Below, in pieces: positions 1-64,000 of a stretch of 64,000 nucleotides of DNA. The notes under the pieces were generated by a model. The model searched no databases and was not told the origin of the DNA. It saw only the letters and a program-made list of their open reading frames with translations. A program made the position numbers and the translations under genes. Origin of the DNA: Amyelois transitella (Eukaryota; Arthropoda; Insecta; Lepidoptera; Pyralidae); contig NC_083524.1 in the NCBI RefSeq assembly GCF_032362555.1, positions 6,806,001 to 6,870,000 of the forward strand, in the 5' to 3' direction. Position 1 is the stretch's first letter. Each line of letters begins with the position of its first letter.

Positions 1-91
1 TCAAATATTTTCGCGCCATAAAAATTAATACTTCTACGCAGACACATCGGTATTCGGTACAACTTATAAGTGTTAATACTGTTAATTAAAA
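1..91 (+). repeat. Dispersed repeat D, 3' end fragment
   Basis: The stretch with ACGCAGACACATCGG and TATAAGTGTTAATACTG matches the 3' ends of the copies at 36189-36478 and 47360-47632. The copy is cut by the window edge. Confidence 0.5.
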
Positions 92-138
92 TAATGAGTA
101 TATGAATTGTGGAGGAAAAATAAATGACATTTTCTTAC

Positions 139-3100
139 CTATGGTAGGTTTGTGAATAGGCACTGAACCGGGCCTGGATTGCGACGCCACGCGCAGTTGC
201 GACGAACCCGCCACCGAGTAAGGCCGCGTGGTCGGTGGCTATAAACCATAACATAAAAAGTTATTACTTGATTTAAATTTTCGCGTAAAATACTATTTTT
301 AAATAATACAGGTATAACACGCGCATGTGACCCTCAAGATAAAATAAGGGTACTTTACGTGCGCGTTTAATACCTGTATTATTTATAAATAGAAAAAAAG
401 TCATCATTAAGCCAAGCACTGTTCGCTCTGTCTACCCCGCAAGGGATATAGACGTGATTATATGTTTGTATGTATGTAGTAAAAAAAAATCTTATTATTA
501 TGGTACTATTAATATGGTAGAATCAGGAGATAGCTATCTCGCTTTGATTGGCGTATGGGAGGTGGCCCAGGTAACTCCTGGGCCGAGTGTACAATCGCCT
601 GCAGGATAACTTGAGCACCCATATTGTTTTGGTAAACACATGTGTATGAGTCATATCTTTAAGTCGATTTTCAAATTGACGAATGTGCAGTTTACTTGCA
701 GAGAAACTTTAGCCGTGTGGGTTTTGATAGCATAAAGAGTTTACGATCGTGTTTATCTATGGGCTACTGTACATTAATAAAATTTTTCCACTATCCGAAT
801 GTGTGTTCCCCGATGCCAAAAACTTAAAAACTTTCAAAGCAAGAGTGAATAGGCATTTAAGCATTAAAAATACCGCTTGCATACCATCAGGCAGATTGAG
901 ATCAAACATACTCAAAATTTTCAACATAAAAATATCACAAACAAAAATTATGATGTTTGTAGGAAGCGTTGGCAACTAAATCTGCTACTGATTTAGATTA
1001 TTACTTACCTTTTGCTCGGAAAATTGTACCACATTATTCAGACGCTAAAGTGTGAAATCAAAAAAAATCTTGGTTGGAAATACTTTCTCTAGTGGCAACA
1101 CTTTCAGTTTATAAATTTACTTAAGCTGTGTATAACGTGGTTGGCTGCATTGTAACTAAAAAACTTTTTATTTTATTACAAAATTTACAATGAGTAAAGT
1201 ACAATAGGCGGCTATTAATTAATTATCTGGTTCCTTTATTGTTTGCCGTTTGACTGGAACAGATCCCTTAATGGGATAAGTCCGCCACTGCAAGTGATTT
1301 ATTTCTTTTATAACTATGTACTCTATATCTTGTAACTGTGTAAATTTCTGTGCAAAAAGAAATAAACAAAAAAAACGGAACTATGATGACATTCGCATAT
1401 ATGAAGACAGAGTACCTGACTTTTACTCTTTTAGGTCTTCATTCCATCTTAGTCCTAGGTAGCGGTAGAGGAGAAAAAATCTAGTACCTAGGGTAATGAA
1501 TTTGTCTGTTTATATGGATGAAAGAGAGAGAGATATACATATATATAAAGAGAGAAAGAGATGTGGCAATGAATGTCAACTCACGGGTATCTGATGGCTG
1601 CGCACGGCGAGGCCGCTGGGTGTCGCGTGGGGCACACGTAACTATGAGCACATGGGGTGGGGTTACACGACAATTGGCAAATTGCATATTTTTTCACTAT
1701 AAATTATTAATTAGATAAGACATCCAGACTTCATTGTTTTTTTTTGGAGTTTTAATGATGAATGTCAAAGAAGAATAAAGTCGGTTTGTTACCGCTTCTT
1801 CTGCACTGACGCGTTCACAGCTATACCGCTGGACAACATAGCTGGTAGCCAATAGTTTCAACCTTTTGTTGCAGTCATTAAATAGATTTTAACTTTCAAG
1901 CAAGATGCCAATTGTTAGGATTATGACATGATTAAAACACAAATAAATTAAAAAATCCACACAACACACTTAAAACAAGAAAGACATAAACTGAACCGTC
2001 TTTATCGCGTTTAATTTATTTGAAATAAAAATTTAGTTTATTTTCTGCCACAGAGATCTGAGCAACAGAAACTACATACTAAGTAGCAGGACTAAACTAC
2101 ATACTAAGTAGCAGGACGGAAGTTGTATCAACAATTAATAAAATTTAATCAAATAGTGTTGCCATCTAAAAATTGTTTAAAAAAAATATATAAAAACATT
2201 TTAAAACTACCATACGAACAATTAAAAAAAAAAATTATTTATGAAATGGACAATAAAGAAGATCCGGTTCTGTTGACCTTGACCATCACCAAACACACGA
2301 ATAAAGTTTTAAACAAATGATTTCTAACTCTCATGCTGTTTAGAAGAATTTCTTATAGCTAGGTAAAACTGATTTTTTTTTTATTTCACGATGATGAACC
2401 TAGAATTATGTAAAAAAATCTTTTTTATGTTCATATTAAGCCGCGGTATCGCAAGATTTTACCGCGGGGTAAGTGCGGTTTTATGTAAGTATTTTCCTAC
2501 TGTGATGTCTAACAGCACGAGAGTAAAGAAATCTGATAAGTTAAATATAGTTAAGGGAGTTATCACAAAATTAAAACGTTCATAAGACAGGACGCGAGGC
2601 GACCAAGTTATTTAAATCAGAAAATTGCTTATAATTTAAATGACGGAAACACTATCAGAATTGTCACTAGTCGGCAATTTTCGTGACAGATTTTCCTATG
2701 TTACACGGTTTTCCTATGTCCTATGTTTGTCTTCTTATCATGCTTTAACTTTACTTGTCTTCATAAAATTTCCAATTGATTTACTTAATACATATTAATG
2801 GTACTCTTCATCTCAAAAACGGCAAAGAACGCGGACGACGCAGCGTACAAAAGTAAGTCAAAAACATTTGTCCGTTATTATTATAGCTTTGCTTCATACA
2901 CAATATAATTTGATCGCATCGTGTCGCGTCAAAACTCATATCATCATCAAAACACTTACTATTCACCGCTTCATTTGTCCTACCAACAGTTAGTACAATA
3001 ACAATATACTCACTTCCCTCGGCGCCACAAGATGGCTCTGCGGTCGCTCTCGCCGCAAAGTCTCAGTGCCTTGTCGCACGAGCGCGGGAGGGGCTACAGG

Positions 3101-6100
3101 TTTGGGTTTTTCCTCTTCTTTCTGAAATGAGAAGAGTTTCATTCGACTTTGAGTAATAAGGTTCACAGATCGTCAGATCGTCTATTTGTGTGAGATTTCT
3201 CTGAAATAAAAAAAAGGGGAACTCGAGTAATTGACTAAAATTTGGATCGGCACGGAAAACAACATAGAAAGAACTTTTGTATTATACTTTCTTTAATGTT
3301 TGTCATTTTTTACTTTTTGCAAACTTATTATAACTGTTGTCTGGAAAAGATTACTAGTTGGTTAGTTAAGAGATTTGGTCGACGCAAGTATCGCTGTCAT
3401 CCGTAACATTTCGTTGCTTTTTTGCCTATTTTAAAGACTCCCAATTTATTTTAAAACCATCTTGAATTAATAGAAAAACCAATTATAGAGTGATAAAAAG
3501 TGTACCTGTATATCAGTAGCGACGGTATAAGAATCTCGTCGGATAGGTGGCGCCACCGGCGATGTTGGACTGAGCGCTGGATTTGAAGCGTAGACGTTCC
3601 GCCTGATCATGGTCCGACCGATCGATGGACGCGCTAAACCACTGGGGTTACCCGCTATTAAAAATATAAAGATTATATAATTATTTAACTTCCTAAAGCA
3701 ACTTGCTTATTTAAATTTTGTCCAGTTATAAATATTGAATTGAAAGGGACGAGATGATGTTCGAACAACAACAAATACAAACAAAATTCTGTAGCACAAT
3801 GGTTACTTTTTAAAAGCCAATTTCTAAACAGTTAATACTGGCATGCAAAAACGATAAGTCTTATCAAAGTAATAGAGTCTAGCAAAAAAAAAAAAATAAC
3901 AGCCCGAGCAGTTCAAGATTAAGGAAATATATTAGTTGACACAATAGTTATTATTTCGAACTACCCTCAACTTTTCATTATCTTCCTGACATTAAAAAGT
4001 TAAATATTATTTGATAAACTTTCAACCTTCTCCCTCTTCCTATATTCCTTATGCTCAAAAGCCAAATGAACTTCAAGTTCTGTATATATTTTATGATTGT
4101 GCTGTGCATACCTACGGTATCCTGTTACGAGTAAGTTCCCTGTTTGAACTATATATATTGTCTACGTTTTACGGTCGGTGTCGTGTGGTTCCCGGCACCA
4201 AAAAGGAAGACGTACCTGCCGACCTTAACATACATACATTTAATCACGTCTATACCCTTTGCGGGGTAGACAGAGCGAGCAGACTTGAAAAGACTGATAG
4301 GTCATGTTCAATAGTTTGACTTCATGATAGATTTGAGATTCAAATAGTGACAGGTTGCTAGCCTATCGCCTATAAGAAAAATAATCCCTAGTTTGAAAGC
4401 CTGTTCCTTAGTCGTCTTTTACGACATCCATGGGAAAGAGATGGAGTGGTCCCATTCTTTTTTTTATTGGAGCCGGGAACCACACGGCAATTGTATGTAT
4501 ATATGTTTGATCCGTGCATACCCGGTATCCTGCTAAGCTCCCTGTGTGAACTATATTGCCTAAGTTTTGAAGTAGGCAGGTTGGTTTTCCGTGGCATGTT
4601 GGTCGGCGGTGCCATTGTTGTGTACGAGCCTGCAACATAATAACAACTAAGCCACTACGGTGAGAGATGGATGTATAGCAGTTTGTATGTGTGCGAGAGA
4701 GATGAACTGATTTTAAACTTTGATGTTTGATTGAAAATGAATTAAGCCTGATTCCCATCTACCTATTGAAAAAAGCCTTTCGAATTTAGCTTGAATTCCA
4801 ATTGTCTACTTTAATTATATTTATTATTTAAAAGAATGTTAATAGAGCAAAATAAATGATTTATTCGACAAAAAACATACAGCCATAGATAACATAAAAA
4901 AATGTTAAGACAAGTGATGAAGAGTAGCCTTGGAAGCTTTTTACTATACACATTAGACAAACTAAGCAAATTTAGTTGACTCCGTAGTTTCTTTCAATCA
5001 AAATAATCAGTAAAACTGCGTAAATATTACAAAAAAAGTGAAATAGATATTGTACCATATTACTATAAAAAAGAGCGATTCCGGCCAGTGCGTGGTGAGA
5101 AACGAACTTTCCTAATTGACCTTAGTCTTGGATGTTTATCTATATAAGTATTTATTATACGATATAGTATCGTAGAGAGAGTACGAGTTAGTATCTCGTA
5201 TCTCGATCCGTGTGTTTTATCCTATAAATATGTATTTATTTACCTACTTTTGTATTATACAAGAAACTACGGAGTTTTTATAAATTCGGTTTAAAGTAAA
5301 ACATCAGCAAACAAAACATCATCATTCTAATAGCTTACATCGTTGTTCCGATAATATAACTATTGCGGCAGTGACACTAAATAGAAATAAAGGATCACAC
5401 TGGGAATCAAACCCGTGATATGGCTGGTTTATATAAGTGTTTTTATGTTAAAAATCCATTTTAAAATTATTTTATAGCCATAAATAGAATAAGGTAAATG
5501 AAATAACTTTCTTTTTAGAATGATAAAATTTTGATATTTAATCATACTTTATTAAACATCAAAAAGACGTATCAATATTATTTCCTTTTACCGTGCGTAA
5601 ATAATGGACTATACATGTTTTAATGGTTTACAATTACCAGTCAGGGCATCTAATGTATGATACACCTTATGTGCCACACGTAAAGCCTAACCAAAGAAGG
5701 TCTACAATTATCAGTCAGGGCATCTTATGTATGATACACCTTATGTGCCACACGTAAAGTCTAACCATATAACAAATATGCCGCCTAACCTACCTGTACC
5801 CGTCGGTGAGACCCTACTAGGCGGTGATTTCAGCGGCGGGCTCACAAACTTCTTTTCCGGACTCCCTTTTACAGACAAAATGTCCCGTTTGGCCGACCTC
5901 TTAACCATCGTGGCACTATTCAATACCGTGACATTGTGCATATCGTAAGTCCTTTCTAGAGGACTCTGCACTTTTGTGACGGTGTAAGATTTGTCCGACA
6001 CCATGTCGTAAATGGGTGATATGGTGCTGTGTATGTTCAACAGGTCGTTTTTGGACCCCTTGCGCACAGACATAAGGGGCGTGGACGCTATTTGCAACCC

Positions 6101-9100
6101 TGGAATGGAGGTGGAAAGCTATATGTGATGGGGCTGTTCATTTATTATTGATAGTGAACAAATGCATTTTTGACGATAGTAGTTTGCACGCCGTGCGGTC
6201 CCGGCACCAATTGGAAAAAGAATGGGACCACTCCATCTCTTTCCCATGGATGTCGTAAAATGCGACTAAGCGATAGGCTTATATGCTTTGGATTCCTCTA
6301 TTAGGCGATAGGCTAGCAACATGTCACTATATGAATCTCAATTCCATCATTAAGCCAAACAGCTGAACGTGGCCTATCATTATATGTATGTATTATGGAA
6401 ATAAAACGAGAAATATTTGGCAATAAAAATTATATCTGACTTTTTTTTCTAACTAACAATACCATGGCAACGGTTGCTATGGCGTACGTAAAGAAGGTTG
6501 CCTACAATTATAATAAATGAACAGCTTGCAACCATGTCCAGAACATAAAAATCAATAAGCAAACAAAAAAAGCCAAAAACAACATAAAATTTTGTGATAA
6601 ACACAACCGTGGTTACCACAGGACCGTTTTATCCCATCACCAAATACCACATTATAAACTTAATAAAAAAACATTTCATTAAGTTTATTTACAAAAACGG
6701 TGATCCGCTTAAACTTTACCCAGACCATTGGCATATAACCCACTTGCTTCCGTAGCTAGCACGCGCGACGCCTTTTTTATCGCGCAATAACCTGTCGCTG
6801 CTTCGCTCTATGTTATGACGTGTATGTATATAACTAAGAATCTGGATAAGGACATATCCAATTCATCCCGGTAAGAGCTATAATTCCCGTGGGATTTGCA
6901 AAAAACCTGTTTGCTTTTTTAAATTGGCGCTAAATTTGTCGCTTTTTGTAAGTGAATGATATATCGTTTATTTTTGACGGCCTCTGTGGCGCAGCGGTAG
7001 TACGCTTGTCTGTGGCATCGGAGGTCCCGGGTTCGAATCCCGGCCAGGGCATGATGAGAAAAGAACATTTTCTGATTGGCCTGGATCTTGAATATTTATC
7101 TATAAAAGTATTTATTATAAAATATAGTATCTCGTAACACAAGTCTAGAACTTACTTCGAGGCTAACTCAATCAGTGTAATTTGCCAAAAAAAAAAACAA
7201 AAATGTTTTTGTGTAGATGGCGCTAAAACGTGGGTAGAAGATAATCAAGTAATAAATGTGTGAGACTTACGCGGGTCATGCGCAGCGGTGTCGGGCACGC
7301 TGTCGGGCGGGCTGGACGAGCTGAAGGTGCCGGTGTCGGTACTCTCGCTCGAGCCCACCATAGCCCGCTCTTGAGAGCCCCACTCCTGAAATAAAACATA
7401 TTTTTTTACGTGACATACATACATACATAATCACGCCTCTTTCCCGGAGGGGTAGGCCGAGACTACCTCTTTCCACTTGCCACGATCTCTGCATACTTCC
7501 TTCGCTTCATCCACATTCATAACTCACTTCATGCAAGCTCGGCGGTTTCGGGTACTTTTACGTGACAACGTCTTATAATTCGAAATATCACGAAAAAACA
7601 TGACTCATGCGGCGTTACCTCGCTCTGAGGCGTTCCATGTAAGGCTTGAAGTGCAAGCGAGAGCGCGGAACGAGCGACAAAGAGGCACAATCGGCCTTCG
7701 GCTCTCTCCTACTTGCACATGCTACCATTCAATCATTATTTTTTTAAGACGTTGTCACGTTCAACTATCGTCAGTAAACCGACTTTACAGACAACCAATT
7801 TTTCATCATGGACGAAATTTAAACAAAGAACAAAATAACGGACGCTATCATCTTCTTGACATTAGTTTCAGTTGCGTCCCCACCTCTCTGGAGAGGAGAC
7901 TTTTAAGTAACGCCGTTTTAATTAGCGATAGTTTTTCGCGAGATAAAAACGGTGTCGCGCGTGCTATTAAGCAAGTCAGCTTTTCATACGAAGCGACTCC
8001 CGCCTGTCCTCCGCAGCCTTTGATGATCCTAATCCGTTTGGACCATGGTTACAAATTCGATCGCTGTAATGTGCAGATTTCCTTGTCCGAAGAGAGCAAA
8101 ACGGTCAATACTTTTACAAATATAGTCTTTTATGTCTTGGCGTTAAACTCGGCTACAGCCTCATCTCTCTAAGACGAACCTTGGGTGCGCCTTTAGAAAT
8201 AGCTTAACTTTGAACAAAAATAATAAAGGGTTAAATTGAAATAACAAATATTACCTCTTGTTGCAACGTCCTGTCACTAGCATCAATAAGGTTCAAAGTC
8301 GCCGAGTTGATATCGATCATCTGTTCGTCGGCCTTCACGTACACCACCGTCGTATCCATCGCCGCTTTACTCGGAGACACTTTCTTGAAGGTGGCGTTCC
8401 TTTTCGGCGTTTCCCTCGTTGGTTCCTCGTGTCTGTCAAAACCCCCATTCAATCTCCGCCTAGACAACAATTCCGACGCGTTCTCCATACTTTGCCTAGG
8501 CACAGTTATAGTCTGATTGGGTAACTGTATAGTTTTAATCGGAGCATCAGATTTCTCAGGCTCGGAGGGCAATGCTTTCCGAGCTAACGATAGCTTCTGC
8601 CGCGCCTGTATTATCTCATTCAGCTCTTGCTTATCAAGCGTAACGTTCAAACTGTTCCTACCCAAATCAACAGTTTTCTGCATGCCCATGTCTTTGAAAA
8701 ACGCATCGTCTTGTTGGAACGTGGCGTTCAAATTCTCCTTTTCCGCGTCGTTGTCCTTTCTAAACTTGTTATTGGAATAATGCAGCGTTATCGTTTCTGT
8801 CATATCCGGCGATTTCGTAGCATCCTTCTTGTCACAGTTTTCGTTCAAAATTTTCGTCGAATCGATTTGTACCGCTTGCTCTTTTGATTTTGTGTAGCTC
8901 TCCGAGTTCCGGGGCATCGGTGATTCGCGTTTCGTGATGCTGTTGTACAGTTGGCACCTCGGTCTTGACGATAGGAGTCTCTCGGATTGTTCTAGATGGG
9001 TGAACGTGGCCGAGCTGAAGATATTGGAGTCAGTGTTCAGTTTGGAGGTGTTGGAGACTACGTAGGAGGAGTTGACTGAGCTGACTAGACTGGGGGGTAG

Positions 9101-12100
9101 GGAGTCCATGAGGCTGTCGTTGTCGGGGTAAGTGGTCTGGGAGAGGAAGCTGGTGCTCATGTCCTTCTCGTCCAGTATACTGAGGGTCATGCTTGTCATC
9201 ATAGGGTCTATGCTTTCACGGCCGATTGTCGGTGGACCTGGGGAGAAATATAGCCTTTTGAATTAAATGAAAGGTGTTTTAACACAACAGTGCAGTGTTC
9301 CGGTTCCTGGAACCAATAGGAAAAAAGAATAGGAACACTTCATCTCTTTCCCATGGATGTTGTAAATGGTAACTAAGGTATAGGATAATAAACTTGGGAT
9401 TCTTCTTTTAGGCGACAGGCTAGCAACCTGTCCCTATATGAATCTCAATTCTATCATTAAGCCAAACAGGTGAACGTGGCCTATCAGTCTTTTTAAGACT
9501 GTTGACTCTGTCTGTCCCGCAAGGGATATAGAGTGATTATATGATGATGATGATTCCATCATGGAACTGTACCATATAGATGTGGTTGTATGTATGTGAA
9601 ACTGTTGACCGATCTAAATTTTACCGTGGAGTGAAATAAGGACCTGGACCTGACGTCCAGACTAGAACATACGCAAATTTCTTACCAAATGAATTAAGTT
9701 ATTTTTTAAGTGAAATCTAAATTACCTGAATCTCTATGCGAGGGACATTTCCTTGCATCCAGCGATTCCGGGTTGAAGTTTCCAGAACTTTCCATGAGAA
9801 GTGAAGACACCAGGCTGGGGGGTGACATCCGCATGAGAGATTCCCCACTCTGGTACATGTTGAGACTGCCTCGCTCGTTCATTATATTTGTAAGGCCTCT
9901 GCGAAAGGAAATTCGTAAAAATTAAGTAAATTATTTAAGAAAAAGTTTTTGTTAGAAAAGAATTCAACCGCCGTCCCTGCCCTGTAGATGTCGTAAGAGG
10001 CGACAAAGGAAAAAGATTGATGATTGAAATGATTTTGTAATATGTTTGGTAACCTTGAGGTTCGAAGGTAATAGTGGAAAAAGCAAAACAGGAATACATT
10101 ACGACAAGAGAAAGACACTAAAAAGCTTTTAATTTTTTTATATATTTTCGGTAGAAGCTAATCCATTAGATTACATGAGTCTTTTTAACCACGTACATAT
10201 ATCAAAGAACCTACTTGACACATACGTAAATGAGAAAAAAAACAATACAACAATGTCAATATAACAGTGAACGCGCCAAAACATACTTTCATTACAATTA
10301 CTTCTCGTGAATTGGCGCCAAATGCACTTATGTGAGAGGGAAAGTTTAAGGTTATTTGTTACACCCGAAGACAAATCACTTTCTATATCGGTAAATTGAT
10401 TGACGTAAAGCAGTTATTTAAAACGTGCAAAGTCTTAATGACATTTATATTATGTAGGTCTTGGAGTCATCCTAGTGTTATCTCAATAAGAATTTTTTAA
10501 AAAGAAAACTGGTCAGAAATTTTAAAAATCGTTCCTGTAACACGTTTAATAATGATATTATAATATTATTCAAAATAGTATTAGTTAAGTACTACGTACT
10601 ATAGATTCCGTGTCATGAACCGAGAACCGTCTCGGGACTTATTCCTATGGATGTCGCGCAAGGCAACCAAATCTATGGGCATCGTCTAGTACAGCTTTTG
10701 CCATGATCGAATATGGGTTAAGTTCCCTTGCCAAGTTTTCGGTGGTAAAAGGCCCCGGGCTCCTTTGAGAGGTTTGGATGTATTCATGAATGATAATGAA
10801 TCACGCCATGAGGATAAAGGTAGTCATACTCATACTCACTTGTTGAATGTGTTGTGGAGATTGTGCGCCGGCTGCGAGAGGTCTATGTTGATTGGTTTGG
10901 ACGGAGTGTGCTCCGCCAACCTGTCCCCGTCTGCAGATGGCGCTTCTAGATCTTCCAACTGGAAATATGAACATAAACGCCATTATTTCTCTGATTAGAT
11001 TCTCATGTACCATTTATTTAACGGGAAATTTTCATTGTTACCGTTAAAAGTTTTTTAGCATCTCAGTAATTCGCTATGTGTCGCTTCAATTCGCGGCTCG
11101 TTTTAATATTGTTTTTTTTTTTACAATGGTTCCAGATCCCTATCTAATTGTAGAAATCTTAAGTCAATTTCTTAAAGGGCTTCAATGAAATGAATATTTT
11201 CTAAGCTTCTGTTTCTATTTATTATTAAAATCTTTTATTTATCTTCTACTGTCAAATCATGAAAGTTTAATTTGACCTACTTTACGTAGTTCGATTGAGC
11301 TTAAAATTTGCAGAGATATGTATGTTGGTCGGATGGCAAAGATATATGGTAAGAATATTATATAAGGCTAGAAAATAAGCTTTGATAATAATAAATATTT
11401 AAAACATACATACACACATATAATCTTAATATCCCTTGCGGGGTAGACAGAGCCAACAGTCTTGAAGACTGATAGGCCACGTTCAGCTATTTGGCTTTAA
11501 GATAGAATTGAGATTCAAATAGTGACAGGTTGCTAGCTCATCGCCTAAAAGAAGAATCCCAAGTTTATAATACTAACCCGTAGTCGCCTTTTACGACATC
11601 CATGGGAGAGACATAGAGTGGTCCTATTCTTTTTTCTATTGATGCCGGGAAACACACACAAAATATTTAATCGTTTCAATATTTTTGGCGATCGATTAAT
11701 AGATTTATCATTTGCCAAACCATATGAATATACTTGTACATTTGTACATAATATCTTCATAGTTCTCAATTTTATTAACAATAAAATTTCAAAGCTAAAC
11801 ATTTCCCTTGTCACAAATACTGCAACAATGTTTAACAAACAATAACAGGTACATAACAAAGTATCGACAATGCTGTGAAAATATTTGCTATACAGCGTGA
11901 GACGGAACGCGACGCGCATCGTGAGATATTTGCAGCTATGACAACAAACTGAAGACGTCATACAATTAATGTTCATTGTATTATGTATTGTAAAAATAAC
12001 TGTCGCTGAAAATATTTTCAAAATACCCTATTATTAAGGAAGGAAGTGAAAGGCCACGCTTGAAAGCTACAACCCTACAATAAACGAAACAAAACTTGAC

Positions 12101-15100
12101 TGTTATTAATAGTCTTTTTTCTATATTATAGCTTCCGTGGTGCCGTGTGATTCCCGGCGCCAATACAAAAAAGAATAGAACCATGAATGATGAAAAGGCA
12201 TGATGTCGGAAAAGGCATGATGTCGTAAAAGGCGACTAAGTGATGGCTTACAAACTTGGGATTCTTTTTTTAGGCGATGGGCTAGCAACCTGTTACTATT
12301 TGAATCTCAATTCTATCATTAAGCCAAATAGCTGAACGTGGCCATTCAGTCTTCAAGACTTGTGGCTCTGTCTACCTCGCAAGGAATATAGACGTGACCA
12401 TATGTATGTATTATGGCTTCCACCGGACTTTCGGTGATTCCGCTAATGTCATGGTTTGAAGAGACACGAAGTTACGAAATTGGTCGATGGATGGATGGTT
12501 AAACGTTGGCAATAGTCAAAAACAAAAGTTCTACTGCCGCAAATTGTAAGGATTGACAGAAGAGTTGATAAAGATATTTACCAATTGTCAACCTTGACAA
12601 ATGATCATTGGGAATGTTTGATACATGAAGATAGTACAACTAAAAGTTAATAAATAAGCGATAATGTAAAAATTACTTTTATCAGTACAACCAATTAAAG
12701 AAAGTATCATAAAATAATGTTAAGACTTGGAGATGGCCAACCATATTTTAAAGAACGTAGCTTAAAAAGATAATAAATAGTCAAGTTTTCCGTTATATTA
12801 ATATATAAGATAACGGAAAAGGTGACGTTATTTATTTATAAATATTATAACGATGAGGAAGCTAGTGCGTAACTAAATATAAACCTGTTAGCATTCTAAT
12901 ATTACTAAGTCTCAGAGCAACTCAGTCTATCTATTCTTGACACAAGAAATTTGTTATTTATTATTCATATTTGCCACCTGAACATGTTTGCTTGTGGTGC
13001 TATTTGCTATTTCGTAAAGATTTACTGGAAAATATCGCTAATGAGATAAGTAAATAAGTATAACTTCAAGTAATTAGTATGACTTTATACATACATACAT
13101 AAAACACGCCTTTTTCCGGGAGAGGTAGTCAGAGACTACCTCTTTCCACTTGCCGCGATCTCTGCATACTTCCTTCGCTTCATCCGATTTCGGTTACTCT
13201 TGACCTGACCCTTTACTTTACGCTTGATTTTATATGGCCTTTCTGATATATTATTACAACATGCGGATTGTCAAAGCAAGAGGTTTAAATCCCATATCGG
13301 CCATGTACCAATGACTATTTTCGAACTTATGTACTTTAGTTTGAATACTAACCGATGCTCTTACGGTGAAAGAAAACATCGTGGGGAAACCTGTTCATTT
13401 GCGCAACTGGATGTGTAACCATTATCGATCTAATACAGGTTAGGTTCACCTGCAAAGGTTGCGGAGGTCAGACGGGAGTCGGGAGGTAATGTAAAAACCT
13501 AACTCACCCAATCCAGGATCCATGGTTAAAGGCATACGCCGGGCTCCTCTCCAGAGTGGTGAGGATGCAACCGGGACTCAAGTCAGGCGAAAGAAGGATA
13601 TCCTTCTTCAAAAAATATTTTACCAATACAATGTCGAATCCAAAATCGTGATGGAGATGCCATAGGAAATATAAGCAGGCTGAGCCGCGGTAAAAGCTAG
13701 TTAAGTCTGAATTTTTTTTATTGAGAGATTACCTTGTATATGTCGTTTTAAGTCTCTATTGATTGCTTCCGTTATGCATGGACGGATGATTGAACAAGGC
13801 AGGACGTTTAAAGGACTTTACAAGTTAATTTAATAGTGTATTTATTATGTACTAGAGGCTGCACGTGACTTCGTCCGCGTGGAATCAATCCCGCGGGAAC
13901 TCCGGGATAAAAAGTAGCCTATTTGTTATTCTAGGTCTTCAGCTGCCTACATACCAAATTTCATCGTAATCGGTTCAGTAGTTTTTGCCTGAAAGAGTAA
14001 CAAACATCCATACTGACAGACTCACAAACTTTCGTATTTGTAATATTAATAGGATATCATTTATTTATTTATTTAAAAAAAAACCTCAATTACATAACCG
14101 CGGTTACATAAGTTGTTGATAGAAAATTAAAAAATCCATCAGACTAATCTAATTTCCCGGGCATGAATGGCAATTGAATGTTAATTTCATAACAAACAAG
14201 GCGTGCACGGTTGAGCGAGTACGCGCGAAGTGAACGTTCAAGTAACTATGCTTTGGTTACCATAAATCAATTACTTTTCAATTTAATCGTGGCTTTTTTA
14301 ATGTAAGCGTAGCTTTTCCTTGCGATCACTAAATATAATATAAGTTAATTGTGCCGTGTGGTTCTCGACACCAAATTTAATATAATAGAACCACTCCATC
14401 TCGTTCCCATGGATGTCGTAAAACTCGACTAAGGGATAGGCTTATAAACTTGGGATTCTTCTTTTAGGCGATGTGCTTGCAACCTGTCACTATTTGAATC
14501 TCAATTCCAATATCTTAAAGCTAAATAGCTGAACGTGGCCTATCAGTCCGCTCAGGACTGTTGGCTCTGTCTACCCCCCAAAGGGATATAGACGTGATTA
14601 TATATATGTATGTATGTATTAACTTAACATAAATACATATAATCACGTCTGTATCCCTTGCGGAGTAGACAGAGCCAACAGTCTTGAACGGTTAAGTTAA
14701 TTTAATTAATATTTTAGGATCAAAAGATTTAAAAAATACAGACAGGTAATGCTTCAGTTACCTATTTAAACGAATGACTTTAATCGGATAATACGATGGT
14801 TGTTTTATCCAAAAATACCTTGGTACATACATACATACATAAAATCACGCCTCTTTCTCGGAGGGGTAGGCAGAGACTACCTCTTTCCACTTCCCACGAT
14901 CTCTGCACACTTCCTTCGCTTCATCCACATTCATAAATCTCTTCATGCAAGCTCGGCGGTTTCGGGTACCTAGGTACAATTAATCAAATCTAGTCCACAA
15001 ACAATTTTAAGAACAAATGTCGTTACATTTGACGTAACAATTTCGTAAGGTACCTGTAACTTGACCCATTTGCTCGGCGATGCGGACTGTTCGTTTATCA

Positions 15101-18100
15101 TCTAAGTATACTAATATTATACTAGCGTTGTCCGCGACTTCGTTCACCGTAAGAGTTCACAAGTTCTGCCTCTTTACGGCGCACTTTTAAACTTTAAACC
15201 TTTTCTTTTTTTAAACTGGGTTTTATTATTTTAACTCATGGGCTAGCAACATGGGACTATCTCTGAAATGTGACTTTTAAATCTATAGCTTTTAATTTAG
15301 TCTGCCTTGTAAGGTTTTACGACGTGATAAATGTGTTAAAATTAGAAATTTAAAGATCATTCCAAATTTCTGTCCCATACTAACAATAAACACTAGCGCC
15401 ATATAAATAGCTAATCCAGCCCCTGCAGCATGTCACGCGCAACGCTGTTTTTATCGCACGAAAACCTATCGCTGTTTCGCTTTTTATTGTAACGTGAAAC
15501 GGGACAGAGATAGTTATTTCGCGCGATTAAAAAAGCGTCGCGCATTCCATGCTACGGGGGTAGAAAACCGTTTTTATATCTTTATTGCATACATACATAC
15601 ATACGATCATGTCTATATCCCTTGTGGGGTAGACAGAACCTATTTTATCAAGACTGTTGTCTTGAAAAGACTAAAAGGTCACGTTCAGCTATTTAGCTTA
15701 ATGATAGAATTGAGATTCAAATAGTGACAGGTTGCTAGCCCATCGCCTAAAAAAAGAATCCCAAGTTTGTAAGCCTATCCCTCAGTCGCCTTTTACGACA
15801 TCCATGTGAAAGAGATGGAGTGGTCCTATTCTATTTTGTATTGGTGCCGGGAACAACACGGCACACATATCTTTATTGCATATCTTATTATGCGTATTTA
15901 AAACGCAATAAACTTATCTTTTACAGTGACGATGGCAATTCCGTTTGATATGATATCGGCGTTTTTTGTGATGGGGATTACACTGATATTCAGTCTTTGG
16001 AAAACAATTTATTCCGTTAATTTAAAATTAACGGAATAAATTGATTTCTAATTTTCAATTCACTTGTGTGTCGTCGTCCTTATTTATCATTAAGCTGACC
16101 GCCAAGTAATTAAGCTTTAAAATTCTTACAAGAACATTAACAACGAACTTCGGGTTTTGAAACAACAAGCTTTGAATTTTAGTAACATGCGATTTTTTAA
16201 TTACTTTCATTAGCGAAAACACGCATGGCGCCTTTTAAGCAGTGAACTTATACAAACTGCTTACCTGTGTTGAATTAAAGACAATAGCATCATCATCTTA
16301 CAGGAATTTATCCTGATTACGACCTCCCTCTATAAGACTATATGTGACTACGATTCACGAGTGGTCAAGTCGAACACAGGCTATCTGACATCGAAATTTA
16401 ACAGGTATATTTACAGTATACGACGATACGTTTGGTTACTAATTAAAAAGAATAGGACCACTCCATCTCTTTCCCATGGATGTCGTAAAACGCGACTAAG
16501 GGATAGGCTTATAAATTTGAGTTTCTACTTTAAGGCGATGGGCTAGCAATCTGTCAGTATTTGAATCTCAATTCCATCATTAAGCCAAACAGCTACACGT
16601 GGACTATCAGTCTTTTTTAGACTGTTGGCTCTGTCTACCCCGCAAGGGATATAGACCTATGTATGTATTTACCGTATAAAGCATACCTAAAGCTTCAAAT
16701 AAAACATACCTGGGGATCCTCATCCTGCACCAGACTCCTCCTTTTCATTGCGTACTCCTTCACCGTGGTACTGTTATCAGTGTTCGCATCAACATTGAAC
16801 GTCTTCAGTCGGAGCATGGGGCTCACCGGTCCCAAAGGATTGCTGTACTTGTTGTACGTCAAATACTTGTTCGCCGACGTGTTGGCCGACGTGTTGAGCG
16901 ACGTGTTTGGCGACATCGAAGGTGGATTCGACGGAACCTCGACGATGCTTTGGATGCTGGGCCGTTGTGGTCGCCTCTTCGGTTTGACGTACGTTCGCGA
17001 GTCGAACTTGTGCTTGTCCGGCATTGAGTAGATTTCATCTGGAACGAATGTGTCGATAAGTATAATTAGGTTTTTTTACAGATACATAATACATACATAA
17101 AATCACGCCTCTTTCCCGGAGGGGTAGGCAGAGACCACCTCTTTCCACTTGCCACGATCTCTGCATACTTCCTTCGCTTCATCCACATTCATAACTCTCT
17201 TCATGCAAGCTCGGCGGTTTCGGGTACTTTTGACCTGACCCTTTACCAGGACGTCCTTAATTTGATCAAGATACGTTCGTCTAGGTCTTCCCACTCCGAC
17301 TTTTCTTTTTACAGATACAATTTACAAATCTACATATTATGTCATATAGTATATCAGTATATTGTGACAATTGTCTTTTAGATTCACAATCAGTGTTGCT
17401 GACTGACCATAGAGCCAGTATTCTGGTTTTTTTTATTCTTACGATCAGTTTCCTGAATGTGTTGACAGACAAACAAAAACCCAAGTTTTTATGATGTATT
17501 ACAACTTATGATAATGAATGACGATAATGCAAAATAGAATCCGCTTGATTGATTCTTATCAAATCGTAAGACGACGAAATAATAATTATTTTTTTAAGGA
17601 ATATAAGGGATAAAGATTTATTGTTTGAGTAATTTACAACATCCACGGACCAATATGGGTTAGGTTCACCTGCAAAGATTACGGAGTAAACTCAAACCTC
17701 GAGAGGTAAGGAAAGGATACAACTGAAACTAACGCTAGGAAGATCATGATAAATAAATTGCATACAAGTACGCAGTTTGCACATTATGCAACTACAAAAA
17801 TACGTAACAACGTTGTTTAAGTTGCAGTTTATTTATGAATCAGACATAAGATAGACCTTCAACACGTCCTTCCGCATTCGAAAGATATCCCTACCTACGT
17901 CAAAACTCGTATAATGCAGTAAACTACTGCATATTAAATATACTCGTATCTTTGTTTCAATAGATAGTCGATTACTTCTTTAGTAAGTAGGTATATTTCG
18001 TTTATTCTTATACGTGCAATGGCAATGTTTTTAATTGTCTCAGAATCTGTCACAGGTTCAGTATCTTGTGATATCCGGTTAGGTTATGATAGAAAATGTT

Positions 18101-21100
18101 GATTTAGGATAACATACGCCACGCTATAGTATAAAGCTTTTACTAAAATTGAGTTCCCAATTCTACCCCAATAGAGTTTTAAATAAATAAATAAGCCACC
18201 CTACAGTTGGTCAATACTTGTACGAACTAAACATATGAGATCAGAAATAGGTCAGTAAAATTCCTCAGCTTTATGGTGCAATTGCATCATAGTTGCTTTA
18301 AAATGTGTCTTAGGTTCGATATCCAGTCAAATCTATATGAAAATGCTGACTCAGGATAACATTAGTAAGCCAATATATAGTTGGTTAAAACGAACTAAAG
18401 GAGATGACATAGAGAACAGAAATAAGGTCATATTCTTCGGGGTTCAAAGGTTCTTGTCTAAAAATCTGTCTTAGGTTAAATTTTCAGACGAATCATGGTT
18501 GATAATGACTGATGATAAAATACTCTATTCAGACGATAAACACTTAAACGAACTAAAGAAATCAGATCAGAAATTAGGTAATATTCTCAATCTAGAGCTC
18601 GACACTATATCAGATCAAATTAGAGACGCGAGATAACCTAGCGATAAGGTCGACGAACTCATTTTAAAACCGCATCTTAAACCGGTCGTTCTATTATTAT
18701 CCTTCTTGTTGGATTCTAAGTTGTATTTTCGCTTGATCTAGCCCTGGATGGGAGAATTTTGATTGTGTGATGTTGAGATCTTCCAAAAAGGTAGATGAGC
18801 TCTTTGGTTTTCGAATTAGGTCGAGAACTCGTGATTTATGAGAAAAACGGGAAACAAAACTTTAGTACAAACAAGAATGAAAAAATGAAAATAGTAGATT
18901 GATTATATTAGTTACTTATAATAATAAATTAAAATTATCAAAAACAAATCAATGTCAAACATTCTAAAAACAGATAGCAAAAGGTAGGTTCTTGCTTAAA
19001 ACAGAGTGCTTAGGCTATTTGTATTGTAAGGTAATCACGTAGTAATCACGAACCAAGTAATACTATGTATATAATAGATCTTTCTCTCACCCACACCCTA
19101 ATAGATCTCAATGAGCCAAGCAACAATGGGTGGATTACGAAAGTTAAAAAAAATTGGACAATAAATTAGACAATAAAAAGTTTAATCGTTTATTCCAACG
19201 TAATATTTAACTTAAGTTTTAGTTAAAAGAATTTCAATGTTAATTATAATCACATTATTTTTTTAGACTTTAGGCTAAGAAGGATCTAATAAATAATTGA
19301 CAAAAACTTTATAATACTGAAAGAATATTGATCGTTTAAGATGCTAATAATTCTCTGGAATACATGAAAAGCATCGAAAAACAAGTTGGAAAGTGACCAT
19401 TTATTGGATACAATAATCACATTAGATAAGTGTGATGAAATTGAGCAGAATGAAAGTATAATAATAAGCTTGCATGCTAACGCAGAGCGAGTCCAAAACT
19501 GAATTGCGAAAACGAATTAAGAAAATGCTGTGTATAAGTTACAAAATTTACAGATAAAATTTTCTATTCTGCAAATTTAAAAGGGAAATGTTCCTCATAC
19601 CACGAAATTAATCTAAGTACATTTGCTAAAGATCGTAGATTTAGAAATTACCACCGAAGTTTGAACCCACAGACAAGTTTTACCATCGGTTATGTCGATA
19701 ATAGCCCTCAAGAAGAAGTGTAAATGAAAACAGGAAAGAGCCAAATATATCCACCTGCTATTTACATGGATGACATACAACTTAACTCACCTACTAACTT
19801 AGTGGCACACACAAAAGGTGCTGCACAAAACTTTTTATCAACTGGTCAATAAAAGGCATCTTGCACATTTCTGCTTGTACAGCAAAAAGTGAAACTTGGT
19901 ACACCATTAATGAAACTGGTTACGTTTCGAATACTAAATAGCTTGTGGGTGTATATGTCGTTGCATATGGTTAACAATACAAGGATGTAAGCTAGTATAT
20001 ACAGTTAAATCATACGCCGTACAAGGTGGCTAGATTTCTTTATATCGATTGGGATGTTTTATGTAGGTGTGGTGTTTTAGCCGTGTGGTTCCCGGCACCA
20101 ATACAAAAAAGAATAGGACCACTCCATCTCTTTCCCATGGATGGCGTAAAAGGCGACTAAGGGATCGGCTTACAAACTTGGGATTCTTTTTTAGGCGATG
20201 GGCTAGCAACCTGTGACTATTTGAATCTCAATTCTATCATTAAGCCAAATAGCTGAACGTGGCCATTCAGTCCTTTCAAGACTGTTGGCTCTGTCTACCC
20301 CGCAAGGGATATAGACGTGAACATATGTATGTATGTATGTATGTGGTGAAATAATAGTAATTTTGGTGGCAAATTATAAAATTACGTAATCGTTATTACA
20401 TCTAATTATAACTGAAGGTCATCATGATACAGAAGACACATATCAAATTATGGTGAGCTGTTTAAACATATTTGCGGCACGGTTCCAGCTTGAAACTACT
20501 GCGTACATTAACTTTCAGGAATGTAAAGATTAAGATCTGATAAATTAGCATATGCCTACTTATCGAAAAGCAATCAAACCTCTTTTTCACCTGTACAAGT
20601 TTAGCTATAATCGATGCAAACTATTACGAGAAAAACTTGTGTAACCAGGCTTCCTTCATTACTTCCTGCGATGCGTAGGCAATTGATAAAGAGTCTTTTT
20701 TTCTTAGATCGTGGAAACTGGAATGATTATGAATAGAAACAGTTTCATAGTGATGCATCAAATAACGAAGCTATTATTCCAGATAAACCTTGAGACATGT
20801 TTGCGATGGATTTTGTATATGATACAGTATTATATTAAAAAGTATAGTAAAAAAAACACAAAATATATTGAACTCGGTAAATATACATTCTTAGCAGAAC
20901 CTCAAAGTCTATCGACAATGTAGTTGGGTCATTATATAAACGAAAATCAGAGGAAGGCCATTGGGCACATAATTGACAAGATAACTATTATCAAAGATAA
21001 AAAACAATGCAAGACATAAATTCTTTATAATAAGTATTGCATATGCACGAATGAAGACCGACTAAACATATTTTGCGAATTGGACAAGGAAATAAATGCC

Positions 21101-24100
21101 GATTGAAGGTGAAAATGTTTTCACAACAAGATGATGAACTTACGAGATAATTCTTATTGGTGACTCAAAATTGATACTAAATAACGGTCAAAATTATAAC
21201 ACCACATTTTAAAGTAAAAACATTGGTATTGCTTCAGACAAGTAAACTGACCATTTGCCTTTTGGAGAACCTTATTAGGTCGATAACATTTATATATCAT
21301 CCATCAATGGTCACAGTCTTTAAGCAATCGAAGGTCAATTCACTATGTCCACTTCATACATCGCATCCACGTCCACACATGATCTGCCATGCGGATATAT
21401 GAGCAATGTCATCGAGCCAATTTTCCAATTACGTTACGCCGTTTGCGAACGCGATAGGAAATTGTATGTTATGTCCCGTTTCGGTTGATTCTCCGTCTGG
21501 TCAGTTTAATTGATCGATGTATTATTGAGTGTGTAGTACTTATGTGCCGTGTGGTTCCCGGCACCAATAGAATAAAGAATAGGACCATTTTTGATAGTCC
21601 AATTACCCAATATGTACCCACACATACGCAGGAAATCGGATCTTTGTTCAGGACTTATGGTGCGTATCGAATGTCATTGGCTACCGATTAGAATCCTTTG
21701 TCTGACTGACGAAAATCAATCGGCTGACTACTAATTGGCTTTTGTTTACTAGTTGAACTTTTAAGAGTTCATTTTTTCTGTAGATGTAAATAGTTATTTG
21801 TAAGGAGTGCCTCAAGACAAAAAATGTCCCCTAGGAGGCGTAAAACGTCTCTTTTTCGTGATAGCTATGTCGCAGAATAACTCTTTCGGAGAATTTCTTT
21901 TTAGCGTATGTCAATCAGAAAAGTACAAATCAAATCGTTTAGTTTTCCACGGCGAAATTCAAGAAAACTACTGATGTTAAAACTAAAGCTGTAGAAATCC
22001 TACACTTGATATTTACGATCCTTGGACAGCACCAATTTTAGGTTTTAGGATATGGAAGTAAACGAAAAATAGTCCCGCCACGCGCCATTCGACCAATTGG
22101 CAATTAAAAAATTGTAACCAACGTCAAAAAGAGGTTCTCAATGTGATGCGTACGAACAGTTTTGGTAAGCAGATACAACTAAGCTGTGTGCCGTGTTGGC
22201 AAAAGTCATCTGTCATACAATCGGAACAATCTCGGATCGGCGCACTTTCACCGCCGACCCAAGTAGGGCTCCGCGGGGCAATTAAATTAATCATGCGAAA
22301 TGGACGGCAGAGAATAGAATTTTTGATTACCTATGATGGAATGAATGTGAATGTATCGTGTGGTTTCTGGCACTAATAGAAAAAAGAAAAGCACCACTCC
22401 ATCCCTTTCCAATGGATGTCGTAAAATGCGACTAAGGGATATGCTTATAAACTTGGGATTCTTTTATTCGGCGATGGGATAGCTCATCCAACAAGTCACT
22501 ATTTGAATCTCAATTCTATCATTAAGCTAAATATCTGAACATGGCCTATTGGTCTTTTCGAGACTGTTGGATTTGTCTACCCCGCAAGGGATATCGACGT
22601 GATTATATGAAGGTGTGTATGGAATGAATGGTACTTGCCCAAAGAAAAAAGAAGCATTTAGAACAAGCATAAAAAATTTGTACCATGTAGTTCCAGGCAT
22701 TTTTTGCTGGTCTGGTTGTGAAGAAATTCATTTTGTAAAAGTTGATCAAGGGAAAGACAAATAAACTTGGAATTCTTCTTTTAGGCGACGGGCTAACAAT
22801 CCAACACTGTCTTAACCTCAATTACATTATAAGCCATACCTCTTGCTGAATGTGGCTTTTCAATCTCTTCAAAACTATAGGCACTGTCTACTCCATAATG
22901 GATTGAGACATGATTATATTTCATGTATGTATACAACAGGATTAATTCTTGATAACAATTTTGAACCATGCTAAAAAAAATGACTCACTTTTAAGTATAT
23001 TGTCAAGTATGGCAAACAAGTCCTTCTCCAGTGTCTTGTAGTCATTGTCCTCGCTGAGGGGCCAGTCGCAGGACAGGTTCCAGTCGACAATGTCCACTTT
23101 GTTGCCGGAGTCACCCGGGATTGTGTACAACCTGTGAGCAAAGAGTATAGCTTTAATGAAGACCTAGAAATATATCTTCTAATTCATATCTTAAACAATT
23201 ATTTTTTAACTGTAGTAGAAACCTTGTTCACATTTTTGGAATAGAACAACATTTATTTTTTGTGGTGATCATAATAGTTGACTAAGGAAAATAACTTTTT
23301 TCTGATTTAACAATTATGATAAAAACTGTGCTAGTTTTAGATAGGATAGATTAAATGTTTATTTGACAGTGCTAATGACACAAAACAAATTTAACAATAG
23401 GAAACAAGTTCTTTTTTTCTTTCTTTTCTATATTATGACTTCCACCGGACTTTCGGTGATTCTGCCAATGTCAAGTTGCTTAGTATCATATATGTATGTA
23501 TGTATAGACATGCTATGGACGTAACCTGTGTCACATCCTCCTTTACTTCAAATAGACAAAATTTTATGTACGTTAAAAGGTCATAACTAGACACCTACCT
23601 CTTTAATTAATATATATAGAGTCAAGGAGGAGAATGTGGCCTTTCAGTCTTATTTACACCTTTGGCCTGTCTACCCCCGCAAGGGATTAAGACTATATGT
23701 ATGTATGAAGAGGACAATACTTTTCTATGCAGATACTATTTATTTGAATTCCAATTTGGTTTTACATAATTAATTATATTAATGAGATATCAAATAATAC
23801 AGATAAATAGAACACCTAATCATACCATGTGATTGATAACAAAATGCAGTGTGATTTAATGTTTAATTTCCTTCATAGTATGTCAGAATGTTACATACAA
23901 ACAAATAAAAAAATTAAGAGTGACAAGAGAGAGAGAATGCTCCACTTAATTCCACCAACAAGAGTTAGCTCTTTAATTTAAGAAGTCCTTCATAGCAACA
24001 TGATTTCAATTTTGAAAAACTTTTTCACATGAAAGTATAAGATTTTTTTATACCAGTTTCTAAGATGAACCAAGCATAATGGATCTAAGAACCAATAATT

Positions 24101-24802
24101 ATTGCATGATGTGAGTACAAACATACAGATATTAATAAATTTTTTAACAATATATTTCAAGTACAAACATTCATGTTACAATTTTATTATTTCTTCAGAG
24201 GATATGGATTTTCATTACTAGCTGATCCAACTTAAAATCTGGGCCCGATGTTTTTATTTCTCCCCTCTAAGGGGAGGAATGAGGGAGAAATTCCAGTGGA
24301 TCAGTTTATTTATTAAGATTGTCGGCCAACTATTACTCACATATATTTTGTTTTAAGGCAGACAATGTTACATGCAGCAGAAAGTGCTTTATAAATATTT
24401 GAGCTCAAAAAAAGGGTTAACAAATCCATACCACCTTATTCTCCCAAAATTATTTATAAGAAGGAAGTTGATAAGTCAGTTTTTTTATCATTAACTTGTA
24501 AAGTGAATAATTTATGAATGTTTTCATGGGTGAAGCTTTATATTGTCAAACTAACTATACAGTTCAGGATATTGTAAACATATATCATAATGAGGACAGG
24601 TTGCAGTCGTAAAACTGACATAACCAGTACCCACAAGACTTCTGACCCCAAATCGAAATTTAAGAAAGTAGTGAAATTACACTAGCTAAGAATAAGTTAT
24701 GGGTACATACCATGTTTGACTATCGGAAAAATCCAATGATTCCACGTCGATTAGGTCAGAATCAATCATATCTTTGTTTATATTTTGATCACCCTGATTC
24801 AT
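139..24802 (-). CDS. SLAIN-like microtubule plus-end protein, 11 exons, 3' end off the window
   Basis: Exons in transcript order: 24802-24711, 23131-22989, 17038-16710, 10958-10840, 9898-9726, 9237-8255, 7385-7271, 6099-5794, 3654-3506, 3121-3014, 238-139. Every junction is GT-AG and all phases match, giving about 872 codons and running on past the left edge after a phase-1 donor at 138. The start ATG is at 24802. The N-terminus has an acidic patch followed by SQTWLY, then VDWNLSCDWP and LEKDLFAILD. This parallels the acidic-ESWLY, W...DYPS and L..KLD segments that I recall for vertebrate SLAIN1/2. The C-terminal part is basic and Ser/Pro rich and has SGLARPS, like the SGLPRPS of SLAIN2. SLAIN proteins (functionally matched by Drosophila Sentin/Ssp2) link EB1 to the microtubule polymerase ch-TOG/Msps. 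The 983-nt exon is low complexity, with repeated NATF/NVTL-like motifs. The gene structure is well supported; the family name is an inference from weak motifs. Confidence 0.6.
301..394. repeat. Palindromic mini-element E1
   Basis: AAATAATACAGGTAT at 301-315 is the reverse complement of ATACCTGTATTATTT at 370-384, with inner arms rich in CGCG. The outer flank TATAAATAG is shared with the copy near 52086-52210. This looks like a small inverted-repeat (MITE-like) element lying in the last visible intron of the SLAIN-like gene. Confidence 0.55.
398..478 (+). repeat. SINE-A 3' fragment
   Basis: Contains the SINE-A tail words CTCTGTCTACCCCGCAAGGG and GACGTGATTATATG, followed by TATG repeats. The 5' part is missing. 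Confidence 0.8.
745..1385 (+). mobile_element. LINE 3' end remnant (Jockey/CR1-like)
   Basis: A short frame at 749-979 contains FPLSECVFPDAKNL and FKARVNRHL. This matches the C-terminal end of lepidopteran non-LTR reverse transcriptases (pattern VFPD...FK.RVNRHL). Further down is the usual 3' end word GGGATAAGTCCGCC, then AAATAAAC. There is no intact reverse transcriptase. The family assignment is from memory of such tails. Confidence 0.5.
1775..1850 (+). mobile_element. LINE 3'-UTR fragment (same family as 59440-60060)
   Basis: TTTGTTACCGCTTCTTCTGC is shared word for word with 59880-59940 and in diverged form with 54470-54530. Confidence 0.5.
4183..4215 (+). repeat. SINE-A 5' fragment
   Basis: TCGTGTGGTTCCCGGCACCA is the head of SINE-A. 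The copy is broken off after about 35 bases and faces a second, inverted copy. Confidence 0.6.
4232..4489 (-). repeat. SINE-A, near full length
   Basis: Runs from CATACATTTAATCACGTC to GAACCACACGGC. All internal blocks are present in reverse orientation. Confidence 0.85.
5070..5215 (+). repeat. tRNA-derived SINE (SINE-S), 5' truncated
   Basis: Shares CCGGCCAG, GGTGAGAA.CGAACTTTC, TTTATCTATA.AAGTATTTAT and a TATAGTATC tail with the copy at 6976-7198. The A-box part is lost. Confidence 0.6.
5631..5768 (+). repeat. Tandem duplication, 74-bp period
   Basis: CAATTACCAGTCAGGGCATC at 5631 recurs as CAATTATCAGTCAGGGCATC at 5705. Both are followed by ATGTATGATACACCTTATG and a shared tract of about 65 bp. 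It lies just beyond the 3' side of SLAIN-like exon 8 (6099-5794), in the intron. Confidence 0.85.
6188..6396 (+). repeat. SINE-A with internal 3' deletion
   Basis: The head and body are intact, but the copy jumps from GAACGTGGCCTATCA to TTATATGTATG. It lacks the AGACTGTTGGCTCTGTC block. Confidence 0.85.
6757..6828 (+). repeat. Palindromic MITE H, left half
   Basis: ACGCGCGACGCCTTTTTTAT and CGCGCAATAACCTGTCGCTG match the copy at 15427-15552. The right half is missing. Confidence 0.5.
6976..7198 (+). repeat. tRNA-derived SINE (SINE-S), full length
   Basis: The head is tRNA-like, with A box TGGCGCAGCGGTAGT and B box GGTTCGAATCC in CCGGG/CCCGG stem context. Then come a tRNA-unrelated body and a poly(A) end at 7187-7198. 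The acceptor stem does not pair fully, so this is a SINE and not a working tRNA gene. Other copies are at 5070, 27055 and 60712 (minus). Confidence 0.85.
7413..7559 (-). mobile_element. LINE-B (RTE-like) 3' end fragment
   Basis: Reverse orientation. CATACATACATA is followed by TCACGCCTCTTTCCCGGAGG and the block encoding a VCRDRGKW-like peptide. It ends in the Arg-rich coding block near CTCGGCGGTTTCGGG. Confidence 0.7.
7560..7760. repeat. MITE J with 16-bp terminal inverted repeats
   Basis: ACGTGACAACGTCTTA at 7560-7575 is inverted as TAAGACGTTGTCACGT ending at 7760. The element is about 200 bp and GC-rich inside, with no transposase. It abuts a LINE-B fragment on the left. No clear target duplication was seen. 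Confidence 0.65.
9296..9552 (+). repeat. SINE-A, near full length, diverged
   Basis: The head is mutated (TTCCGGTTCCTGGAACC). The body is intact and the tail GAGTGATTATATG has TGA repeats instead of TATG. Confidence 0.8.
10700..10772 (+). repeat. Dispersed repeat C, diverged
   Basis: GAATATGGGTTAAGTTCCC and AAGGCCCCGGGCTCCT match the repeat C words GGGTTAGGTTCACC and CATACCCCGGGCTCCT seen at 13354 and 49988. Confidence 0.4.
11405..11655 (-). repeat. SINE-A, near full length
   Basis: Reverse orientation from ACATACATACACACATATAATC to GCCGGGAAACACAC. Confidence 0.85.
12125..12421 (+). repeat. SINE-A with 12-bp target duplication
   Basis: The element body is about 12137-12409. It is flanked by ATTATAGCTTCC (12125-12136) and ATTATGGCTTCC (12410-12421). 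The same host sequence without the insert occurs at 23428-23480 (TTATGACTTCCACCGGAC), a paralogous empty site. There is a small internal duplication of GGCATGATGTCG near 12190-12225. Confidence 0.85.
13088..13215 (-). mobile_element. LINE-B 3' end fragment
   Basis: TACATACATAAAACACGCC is followed by the TGCCGCGATCTCTGCATACT block. It is internally deleted before CGATTTCGG. Confidence 0.65.
13354..13610 (+). repeat. Dispersed repeat C, long copy
   Basis: Starts GATGCTCTTACGGTGAAAG and AACATCGTGGGGAAACCTG, then GGTTAGGTTCACCTGCAAAG, and ends GATGCAACCGGGACTC. The same blocks occur at 46668-46897 and 49988-50143, in part at 17651 and 10700, and inverted at 54820. It encodes no clear protein. 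Confidence 0.75.
13852..14055 (+). repeat. Lepidopteran repeat F
   Basis: GACTTCGTCCGCGTGGAA, CGGGATAAAAAGTAGCCTA and CCAAATTTCATCGTAATCGG are shared with 35797-35995, and the head also with 15118-15160. I recall this sequence as widespread in moths and butterflies. Confidence 0.75.
14353..14620 (+). repeat. SINE-A, full length
   Basis: Head GTGCCGTGTGGTTCTCGACACC to tail GTGATTATATATATGTATG. Confidence 0.9.
14631..14686 (-). repeat. SINE-A 3' fragment, tail-to-tail with the previous copy
   Basis: TACATATAATCACGTCTG to CAACAGTCTTGAAC. It lies in inverted orientation only about 10 bases after the preceding copy. Confidence 0.75.
14824..14970 (-). mobile_element. LINE-B 3' end fragment
   Basis: TACATACATACATAAAATC is followed by the CTCTTTCCACTTCCCACG block and ends at CGGCGGTTTCGGGTACC. 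Confidence 0.7.
15427..15552. repeat. Palindromic MITE H, complete
   Basis: The left arm GCATGTCACGCGCAACGCTG pairs with the right arm CAGC/AGCGTCGCGCATTCCATGC over about 37 bp with few mismatches. The core has ATCGCTGTTTCGCTTTTTAT and GTGAAACGGGACAGAGA. Related copies are at 6757 (half) and 53980 (decayed). Confidence 0.65.
15576..15881 (-). repeat. SINE-A with 15-bp target duplication
   Basis: The element is about 15590-15866. It is flanked by ATATCTTTATTGCAT at 15576-15590 and at 15867-15881. The length is full and the (CATA)n tail is on the left. Confidence 0.9.
16446..16671 (+). repeat. SINE-A, 5' truncated
   Basis: Starts at AAAAAGAATAGGACCACTCC and ends GATATAGACCTATGTATGTA. It lies just 3' (genomic left) of SLAIN-like exon 3. 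Confidence 0.85.
17086..17303 (-). mobile_element. LINE-B (RTE-like) 3' end, longest copy
   Basis: On the minus strand a 63-codon frame (17294-17103) reads GRPRRTYLDQIKD, then [14 protein letters not shown], then VCRDRGKWKEVV. This is the shape of the C-terminal tail of RTE-type LINE proteins (RPR..W.D...D, A.DR..W). The frame stops just before the (TATG)n tail. Other fragments: 7413, 13088, 14824, 25663, 48298 (plus), 52948, 63173. Confidence 0.7.
17651..17720 (+). repeat. Dispersed repeat C fragment
   Basis: ACCAATATGGGTTAGGTTCA and CCTGCAAAGATTACGGAG match repeat C. Confidence 0.5.
18030..18600 (+). repeat. Degenerate tandem array, three units of about 140-250 bp
   Basis: Three successive blocks repeat in the same order: TCTGTC(T)TAGGTT-like, AAAATGCTGACTCAGGATAA-like, (AC)GAACTAAA..GAGAT, then CAGAAATAGGTCA-like. 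They begin near 18045, 18305 and 18465. The units are strongly diverged from each other. It lies in intron 2 of the SLAIN-like gene. Confidence 0.5.
18660..20079. other. Intronic stretch without recognisable feature
   Basis: AT-rich intron 2 of the SLAIN-like gene. I see no long frame, tRNA or member of the named repeat families here. Confidence 0.4.
20080..20342 (+). repeat. SINE-A, full length
   Basis: GCCGTGTGGTTCCCGGCACC head to CATATGTATGTATGTATG tail. The flanks TGTGGTG/TGTGGTG may be a short target duplication. Confidence 0.9.
20343..21543. other. Intronic stretch without recognisable feature
   Basis: A 70-codon frame at 20711-20923 has no recognisable motif and is probably chance. 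No repeat family was seen. Confidence 0.35.
21544..21588 (+). repeat. SINE-A 5' head only
   Basis: GTGCCGTGTGGTTCCCGGCA through AATAGGACCA, then unrelated DNA. Loss of the 3' part implies a later deletion and not simple 5' truncation. Confidence 0.75.
22355..22645 (+). repeat. SINE-A with shared 3' flank
   Basis: The SINE-A body is 22355-22612. Its tail GATTATATGAAGGTGTGTAT is followed by GGAATGAATGGTACTTGCCC and AAAGAAAAAA. The same non-SINE flank follows the copy at 36811-37041. Confidence 0.85.
22742..22931 (+). repeat. SINE-A, old and 5' truncated
   Basis: Diverged copy: AACTTGGAATTCTTCTTTTA, CGACGGGCTAACAA, GAATGTGGC and CATGTATGTAT occur in the right order. Confidence 0.65.
23630..23707 (+). 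repeat. SINE-A 3' fragment
   Basis: GAATGTGGCCTTTCAGTC, CTGTCTACCCCCGCAAGGG and TATATGTATGTATG. Confidence 0.75.
23710..24700. other. First intron of SLAIN-like gene, no further feature
   Basis: AT-rich sequence between exons 1 and 2. No repeat family or coding frame was recognised. Confidence 0.35.
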
Positions 24803-26415
24803 AATCCCAGTAAAGTCGAAACATCAATTTGGCACTATACACAAGATCACAATAACAAACGATTTTTAGGATACACACCACATTAATTACACAAATTATT
24901 GTAACTATGCAAAGAGAAGAAATTTATTTATTTTATAAGAAACAACACAATACGAAAATTATCCCAGAGAAGTTCAGTTTGGAATTTGACAAGCCTGACA
25001 GAACAAACATGACAGATAAGAACCATAAACTAGATTCCAGATTGAAAGAGGATGACAACAACGGTAATTTTCAGAGACAAAACCGCCTGATAAAATTTTT
25101 GAAAAACCGTTTTATGTACCTATATAAATTCTCAAAAACCGTTTTATGTATACAATATTAAACGATAAGTAACAATTGAAATAATATTTTTTACATGTTA
25201 TAATAATACTAAACAATAGAAATATGAAATATTTTCACCTATTTGATACATTTGATGTTGTTATTGTGTGTATGTGTAGTTCCTGTTTAACGTTAATTGA
25301 AACTGAAATATTAAGAACATTTTTACCTTAAATTTAAGGAATATTAATCATACTCAGTGTTATTGTATATGTACAGTGTACACACATTATTTAATCTAAT
25401 TATTATTATCAAACAAAAACATGTAGGGCGGGAACACACGCAGGCGGCTGCTTATAAATAAATTCAAACAACAAGCCGATAAGGCGGAAAACTAGCACGA
25501 GTTTTTTAAAATAGCGAGTAGTTTATTTTACATCTGTCGTATTTTATAAGTTTTTTATTTTAACAATTCATGTTTTACAATGTCCTTAAATATGAAAAGC
25601 GATATACCAAACAAACTGTTTAAAATCACGTGTTCTATTTCTGTAAGCTTAATCCAAAGGTGCAATCCTTGCATACTTCTTTCGCTTCAGCCAGATTCAC
25701 AAGGAACTTTTCTCGTCGGTTTAGGTATGGTCTTATAGGTACTCCTTACTTGATCATCGATTCGAGTCGAAGTCCCTGATTTGGTAGAGGTGTGTTTATC
25801 TAAGCCTTCCTTAAAAAATCCTTCTTTAAAAAATCAGGGAATAGGTTTTGACGTTAATTTGTCAAAAAATTCTAGGCATGTTGATTCACTGGAAGAAAAA
25901 AGATCTCTGCTCTGATTCGATTTGAATCAAACATATAAAAATCAATTCTCGATTAATATAATTGATATGACGTTTGATATGAGCGTCATATACGGACATA
26001 TTTTGTAACAGCATCAGATAATAATATTTCTTTTTATAAATATTTCCCATTCAAAATGTAATAACTGGACTAGAATAAAATAAAAGGACTACACACGACG
26101 ATAATACTTACATTATAAAATGCAAATTTGAATTATTTTCAAAAGATTACAAAATAATGAAAATAGTATGTACCCATACCTACTGACATTCGACTGCATT
26201 CATAAACATTTATTTTATGCGTGTAAATTATCAATGCGTACAGCCCGTTCTACAGCATAATATAAAATAAACTAAAATATTGAAGCCAATTTAGGAATTT
26301 TGTTGCTAGTTTTTGAATTGAATTGAATCAGTCTGATTCAAGGGGTTCATGCATCGATTCAAGTAAAATATCGATTTTTAGATTAATCGATTTAAGATTG
26401 ACATTCCTACAAAAT
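24803..26415. other. Intergenic region between the SLAIN-like gene and RpL28
   Basis: Divergent intergenic DNA that should hold both promoters. A decayed LINE-B-like stretch lies near 25663-25800 (GCATACTTCTTTCGCTTCAG). The open frame at 24907-25161 has no recognisable domain. Confidence 0.4.
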
Positions 26416-26481
26416 CTTTTTGTCTACGGACACGTTGTGAGCACGTTCTGTGATTGTAGTTTTATTGAGAAAACTGCAAAA
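26416..26481 (+). promoter_or_regulatory. RpL28: 5'TOP-like start and 5' UTR of RpL28
   Basis: CTTTTTGTC begins at 26416, 66 bases before the ATG. A C followed by a pyrimidine run at the transcription start is typical of animal ribosomal protein genes and confers growth-linked (TOR-dependent) translation. The start position is inferred. Confidence 0.45.
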
Positions 26482-26901
26482 ATGTCGTCCCATCTTAACT
26501 GGATGATAATTCGTAACAACAACGCCTTCTTGGTGAAGAAGCGCAACATCAAAAAGCCATTCAGTAAGGAGCCCAACAATGTGACTAACCTCAACTCCTA
26601 CAGATACAACGGCTTGATTCACAAGAAAGCAATCAGCGTGGTCGAGAACCCTGACAAAAAAGGTTTTACAGTGGTTTACAAGAAAGCCAAAGCCACAAAT
26701 AAGCCTGTGAAGAACTCTGTACGCCGTTCCTTCAAAGCCGGCGCCAGGAGGTCACTTTTCAAAGTAAAGCGGCTGCTTCAGGCCAATCACTACCGCACAG
26801 ACTTGACGAAGGCTACACTCCGCCGCGCTTCTGCCATCCTGAGATCCCAGAGGCCGATCAAGGCGAAAAAACCTAAAGCAGCAGCGGCCAAGACAGAATA
26901 A
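26482..26901 (+). CDS. RpL28: 60S ribosomal protein L28 (eL28)
   Basis: 139 aa in one uninterrupted exon, the usual eL28 length in insects. It begins [20 protein letters not shown], then [14 protein letters not shown] and [10 protein letters not shown], and ends in a Lys/Ala-rich tail ([13 protein letters not shown]), all typical of eL28, a eukaryote-specific protein of the large ribosomal subunit. The ATG at 26482 is chosen over the in-frame ATG at 26323 because it gives the family N-terminus and follows AAAA. An AATAAA signal lies at 26931. No intron interrupts the frame. With a TOP-like start and no poly(A) tract or flanking repeat, it looks like the working gene and not a retrocopy, though that is an inference. 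Confidence 0.95.
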
Positions 26902-26930
26902 GTTTTGTATGTAAGATTGCAATAAAAAAT

Positions 26931-26936
26931 GTAAAA
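26931..26936 (+). terminator. RpL28: RpL28 polyadenylation signal
   Basis: AATAAA, 30 bases after the stop codon. Confidence 0.7.
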
Positions 26937-27054
26937 ACCAGTTCCTCTTTTATTCATATCTTGTTTTGATATTCGAATCGTTGCATGTCGTGATATTTCT
27001 TCATTTGTGAAAAATTTAAGAACCAAGATAGTAGGGATCTGCACTGGTTTAATT

Positions 27055-27278
27055 CAGGGCTTCTCTGGCGCAGTGGTAGTGTGCTTTTCTGTGACACCTT
27101 AGGTCACACGTTTGAATCCCAGCCAAGGCCTGATGAGAAATGAACTTGATCCAATTGACCTTATCATTAAAATCATCATATAATCTATGTACATATTCAT
27201 TTTATAATATAGTATTGTTAAGTTAGTATTTTATAACTCGAGTAGTTTACTTGGAGGCTAACTCAATCGGTGTAGTTT
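27055..27278 (+). repeat. tRNA-derived SINE (SINE-S)
   Basis: A box TGGCGCAGTGGTAGTGTGC, B box-like GTTTGAATCCCAGCC, body CCTGATGAGAAATGAACTTG, end GAGGCTAACTCAATCGGTG. It lies just downstream of RpL28. Confidence 0.8.
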
Positions 27279-27620
27279 TATATTTACCAGCCCACATCTA
27301 ATTCATAGAATGCACCTCACATGAGAAATGTCAAATGAAGTAAATGTCTAGTCATGTGAAGTGTGAAATAAAAAAACCAAAATCCATTTACATTTTATTA
27401 GATCAAACAAACCACGATTTAGGTCATCACATAAGACCAGAATATAAACAAAATATACACTGCACTGGTCATAAATAAATGATGACTACAATAACCTTCT
27501 ACATGATTTAACATGGACATAAAAAATATGATTAAGTGTATCGCAGTTGAATTTAATTTTATAGGACTGTGTGCATCAGCAATGAAATGATATGACCAAA
27601 ACTGGTAATGGTTGTATAAC

Positions 27621-27907
27621 TAGTAGAAACCATTATAACATAACATGGTCATTGGAAAAAAATATTCTTATTTGGTTTGAATTCACTTGAATGCACAAAA
27701 AAAAATAAAAGGTAATACCTTGCTATGGACTTCTTGCTATCTTTTCATGTCCAATATTTGTAAGTAGTAGAAACCATTATAACATAACATGGTCATTGGA
27801 AAAAAATATTCTTATTTGGTTTGAATTCACTTGAATGCACAAAAAAAATAAAAGGTAATACCTTGCTATGGACTTCTTGCTATCTTTTCATGTCCAATAT
27901 TTGTAAG
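27621..27907 (+). repeat. Near-perfect tandem duplication, 144-bp unit
   Basis: TAGTAGAAACCATTATAACA starts at 27621 and again at 27765. The two units differ by one A in a poly(A) run. Both end with CCAATATTTGTAAG. Confidence 0.95.
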
Positions 27908-27909
27908 TC

Positions 27910-29440
27910 ATCAGGCAATTGTGGACAAAGTGCTTATACCAAAGTGTAAACATTCAGTTACAATTATTTACAATAGATATCACAAAATTTTATTTCTATA
28001 AATACTTATATTTTTTCAAGCAAAATAATCCTTATGAATTCAAGCAGATCATGAAATATTCTTTTTTTCGATGATATTTGATTTCACACAAAATATTTAT
28101 AAATAGTTTACATAATTTTTACCATTATAACCACAGAATAATTAACAGTACTAGCATAATGAGTTATGTTTAGTACTATTAATAAGGTCTATACAAACAT
28201 TTCACAATTAGATCAATATTTTTACGTTGTGCACTTTTATATTGGCAGGAAATATATTATTTTCTTATATAAAAAATTGTGAACTGTGTCATTATAACTA
28301 TAGGATTATTTGCCATTTTATGTCTCAACATCTAACTATATTTCTACAGATCTACGTACATATAGTGTTTGTATCTAACTATACTAATATTATTTTATTA
28401 GGGTGTAAAAGCAATTATCCAATGAGGGTTTATTTGTGCCTACCAAAAGCCTCAGGTACGAAATATATTTGCATCGATGTATTACAAATAATTGGATGGG
28501 AAAATGCACATATAAATAAAAATATCACTTCTTCATCCCTCACGGGATAAATAGATCCAACAGTTTCGAAAATACTGAAAGGCTATGTTTAACGAAATGG
28601 GAAAAACAACTTTTTGAAAAACTTAAGATTATTTTCAATAAACCAATTCATTTACCAGTGGAAGTAGAGCTGTGGGTTGCCACCTTTGGGAAAAAAAATA
28701 TCTCCTCCGAAACCTCTGGTTGCTTATATCAACTAATCAGTTATCAGGTACAGGTAGTTGATATAAGCAACCGGAGGTAATTCCACAGATGACATTTCAC
28801 ATAAATAACAAGAAAGTTCTCTTATTAGTATTTTGTAATACATCAATGTTAGACAAGAAAATAAAAGGCACAAACATGTTAAACCTATCTTACAAAGGCA
28901 CAATGTACAAAACTTCATAATTACCATAGTTATTTTTTTACCAAAATGAAAAAATACATTAAAGAATTTCACAAGTGATTAACAGATCGATAAGAAATTC
29001 ATAAATTACAATCAGGTGTAAAAAATTTACTACACTAATCCAATCTAACATTGAATAACTTGGGACAAAATATATACTCCACAAATATTTACAACAAAGC
29101 TCATATTATTTTATTGATGCGTACATTTTATTGTTACACTGTACTAATAGGTATATATGGCATCCAGTTTGATAAAACCTGTATATTTTAGTTTTAGTAA
29201 CATCATTTTAGTTACTACCGATTCTCTCAGGAATCAAAAAGGGTTTTTAAAAATTTGGGACAGTAGATGGCAGCACTATAAAGTTAGTACGGCACAAATT
29301 TTCAAAACATCACTCAACATTTTTTATAGGTAGGGGTAATGGGCTGAATAGAAAAACATTTTTATATCAATCCGATGCCACATACAAAAGAACAGTGAAA
29401 CATTCAATTTATATATTTTACAAATTCTTTTAAATTTCCA
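27910..29440. other. Intergenic AT-rich DNA
   Basis: No gene was recognised. It contains one decayed SINE-A fragment (28520-28593) and a short inverted repeat near 28719-28773 (GGTTGCTTATATCAACTA and TAGTTGATATAAGCAACC). Confidence 0.45.
28520..28593 (-). repeat. SINE-A 3' fragment, decayed
   Basis: CATCCCTCACGGGATAAATAG, CCAACAGTTTCGAAAATACTG and AAGGCTATGTTTAACG follow SINE-A in reverse. Confidence 0.45.
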
Positions 29441-29444
29441 TTTA

Positions 29445-31491
29445 TAGTAGAACCGCCTAAATGAGTCCTCGCCCGCGGAGTACAGGGGCGCGGGGGTATG
29501 ACGACGAAGGGGAACGAAAGAGGTGCGGGCGGCGGTCGAGCGTAGCGTGTAATACAAGGGGCGAAATGTTACTGGACATTTCTTGAGATATGTGACGTCA
29601 TAGTGGTTAGCGGCAAACAGGTGAAGATTTTTATTAAAAAAATAATAATGGCTATACAAAATTTGAATGAAACAACTGTAAACTATACAACGTGTTCCTT
29701 TTGTTATCCCATAACTCCATGGTATCAACGAGACCACGTACATGAATTAAATAGCATAAGCATTTTTCGATTATTGTTATTTTCAAATTTTTATTTTTCA
29801 TACAAAACAATTCGATAAAAATGTGATTTTATGATATATAGGTATGATATGTAGGTAAAAAAAAGGTAATAAAGTTATGTATGTAATATTTATTTATGCA
29901 AAATTTATCAAAATTATAAATCAATCACTTATGTCCATAATATCACTATCACTGGAACTTGATTCTTCACTTTCACAACAGCCATCATCAGAATCATCAG
30001 AATCGTCTTGCACATTAATAATAAAATCAACAACTTCATCTAGGACTCCATCATGTTTGCAATATTCGTCTTCGATTTTAATCACGTGTTTAACACAATT
30101 CTCCCATTTCTCTTTGGGATATTCAGCAAATAATCTCTCTAATATTTCTTTTTTCTGGTCCAAATTAGAGTCGATACTTTTTTGTGCTAATTGTCCTTTG
30201 ATATCACCCCAGACCAACTCAATTGGGTTCAGGTCTGGGTGATATGGAGGCAAACGCAATACTTCGTGTCCGTTTCTTTTCAATACCTCGTCAATTTTGT
30301 AAATATCTTCTGTGAAATTACTTTTAATTAATTTATATAAGTCATCCTTTCTAAGTTTTTCATCAAAAGGCACGTTATGTCGTCGTAGCCATTCTTGCAT
30401 AGTTGGCTTGGTAGAAGCCATAGTTGGCTTTTTCTCTTCTCGAACCGAATGATAAGCTGCGTTGTCCATTACTATGACAGAATTTTGCGGTATATTAGGC
30501 ATGAGCTTTTCATTTATCCATTTACTGAAATTTGCGAAATTCATAGAATCGTGATAATCACCTGTTTTACATTTGGATTTGAATATCACAAGGGCTCCGT
30601 CTACAAATCCAATTTGACCTCCACAATGTACGATGATCAAACGGTCCCCTTTACCAATATGAGATAGAACGCCAAGTTCATCCTTTGATTGCCAACATTT
30701 TGAAACGTTATGAGACGCGTTTACATAAGTTTCGTCAAGGTATAAAATATGTCTTCCTTCTCTACGATATTTTTTAATAGTATTTAGGTATTTCCACCTC
30801 CACGATGTGATATTTGGCTGTTCGATAAGGAGTTTCCTTTTAGATCCGCATTTCTTAAATTTAAAACCTAGATCATGTAATAATAGCCTTAAATATTCCC
30901 TGCCGCAGTGTAATATATTCTCTTCTCTAAGTACAGCGTTCAAAGTTTTCAGAGTAGGTATTTTTTTGAAAATTGTGTAAAACTGAGTGACTTTTCTTCT
31001 TACCACTCCTTTTGTGAAATCGTCTATTTCCACTCTTTTTCTACGAACCTGTTTTGGTTTTCTCGGTGATTTAAATCTCTCGTTGTCATTTAATGCTTTC
31101 CCTTGTTGTACAATTCTAGATACAGTCTTTTCTGATAGTCCAGTAACTTCTGCTACAGTTTTATTTAAAGGTATATCTTGTTTATATTCATCAGAATTTG
31201 GGTCGAGTTTCTTTTTTCTAAAATATTCATATACGTTAAACGCCATTTGTTTGCACTGACTATTAATTCTATGTCCGAAAATATTTCGACTCATCTTGAG
31301 AATGTAATCTCATGTATAATTTTCACAAGGCGTCCGCAACTGTCAACACGTGTGATCGCTAACCGCGTAGCGAGCGAACTGAGTTTTTACAAGAATGCGC
31401 CCGCCGCCCGCACCTCTCTCGGTCCCCTTCGTCGTCATACCCCCGCGCCCCTGTACTCCGCGGGCGAGGACTCATTTAGGCGGTTCTACTA
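29445..31491 (-). mobile_element. Complete Tc1/mariner-superfamily transposon
   Basis: 2047 bp. Terminal inverted repeats of 91 bp (29445-29535 and 31401-31491) start TAGTAGAACCGCCTAAATGA and differ at only two positions. Both ends are flanked by TA (29443-29444, 31492-31493), the target duplication expected for this superfamily. The repeats are strikingly GC-rich against AT-rich surroundings. It carries one intact transposase. All features suggest a recent insertion. Confidence 0.95.
29921..31294 (-). CDS. Tc1/mariner-type DDE transposase, long D-E spacing
   Basis: 457 aa, intact. An N-terminal helix-turn-helix lies around residues 41-66 (LNKTVAEVTGLSEKTVSRIV) and a basic NLS-like stretch around 78-90 (RKPKQVRRKR). 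The catalytic core is D187 (ILYLDETYVN), D277 (VIVMDNAAYHS) and E359 (PPYHPDLNPIELVW). There are 81 residues between the second D and the E, where classical Tc1 has 34, so an insert of about 45 residues sits there. This is the DDE_3-type arrangement common in arthropods and is close to the DD82E class I recall as Sailor. The C-terminus is an Asp/Ser/Glu-rich acidic tail (430-457). It cuts and pastes its own element by binding the inverted repeats. Confidence 0.93.
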   Translation of the reverse strand: MSRNIFGHRINSQCKQMAFNVYEYFRKKKLDPNSDEYKQDIPLNKTVAEVTGLSEKTVSRIVQQGKALNDNERFKSPRKPKQVRRKRVEIDDFTKGVVRRKVTQFYTIFKKIPTLKTLNAVLREENILHCGREYLRLLLHDLGFKFKKCGSKRKLLIEQPNITSWRWKYLNTIKKYRREGRHILYLDETYVNASHNVSKCWQSKDELGVLSHIGKGDRLIIVHCGGQIGFVDGALVIFKSKCKTGDYHDSMNFANFSKWINEKLMPNIPQNSVIVMDNAAYHSVREEKKPTMASTKPTMQEWLRRHNVPFDEKLRKDDLYKLIKSNFTEDIYKIDEVLKRNGHEVLRLPPYHPDLNPIELVWGDIKGQLAQKSIDSNLDQKKEILERLFAEYPKEKWENCVKHVIKIEDEYCKHDGVLDEVVDFIINVQDDSDDSDDGCCESEESSSSDSDIMDISD

Positions 31492-31493
31492 TA

Positions 31494-32460
31494 GCTATCT
31501 AGACACATAACCTATTATAGGCACACATTTATTTTTTCTAATTACACATATAATTTTGCTTTTGACAAAGTGAAAGGCTAGATAGGGTGAACTTATTGTC
31601 AGGGTATAAATTGTAAATAATACTGGAACTTTATTTTAGGTTGGGACGAATTAAACTTAAACTAAAAATGTTCTAAAAACTCGCGATGATGAATTTTTAT
31701 TTAAAGATCCTGTTTGCCTTTCTTAAGCTTACCACAAAGACAGTATTGGTTTTATATTTAAATCGTTAGAAATTTATATAGTAAAAGAAATACATATAGA
31801 AAAAAAAAACCTAATTCATTGTCAGGAAACTTTTTAAATTTAATAAAATCTTGAAAATCGAGAGATGGCCTCTATATTAACCCTGCATTAATTTACATTT
31901 AATATTATCATGGCTAACCAATTAATACTGATATTGCATACATTTGAAAAAATGTAATGCAGTTCCAAACGACAAAGAAAACATGAAATGTGAAAAAGTA
32001 ATTTACATATTTTCGTTGATTATTCAGAAGTAAAATATGTCCTAAGTTTTTGCAAAATATATTTAATATTCGGGCGACTAAAAGTACTTAGTGATTACTT
32101 CTATTAATTATTCATTTCCTTTGCAATTCCATAATTTTATATGTGATATGACTGAGCAGATGACACTTATTCGATTTTATTAAACTACAAAATAAGAAAA
32201 AACATTTTTACTAATTGCCATAATAATAAAGGCGGTATCAAGCCGATTTAAATTTGAACTGAAAATAGTCTTGACAAAAATGTGCGTCTCATTAAGTATG
32301 CGAAGGTCATTTTCTAAGAGCTACAAACATTTACATAATATGTCGTAAAATATAAAAAATAGTGCATTAAAATTAATTAAAACACATAAAATGACTAGTA
32401 TAAACATTACGCGTCGCAGACGAAAAGACAAATTACAATTTCTTAAAAATTCAATACATT
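31494..32460. other. Intergenic AT-rich DNA, nothing recognised
   Basis: No long frame and no named repeat family. Confidence 0.4.
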
Positions 32461-32462
32461 AA

Positions 32463-32637
32463 TTTAGTCACGTCTACATTTCTTCGCGGGGTAGACAAAG
32501 CCTTCTTGAAAAGACTGAGAGGCCACGTTCAGCGGTATGGCTGAATGGTGGAATTAAGAAAAAGAATCTCAAGTTTATAAGCTTATTCCTGAGTCGCCGT
32601 TTACGACATCCGTGGAAAAGTAATGGAGTGGTCCACA
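32463..32637 (-). repeat. SINE-A, internally deleted
   Basis: TTAGTCACGTCTACATTTC to GAGTGGTCCACACG. The TGACAGGTTGCTAGCCCATC block is missing. Confidence 0.75.
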
Positions 32638-32873
32638 CGAAAAAAAAGGTAAAGGTCCTACTATCATATTTTAATTTTACTTATATACTTTTGATTTCTG
32701 TCAAATTCATCGCATTCCTTGTCTTGCATATTTGTCTGAGGCCCTTGTTATGAATAATTAGGATAGCATCAATTTTCTAAAGCCAGACGAGTATAAAAAA
32801 ATCTTTGGTTTCAAATCTTATCACTGAGACGTAAGGTTCAATTTTAATTGTGAAAAAATGCGTGCAATAAATT

Positions 32874-32925
32874 TAACCGACTTCAAAAAAGGGGGAGGTT
32901 CTCAATTCGACAGTATTTAATCCTT
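32874..32925 (+). repeat. Lepidopteran repeat K fragment
   Basis: TTTAACCGACTTCAAAAAAG and GGGGAGGTTCTCAATTCG. Similar fragments are at about 45974-46010 and 49015-49045. Confidence 0.5.
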
Positions 32926-33304
32926 TTCGTCTGCATCTTAAAATAATTTGTACACGTTTTGAGATATCGTTAAATTAACAATGGTTACACTTAATAGAGA
33001 GACGCATCTACACGTAACGTAACTAAACCTAAAAATGCAATTTCTGTTTTACATAGGTACGAGGTAATTCATTTACCCATATTCAATTTGGGATTGTTCT
33101 TGATAACTTATTTCAAAGATCTTTACTGAATAATATTAAATTTGTGTGAATTAGGAAATCATATGTATAGAATTACGAATAATATAAGACTCTATAAGTG
33201 GTATGTACTTTAGCGAAAAATTTATGGAAGTTACACCATAACTTTTTCATGTCAAATTAAATTTTATTTATTTCAGGTTACAAGACCCATTTTTGTTATT
33301 TTCT

Positions 33305-33400
33305 TTTTATTAATATAAACTTTATTGCACCTGAAATAATGTACAATAGGTGGACTCAATGCCATATTGGCATTCTCTACCAGTCGAACTCTAGACCAAA
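33305..33400 (-). mobile_element. LINE 3' end fragment (possible)
   Basis: TTTATTGCACCTGAAATAATG and TACAATAGGTGGACTCAATG have the form of lepidopteran LINE 3' ends with a poly(T) side on the left. No coding part. Confidence 0.35.
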
Positions 33401-33404
33401 CTAA

Positions 33405-34410
33405 GACTGAATTTCAGAATTTCTGATATTCATTTAACAATATTACAACGCATAATTACGACACATCATTCCAATAGTTTCAATTACAATATGGCATTTC
33501 TATAGTCTTATATTATTACGATGTCTATGGAGATAGGAGACACTGAGACTGCCGCTTCTAAGTACATATCTATTCTGTTTAACAAACAATCCAAAAATGA
33601 GTAAATGAATCAAATCCAATGTGCTTATAACCAAGTTTGAATTGTTTAATCCCGTTAAAAACTTCGTTCACGACCAATCGTTGGATGCGTACAACACAAC
33701 CCACAAGCACCAAACTAAATGTGCGCTTAGTTCCGTAAATATGAGGGTTTCAGAAAAATAAACGTTATCGGATAACCCTCGCGTTACGTTTTGTTTATGG
33801 ACAAGGAAATGAAAAGTAATTTTTCGATAAAAAATATCGACAAAAAATATTTTAGTTTAAATTAAATATATTGCATTACAAAATTAAAAGGATTCAAACT
33901 CTTCCTGTACACGTGTACAGAGAATGAGATTTCCTTTTACAATAAAAGTATTGATTGTACAACCAAAACTAATAGACATTTCAATATCATGAAAGCGGTC
34001 TGGATTAAAATCGATTTTTCATTAAGAATTAAACGCGAGGCGTCATTGACCTAGTAGCCATCGCAAAGTAATCATTATTTGCCTTGAAGTGGAGTGCAAA
34101 CAACATAAATATTGGTCAAGTTTTGTTGAATCTTTGTACATTTTTGAACTAAATACTTTTATAATTTGCAGAATCATTCAAATTGATAAAATTTATCTTG
34201 TAATTAAATTATATAATATTACATACGCAGGGAGCCTAAATATAAGCATAATATGTCCCTTTAAACCAACTTTTAAGTAGATAAATTTTGTTATACAAAA
34301 CAAAAAAAAAATTGCTTTTACAGTATAGACACATAAAAACGTTTTAAAGCGTCAATTTTAACAACACCTTTCATATCCCAGTCCATAAATACCGAAATAC
34401 AAAACGAAAA
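33405..34410. other. Intergenic DNA downstream of ktub, nothing recognised
   Basis: Likely includes the ktub 3' UTR. The frame at 34089-34280 has no motif. Confidence 0.35.
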
Positions 34411-34417
34411 ACCCAAT

Positions 34418-37400
34418 TTACTCACAAGCAATCTTCCCATCAAACGAGCTCAAAGCGATACCAAACGCTTGCAAAGCACACAGCGGATATCTAAAATCCA
34501 TTGTGAACACATCCTCTGATATCCTACCAAATTGCATAACCACATAATCCGGTTCTGAATCGTGTACAATTTGAAAGTTCTTCACACTTGCCTGGGTTAC
34601 CCTCCCGTGGAAATTCAGGACATAAGATTGGGTTTCTTCGTTCCAGACTGGCGTTTTGTTGTGCAGTACTACTATGTCGTCCAGGTTTTGACTTTTCCAT
34701 CGTTCTAATAGCGTCTCGCTGTCGTCTTGAGGGGCTATGGCCACTCGCTGGCGGTCGGGAGTCATGCCCGGCAGAATCACTGTCATTTTGCGTGGTCCTT
34801 TGAAGCCTAGGACGTTCGTATCCTGAAAGTTATATTTATTGTTGATTGTTTGATATAAATCGTGATTAGATTCAAGTGTGTACAATTAGGAACACTCTAT
34901 ATCTTTCCCATGGATATCGTAAAAGGCAGCTGAAGGATATGCTTACAAACTTGGGATTATTCTTTTAGGCGATGGGCTAACAACCGGTCACTATTTGAAT
35001 TTGAAATATTAGCTTAATGATAGAATTGATATCATCAAGCAAAACAGCCGAACGTGACCTAGTGGTCGATTCGAGACTGTTGGCTCTGTTTACCCTGCAA
35101 GGGATATAGACGTGATAATATATATGTATGTTAGATACAATACCGATTCACGCCACAAGCTCATAGGGAATTTTAATAAAGCCTATTCTTATAAATGTGT
35201 GCCAAATTTTAGTGAAATAATTTGTTACAAAAAGGAATCAGTTATGGTTGAACTAGTGTTTTTAAACTTAAGTTGCCTTCTACGGCATCTGTAAGCATAA
35301 ATCGAGTAGCCATGCACTGGGAGTTCCCTACTCCATTGTACCAAAAAAAAAAAAAAACAGTACTTATCTAAATTAGAAAGCTAAGTATGCAAATAAGATA
35401 ACATTACGATAATACTCAATTTACATTATCATTTCCTAATAAGGTATCTATCGATGATTAATTATCGATCTGTCAATTAAGAACTACTGAAACTCGTTTA
35501 GTTTCGTGTCTTTTCCTATATTTAATCCTACATAATCCATACAAAGTGTGTTTGTTTGTCTTTGTCGTCACCACCGCTTAACTAATCTTGACTGGTCATT
35601 TGAATGTGGCCTTTGAGTCTTTTCGAGACTGTTGGCTCTGGCAACCCAGCAAGGGATATAGACGTGATTATATATATATATATATATATATGCTTTTGAA
35701 CACTTACCGGCCAATAGGAACACTTTCTTCCCGTGATATTTCATTTTGTAACTAATCGTAATTATATGTATGTAAATATACATTTAAAACTAGAGGCCGC
35801 CCGCGACTTCGTCCGCATGGAAACCCTATCAATTCCGCCGGAAATCCGGGATAAAAAGTAACCTAAATGTAATTATGGCTCTTCAGCTACCTACATACCA
35901 AATTTCATCGTAATCGGTTTAGCAGTTTTTGCGTTAAAGAGTAACAAACATCCATACTGACATACTTACTTTCGCATTTATAAAACAAGTAGGACATTAT
36001 CAATCAGTTTGCTCGAATATTATGCTTAATATCTTATTTGTATGCTTTAAACAGCAAGTCATAGCGAACTGTACCCGTATTATTATTCAACAACTGTATC
36101 TTTGTACCTATGTTTGACAAATAAATTGATTGATTTATCCGAAAAAAAATTATAGATACAGGTCTACCACTTTTATAAGTTACATCGGCATTGTTCGACG
36201 GCGCAGAATAGTACAACCGACCGCCGAATCTGGCCGAATGAAAACATTAGTGAAATAACGAACTTATTGCTTCTACATAGGATTTTAAATCCCAAAACAA
36301 CAGGAGTCGTGTATCTCGCTCATTACCGACTACCGCGACGACCTCCTGCGAACTTCAGACATGGCGCGTACCTACGCAATTAGCCAATAGCGAACGGTTT
36401 TGATTGACATTGACATGACAAAAATTGATTTCTGCGCAGGTACATCGGTGTAACTTATTAATGTGGTAGTACTGTACTTACATAGAGCACGGCCGCCAAC
36501 TCGTGTCTAGTTTTGGCGTGATCATGCTTCCTCCAGGCTTTGCCGTTGTCGTACACGGTGAACGCGAGCCCCAGCAGGTTCGCGCGCAGCTTTCCCGCGA
36601 AACTGTCCGCCGTGCGGGTAAGCTCTGTGGGGTCCGTGGATATTAAATAGTTGGATGTTGTTGATTTCTTGCGTTTGCGTGCTGAAAAGAAAAAAAAAAA
36701 GAAATTACATAAAACGATAGAAAAGTCAGCCGTGCTATTTTTATTATACTAATTAATATGATTTCATTTTAATTAATTTTGGTTCAAAGCAACAAAAGAA
36801 AACAAATAATAGGACCAATACATCTCTTTCCCATGGTTGTCGTAAAAGACGACTAAGGGATAGGATTATACCAAAATTTGGGATTCTTCTTGTAAGGTAT
36901 GGGCTAGCAACGTGTTACTATTTAAATCATAATTCTATCATTGAGCCAAATATCTGAACATGGCCTATTGGTCTTTTAGAGACTGTTGTATTTGTCTACC
37001 CCGCAAGGGATATCGACGTGATTATATGAAGGTATGTATGGAATGAATGGTACTTGCCCAAAGAAAAAACAGCCGAACGTGGCCTATCAGTCCTTTCCAG
37101 ACTGTTGGCTCTGTCTACCTCGCACGGGATATAGACGTGATAATATATATATATGTGTGTATGCACACGAACACTTACCGGCCAACAGGAACACTTTCTT
37201 CCCGTAATCTTTCTCTAAATGCAAGAAGTAAGTTGGGAAGAATCCCCTGTCCATTCCCTTGCGATCCCTGGCTATCCTACACTTGTACAGGGTGCCGTGT
37301 TTCGCCGGTGTCACCACGAATGTCTCCACGGCACCCTCCACTGAGCCTTCTATTTCTGCCGTCTGAAAGATGTGTAAATAATTTTACATTACATTGCAGA

Positions 37401-40400
37401 GGAACTATGAAATTTATCATTCACTTGTTATTGTTACTTAGTATCCTTTCAAATTTAGAATGTGCCCATGATCCAGATTTAGTCCATGATAAAGTAAATG
37501 AATCATCAGGATATCATATGTAGGGAAAGTTATAAAAATTATTCACAGTGAAAGAAGAAATATAAAAATAAAACAGGTAACAATACTAGACAGTAGACAG
37601 ATAGCCGTGTGGATACCGGCAATTTAGAACAGAGCCACTCCGTATGTTTCCCGAGATAAACGGCGACTAAGGGATAGGCTTATATGTACATTTGGGATTC
37701 TACCTCTCAAGCGATGGGCTAGCTTTGAATCTTGCCATTCCATCGTGAAGCCATACAACTGAATGTGGCCTTTCAGTCTTTTCAAGACTGTTGGCTCTGT
37801 CTGCCCATCAAGGTATATAGACGTGACTATACGTATGTATGTATAATAAATACTCAAGCTATTCCACCAAGTGAAAGAAACGATGTTTAATTTACGTAAT
37901 GATTGGCTTTAATTACTGAAAAAGCACAGTATAAAATTAAGAGGATGCCAATCAATTAAGAAAAGTTTATCTTAAGAGCCTATATAAACGATATTCATAT
38001 CTTCAACTTTAGTTCATTTTGAATCAAGGTACAAGTAAATTCACATATACAGGAATATATCATATTATATCTCGCATCATTGAGGTGAACAGCTGTCGTT
38101 TCAAGTTCGACCAAACATCGCATTACGTGACCTTTCGCTATTACTTACTACGAGTATGTTATGAATGATTGATCGAATGCATAACCTTTGACAAAAGAAA
38201 CTAAAATATGTATCACTGCATATGTTAAGCGTAACAAGTACAAATACCTGTTTTGTAGAGATTTGAAATATGACATTTAGGTTACTTATATGGCTTGGGA
38301 GTACACTAAGAGCGAATTTCCTGAAATTCCCGCCAGAACGAGGCGACTAAGGGATAGGCTTACAAACTTGGGATTCTTTTTTTTGGCGATGGGCTATCAA
38401 CCTGTCACTATTTGAATGTCAATTCTATCATTAAGCCAACGGGTATTTTTTTAATTTCACGCGGGCGTACTCTAGTTTTGTACTATATATCTATTATTCA
38501 ATTTTGCAATAAAATGTTAAATATGGCGGTCAGTGATGTTACCTGACTAGGCGACGAGTCCCTAGTCTTCATGCCCCGCTGCATGGGCGCCACGGCTGCG
38601 TCTGCGCACACGTCATCAGTGCTAACGTCGCGCCCCATACTACACACTGGTACACTCTCCTCTTCTTCCTCGCCACTGCCTGAGCCGTCTCCAACGGTCA
38701 GCACTTCTATTTGGTTGCCTAGTTCTGAAAATGATGCAACTTGATTTTGTGGGCCTTCAAGGAGTTCTCATATACGTGTTTACGACTAGACCCACAATCC
38801 TGCTAAAAAGTATTCGAAATAAACAAACAAGTTTATTTTTAGGATACGAAGTCAAAGGACAAGGAAGATTATTTTTTAAATTTTCTTCGATAATTTAGCC
38901 TTTAGCTTTAAGTCAGCTTTATTGTAACTAGCGATCCGCCCCGGCTTTTCACAGGTAGCACTTATAGATATAAACCTTCCTCAGAAAACCCTCTTAAACC
39001 AAATTCGCTCACAACTTTCTGAGACTAGCGCATACAGACAGAGAATTTTCACTTCATAATATGTAGTGATGTTAGTTCACAGGAAGAATCACGTGACTCT
39101 TATTATGGCCTGTTTTCAATTGCACCCTCTCTCATTAAATTTTGGAAGGAAGGAAGAATCATATGTTTGTGGTTAAAATATTGTACAGTCACATGTGGTT
39201 TTATACAATTCATTCATGATTTAAAATACCTATCAACAAAACAAACACTACTCATCCTTGATTGACTTCATCAGGTTACTCATAACAGACTTCTCTGCAA
39301 AACGGGTCAAAGTTTTGTAACAAGCAAGTATGTATAATTGTTGAAGTATTGACTAACTGAGTCATAGAATAGGTGATTCATAAGGCACATTACTAAAAAA
39401 CTTTTATCTAGGTCTATAAACAGGATAATAAAAACTATATTATTTCAAAGATAGAATAAATAAATTTTATTTAATTAGCATAATGTTAGCATAGCAGGGT
39501 TAAAAAAAAAATATTCCTATATTACAAACTGGTCCTGTATTTTGAAAGCTAGGGTTTGACCTTATTTTTTTTATTAGGAGTTAATATCCTAGTAATTTAT
39601 TAAGTTGTCTTCGCTATTGTAATTTTTTTGCAATTCTCTTGATCACCATGTTAATAAATTGACATGCATGTAAAAAAAAGGCAATTGAAAATTTCAATGT
39701 GTTTGAATAAGTTTTGTTTACTAGAAGAAAATGGGGTGGATCTCAGTAAGTAGGAATTAATCTAAAAATTAGAACTTTCATAACATAATTTTTTAAGCAG
39801 ATTGAAACATTAATTTGAAATTTCGCTCAAAGCTGTCATTCAAAAAGTAAATAAAAACAATAGGTACCTAATAGATATAGACATAAATAAAAGAAGCATA
39901 ATTAAAACGTGAAACCATAAAATGAGTTTACCTTTCCTTGGGTAGTAGTAATTATTTCAGTCAGATAATTTTAAAATTGAGTTACAAATAATTAAACAAA
40001 GAAATTTGTATAAAATCCTCACATAAAAAAATATTTATTGGGTATAAAGTGATGAAATGATTCATAGTAAACCAAGAATTACAGAGCTTTATCAAAAAAA
40101 AATTTTTTTTAATGCTTTATGTAGCAAGGACAGATTAAATCCATTTCAAAGTTCACTCTCTACAAACATTATGAGGAATACATAAGTTAGTGACAGTACT
40201 TACCATCATAAGTAGATATTCTATTGGTCTGGAGGGGTATTACTTGATCAGGGTTGACAGGCGACATGAGAAATTGCATCGGGCCATCATAGCCTGTTAT
40301 AAAAAAAGCGTACAACCAAAGTTAACATCGAGCTCATGCATGGGGAAGCTACACATTGATGGAATTAACGCGTGACGTAAAAATATTTAGTTCAGGAAAC

Positions 40401-40649
40401 TTACCGTGCAGTTCCCTTGAACGGCTACCTGAAATTGGGCGCTTAGCCGAACCAACCCTCAAATCATTGGCCTGTACCATTCCCGAGTTTTGCCTCTTTT
40501 GTCTCATTTTCTGCTCCATTAACTGACGCTAAACAGAAAGGAATATCATTTTAATAATAAGTTATACACATCTTATCGCATTAAAACTGAATTAAAAACT
40601 CGCTCACTTGCTGTTCTATTTTCTGATCACGCACATTTATCGAAGCCAT
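34418..40649 (-). CDS. ktub: King tubby (tubby/TULP family), 7 exons, complete
   Basis: Exons in transcript order: 40649-40608, 40528-40405, 40293-40204, 38724-38543, 37362-37179, 36681-36482, 34822-34418. All junctions are GT-AG with matching phases, giving 408 aa, close to ktub/TULP3 length. The short helical N-terminus ([19 protein letters not shown]) precedes a disordered acidic middle ([10 protein letters not shown]) and the C-terminal tubby barrel. In the barrel are [14 protein letters not shown] (phosphoinositide site), [19 protein letters not shown] and [18 protein letters not shown]. Both family signatures are present: [14 protein letters not shown] and [16 protein letters not shown] at the very C-terminus. 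Tubby proteins bind PI(4,5)P2 and carry membrane receptors into cilia; ktub also acts in rhodopsin endocytosis in flies. Introns hold six SINE-A copies and a partial exon duplicate. It shares its promoter region with l(2)tid. Confidence 0.95.
34888..35132 (+). repeat. SINE-A, 5' truncated
   Basis: AGGAACACTCTATATCTTTC to GATAATATATATGTATG, with a small internal rearrangement around 35000-35035. It starts 65 bases into the last ktub intron. Confidence 0.8.
35599..35692 (+). repeat. SINE-A 3' part, in duplicated block
   Basis: GAATGTGGCCTTTGAGTC to GTGATTATATATA, then (TA)n. It corresponds to the copy at 37069-37162. Confidence 0.8.
35693..35742 (-). pseudogene. Partial duplicate of ktub exon 5 with its splice donor
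   Basis: GAACACTTACCGGCCAATAG and GAACACTTTCTTCCCGT match the 3' end of ktub exon 5 and its donor (37173-37206) with two or three changes. On the minus strand it still reads [11 protein letters not shown] followed by GTAAGTG. The upstream neighbour is the same SINE-A 3' part as at the true exon. It lies in the last ktub intron and has no matching acceptor, so it is an exon fragment only. Confidence 0.8.
35797..35995 (+). repeat. Lepidopteran repeat F
   Basis: CGCGACTTCGTCCGCATGG, GGGATAAAAAGTAACCTA, ACCAAATTTCATCGTAATCG and AACAAACATCCATACTGACA, as at 13852. Confidence 0.75.
36189..36478 (+). repeat. Dispersed repeat D
   Basis: Starts TTCGACGGCGCAGAATAG and CCGACCGCCGAATC, and ends GATTTCTGCGCAGGTACATC and GGTGTAACTTATTAATG. 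It is matched along its length by 47360-47632 and at its 3' end by 1-91. Confidence 0.7.
36811..37067 (+). repeat. SINE-A with shared 3' flank
   Basis: The SINE-A body runs to about 37041. It is followed by GGAATGAATGGTACTTGCCC and AAAGAAAAAA, as after the copy at 22355. It then runs straight into another SINE-A 3' part. Confidence 0.85.
37069..37162 (+). repeat. SINE-A 3' part beside ktub exon 5 donor
   Basis: CAGCCGAACGTGGCCTATCA to GTGATAATATATATATATG. It ends 16 bases from the ktub exon 5 donor at 37178. Confidence 0.8.
37602..37843 (+). repeat. SINE-A, diverged
   Basis: Head TAGCCGTGTGGATACCGGC. Part of the CCATGGATGTCG block is lost. Tail GTGACTATACGTATGTATG. Confidence 0.8.
38338..38446 (+). 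repeat. SINE-A middle fragment
   Basis: CGAGGCGACTAAGGGATAGG to CTATCATTAAGCCAACGGG. Both ends are missing. Confidence 0.75.
38740..40190. other. ktub intron 3, no further feature
   Basis: AT-rich intron with no coding frame or named repeat recognised. Confidence 0.4.
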
Positions 40650-41017
40650 TTTTCCCCCTGAATATTAACTTATGATATAATTGAAATTATGAAGCACTAC
40701 ACCATTCATTAATTAGCACTCCTTTATTTCAAAATTGATACGAAAATTGGCATTTTGTAAGCTCATTTTTGTTTATAAATCATCTTGCCTACCGTTGCCC
40801 AGCAAAATGAAGTTGTGGAGTTGCCATTATTAAGAAAAACTACCATTAATGAACAATGCGATATTCTATTGGTAATCGATTTTCGTTGTATGAAGTCATG
40901 CGATTTGAATGTACTTTCGTGTATGAAGTAGTGTAAAACTACTTTTAATTTATGTGTTGTCTGTGGTTACGTCACTGTCAGATAGAAAACTTGTCAGTCG
41001 TTTACTTTTCTTCCAAA
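40650..41017. promoter_or_regulatory. Shared ktub / l(2)tid divergent promoter region
   Basis: Only 368 bp separate the two start codons, on opposite strands. The two 5' UTRs and both core promoters must lie here. No TATA box is placed convincingly, as expected for broadly expressed genes. Confidence 0.6.
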
Positions 41018-44000
41018 ATGGCTCCAACAAGGAGTATGTTCGGATTTTTAAATCCGAAAACCATTAGCGCAGTTATTTCGAGCAATGTTTCTAAAACTTC
41101 CAACCGCTTCGTGCACAAGTGCATCAACAGTGGAGATAACTTTATAAATGGCCCACTTGTTTCAGGTGTTACCTTAGCACACAAAAATTTTAAATGTAAG
41201 TTTTACATGCTTTCGTTACATCACCGGTGTCCGTTTATTTAGTATAAATGGCATGTAAATATTTAGCATGTGATGATATTATTTGTTAAGACTCAATATA
41301 GTTTGTTTCGGATAAACCTTGGAGTAGAATTCATCTGACATATCTTGAACATAACCTTAATTCAAATTTTCCAATAACATTCTTATTTCTAGATAACGTA
41401 GCTCAGTGTTACCGACAAATTCACACTACGCGTAGTCTGTGGGCTCGAGCAGACTATTATAAAGTTTTGGGCGTATCTAAAAATGCTTCTGCTAAGGATA
41501 TCAAGAAGGCATACTATCAATTAGCAAAAAAATATCATCCTGATGCTAATAAATCTGATCCAGAAGCTTCTAAAAAGTTCCAGGAGGTCTCAGAGGCTTA
41601 TGAAGTAAGGAACGCAATTTAACACTTTATGAACATTGAACATTAGCAATAATTATCGGTATGTTTACAAGAAAATAAAATGTTCAGGTTGCTTCATACC
41701 TACCAAATTTATCTCAAATAGCTTTATAACTGACTTCCTATTACTTTAAACTTTGAAATAGTTTACACAACTTGTGAAATGTTAAATTTTTGTATTAATA
41801 ATTTTTAATTAAAATATTTAATATGACAATTTGTTTGTTTGAGAGCATCTCGGAGCACTGGCAATATTTTTGCCTCTCAACTTTCTTCATTCCCTGTTTA
41901 ATTTAAGAGATATTGTTGTGTCTGCAAATATTTTTGTCTAATAGTGTTATTTTAAAATATTTTAAATAACAGTAGTGTTAGGATGGATGGACGATGCAAG
42001 TTGTGAAAGAAAAAATTAATGACATTGTTTTAAATGTACTTGCAAGCACTTTAAGCTGTATGCCAAATAATAATTATTATTTAAAAAATCCCTTTTTAGA
42101 TTCTGTCAGATGAGAATAAGCGTAAACAGTATGACACTTTTGGAACAACATCGGAGCAGATGGGCATGGGTGGAGGGCCTAGCGGTGCTGATGGTTTTAC
42201 CCACCAGTGGCAATACAAGTCTACGATAGATCCTGAAGAGCTGTTCCGGAAGATATTTGGAGATGCTGGGTTTAAGAGTGACACATTTGCTGACTTTGCC
42301 GAGAGCCAGTTTGGGTTTGGTGCGGCTCAAGAGGTTAGATTTAGTATTTTTTGTAATTTAGTCAATCTTAGCTGGTATTTAGATTTAACATATAAGCTTG
42401 ACCCTAACTTGGGTTGAATTATGGTGTTAAATGGTGTATGGCCTTCTAAAAACCACACTCATTTTTTTTCCTCATCTCTTTTGGAGAAAGGAAAGCAGCC
42501 CATGCACCCAGCTACTGCAAAAAACTATTGCTATCCCTTTTCACGTCATAATAAAAAACCGATACAGGGATAGATTTTTTGTAAGTCTTGCGTGCCATGT
42601 AGGTTCAGAACTACATAAAGATCACTACAAGAATGACAATTACTATGGATCAGCAATTTATTGCTGTTATTACTTCAAACAGTCTGTTATTTGTTATAAA
42701 ATTCCAGGTGATCGTCAACTTGAGATTCACTGAAGCTGCGCGTGGTGTGAACAAGGACATCAACGTGAACGTAGTGGACACATGTCAGAAATGTATGGGA
42801 AGCCGATGCGAACCGGGCACGAAGTCTATCAAGTGCACCTATTGTAACGGCACGGGCATGGAGACTTTCTCTAGAGGTTATTTCATGCTTTTTTTTTTCC
42901 TTGGCTTAGGAATTAAGTTTCATAAAGATTAGAATAGTACCTACCATTTTAAATAAACTTATGGAGCATATCAAGTAGATGCGCTGAATTTAATTAAATC
43001 TAGTATAGGTCCCATGGATAACATAAAAGGCGACTCAGAGATAGATTTGTAAACTTTGGATTCTTTTTTTAGGCGATTGGCTAGCAACCTGTCACTAATT
43101 GAGTATTAATTCTAGAGTGAAGCCAAACGACAGCTGACTGTGGCCTATCAGTCTTCAAAGCTGTTGGCTGTGTGTACCCCGCATGGGATATAGACGTGAT
43201 TATATGTATGTATGTCTAAACAATAATTATGCCAGCTTGTATATGAATTAATTTAAAAGGAGCAGTTATATCTCCTATGAAAACAATAACTGACCAACAC
43301 TGAGAAATAAACTTTATTGCATTTATTTAAGGTCCGTTTGTAATGCGCTCTACATGCCGACACTGTCATGGTACCAGAATGCTGATCAAATACCCATGTA
43401 TCGAATGTGAGGGGAAAGGACAATCTGTGAGTATAAACATATAATCACGTTTATATCCCTTGCAGGGCAGACAGAGCCAACAGTCTGAAAAAGACTGATA
43501 GGCCACGTTCAGCTGTTTGACTTAATGAGTTTATATTATATCATATTGCTTATGTGCTCAATGGATAGGTAGATTGGGTGCCATACATACAGTCACGTCT
43601 ATATCCGTTGCGGGGTAGACAGAGCCAACAGTCTTAAGATCGAAAGGCCATGTTCAGCTGTATGGCTTTATGATGGAATTGAAATTCAAATAGTGACAGG
43701 TTGCCGGCCAATCGCCTACAAGGAGAATCCTAAGTTTATTAGCCTTTCCTTTAGTCGGCTTTTACTACATCCATGGGGGAATATATGGAGTTGTCCAGTT
43801 GTATAGTGCATCTTATATATAAAATTCTCGTGTCACAATGTTTGTCCTCGTACTCCTCTGAAACGGCTTTACCGATTTTAACCCAATTTTTCATGCATAT
43901 TCAGTAGGTCTGAGAATCGGCCAACATCTATTTTTCATATCCCTAAGTGTTAAGGGTTGTCCACCCTTAACTTTTTTTTTTACTAGAAATTACATTTAAA

Positions 44001-47000
44001 AATTAATTATATGGCAAAACAATGTTTGCCGGGACAGCTAGTAATATTATATATTTTTCAATTTAATCGAACTTATTTTTTTTTTTTTTACAAAGGTACA
44101 ACGCAAGAAGATAACAGTGCCCGTGCCGGCCGGAGTGGAAGACGGTCAGACGGTGAGAATGGCGGTCGGGAACAACGAGATATTCATCACATTCAAAGTG
44201 GAGAAGTCCAATTACTTTAGGCGGGACGGGCCGGACGTGCACACGGAATGCTCGGTGAGTGAATTACATACATACATATGGTCACGTCTATATCCCTTGC
44301 GGGGTAGACAGAGCCAACAGTCTTGAAAAGACTGAATGGCCACGTTCAGCTATTTAGCTTAATGATAGAATTGAGTGTAAGTGAATTTATATATTTAAAA
44401 GCGAAAAACGCTGATGAATGGGATTCATTCGCTGATCGCGAACTCTTAATAAACTAATAAGCCAATAAATATTAATTCATTTATTTATATAATAATGTCT
44501 ATATTTCTTGCGGGTAGACAGAGCCGGCAGTCTTGAAAGAATGATAAGAAGTAGTAGAGATTTTGTAAAGTTTCTAAGGAAGTAGTATTTTACGTTAAGT
44601 AATGTCAACGGATAAAGAAATACTAGTTTAATATCCAGTAAACTTGCAACCACGGGTTTAAATTTTATAACTACTTTGCTTAATGATTCACAGCTTACAA
44701 ATTGAGAGTCCTCACGAAATATTTTAAGTTGAAATAAGATATAAAGAAATATGAGCTTTATTTCTTGTTCATCATGGTTCAATTTTCAAATTTCAGATTT
44801 CGGTTTCGCAAGCTGTTTTGGGCGGTACTGTGAGGATACAGGGTCTATACGAGGATCACACTATTCAGGTGAGTTCTATTTTCAAACGATTTGATGTATC
44901 TCCCGTTTATAATTTGTAGATGGCCAGTATTATTTTTTTTACTTTTGTTGATGTTCTGAGTTATTTAAAAAAATCGGATCAATCGCCCAGGTATGTTTTG
45001 TAGATGGCCAGTATTATTATGATACTTGTTGATGGAAGAGTTTTTTGATATATATACATATGTACGGGATTTAAGGCAAATTGTTTTTAATTTTCATTGT
45101 CAGCAATTTTTAAAATGTTTTACTCTTTCTTTTCTAATTCGTTAATGACCAGTACTTTGTATGTTTATTAATCGACAATTTTAACTTTTTTTTTCAATTT
45201 TATAGACAAGTGGTTTTCATTATATTTTTTTTTATATTTATAGATAGTGCCAGGCACGTCATCCCACTCGTCCATCCGCCTCTCTCGGAAAGGCATGAAG
45301 CGAGTTAGCCAGCAAGGTTACGGGGATCACTATGTCCATATAAAGATACAGGTATACTTACAACAATATTTATTTATTTGAAATATGCAACACATAAATA
45401 TGTAATGTATAGCAAAATTGGCGAAATTATTAGTTATAGTATTAATACCAGTCAAGCATTGTACTTATTTATCAAGTTTAAGAGCTTTTTTGCGACTACC
45501 TGTTGCTTACAGCCATGAGATTATAACCAGCTTGAAAAAATACATCAAGGAATCATTCGACAAAGCTTTATACGTGAACAATCACCTTGAAATTTTTCAT
45601 AACGCCATAGACAGTCTTTTTTAAATTGTCTTAATTTGAAAGAAAGCATAATTAAAGCTAATTTTATTAACCTCGCTATAAATTTCTGTCGCATTGTCTA
45701 AAAATTACAGGTGACTGCGGTGTTATGTTTATATATATATTTTTTATTATTTGTAGGTTCCAAAAACATTGTCAGACAAGCAAAAAGCGCTCATGTACGC
45801 ATACGCCGAGCTGGAGGAAGATACGCCCGGTCAAATACACGGTGTCTCCTACGATCGTGATGGTAAGAGAAAATAGCAGTTTTTTTTAAATAAAAAAAAG
45901 AATTATTTATTTATTTATATAACACACTTGGAGGATCTATTCACGGACATTGACAGAGCATATGTTTTATTTATTTTTAACCGACTTGGAAAAAAGGAGG
46001 TTTTCAATTCGCCCTTTTGTTTTTTCTTATTCTATCTATCTTTCTTATTCTATCTATCTTTTTATTGAAGTAAATCTGCCTGATGGTAAGCAAGATGATT
46101 GGTCAAGCTTAAATAATTACTGGAGAATAAAGACGCATAGAGAATATTCCAGATTTTAGTAATTCTAAAAAAACTCATACATCATAATATTCCCCAAGTC
46201 GTTAAGTTAAGGTTAATATGACATTGTTATTATATCTTATTAAATGCAAAGTTTTCAATTACATAATTATTTAGCCCATACATGACATCAACAGGAAATT
46301 AATAGTATTATAGTCAAAAAGAGTAATGCCTACCTTTCTTTTTTTATATAAACATTGCATCTAATATATAATAATTTAACAGACTTAAGATATGACTTGT
46401 CAATTTTCGTGAATAATCCCGCACATACCAAATAATAAGAACACTTATAAACTGTCCATTTCAGTCCAGTAAGAGTGAAAGAGAAATCTTTGAAGTTTAT
46501 AAATAGTTGAGTGAATGTTTTTAGCGATTTAAATTCACTTGGAAAAAAATATACCTTACAACATTGTCAAACTCAGCTTATTTTATAGTCAATTGCTAAA
46601 TTAATTTCATTATAAATTAATTATCAAGGTACGTCCGGATCCAATAACTATAACTTATACTAATCAATGCTCTTACGGTGAGGGTAAACATCGTGAGGAA
46701 ACCTGCACATTCAGGCAACTGAACGTGTAACCATGATCGTTCCAATACGCGTTAGGTTTATCTGCAAAGGTTGCGGAGGTCTGACGGGAGTCACTTCGTG
46801 TAAAAACCTGACTCACCAAATCTAGAATCCATGGTCAAAGGCATACCCCGGGCTTCTCTCCAGATTGGTGAGGATGCAACCGGAATTAAGCCAGGGGAAG
46901 CATTATATCTGGATCCAAAACACAACGTTTATTTTGCAGAAAAAACTAATAGCAGTAATAAGAATTCGGACGAAACAATACACCGGTTGAACCGTGACGC

Positions 47001-50000
47001 CGGCGCGCCACCGCGCGTTAAATCCAAAACTATGACTTTATTAGAAAGTCTTCTCGAGACATTTAACAATAACAAAAGGAGTTTTCTCATTGGCTTCACG
47101 ACGTCAGTGGTTCTATGTATGTATGCGCTGTTGAATGATCCCGAACATTCGACTAAAATTCAAGAATATATTTGGGAAATGCAGGAGAGCCCTCGTAGCG
47201 ATTTCGATAAGCAATTCGGGTATCAGAAGGCGTTGGAGCGTGAGAGGGAGAAGAATCCTGATTTGTATGATGCTTAAATGATAGAAGAATGAAAGGATAA
47301 TGTGAATTTTTAGAGGATAAACAGTATTAGCACCTTAATAAGGCTTACTAGCTATATTAGACGGCGCAGTAAAGCGCAACCTACCGCCGAATCAAACCGA
47401 ATTAAAACTTAATCAAATAACGATCTTATTACAAGTAGATTAAACTCAAAATCCAAAAACGAAATGTCTCCTGTTATCTCGCATTCAATTGTAGTATAAT
47501 AACGGACAGTTCAGTTCGCGGGTTCAAAAGGCGCGCTCTGATTGGCTCAACCGCTCGCATATTGACGCGTCATACAAAAATGAGATTTCTGCGCAGGTAC
47601 TTCGGTGTACCTTATAAAAGTGTTAATACTGTTCCACAAACTTCTTCAATAGTTGTTATAAACCATTAGGAATAGGTATATCTGCCTTAGACGGTACATC
47701 TTTGTTCAAATGACATCCGGTACGATTGCTTCAATGATATTGATAATTACTAGGGACTGATCACATTCAGAAAAAGTCAACATTTGTGAGTAACGCTAGT
47801 AAAGTTTTGGGTAGTAAAATTTGTTTATTATCAAATTAATATCAAATTTGGAAATACTATCAGAAGTTATCCAATTCAAAAAGTAAAGTGAAACCTATAG
47901 AAGTGTACCTAACTTTTCAATTCTTTATTTATTAAAATTCTTACACGTAGAATTAATAATGATAGCTTTATAAAGATGAACCTATGTCCTTTAGTCTGAT
48001 ATAAATTGAGTTTCTTGTATAAACCTGCCCTCGCTACGTAATTTTCACAATATAACCTCATCAGTTGATGATATTAGTATGTGATTTTGAAAATCATGCT
48101 TATTTATTGTTTAGTCATTTAAATCGACTATTTATATTTATAAAACTGTGATTTTAAAATTCATTTTAGAAGTAGAAATGATATGTATGCTTAAACTTTG
48201 AAAATGCATCTATAAATAGACAAAAATACAATGTTTTGCAATGGACGGCACTTCTTCATCTTCTAAAAATATATAATTCCCTATAATATCCGACGAGCTC
48301 GCATGAAGAGAGTTATGAATGTGGATGGAGCGAAAGAAGTATGCAGGGATCGTGGCAAGTGAAAAGATGTGGTCTCTGCCTATCCCTCCGCCTAGCCCAT
48401 ATTCTCCTAAAGGTCTTTTACTAGTTTCAGCATGTCTCTTACATACAAATACAAGTTTCGTCAGTACACAATAATTATTAATTATCCTAAAATGTATACA
48501 ATAATAAAGGATGTAATTTTTGCGGTTGTAAATATTTATAAATTAGTGAGTGAATGAAACAGGTCTTTTCACATATCCCAGTTATTAGTTTCGATAATGA
48601 TTTTACTAGATTTTTAACGTCAACTTCTTAATTTTATGACATCATAATAAATAATTCCAAAACTATTTTTCTAAGCTGGGCTTGTATTTTTGGGATTCTT
48701 TAAAAGAAAAAGATACCTATTTCTTAGATTTCCGAGTGACCAAAGAGATACTAAATATATTTTAGAACATGGCGGAAAAAAAATGTGATCAAACAAGTTA
48801 GCCAACTTATAGAATTCTTAACTGGGATATATGAAATACTGAATTGTTGAAAGATATAAAAAGGTATATAGTATGATGGTCATACATTGTTGTCAGCATT
48901 GTAAATGTTCTTGAATATATGAAATTTAAATTGTCCAGTTGTTTCATTTATATCCTTTTGACGATCCCCACCATCATGCTATAGGCCTTTAATTTTTAAA
49001 TATAAAAAAGAAATTTACTCGACTTTAAAAAAGGAGGGTATCTGTACGTATGTGATATTGTTGCAATCGGATAATTTTTTTTGTATGTATGTATAATTAT
49101 CTACAACGTTGCTAGAAGTCATATTGAGATGATTGGTTTTCATTTAAATCATATCATTTGATTAATTCTCTCTGAGACAAACTTTTTGCCCGTAGCTCAG
49201 TTTAAGTTCCTGTTGTAATTTGGAGGAATCCATTCGAGTTCTCTGATGTATCAGCCAAATGACATACTTTCTGTCATCATCACTCAGTAATGGATTTACA
49301 TACATACATATAGTCACTTCTTTATTCCTTGCGGGTAAGACAGAGCCAACAGTCCTGAAAAGACTGATACGCCACATTCAGCTGTTTGGCTTAATGATAT
49401 AATTGAGATTGAAATAGTGACAGGTTGCTAGATCATTGCCAAAAAAGAATCGCAAGTTTATAAGTCGCCTTTTATGACATCCATGAGAAAGAGATGGAGT
49501 GGTCCTATTCTTTTTTGTATTGGTGCCGGGAACCACACGGCATTTGTGTTTCACAAATGCCGTGTGGTAAGTAAAGCATTTGTTTTTAGATATTGTATTG
49601 TGATGGTTATTTTTATAGGTACAATGTTTTAAACGTGGTCTTTTGTGAGTGACTTTAAATTAATAATTCTTAGAGTAGGTAGTTTTAGAAGTAGTTCGGC
49701 CTAGAGTTTGGGGGTTTTAAATTTATATAAAAAAAAATATTCTGATATATAATTTCTGATCTACATCACATAGTAATCATTATGTTTTGGAATTTCACAA
49801 TTTCGTTTACAATAGTAATTATTAGTAATTTAGCCTTATCGTCGAGTAGGTGAGGTCCATTTGATTGATCGATTTTAGTAAAACTTTTATAACTTGTAGG
49901 TTTAGCTATTGGGTTACTTAAATAATAAAATTGAGGTGATGAGCTTTGTTTGTGAATGTATACATACGTAAAGTCACGTCGAAACATATATGAGTCAGGT

Positions 50001-50789
50001 TTACCTGCAAAGGTTGCGGGGGTAAGATGGAAGACGATTCCTGTAAAAACCTGACTCACCCAATCCAGGATCTATGGTCAAAGGCATACCCCGGGCTCCT
50101 CACCAGAGTGATGAGGATGCAACCGGTACTAAAGCCAGGACGAAGAAGAATACACTTAGTCACGTTTATGTTCCTTGCGAGGTAGACAGAGCTAACAGTC
50201 CTGAAAAGACTGAAATGTTTTATTAGTTAGTTTATTAGCGAGATGATAGTACCTAAAAGTATCTATAGTTGTGATTTGTATTGTACAGACAGCATAACTT
50301 ATATCTACATTAGCTTTTGCTCACAGTTTTGCTCCCGTGGAAACTAGAAAAACTCCTTTACAATTTCCCACATTATTATTTGTCTGTCGTAATATTGTTA
50401 ATTCGGTGTTTCGTTCCCACATATAGTCAGTAAAGTTTTCTTTTATAAACACCTGTAAAGTTAGTCTTTTCTTTGATAAAGTAAGAAATAGATTTGGAGA
50501 TGGAAAGATTTCGAATTTTTTTATGTATTTTGTTATACTTATTGAAAAACATTGAAACTATTAAACTAAATATTCTTCTAATTCACATTTTGTAGTAATG
50601 AATAATTAATAAAAAAACATGTCAAATCTACTTCATAATGAAACATCCGCAGGTAAGAAAATGTCTGTCACAGAGCCCCAAGACTTAGTTGACGCCGTGA
50701 AGAAAGCGCTCAAAGACAAGAAAACCATCGAGGGATCATCACCAGCGCCAGAAGACGACGTCAAAGAGCCTAAGAGGAGCAAGGCTTGA
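41018..50789 (+). CDS. l(2)tid: Mitochondrial DnaJ Tid / DNAJA3, 10 exons
   Basis: Exons: 41018-41195, 41393-41604, 42100-42333, 42708-42876, 43332-43426, 44096-44254, 44797-44868, 45244-45351, 45757-45862, 50653-50789. All are GT-AG and phase-consistent, giving 489 aa (DNAJA3 about 480). A basic N-terminus with [12 protein letters not shown] fits a cleaved mitochondrial presequence. The J domain follows: DYYKVLGV, then YHPDAN with the HPD that triggers Hsp70 ATPase. A Gly-rich linker ([13 protein letters not shown]) is followed by a zinc-binding domain of four CxxCxG repeats (CQKCMG, CTYCNG, CRHCHG, CIECEG) and the substrate-binding C-terminal domain ([15 protein letters not shown]). It is a co-chaperone of mitochondrial Hsp70; in Drosophila it is the tumorous imaginal discs gene. 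The 4.8-kb last intron contains a possible alternative last exon. Confidence 0.96.
43012..43216 (+). repeat. SINE-A, 5' truncated
   Basis: TCCCATGGATAACATAAAAG to GTGATTATATGTATGTATG, in tid intron 4. It is the only SINE-A in the sense direction of tid. Confidence 0.85.
43436..43530 (-). repeat. SINE-A 3' part beside tid exon 5 donor
   Basis: ACATATAATCACGTTTATAT begins about nine bases after the donor at 43427 (GTGAGTATA). It ends in GCTGTTTGACTTAATGAG. Confidence 0.8.
43583..43798 (-). repeat. SINE-A
   Basis: CATACATACAGTCACGTC to TATGGAGTTGTCCAG. The head region is lost. Confidence 0.85.
43826..44041 (+). mobile_element. Possible Helitron-like short element G
   Basis: Begins TCTCGTGTCACAATG after AAAAT and ends GCCGGGACAGCTAG before T, which fits the TC...CTAG ends of Helitrons. 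A hairpin-like pair (TTAAGGGTTGTCCACCCTTAA) lies inside, further from the end than usual. I recall this sequence as common in Lepidoptera. The class is an inference. Confidence 0.4.
44266..44376 (-). repeat. SINE-A 3' part beside tid exon 6 donor
   Basis: TACATACATACATATGGTC begins about ten bases after the donor at 44255. It ends at AATGATAGAATTGAG. Confidence 0.85.
44492..44548 (-). repeat. SINE-A 3' fragment, decayed
   Basis: TAATGTCTATATTTCTTGCG and GGTAGACAGAGCCGGCAG. Confidence 0.6.
46668..46897 (+). repeat. Dispersed repeat C
   Basis: GCTCTTACGGTGAGGGTAAAC to GATGCAACCGGAATTAAGCC. It ends about 40 bases before the candidate alternative tid exon. The ATG of the long frame at 46831 belongs to this repeat. 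Confidence 0.75.
46940..47277 (+). CDS. l(2)tid: Candidate alternative last exon of l(2)tid with a membrane-spanning tail
   Basis: The acceptor TTTATTTTGCAG ends at 46939. Splicing from the phase-1 donor of exon 9 (45862) enters exactly the open frame, adds about 112 residues and stops at 47277. The added part is hydrophilic ([16 protein letters not shown]), then has a hydrophobic stretch ([18 protein letters not shown]) and a charged end ([19 protein letters not shown]). Codon use looks coding and the stretch is richer in GC than its flanks. An alternative is an unrelated small gene whose first exon was not found. The frame extends upstream to an ATG at 46831 only by reading through repeat C, which I take as chance. 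Confidence 0.5.
47360..47632 (+). repeat. Dispersed repeat D
   Basis: AGACGGCGCAGTAAAGCGC and CCTACCGCCGAATC to GAGATTTCTGCGCAGGTAC and AGTGTTAATACTG. Same family as 36189-36478. Confidence 0.7.
47640..48290. other. tid last intron, nothing recognised
   Basis: AT-rich stretch without frame or repeat family. Confidence 0.35.
48298..48400 (+). mobile_element. LINE-B fragment, sense orientation
   Basis: CGCATGAAGAGAGTTATGAA, TGTGGATGGAGCGAAAGAAG and ATGCAGGGATCGTGGCAAG encode the [18 protein letters not shown] peptide. It is the only plus-strand LINE-B copy in the window. Confidence 0.7.
48410..49290. other. tid last intron, mostly unrecognised
   Basis: Only a repeat K fragment near 49015-49045 (CTCGACTTTAAAAAAGGAGG) was recognised. 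Confidence 0.35.
49296..49543 (-). repeat. SINE-A, full length
   Basis: ACATACATACATATAGTCAC to GGTGCCGGGAACCACACGGC. A perfect fold-back follows at the 5' end (49532-49568). Confidence 0.9.
49532..49568. repeat. Perfect 17-bp hairpin at the SINE-A 5' end
   Basis: ACCACACGGCATTTGTG (49532-49548), loop TTT, then CACAAATGCCGTGTGGT (49552-49568). Confidence 0.95.
49988..50143 (+). repeat. Dispersed repeat C
   Basis: TCAGGTTTACCTGCAAAGGT to GATGCAACCGGTACTAAAGC. Confidence 0.75.
50155..50215 (-). repeat. SINE-A 3' fragment
   Basis: CTTAGTCACGTTTATGTTCC and TAACAGTCCTGAAAAGACTG. It joins repeat C directly. Confidence 0.7.
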
Positions 50790-50811
50790 AATAGGATGAT
50801 AATTTTAGGTT

Positions 50812-50817
50812 AATAAA
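50812..50817 (+). terminator. l(2)tid: l(2)tid polyadenylation signal
   Basis: AATAAA 23 bases after the stop codon of the last exon. Confidence 0.55.
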
Positions 50818-50930
50818 ATTAATCTGAAAAAAAAAATGGGAGCCATTTTGTTTACGTCACGTCACTGGGGTGCCTCTAGCGGTCGGTTAGCGAACTAAAG
50901 ATTTTCCCGCCTTGTTTATCATATTATAGT

Positions 50931-51169
50931 GTCTCTCGATTACATACATATAGTCACGTCTTTATCCCTTACGGGGTAGACAGAGCCAACAGTCTTAAAA
51001 AGACTAATATGCCGCGTTCAACTGTGTGGCTTAATAACAGAATTGAGATTTAAATAGTGACAGGTTGCTAGCCCATCGCCTAAAAAAAAGAACCCTAAGT
51101 TTATAAGCCTATCCCTTGGTCCTAGTCTTTTTTTATATTGGTGCCGGGAACCACACGGGTCTCTCGATT
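50931..51169 (-). repeat. SINE-A with 11-bp target duplication
   Basis: The element is about 50942-51158. GTCTCTCGATT occurs at 50931-50941 and at 51159-51169. It is internally deleted around the CCATGGATGTCG block. Confidence 0.88.
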
Positions 51170-51955
51170 CCATCTGGATGTAGCTAGCAGGGTAAGAAAG
51201 ACTCTTCTGCAAGTGAGACATTGCTTTAAAAGACAATAGGATATAGATTGAAATTAGCCGCTGGACTTTTCGTAACACGGATATTTTATGGACTTCCAGT
51301 TGAAAAATGTCAAATTTCTCTTTTTATTTTTGCGTTTCTTGTTAACGTCTTTAGTTCCATTTAAGGAATGAGTCCTGGGGTCCGCTTTTTAGCATAAAGT
51401 AAGAAAGTTTTAACGGTTGCTTGACTAACAAGGACTTTTCTTTGGGAATTTCTTATGTTAGTGCCTTTCAACATTGTAAGCTATAATCTATAACATTTGA
51501 CATTGACATATAAGATTGAAGACCGCTAGAAACGCCATCTGTCTTTCATTGCTGAAAATTATCCAAATCGTTTGAGACAAACACAACATAATTTTAAATG
51601 TGGGCCATTGAAAAAATATATATATTTTTTTTTTTGTAATACAAATGTTTTGCATATTTGTTATTTTTTAAAGCGATTACATTTGCGATAGTGTGGCGAT
51701 GTAGCCTTAAATGGAACTGATATGTATGTTTGTTATACATTATTTATTTGCACCTACACTTAGGTTATCTGCTCAACCCAATGGTAGACTTTTATATAAT
51801 GCTATTAGTATTAAGTCCGCCTGTTGTGGGTACTTTTTCAATAGTAATTGTGAAAATAAAGAATAAATAAATATGATGATAATTTTTTTTTAATCTAACA
51901 CCGTGTTAATGTTTTTAAATAATTCCTATTTTTTTTAAACTTTCGAGTACCATTA
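51170..51955. other. Intergenic DNA between tid and the right-hand membrane-protein gene
   Basis: The only recognisable item is a LINE 3' end-like stretch at about 51715-51870 (AAGTCCGCCTGTTGTG, then AATAAAGAATAAATAAAT). No gene was seen. Confidence 0.4.
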
Positions 51956-51959
51956 TACT

Positions 51960-52058
51960 ACATACATATGATCACGTCTATATCCCTTGCGGGGTAGACA
52001 TAGCCAACAGTCTTGAAAAGACTGAATGGCCACGTTCAGCTATTTGGCTTAATGATTT
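51960..52058 (-). repeat. SINE-A 3' part
   Basis: CATACATATGATCACGTC to GCTATTTGGCTTAATGAT. Confidence 0.85.
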
Positions 52059-52085
52059 TGGATTGAGCATTATACTATTTGTAAA

Positions 52086-52210
52086 TATTACAGGTATTAA
52101 ACGCGCACGTGCCGCACCTTTATTTTATCTCGGACGTATCGAATTATGTTACAATGATCACAGATCATTGTTTATATTGTGACGGTGCACATCTGTATTA
52201 TTTATAAATA
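52086..52210. repeat. Inverted-repeat mini-element E2
   Basis: ATTACAGGTATTAAACGCGC on the left, CATCTGTATTATTTATAAATAG-like on the right, and an internal palindrome ACAATGATCACAGATCATTGT-like. Related to 301-394. Confidence 0.5.
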
Positions 52211-52214
52211 GTCA

Positions 52215-52945
52215 TTTACTTTAAGTCAAATTCTTTTTGAAACTTAAATATTCAGATGGAATAAATATAATCTGAAGATATGGTAGGAAATAGTTCTATT
52301 TAGCAAGTGTTATCGCTTTAACTGTTCAGAAAACTGTTTCATACCATGATATATAGTTTCCGAGTTTTATATTTCAATTTATGTTTTGACTTCATTAGTT
52401 TTATTTTAGTTTCAATGCTGTGATAAGACTTTTGTCCAAAGCTATGTATGTATTAGATAGTTATTAGTTGATAACATACATTACCCTTAAATTTCACAAA
52501 GATCCCAAATTTGTAAAAAAGAATATGAACGAATGGTTTTTTTTTGTCAAAATTAATATAAATTCTATTTGTGCAGATTCTTTGTGAAAGAACAATGTTT
52601 TTTTATCAATTTCACAAAATGTCTAGTAACACTGATTATGCATAGGTACATTTTGTATGAAGCTGTATATAGCCGTTGACTAGTTTGTAGGAAATTAAAT
52701 ATTCACAAATATCAAAGCCTTGATTTTTATTTCAGTTTATTATAAGTCCCCGCCAGTTTAATATGAGTCTTCATAATTACATAGCGACATAACATTATCC
52801 ACAGAAATTTAATACAAACAAAGAGACTTTCAAACAGTATTAAAAAATTCTGATGGTCAGATCAAAATCTTCACAATTTTGTACTTTAATATATATGTAT
52901 ATGTAGGTATAGCAATCCTAAAAATTTATCTTCTACTATGGTATT
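52215..52945. other. Intergenic AT-rich DNA, nothing recognised
   Basis: No frame or repeat family recognised. Confidence 0.35.
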
Positions 52946-52947
52946 AA

Positions 52948-53123
52948 TACATACATATATACATAAAATCACGCTTCTTTCCCGGAGGGGTAGGCAGACC
53001 TCTTTCCACTTGCCACGATCTCTGCATATTTCCTTCGCTTCATCCACATTCATAACTCTCCTCATGCAAGCTCGGAGGTTTCGGGTACTTTTGACCTGAC
53101 CCTTTACCAGGACGTCCTTAATT
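52948..53123 (-). mobile_element. LINE-B 3' end fragment
   Basis: TACATAAAATCACGCTTCTT to CTTTACCAGGACGTCCTTAA. It carries a 7-10 base deletion in the GGCAGAGACTACC block. Confidence 0.7.
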
Positions 53124-53322
53124 TATGTTTATTAATGGTATTAATAAACTATACTAATCAATCAATCAAATCATTTATTTGTAAAAATAGGCATTTTAAG
53201 AGGAAGGTAGGTACATCTCTAATGTTATGGGAACCTCACTATTAGAATAATTCTAAAACTCGTATCTTTGGTCTCGTAATTAAAAAAAATTATAGAAATC
53301 ACACGGATCTATTGAATCTATA

Positions 53323-56300
53323 CTAGTCTATGGTTTCATAAACAAACAGTTTATAATGATCAGCCACTGACGAGGCGGCGGCGGTGCTGTGGAGTCTAAT
53401 GGCTGCCAGTATGCAAGACAAAAGAATCATGGCGCCTTCCACGTAAAAACCGTATAGGAATCGAACGTGTTCTTCTACCTAGAAAAAAGGTGAAACAATG
53501 TGATTAGTAGGAAGTTAAGCAAACATACATATGACTATATAACCTGCGGGGTAGACAGAGCCAGCATGCCACGTTCAGCTGTTAGGCTTAAATTAAGTCA
53601 ATTGAGATTGTAATAGTGACAGGTTGCTAGTCCATCGCCTAAAAGAAGAATTTCAAGTTTATAAGCCTATCCCTTAGTTGCCTTTAACTACATCCATGGG
53701 AAAGAGATGAAGTGGTCCTATTTTTTTTATATAAGTGTCGGGAATCACACGGCAGGATTAAGAATTATAATAAATTATAATCAATTTTTTTGTCGAAAAT
53801 CCACGAGATGACGCACTTGTGTCAATGAAACTTATGAACAGTCTCAGTCGGAAACGACCAAAGCAAGTGTAGGTATAAAGTAGGTATTATTAGATATTAC
53901 ATCGTTACTCTTAAGTTCGTGGTAGCTATATTTATAAAGGCTTTTTGGCGATTTATGAAAAAAATATATATTAAGCAACTGCCCCCGTAGCCGATGGCAT
54001 GGAACGCGCAACTAACTATCGCTGTTTCGCTTCTCATTATGACTTGAAACGGGACAGCAATATTTTTTCGCGGGGGAAAAAAATGGAGTCGTGTGAGTCA
54101 TGCTGGGCTGGTCATAGCCACACTAAGATTAAGATAATAAAATAAAAAGCTAATAATGCTTAAGATTGTTGAAGCCCGACTTTATCGGAAGCTTACGTGC
54201 TCAAGTCCCCCGCTGGTGGTGAATTCCAGGGGGAACATCGCCACATCCAGTCCCATTTTACCCCGGAGGACCCCAAAGGCGACTGATCCGAGGGTGTAGT
54301 ACAGAACTGCTGCAAACGGAACGCAACGGCCCACACAAAGGAAGCTTAGAAAATTCTGAAAATATAGTGTATTTTTAATATGCAAAATGCATTTAGTTTT
54401 CACATCTCTAGAGAGAAGCCCCGAGATAAGATAAGTAATCTATATTTGTAAATTGACGTTCGGCGAAAATGCTGCAGTGTAGTTTGTTCCGTCGCTTCTT
54501 CTACACATGCGCTTTGGAAGCGATGGTAAGTAAGTATAATTACATTTAACTGATGTGACGTCAATAAGTGATATATTGTATCAAATTTTGAAAATAAATC
54601 TATTCTATTCTTTTTTTATAAGGTTCTTTAAGAGCTTCAACAATTTTAAGAAAAAGATTTTATTTCCCTTTTTCTTAAAATCCAATAACAGTTTTGATTC
54701 GATATATATTCTACATTCTGGTTCTCTTAAAAAGTAGTGAGTGCATCAAAAATATTAACTATATTTTAGAATCTGGATGGTAATGACAAAAGTAAACAAT
54801 TAAGTTTGTCTTCCTCGCTTACCATTCTTCAAACCCTTGTGACCATGATCCTCGATTGGGTAAGTCAGATTCTAATACGAAGCGGCTTCCGTCTGACCTA
54901 AGCAACCTAACCTCAATGCCTGAGGTACACGATGTTTTCAACTATCCCTGCTACAGTTTATTTCTCATTAAAAGCAATTAGATATATTTTAGAAGGGTCT
55001 CCTTCCTGGTTACCTTCATTTACTAGTGGCCCTAAAGTTACCTAAATTAGTTACATACATATGGTCACGTCTATATCCCTTGCGGGGTAGACAGAGCCAA
55101 CAGTCTTGAAAAGACTGAATGGCCACGTTCTGCTATTTGGCTTAACGATAGAATTGAGATTCAACTAGTGACAGGTTGCTAGCCCATCGCCAAAAAATAA
55201 TCCCAAGTTTGTATCCCTTAGTCGCAATTTACGACATCCATGGAAAAGAGATGGAGTGGTCCTATTCTTTTTTGTATTGGTGCCGGGAACCACACGGCAC
55301 TATTTTAATGCACTAAATTAGTTCATAATCAAAAGGATCCTACTCACAAGCATTTTTTCTCTAAATGATTTCCTTGCCTTCATAACGTCTGAATTTCTAC
55401 TGCATGTCGGGCTCCCTGAAATTATTTCAATTAGGTTTAAGTTAACTAAAAAATACTTGTTTTCTTTTCTCCTGACAAAGAATATGTAACTATTTATTAA
55501 TTTAGAATTATCTCGTGTTCACATCGGATAAATAAAAGACAAAACGGTAAAGCATTTCTTTAAAAAAAAATCGGTCTTCAAAAACATTAATAAGCTAAAA
55601 ATAATTAACATGGTCGTATTTTAAGTTTAAGTTAGTTTAAAGAGATGTGGAGTCCGCCTTTGACTACGTGGTGTGGTATAAAGGATAAATTAAAAAAAAA
55701 ATTTTTGTTCCTTACTGGGTAGACATAGGCAACAGTATCAAAAAAAAGTTGTGGCTAAATGATAGAATTGAGATTCAAATATAAACAGTTCGCTAAGACA
55801 AGCCGAAATAAAATGAGAAATTCCAAGTTTATATGTTTTACCCTTGATTGAATTTTACAATGTGCACGAAAATAAATAAAACTGAATAAAATTAAACGAG
55901 ATAAATAAAACTGAGATTTTTTTATCGAATTTTGTTACAAATAATAGCTTGTGTAAAGACCAATACGGTGAGTGGTATGTAAATATACAAACATCTGAAT
56001 TAATTGCATGTTCATGAGATAACGGTAAATATTTGCATCCAATCACTTAGCGGTTCAGAGTGGGTGTAAAATGATTATTGCTTAGGTAATTAACATACAT
56101 AGGTACATATGGTCACGTCTATATTCCTTGTGGGGTAGACAGAGCCAACAATCTTGAAAAAACTGATGGGTCACGCTCAGCTATTTGGCTTAATGACAGA
56201 ATTGAGATTCAAATAGTGACAGGTTGCTAATTAAGTTAATGTTGATTAAGATTTTGAAACTTATCCAATTTTAATTGATACACGGAGCTTTTTACTAACG

Positions 56301-58442
56301 TTGACAAGGCAAAAAGTATACATACATACATATTATCACGTCTATATCCCTTGCGGGGTAGACAGAGCTTGAATAGACCGAAAGCCCACGTTCCGCTGTA
56401 TGGCCTTATAATGGAACTGAAAATAAAAAAGTGACAGGTTGCCAGCCGCCAACGCTTTTGAACGACAATATTTCGTATCCGAATGGGTATAATTCTTACC
56501 AGATTTTCCCCCAATAACAGTTTCATCATGAATATGAACCATTTTTGTCTTCCTTCTTCGTTTTATGCATCGACCCATTTTGATAACGATGCACGTACTT
56601 AAATTTACCACTGAAAATATTTTTAAATTATCACACAACTATGTAAGTAAAGTTATTAAAAAATGCAAGAAAAAAATAGTGAAAACACAAAAAAAAAAAC
56701 AAAATATTTTCCGTTTCATAATTTGTATCACATTTGATGAGATTTTTTAAGTACATCTGTAGTTCTTTGATCTGTTCCAAGTTTAATATTGCCCACCCAC
56801 GTTCACAATACAGTACAGGGCCCGATTTAGGGAAAACAGTTGGAGCTAAAGCCATGGGGCCTTCAAAGGAAATAGGCTCCTTTCCGTAGAGTTTGTAAAA
56901 TAAGTGTATTATATAACTTGAAGAAATTAATATAATTAAGATTATTATGTGCCCTACTGTTACTAGATAGTTTTTCTTTTTGTCCCCATGAGCTCTGCGA
57001 TATAAGTATGACATATTTACTTTTGACAAAAATTTGACGACATATTCGTGGTAACGTGCATATATTATTGTTGTGAATATTATGAGCGGAGTTTTCAATT
57101 TGATAAAGCATTTAAAAGAAGTGAAAATTTTAATTTAACCTGTGGCGTGTCGTTTGAATTTCGAAAATGAAGAATGATGTCTGCGCGCGCACGACGCCGC
57201 TCCTCAGAACCGACCCGAAAAACCACATCAAGCTGTTGTTCATATCGCACGTTCTCGCGTTTTTGTATAAGACATTAATTCATTGATATCTATTTCAGTC
57301 TTAGTTTTGTTAGAAGGATGTAAATTAATACCTAAATTCGAGGCATCACAGTCCTTCTACAAATCATTAAATGATCACTTTCTATTTTGCTCCAAATTTT
57401 CACTTCAGATCTTTGCACCACGTCTAACGATCCTAAATCCGGCCCAGCAAACAAAAGTACATTCTACACTGTAATTTTAGATGAAAGTATGTTGAAAGTA
57501 AGTATTAACTTAAATATATATGCGTGGGCACTGCTAGTACTGCATAAACGAGGGCTGCAGTACGCCCCCACAGCGTCTGTGGCACCGGAGCACCGAAGCC
57601 TGGAACAAATAGCATACATACATATGGTCACGTCTATATCCCCTGCGGGGTAGACAGAGCGAACAGTCTTGAAAAGACTGAATGGCCACGTTAAGCTATT
57701 TGGCTTAATGATAGAATTGAGATTCAAATAGTGACAGGTTGCTAGCACATCGCCTAAAAAAGAATCCCAAGTTTGTAAGCCATCCCTAAGTCGCCTTTTA
57801 CGGCATCCATGGGAAAGAGATGGAGTGGTCCTATTCTGTTTTGTATTGGTGCCGGGAACCACACGGCCTGGAACAAATAAGATTAAATATTTTTTTTATA
57901 TTTTAATGTTCTTTAGATATTGTGTTATAAATTAGGTAGAAGTGGATAGCGATTGAGGTAATCGAGATATGTGGTTAATGAATCGATAAACGTAAGATTG
58001 CGACACGGCCTTCGTAACAATATAAAACATTTAATTTCTACCCTCGCAAGAATTTCGAGAAATTCTCTCTTTGTGCACCCTTGAATAAGTGCTTCAGTAC
58101 TACACGGCAAATTTCCTATTTAGACGCAGTTTGAGTTGATAATTATGTAAGTACAGCGTCTTATTTGAGGAAAGATGATTTGAATTCGTTACCCTCTGGT
58201 AATTTCGAAATCCCTTTCGCAATCTAACCTCATAATAGACAGGATTATTTATTAAACTATTTCTATACTCCAGTACCCAACGCAGTCATAACGTAAACAG
58301 TAAACAGCAATGTTCCAGAAGGTTTCCAGTAATGTCCAGGGTGGAGGATGGCGCCTCGACCCACGGCCTTCATCGTCAGCTTTCGCTCGTCTTCTATCCG
58401 CCTCTCGATAGCTTCTTTCCAACGAGGAGACAGGGGTGTTAT
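53323..58442 (-). CDS. Unrecognised multi-pass membrane protein, last four exons
   Basis: Exons: 58442-58277, 55415-55348, 54355-54197, 53478-53323. GT-AG sites and phases agree, and the frame ends at a TAG (53323-53325). The 182 visible residues include RRIEDERKLTMKAVGRGAI, HYWKPSGTLLFTVYVMTAL, then VPFAAVLYYTLGSVAFGVL, LRGKMGLDVAMFPLEFTT, and VEGAMILLSCILAAIRL. That makes two or three likely membrane segments. The exon 1-2 donor (GG|GTACTG) is weaker than the others. The first visible exon opens in phase 0 with no ATG, so the start lies upstream (to the right) and was not found. I do not recognise the family. Intron 1 holds several SINE-A copies and a possible nested small gene. Confidence 0.6.
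53523..53754 (-). repeat. SINE-A, near full length
   Basis: AACATACATATGACTATATAA to GTCGGGAATCACACGGCA. The AGTCTTGAAAAGACTG block is deleted. Confidence 0.85.
53980..54120. repeat. Palindromic MITE H, decayed
   Basis: CGATGGCATGGAACGCGCAA, ATCGCTGTTTCGCTTCTCAT, CTTGAAACGGGACAGCAA and TTTTTTCGCGGGGG, in the order seen at 15427. Confidence 0.5.
54460..54640 (+). mobile_element. LINE 3'-UTR fragment
   Basis: AAAATGCTGCAGTGTAGTTTG, CGCTTTGGAAGCGATGGTAA and TGACGTCAATAAGTGATATA parallel 59878-60030. Confidence 0.55.
54820..54965 (-). repeat. Dispersed repeat C, inverted and diverged
   Basis: GACCATGATCCTCGATTGGG, CTTCCGTCTGACCTAAGCAAC and CCTAACCTCAATGCC are repeat C in reverse. Confidence 0.5.
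55042..55322 (-). repeat. SINE-A with probable 11-bp target duplication
   Basis: The element is about 55053-55298. CTAAATTAGTT occurs at 55042-55052 and 55312-55322. Fourteen extra bases (TATTTTAATG within) sit between the 5' end and the second copy. Confidence 0.85.
55709..55858 (-). repeat. SINE-A, strongly decayed
   Basis: CTTACTGGGTAGACATAGGC, AATGATAGAATTGAGATTCA and AATTCCAAGTTTATA occur in order. Confidence 0.55.
56091..56229 (-). repeat. SINE-A 3' half
   Basis: AACATACATAGGTACATATG to TAGTGACAGGTTGCTA. Confidence 0.85.
56320..56449 (-). repeat. SINE-A 3' half
   Basis: ATACATACATACATATTATC to GTGACAGGTTGCCAGCC. The block around ACTGATAGGCCACG is altered. Confidence 0.8.
56631..57098 (-). 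CDS. Possible small membrane protein nested in an intron
   Basis: An open frame of up to 155 residues begins MKTPLIIFTTIIYARYHEY. It has a clear membrane segment (VGHIIILIILISSSYIIHLF) and then a protein-like stretch (GKEPISFEGPMALAPTVFPK, ERGWAILNLEQIKELQMYL). The last 30 residues are low-quality AT-rich sequence, so the real exon may end earlier. A candidate further exon follows at about 56615-56504 on the same strand (acceptor ATATTTTCAG, donor TCTGGTAAGAA, reading KMVHIHDETVIGGKSG). I could not join the two in phase with good sites. No family recognised. Confidence 0.3.
   Translation of the reverse strand: MKTPLIIFTTIIYARYHEYVVKFLSKVNMSYLYRRAHGDKKKNYLVTVGHIIILIILISSSYIIHLFYKLYGKEPISFEGPMALAPTVFPKSGPVLYCERGWAILNLEQIKELQMYLKNLIKCDTNYETENILFFFLCFHYFFLAFFNNFTYIVV
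57410..57497 (+). CDS. Possible isolated plus-strand exon
   Basis: The acceptor TTTTCACTTCAG ends near 57409 and the donor AAAGTAAGTATT starts near 57498. Between them one frame is open (LCTTSNDPKSGPANKSTFY, then VILDESMLK). The entry phase is 1 and the exit phase 0. No partner exon was found. A plus-strand ATG frame at 57168-57287 (MKNDVCARTTPLLRTDPKNH) is a possible first exon, but its donors do not match in phase. Confidence 0.25.
57598..57879 (-). repeat. SINE-A reference copy with 14-bp target duplication
   Basis: The element is 57612-57865. GCCTGGAACAAATA occurs at 57598-57611 and 57866-57879. Read in its own direction it has: head GCCGTGTGGTTCCCGGCACC, ATACAAAACAGAATAGGACC, CCATGGATGCCGTAAAAGGC, TTTTAGGCGATGTGCTAGC, CTATTTGAATCTCAATTC, GAACGTGGCC-like block, CAGTC...GACTG hairpin, CTCTGTCTACCCCGCAGGGG, and GACGTGACCATATG followed by TATG repeats. 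No long conserved frame, no poly(A) and no clear A/B box. Direct repeats and tail point to target-primed reverse transcription. Confidence 0.92.
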
Positions 58443-58547
58443 CTGAAAGATAATAATAAGTTATTTACATTCTAACTGATTGGAGGTACTGGCGGATTAC
58501 AGCCTCCAGGGAGTGCGTAATGGGACAAAACGTCGCTAATTTTACAT

Positions 58548-58718
58548 GCATACATATAGTCACGTCTTTATCCCTTACAGGGTAGACAGAGCCAATAGTC
58601 CTGAAAAGACTGAATGGCCACGTTCAGCTGCTCGGCTTAATGATGGAATTGAGATCCAAATAGTGACAGGTTGCTAGCCCATCGCCTATCAAAAGGATCG
58701 CAATTTTATAAGCCTATC
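58548..58718 (-). repeat. SINE-A, left part of an interrupted copy
   Basis: TGCATACATATAGTCACGTC to ATAAGCCTATC. It continues at 61321-61408 after the 2.6-kb insert. Confidence 0.9.
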
Positions 58719-59439
58719 CTGCCGCGCAATTTAAGAACGCAGTAAGTACCACTTACTGCGTTTATGGTTGTCGTATATGTAGGAGATGCTGACATTGCGA
58801 TCTACAAGAATCAAAGACCCGTTTTCTTCTATCTCGTTTAGAAACGGAAATACGTTATAACATAAATGCAGTAATGAGCAGATTTTAATTTCACTTTCAT
58901 AATATAACTGCAGTAAAAACACTTACTTATTTAGTATTATGTAGAAACATTTCATAATGGTATTAGCAACACAACAATAGTGCAGTATTTACCAATAACG
59001 TCATTTTTTATATGTTGCCATGGTAAAAGCAAATGACTCTCACATAATATTCATGCAGCAACTACAATTATACTGCGTTTATCGAAAAGCTCGTCGGAAT
59101 TGTTTTTAGGTTTAACAAGTCATGAACGCGGCAACTGACAATTACGGCATTTATTGTACGTTCATGTATTTGTTTATCACTAGAACGATATTTAGTTTAA
59201 TGTCTTAAGATCACTTACTGCATTAATGCTTCAGCAATATACGTCTACTATTAAGTGAAAAGGGCCGTTCGCGCAAGTTACAGTTTAGGACCAAGAGACT
59301 CGTTAAGACAACTCTTTAAGAAAAAACCTACAGACAGTAGCGTCCCAGTACATTTTTGATCTTATAATGTATGTTAGGAAAAATACCTTTTTTTTTTCAA
59401 AAAGTTAGTGCCACAAGTGATAGAAATTTACGTAATAAA

Positions 59440-60060
59440 CATAAATTAGTCATGCCGTTTCATAGGCTTAGCAAAGTCAGTAAATAATTTATTGGGAACT
59501 GTATACGATTTTATAATAGGTTGCCGGAGTCTGTTCTTGATATGCCCAACCGAAAATTCAAAGAGTATGTAAAGAAAGTACTTTGTGAGAAGGCTTATTA
59601 TAGGACTGATGATTACCTTAATGATAAAAACATCTGGCTTGAGCTTGGCACAGGAACCTCGTAATTAATTGTAGTTTGATTTGAACTTAAATGAAAATTC
59701 AGTACACTCTGTACATAAATCTTTTTAAAATTGGCAATCCATAATATATATATATATATATATATTTTCTTTTTTTCAATATTAAATCTCATAAATATAT
59801 AAATCTGAACAATGTATTCTCTCGTCCACATTCTATTCTAAGTTTAATTAATATTGTGAAGTTGACGTTGTTGAAGAAAATGCTGCAGTGCAGTTTGTTA
59901 CCGCTTCTTCTGCACTGACGCCTTGGAAGCGGCAGTAAACTTAGTTTTTAAGTAATTTATTTGACGTCAACCAATGTTGTTAAACCATACGTTTTGACAA
60001 TTATTAAGCGATATATAGTATCCTATAGTAATGAATAAAAATTTTGAATTTGAATTGAAT
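59440..60060 (+). mobile_element. LINE 3' end (Jockey/CR1-like) nested in the 2.6-kb element
   Basis: Around 59508-59645 the plus strand reads RFYNRLPESVLDMPNRKFKE, then YVKKVLCEKAYYRTDDYLND, typical of the C-terminus of lepidopteran LINE reverse transcriptases. The 3' UTR holds TTTGTTACCGCTTCTTCTGC and ends in AATAAAAATTTTGAATTTG. It is 5' truncated. Confidence 0.65.
59741..59764. repeat. (TA)n microsatellite
   Basis: Uninterrupted AT alternation inside the LINE 3' UTR. Confidence 0.9.
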
Positions 60061-60711
60061 TTGAAATAATGCATCGAAAACAAAATGCTCAAAATGTTAA
60101 ATTCACTTCTCAAGTACATAAAAAAAAATTACTTATATGAGATTTAATAGATTAAATTATAAGATTAAATTAAATATAGATTTATTTTTTTCAATATGAT
60201 TAGTAATTGTTAAATAAAACTTATAATGAAACATTTACATTATTATTCAAACTTTTGAACCTCAGAAGTTATTATTTCGTACTTATCGAATTATTAATTT
60301 TATTGATTAAGCAAATGGACATGTTCCAGGAAGGTTTTTAATTTATTTTATAAGTTTTTGAACTGATTGTTACCTTACGAATCTCAAAATGGGTGCCATT
60401 TTATACTTAATTATTAGTTATAATTTTATTATGTTACGCAAACGGAGATATCTTTTTGATGACCAAGGAGATCTTTAATTTATTTTATAAGATTTTGAAC
60501 TGATTGTACGTTTTAAAATCTGTGATTTATAAAATAAAAGGATTTCAAAAGTAATTTGTAAAGTTCATTTTATTTTTTATTTTGTTATAGTTCAAAATGT
60601 AAGCGTTACTGACTTAAGATAAATGCAGTGTAAATGCAATATTACTGCGCTATTTAATCTGTGATAAGTCATTTCCTTTCATGTTATCTATATATATATA
60701 TATATATATAG

Positions 60712-60914
60712 GACAAATTACACAGATTGAGTAAGCCTCGAAGTAACTAAGATACTACTAAGATACTAACTCAACGACACTATATTTTATAATACGAGTA
60801 AACACTTATATAGATAAACATCCAAGACCCAAGCCAATCAGAAAAAGTTCTTTTCTCATCATGCCCTGGCCGGGATTCGAACCCGGGACCACCGGTGCCA
60901 CAGAGGCCGTCGAA
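60712..60914 (-). repeat. tRNA-derived SINE (SINE-S), nested
   Basis: In reverse: B box GGATTCGAACC within CCGGGATTCGAACCCGGG. The A-box part is deleted between GTGGCACCGG and CTCTGTGG. Body CATCATGCCCTGG side intact. A (TA)n run at about 60690-60711 borders its 3' end. Confidence 0.8.
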
Positions 60915-61320
60915 ATCTATCATAAATGCAGTATATTATAAAGTTACGGCGCATATATTGTGTTGCAAAATGTAAAATAACATTAATTCACGTAACCTAT
61001 GTGCTGTAAATAAAGGAATTTTAGCATAAATGCCGTAAGGATCAATTTTACTGCATTCATGAAAATATTGTCTTATGAAAAAATTAATTAAGCCATAACA
61101 TAAACAGTTTTAATTAAATTTTATGCACTATATAATAATTTAAACACCAAACGCCACTATCAAGATAATCTTCGAGTTATGCTCTTTAAGTCAGTATAGT
61201 TATTTTTAAAAAAATTTGCATAACATGTTTTAGGTAGCCTAAAATAAGTTTAAAACTTTGACCGCGTTTTTCTCGAAACTGTTCTCGTGTTCTTTACTGC
61301 GTTCTTAAATTGCGCGGCAG

Positions 61321-61408
61321 TATCCCTTAGTTGCCTTTTACGACATCCATAGGAAAGAGATGGAGTGGTCCTATTCTTTTTTGTATTGGTGCCGGGAACC
61401 ACACGGCA
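61321..61408 (-). repeat. SINE-A, right part of the interrupted copy
   Basis: TATCCCTTAGTTGCCTTTTA to GGAACCACACGGC. GTCGCTAAT after it and GTCGCTAAT before 58548 look like the target duplication of the original SINE. Confidence 0.9.
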
Positions 61409-61419
61409 CATGTCGCTAA

Positions 61420-62370
61420 TATCGCTAATATTATACTTAAAATATGATAAAAGAATGTAGATATTATGAGCGAATAAAAAAATACAGGGAGAAATTGAGG
61501 GACATAAAAACAGCATTTAGTGGCTTTAGGAGATTGTTTTCAATTTGTTTAAATTAATTACTTATTAATCGGTTTTTAAATCCATTATCTCAGGTTATAA
61601 AGAGCGTTATAAGGACAACTTAGGTAAAAGTAAATAATAATAATACCTACCTACTAATCTATTTTCGAAAATATCCGTCATCAATAGGTACTGAGTTTCT
61701 CAAAAATTAATTCTTGCAAATCGTTTTTTAAAGTGCCTAGTAGGTGCTATTAAGAGGTACGTGGTCAGGTTTATAGTTGATAGCCACTCCACAGATCTAT
61801 AGTGGGATAATCAAATTGAGGATTCCTCCGTGAAGTGGACTTGAAGACCAGCGCTGGAGGTGACAACGAGTGGGTAATGAAGCGGCGGAGACTGAGTAAG
61901 TACACTGCTGACCAATATTTCGGATACAGCGTTTAAATCTTAATTGAAACTTTTTGTTAAGTCTATGATCTAGAAGTGTTATGGTAAGGAACCTTATTGA
62001 AAAGTAAGTCCCAATGATCTATTCATTAACGTTTACAAAACATATGCCTTACTTCTTTTGAATTTTTTGTTTTATTTCACAGTTATGTACAGAAATACTG
62101 CAACAAATAAGACATAGTATGTGAATTATAAGTATACAGTTATTTACATAAAGACGGCAAATAATAAGACATAGTAAGTATAATAAGCCGGATACAAAAG
62201 TGATAAACGTTTATTTGCGGTAAATGCAATTGGGAATACGAAGAGATAATATATTTTATTGTGTGTTTTAGCAATGTAAAAGTAAAAAAAAATATAGAAA
62301 TGTATCCAAGCAAATTTCGCAAATTTTGAAAAGTCGCACAGACAGAATCTGTAGTCTGTATCTGTAGTCG
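61420..62370. other. AT-rich stretch without secure gene
   Basis: A short region at about 61780-61900 is GC-richer and open in several frames on both strands, with splice-like ends (TTACTCAG on minus, CTGAGTAAGTAC on plus). No reading could be chosen. Confidence 0.3.
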
Positions 62371-62379
62371 CACATTATT

Positions 62380-62655
62380 GCCTAAGTACATACATACATA
62401 CATATAATCACGTCTATATCCCTTGCGGGGTAGACAGAGCCAACAGTCTTGAAAAGATTGAAAGGCTACGTTCAGCTATTTGGCTTCAAGATAGAATTGA
62501 GATTCAAATAGTGACAAGTACTAGCCCATCGCCTACAAGAAGAATTCCAAGTTTATAAGCCTATCCCTTAGTCACCTTTTACGACATCCATGGGAAAGAG
62601 ATGGAGTGGTCATATTATTTTTTCTATTGGTGCCGGTAATCACACGGCCTAAGTA
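62380..62655 (-). repeat. SINE-A with 9-bp target duplication
   Basis: The element is about 62389-62648. GCCTAAGTA occurs at 62380-62388 and 62647-62655. Confidence 0.88.
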
Positions 62656-62659
62656 TTGT

Positions 62660-64000
62660 CATTATGTAGGCGTTGGTACAAAAAAACTAATGTATAGTTT
62701 CACCCGCCCGCCAGTGTATCGAACACAGTGTTATAGAAAATCAGCAGCGCCGTCCATATAATGAGGCAATACTGGTGCTAATGGGGCAGAAGCCTTACTT
62801 AGCTGGATTGGACTCTTCGGAGCCCTAATTAAGGCGGCCATTAGTCTTCCGACGGGTTTATAAGGATTTATGTGCCTTGGATATTCATGATAGTTCTTAT
62901 GCGGGTAGGGCATGAGCTAAGATTTTTTCGATACTTAAATTAAGTATCTCTTTTTTTTACATGAGTTCTCAAAGATTTAGTTCCGTCGTCTCAGTAAGCC
63001 ATTCAGCTTAATGTGGCCTTGTAAGATTTGTTAGAACGGGACTGATATGTGTTAAAGGCAAAAGCCCCTTAATTAAATAAAGACTTTAAAAAAGTTGCTT
63101 TTGAGTCGAAGTATCGCGTCTTTATGGGATACTCGTATTGTAGGTATTAACAAATACGTTATGTTTACAAAAAACCACGCCTCTTTCCCGGAGAAGTAGG
63201 CAGCAAAGGGTTATATACCTTGATATTTTTAATAAAGTAAGTTTAGTGACTAGAAACAATAAAAAAATTACTTAACGGCCCTCACAATGGTCTAAGATTG
63301 TGATGAGAATCTTGACATAACAAACACGACGTGGATCTAAAACGAAATATGGGAATCGAACTTTAGCCCATTAGCGTGTTAACCAATACACCAACTTCTA
63401 TTAATTCTATAAAATAATATGGAAAAGGCGATATTCCTTAGTTGACTTTTTTATCATCGATTAACACAACAATTATAAATTAACACACTACACAATTAAT
63501 AATTCAAAAATGTATCTCTCAAAGTTAATTGAGAAAATTAATAACAGTAATAGAATGAGTCTGCTTTCGTCCGTTAAAATTTACTTTGAAAGCAACTGTG
63601 TATTTTTTTTAATTTCCTTTTCATAAACGGGACAAACAAAGTATAGTTTCGAACCGCACGTTATTAAATTCTTAAATTGCAATTCTCGATTGCAATACTG
63701 CCAGCTGTTACACAAGATTGCTAGATACGATTTATTCTGACTTTTGGTCATATGATCTTCATTTATAAAGAGAGCGAAAGTGGCAGATTGGTTAATAAAT
63801 ATGGCCACTGACGGTGGATTCGTGACTATCAATTTCATTATTTTTAATTTGATTACTACCTTACAAAGGTTAAACGTTACATTCATATTATCAATATTTT
63901 GTTGGTTTACAAATGTTTTTGGTAGTGTGGTGACGGCAGAGTAGAAAAGCTTCACCCCGTGTCTTACTGTGGCTATCGTAAGAAGCGATTAAGGGATTAA
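62660..64000. other. Right end, no secure gene
   Basis: Contains a LINE-B scrap at 63173-63203 (CCACGCCTCTTTCCCGGAG) and, at the right edge, a decayed SINE-A-like phrase (GTAAGAAGCGATTAAGGG). The minus frames at 62731-62913 (starts MPYPHKNYHEYPRHINPYKP) and 63581-63955 (124 codons) have no recognisable domain. Confidence 0.35.

Follow-up and report, generated by a model that had tools for sequence, protein, structure and literature searches.

A young non-autonomous transposon with 4-bp target duplications in a SINE of Amyelois transitella, and a probable DUF7869-type transposase source

The window, a 64,000-nucleotide stretch of the Amyelois transitella genome, contains a non-autonomous DNA transposon nested in a SINE-A copy with exact borders. 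The element is young, well delimited and ordinary in kind, and a probable source of its transposase was found in longer copies with the same ends. We consider it probable that this is a cut-and-paste transposon served in trans by a DUF7869-type transposase and Sola-like in its affinities.

Results

Element borders and host SINE

A preliminary description made from the letters of the window placed a 2602-bp element exactly within a SINE-A, with certain borders, 27-bp terminal inverted repeats (TIRs) and a TATC duplication, and the analysis bears this out (Table 1). The TIR, CTGCCGCGCAATTTAAGAACGCAGTAA, has 0 mismatches between the left and right ends, where 0.00 such repeats are expected (100 shuffles). 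When the SINE-A flanks were rejoined, they aligned across the junction to many other SINE-A copies in the window, the best at 90% over 259 bp; removal of the element restores the SINE. Elsewhere in the window, positions 27617-27908 hold a near-perfect tandem duplication of 144 bp.

Table 1 Features of the nested element, in window coordinates
Feature	Position	Strand	Evidence
Non-autonomous DNA transposon, 2602 bp	58719..61320	.	TIRs, TATC duplication, 20 further paired genome copies
Host SINE-A, left part, ending in TATC (58715-58718)	58543..58718	+	Rejoined flanks align to SINE-A copies
Second TATC (61321-61324) and host SINE-A, right part	61321..61407	+	TATC duplication, rejoined-flank alignment
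Left 27-bp TIR	58719..58745	+	TIR search, genome copies
Right 27-bp TIR	61294..61320	-	TIR search, genome copies
Left motif cluster: 58753(-), 58861(+), 58903(+), 59070(-), 59142(-), 59215(-)	58753..59228	.	Motif search
Right motif cluster: 60618(+), 60921(+), 61025(+), 61048(-)	60618..61061	.	Motif search
Interior not common to coding copies L037 and L049, borders approximate	59245..60294	.	blastn against L037 and L049
Stretch with LINE-like tail	59519..60048	.	Copy comparison; in 18/21 copies, whole or partial
tRNA-type SINE inserted in window copy	60692..60914	-	Empty site in L040; related copies elsewhere in window

Genome copies and target duplications

The 27-bp end, suggested in the preliminary description as the probe for further copies, was searched for in the source assembly (327 Mb, 33 contigs). 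Each strand carries it at 21 places, and these combine into 21 pairs of 1.75 to 6.9 kb, made up of the window copy and 20 further paired copies with the same ends (family 1). Of the 42 ends 39 are perfect, and the remaining three carry 1, 1 and 2 mismatches. A perfect 4-bp duplication flanks all 21 copies, where a single chance match of 4-bp flanks has a probability of 0.0055 from base composition, and none of the 21 has a 5-bp duplication. The two outcomes that the preliminary description named as fatal to its reading, no second copy with these ends and copies lacking 4-bp duplications, were thus both looked for and neither occurred. The duplications are AT-rich (G+C 15% versus 35% in the window), with a central AT in 10/21 (p 1.4e-5). 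They are preceded by C in 12/21 cases and followed by G in 10/21, together 22/42 (p 3e-7).

The left 232 bp used as a DNA query matched 21 places in the genome at 96-100% identity, the same 21 copies, with no decayed family 1 copy among the matches. Pairwise divergence between copies at the ends is low (mean 1.7%, range 0-4.5%), and this together with the lack of decayed copies shows that the family is young. Most copies (16/21) are 1.75-2.73 kb, and L031 and L034 are long through other inserts. Two further long copies were considered as autonomous elements and rejected: the extra length of L033 is an inserted LTR-type element at about 1848-6388 with an open 1310-aa Copia-like frame, and the long open reading frame of L042 resembles a LINE reverse transcriptase, both labels being assigned by eye.

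Coding copies and the DUF7869 protein

From the lack of a transposase in the window element, the preliminary description had predicted an autonomous partner elsewhere, a longer copy with the same ends that encodes a transposase. Two copies, L037 (5708 bp) and L049 (5574 bp), answer to this prediction in carrying the gene of a probable transposase. They are 99.7% identical over 5 kb and have both ends, but not the middle, in common with the window element, which matches them by blastn only outside approximately element positions 527-1576; relative to them, the window element lacks the gene and keeps the ends. Both encode an identical 450-aa frame that matches the Pfam model DUF7869 (PF25273; E 5.5e-8, 33.1 bits, cut-off 26) over part only of the protein. 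In L049 an apparent GT..AG intron, read by eye, lies between this frame and a Cys-rich frame on its upstream side. Farther in the same direction, both coding copies change frame at a run of A residues (lengths 9 and 11), so that as assembled neither gene is open throughout; the change may reflect decay, a homopolymer assembly error or frameshifting.

Judged from its position, the DUF7869 protein is probably the transposase of these ends. Searches of Pfam, NCBIfam and solved structures revealed no known transposase domain in it, the solved-structure searches returning none and then one chance-level match (E 0.94), and a literature search found no paper naming DUF7869. An alignment of four sequences from four families has D537, D617 and D661 (family 2 numbering) and E699 invariant. 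D661 is always D in six distinct third motifs, at a position where the search pattern had required D or E; H stands at +3 (DxxH) in 5/6 distinct sequences, and one sequence has Q in place of the E at +7. From the alignment, D661 can be read as the third acid of a DDD triad; alternatively, E699 may take that role and D661 belong to a DxxH motif.

Related DUF7869 families in the genome

A tblastn search of the same genome with the 450-aa protein gave at least 81 matches, and the Pfam DUF7869 model matched at least 120 places in it and none in the 14 control genomes. DUF7869 elements in this genome apparently represent a large and partly recent radiation. Many of the at least 120 places fall in identical-scoring sets, with open frames of 577-1084 aa. 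Contig C32 (12.4 of 327 Mb) holds 27 of the 120 DUF7869 matches listed, by hand count, which is several-fold more than its length would predict, and it contains broken relics as well. This contig may be the W chromosome or a different one rich in repeats.

Two of these families could be delimited at both ends, and their coding copies, like those of family 1, exceed the curated DUF7869 cut-off. Family 2 (48% identical) includes a 3828-bp element in which CTGCCCTGCTAAGCGCAAAAGCGGTA and its imperfect inverted counterpart enclose an intact 810-aa frame; this element has no other large open reading frame (next longest listed, 102 aa). Seven copies show identities of 99.7% or more over 2.2-3.2 kb, with open frames of 811 codons in four, 799 in two and 602 in one. 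A pattern search recovered eight right and seven left ends, one right end being unpaired, and the duplications read by hand are perfect 4-bp repeats in 6/7 pairs and AATA/TATA in one. Family 3 is 44-61% identical over matched pieces, several of which contain stops, and its elements terminate in CTGCCCTGCAGCACCTAAAACGCAGTAA; it yielded 17 pairs and one single end, with perfect 4-bp duplications in 17/17 pairs and a central AT in only six. Families 1, 2 and 3 have in common the tips CTGCC[C/G] and an inner GC[A/G]GTA, giving an end signature CTGCC..GC[A/G]GTA. The broad pattern CTGCCSN{8,16}RCGCRGTAA occurs at 129 places in the genome versus 18 for the control. A further G+C-rich repeat like CTGCCGCCGCTAGCCGCGTCGAGCGCGGTAA accounts for 7 of the 15 broad-pattern matches listed.

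Among the other relatives, a 603-aa DUF7869 family showed a single type of end (TGAGTCGTGTAGG..) nine times and no end to pair with it, and a 725-aa family had no border within 1.7 kb. L078 and L079 (26% identity) have a break point without CTGCC ends, and the DNA examined around L060, L061, L074 and L076 (41-47% identity) contained no family 3 end. The TIR of the silkworm MITE BmMITE-2 (Hoshidandy) begins TGAGTCG (PMC2997013), and the 603-aa family end, seen as the right ends of L082 and L083, begins with the same seven letters only; on this short likeness, the two are possibly the same kind of element. Scans of viral contigs found no relatives of the transposase and no match to the two TIRs, and scans of prokaryote genomes gave no confirmed relative; the scans for relatives were seeded with short peptide patterns, and remote members may escape them.

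Subterminal motifs

The preliminary description had counted at least nine copies of a short motif clustered towards both ends, in the manner of transposase-binding subterminal repeats. With up to 3 mismatches, CATAAATGCAGTAA is found 21 times in the window, and 10 of these occurrences fall within the element; taken over the window as a whole, the number does not exceed chance (14.7 +/- 4.1 expected; 21 reached in 7/100 shuffles). When up to 2 mismatches are allowed, the element contains 10 copies of the 13-mer ATAAATGCAGTAA, whereas 200 shuffles averaged 0.42 and never gave more than 3. The 10 copies lie at element positions 35-497 and 1901-2330. The layout also holds across the family: the three leftmost sites occupy identical positions in 21/21 copies, and the spacing of the three rightmost to the right end is constant to within 4 bp in 20/21, L050 retaining two of three.

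The TIRs of families 1 and 3 contain the core GC[A/G]GTAA, and that of family 2 has it in the form GCGGTA. Counts of GC[ACG]GTAA are 13 in the window element (shuffles, 0.7), 7 in every one of three family 3 elements (shuffles, about 0.5) and 5 in family 2 (shuffles, 0.85), the last a weak excess with a shuffle maximum of 5. The recurrence of the core in family 3 ends, where the protein is only about half identical, supports the dispersed motifs as putative transposase-binding sites.

Inner layers

The stretch at 59519..60048 holds a LINE-like tail, which we, like the preliminary description, read as that of a LINE; part of the stretch also matches window positions 54436-54522. Among the 21 copies it is absent from L037, L049 and L042, and its presence, whole or partial, in the other 18 implies that it entered an ancestor before the family spread and is older than the insertion into SINE-A. 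The tRNA-type SINE is flanked by the duplication ATCTAT (60686-60691 and 60915-60920), its site is empty in L040, and blastn gives the same gap versus the other copies. Of the two arrivals that the preliminary description dated after the insertion, the tRNA-SINE is upheld and the LINE-like stretch has to be moved back. The order is LINE-like stretch, amplification, insertion into SINE-A, and tRNA-SINE. Elsewhere, an ARAGORN tRNA-His call at window positions 6980-7051 overlaps a copy of the same tRNA-type SINE at 7009-7184 and is therefore probably a SINE head.

Discussion

Proposed mechanism

The mechanism we propose builds on the observed ends, duplications, copies, same-end coding copies and conserved motif array. 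Relative to the coding copies, the window element lacks the gene and keeps the ends, in which the TIR is accompanied by an array of GCAGTAA-type sites. A transposase of the DUF7869 type, supplied by the longer same-end copies, would most likely bind at either side to both TIR and subterminal sites and cut at CTGCC/GGCAG. Insertion by this cut-and-paste route would then take place at AT-rich tetranucleotides in the preferred context C-[A/T]-A-T-[A/T]-G, with duplication of 4 bp. Several observations count against this picture: the partial Pfam match, the frame switch in both coding copies, the unequal pair and the unpaired right end of family 2 together with its weak motif excess, the scarcer central AT of family 3, and the DUF7869 relatives in which CTGCC ends were not seen (L060, L061, L074, L076, L078, L079 and the 603-aa family).

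Two parts of this mechanism can be read differently. Because copies so recent have any sequence in common by descent, the constant motif positions in the 21 copies could reflect simple descent and by themselves prove little, and the motifs might then be leftover sequence or regulatory elements. The presence of the core within the TIR itself and its recurrence in family 3 ends, the better argument, make this improbable. The DUF7869 protein might likewise be a passenger or accessory, the ends being moved by another transposase, a reading consistent with a function assigned from position only and with the lack of a known transposase domain. Yet three families with proteins about half identical keep the gene within the same end type and duplication length, and the family 2 element offers no other large frame as the source of such an enzyme, so we regard a passenger role as very unlikely.

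Within this system the window element is no more than an ordinary passenger, and the useful part of the result is the link between DUF7869 and transposons with 4-bp duplications. A domain listed as of unknown function is tied to transposition by three families that encode it within elements of exact borders and fixed duplication length. The common end motif indicates which DNA the enzyme should bind, and family 2, with its intact frame and near-identical copies, makes a good candidate for a still living element in a poorly studied group.

Classification and comparison with known systems

The preliminary description left the superfamily unclear and took the 4-bp duplication to exclude Tc1/mariner (TA), piggyBac (TTAA) and hAT (8 bp). 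The exclusion stands, and the superfamily can be narrowed to the DUF7869 group, most likely Sola-like. With 4-bp duplications in 21/21 copies, never TTAA, the superfamilies with TTAA, 2-bp TA, 3-bp and 8-bp duplications (Tc1/mariner, PIF/Harbinger and hAT among them) are excluded. The Sola-like filing follows from 4-bp, AT-rich, non-TTAA duplications, and likens the elements by published descriptions. Sola is described with 4-bp duplications, a DDD transposase, lengths of mostly 2-9 kb and TIRs of 11-1124 bp (PMC10741241); Sola2 is given AT-rich 4-bp duplications (PMC3627910), and the target of moth Sola is listed as AT (PMC5704228). The families here resemble Sola, and Sola2 especially, in the 4-bp AT-rich non-TTAA duplication, in element size (coding copies of 5.6-5.7 kb and 3.8 kb) and in TIR length (27 bp in family 1), although a central AT is less frequent in family 3 than in family 1. 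Other reports place Sola in all arthropods of one survey (PMC6327564) and show that, following infection, a baculovirus genome had become linked to Sola sequences from two moths (PMC4735498), the ones whose target is listed as AT. Our literature searches on Sola in Lepidoptera or moths and on 4-bp duplications found no description of these ends.

The same element and the same transposase could instead belong to a separate, unnamed superfamily with 4-bp duplications, distinct from Sola. No relative was confirmed in the prokaryote and viral scans, though Sola is said to occur in bacteria (PMC10741241); DxxH follows the second D in five of six distinct sequences, and Sola is absent from the C/DxxH list (hAT, P, MuDR, Kolobok, Dada) of PMC9587614; and DUF7869 has no paper to its name in our search. 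Duplication length, AT-rich target and element size, however, all fit Sola, Repbase would hardly have missed a group present in such numbers in a single insect, and scans seeded by short patterns can pass over distant relatives. We consider a separate superfamily unlikely, though with appreciable weight. As a doubtful extension, DUF7869 proteins might be the transposases of an unnamed eukaryotic superfamily characterized by AT-rich 4-bp duplications and dispersed GCAGTAA-type sites, with many families, young and decayed, in one insect. Duplication length alone would also admit piggyBac, Kolobok, Chapaev, Ginger or Academ, an assignment we find scarcely credible given the differences that follow.

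The Sola-like elements described here have the 4-bp duplication in common with piggyBac and Kolobok, but theirs is TTAA only and here TTAA is never seen (0/30 pooled duplications and 0/17 in family 3). Chapaev/CMC termini start with CAC, whereas the window family and families 2 and 3 start with CTGCC. Ginger has TG..CA termini (PMC10741241) and Kolobok 5'-RR termini (PMC9587614), in contrast to CTGCC..GGCAG in the window family, where Pfam scans find no integrase or other transposase domain; Academ has a 3-bp duplication (PMC5199201), compared with 4 bp here. Like MITEs and other deletion derivatives, the window element has kept its ends and lost its gene, and was presumably moved in trans; it differs in size, since a limit of 800 bp has been used for MITEs (PMC5199201) and 16/21 copies here are 1.75-2.73 kb, and a LINE-like stretch is present in 18/21. 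For DUF7869 itself Pfam states no function, whereas in this genome the gene sits inside elements bounded by TIRs and target duplications.
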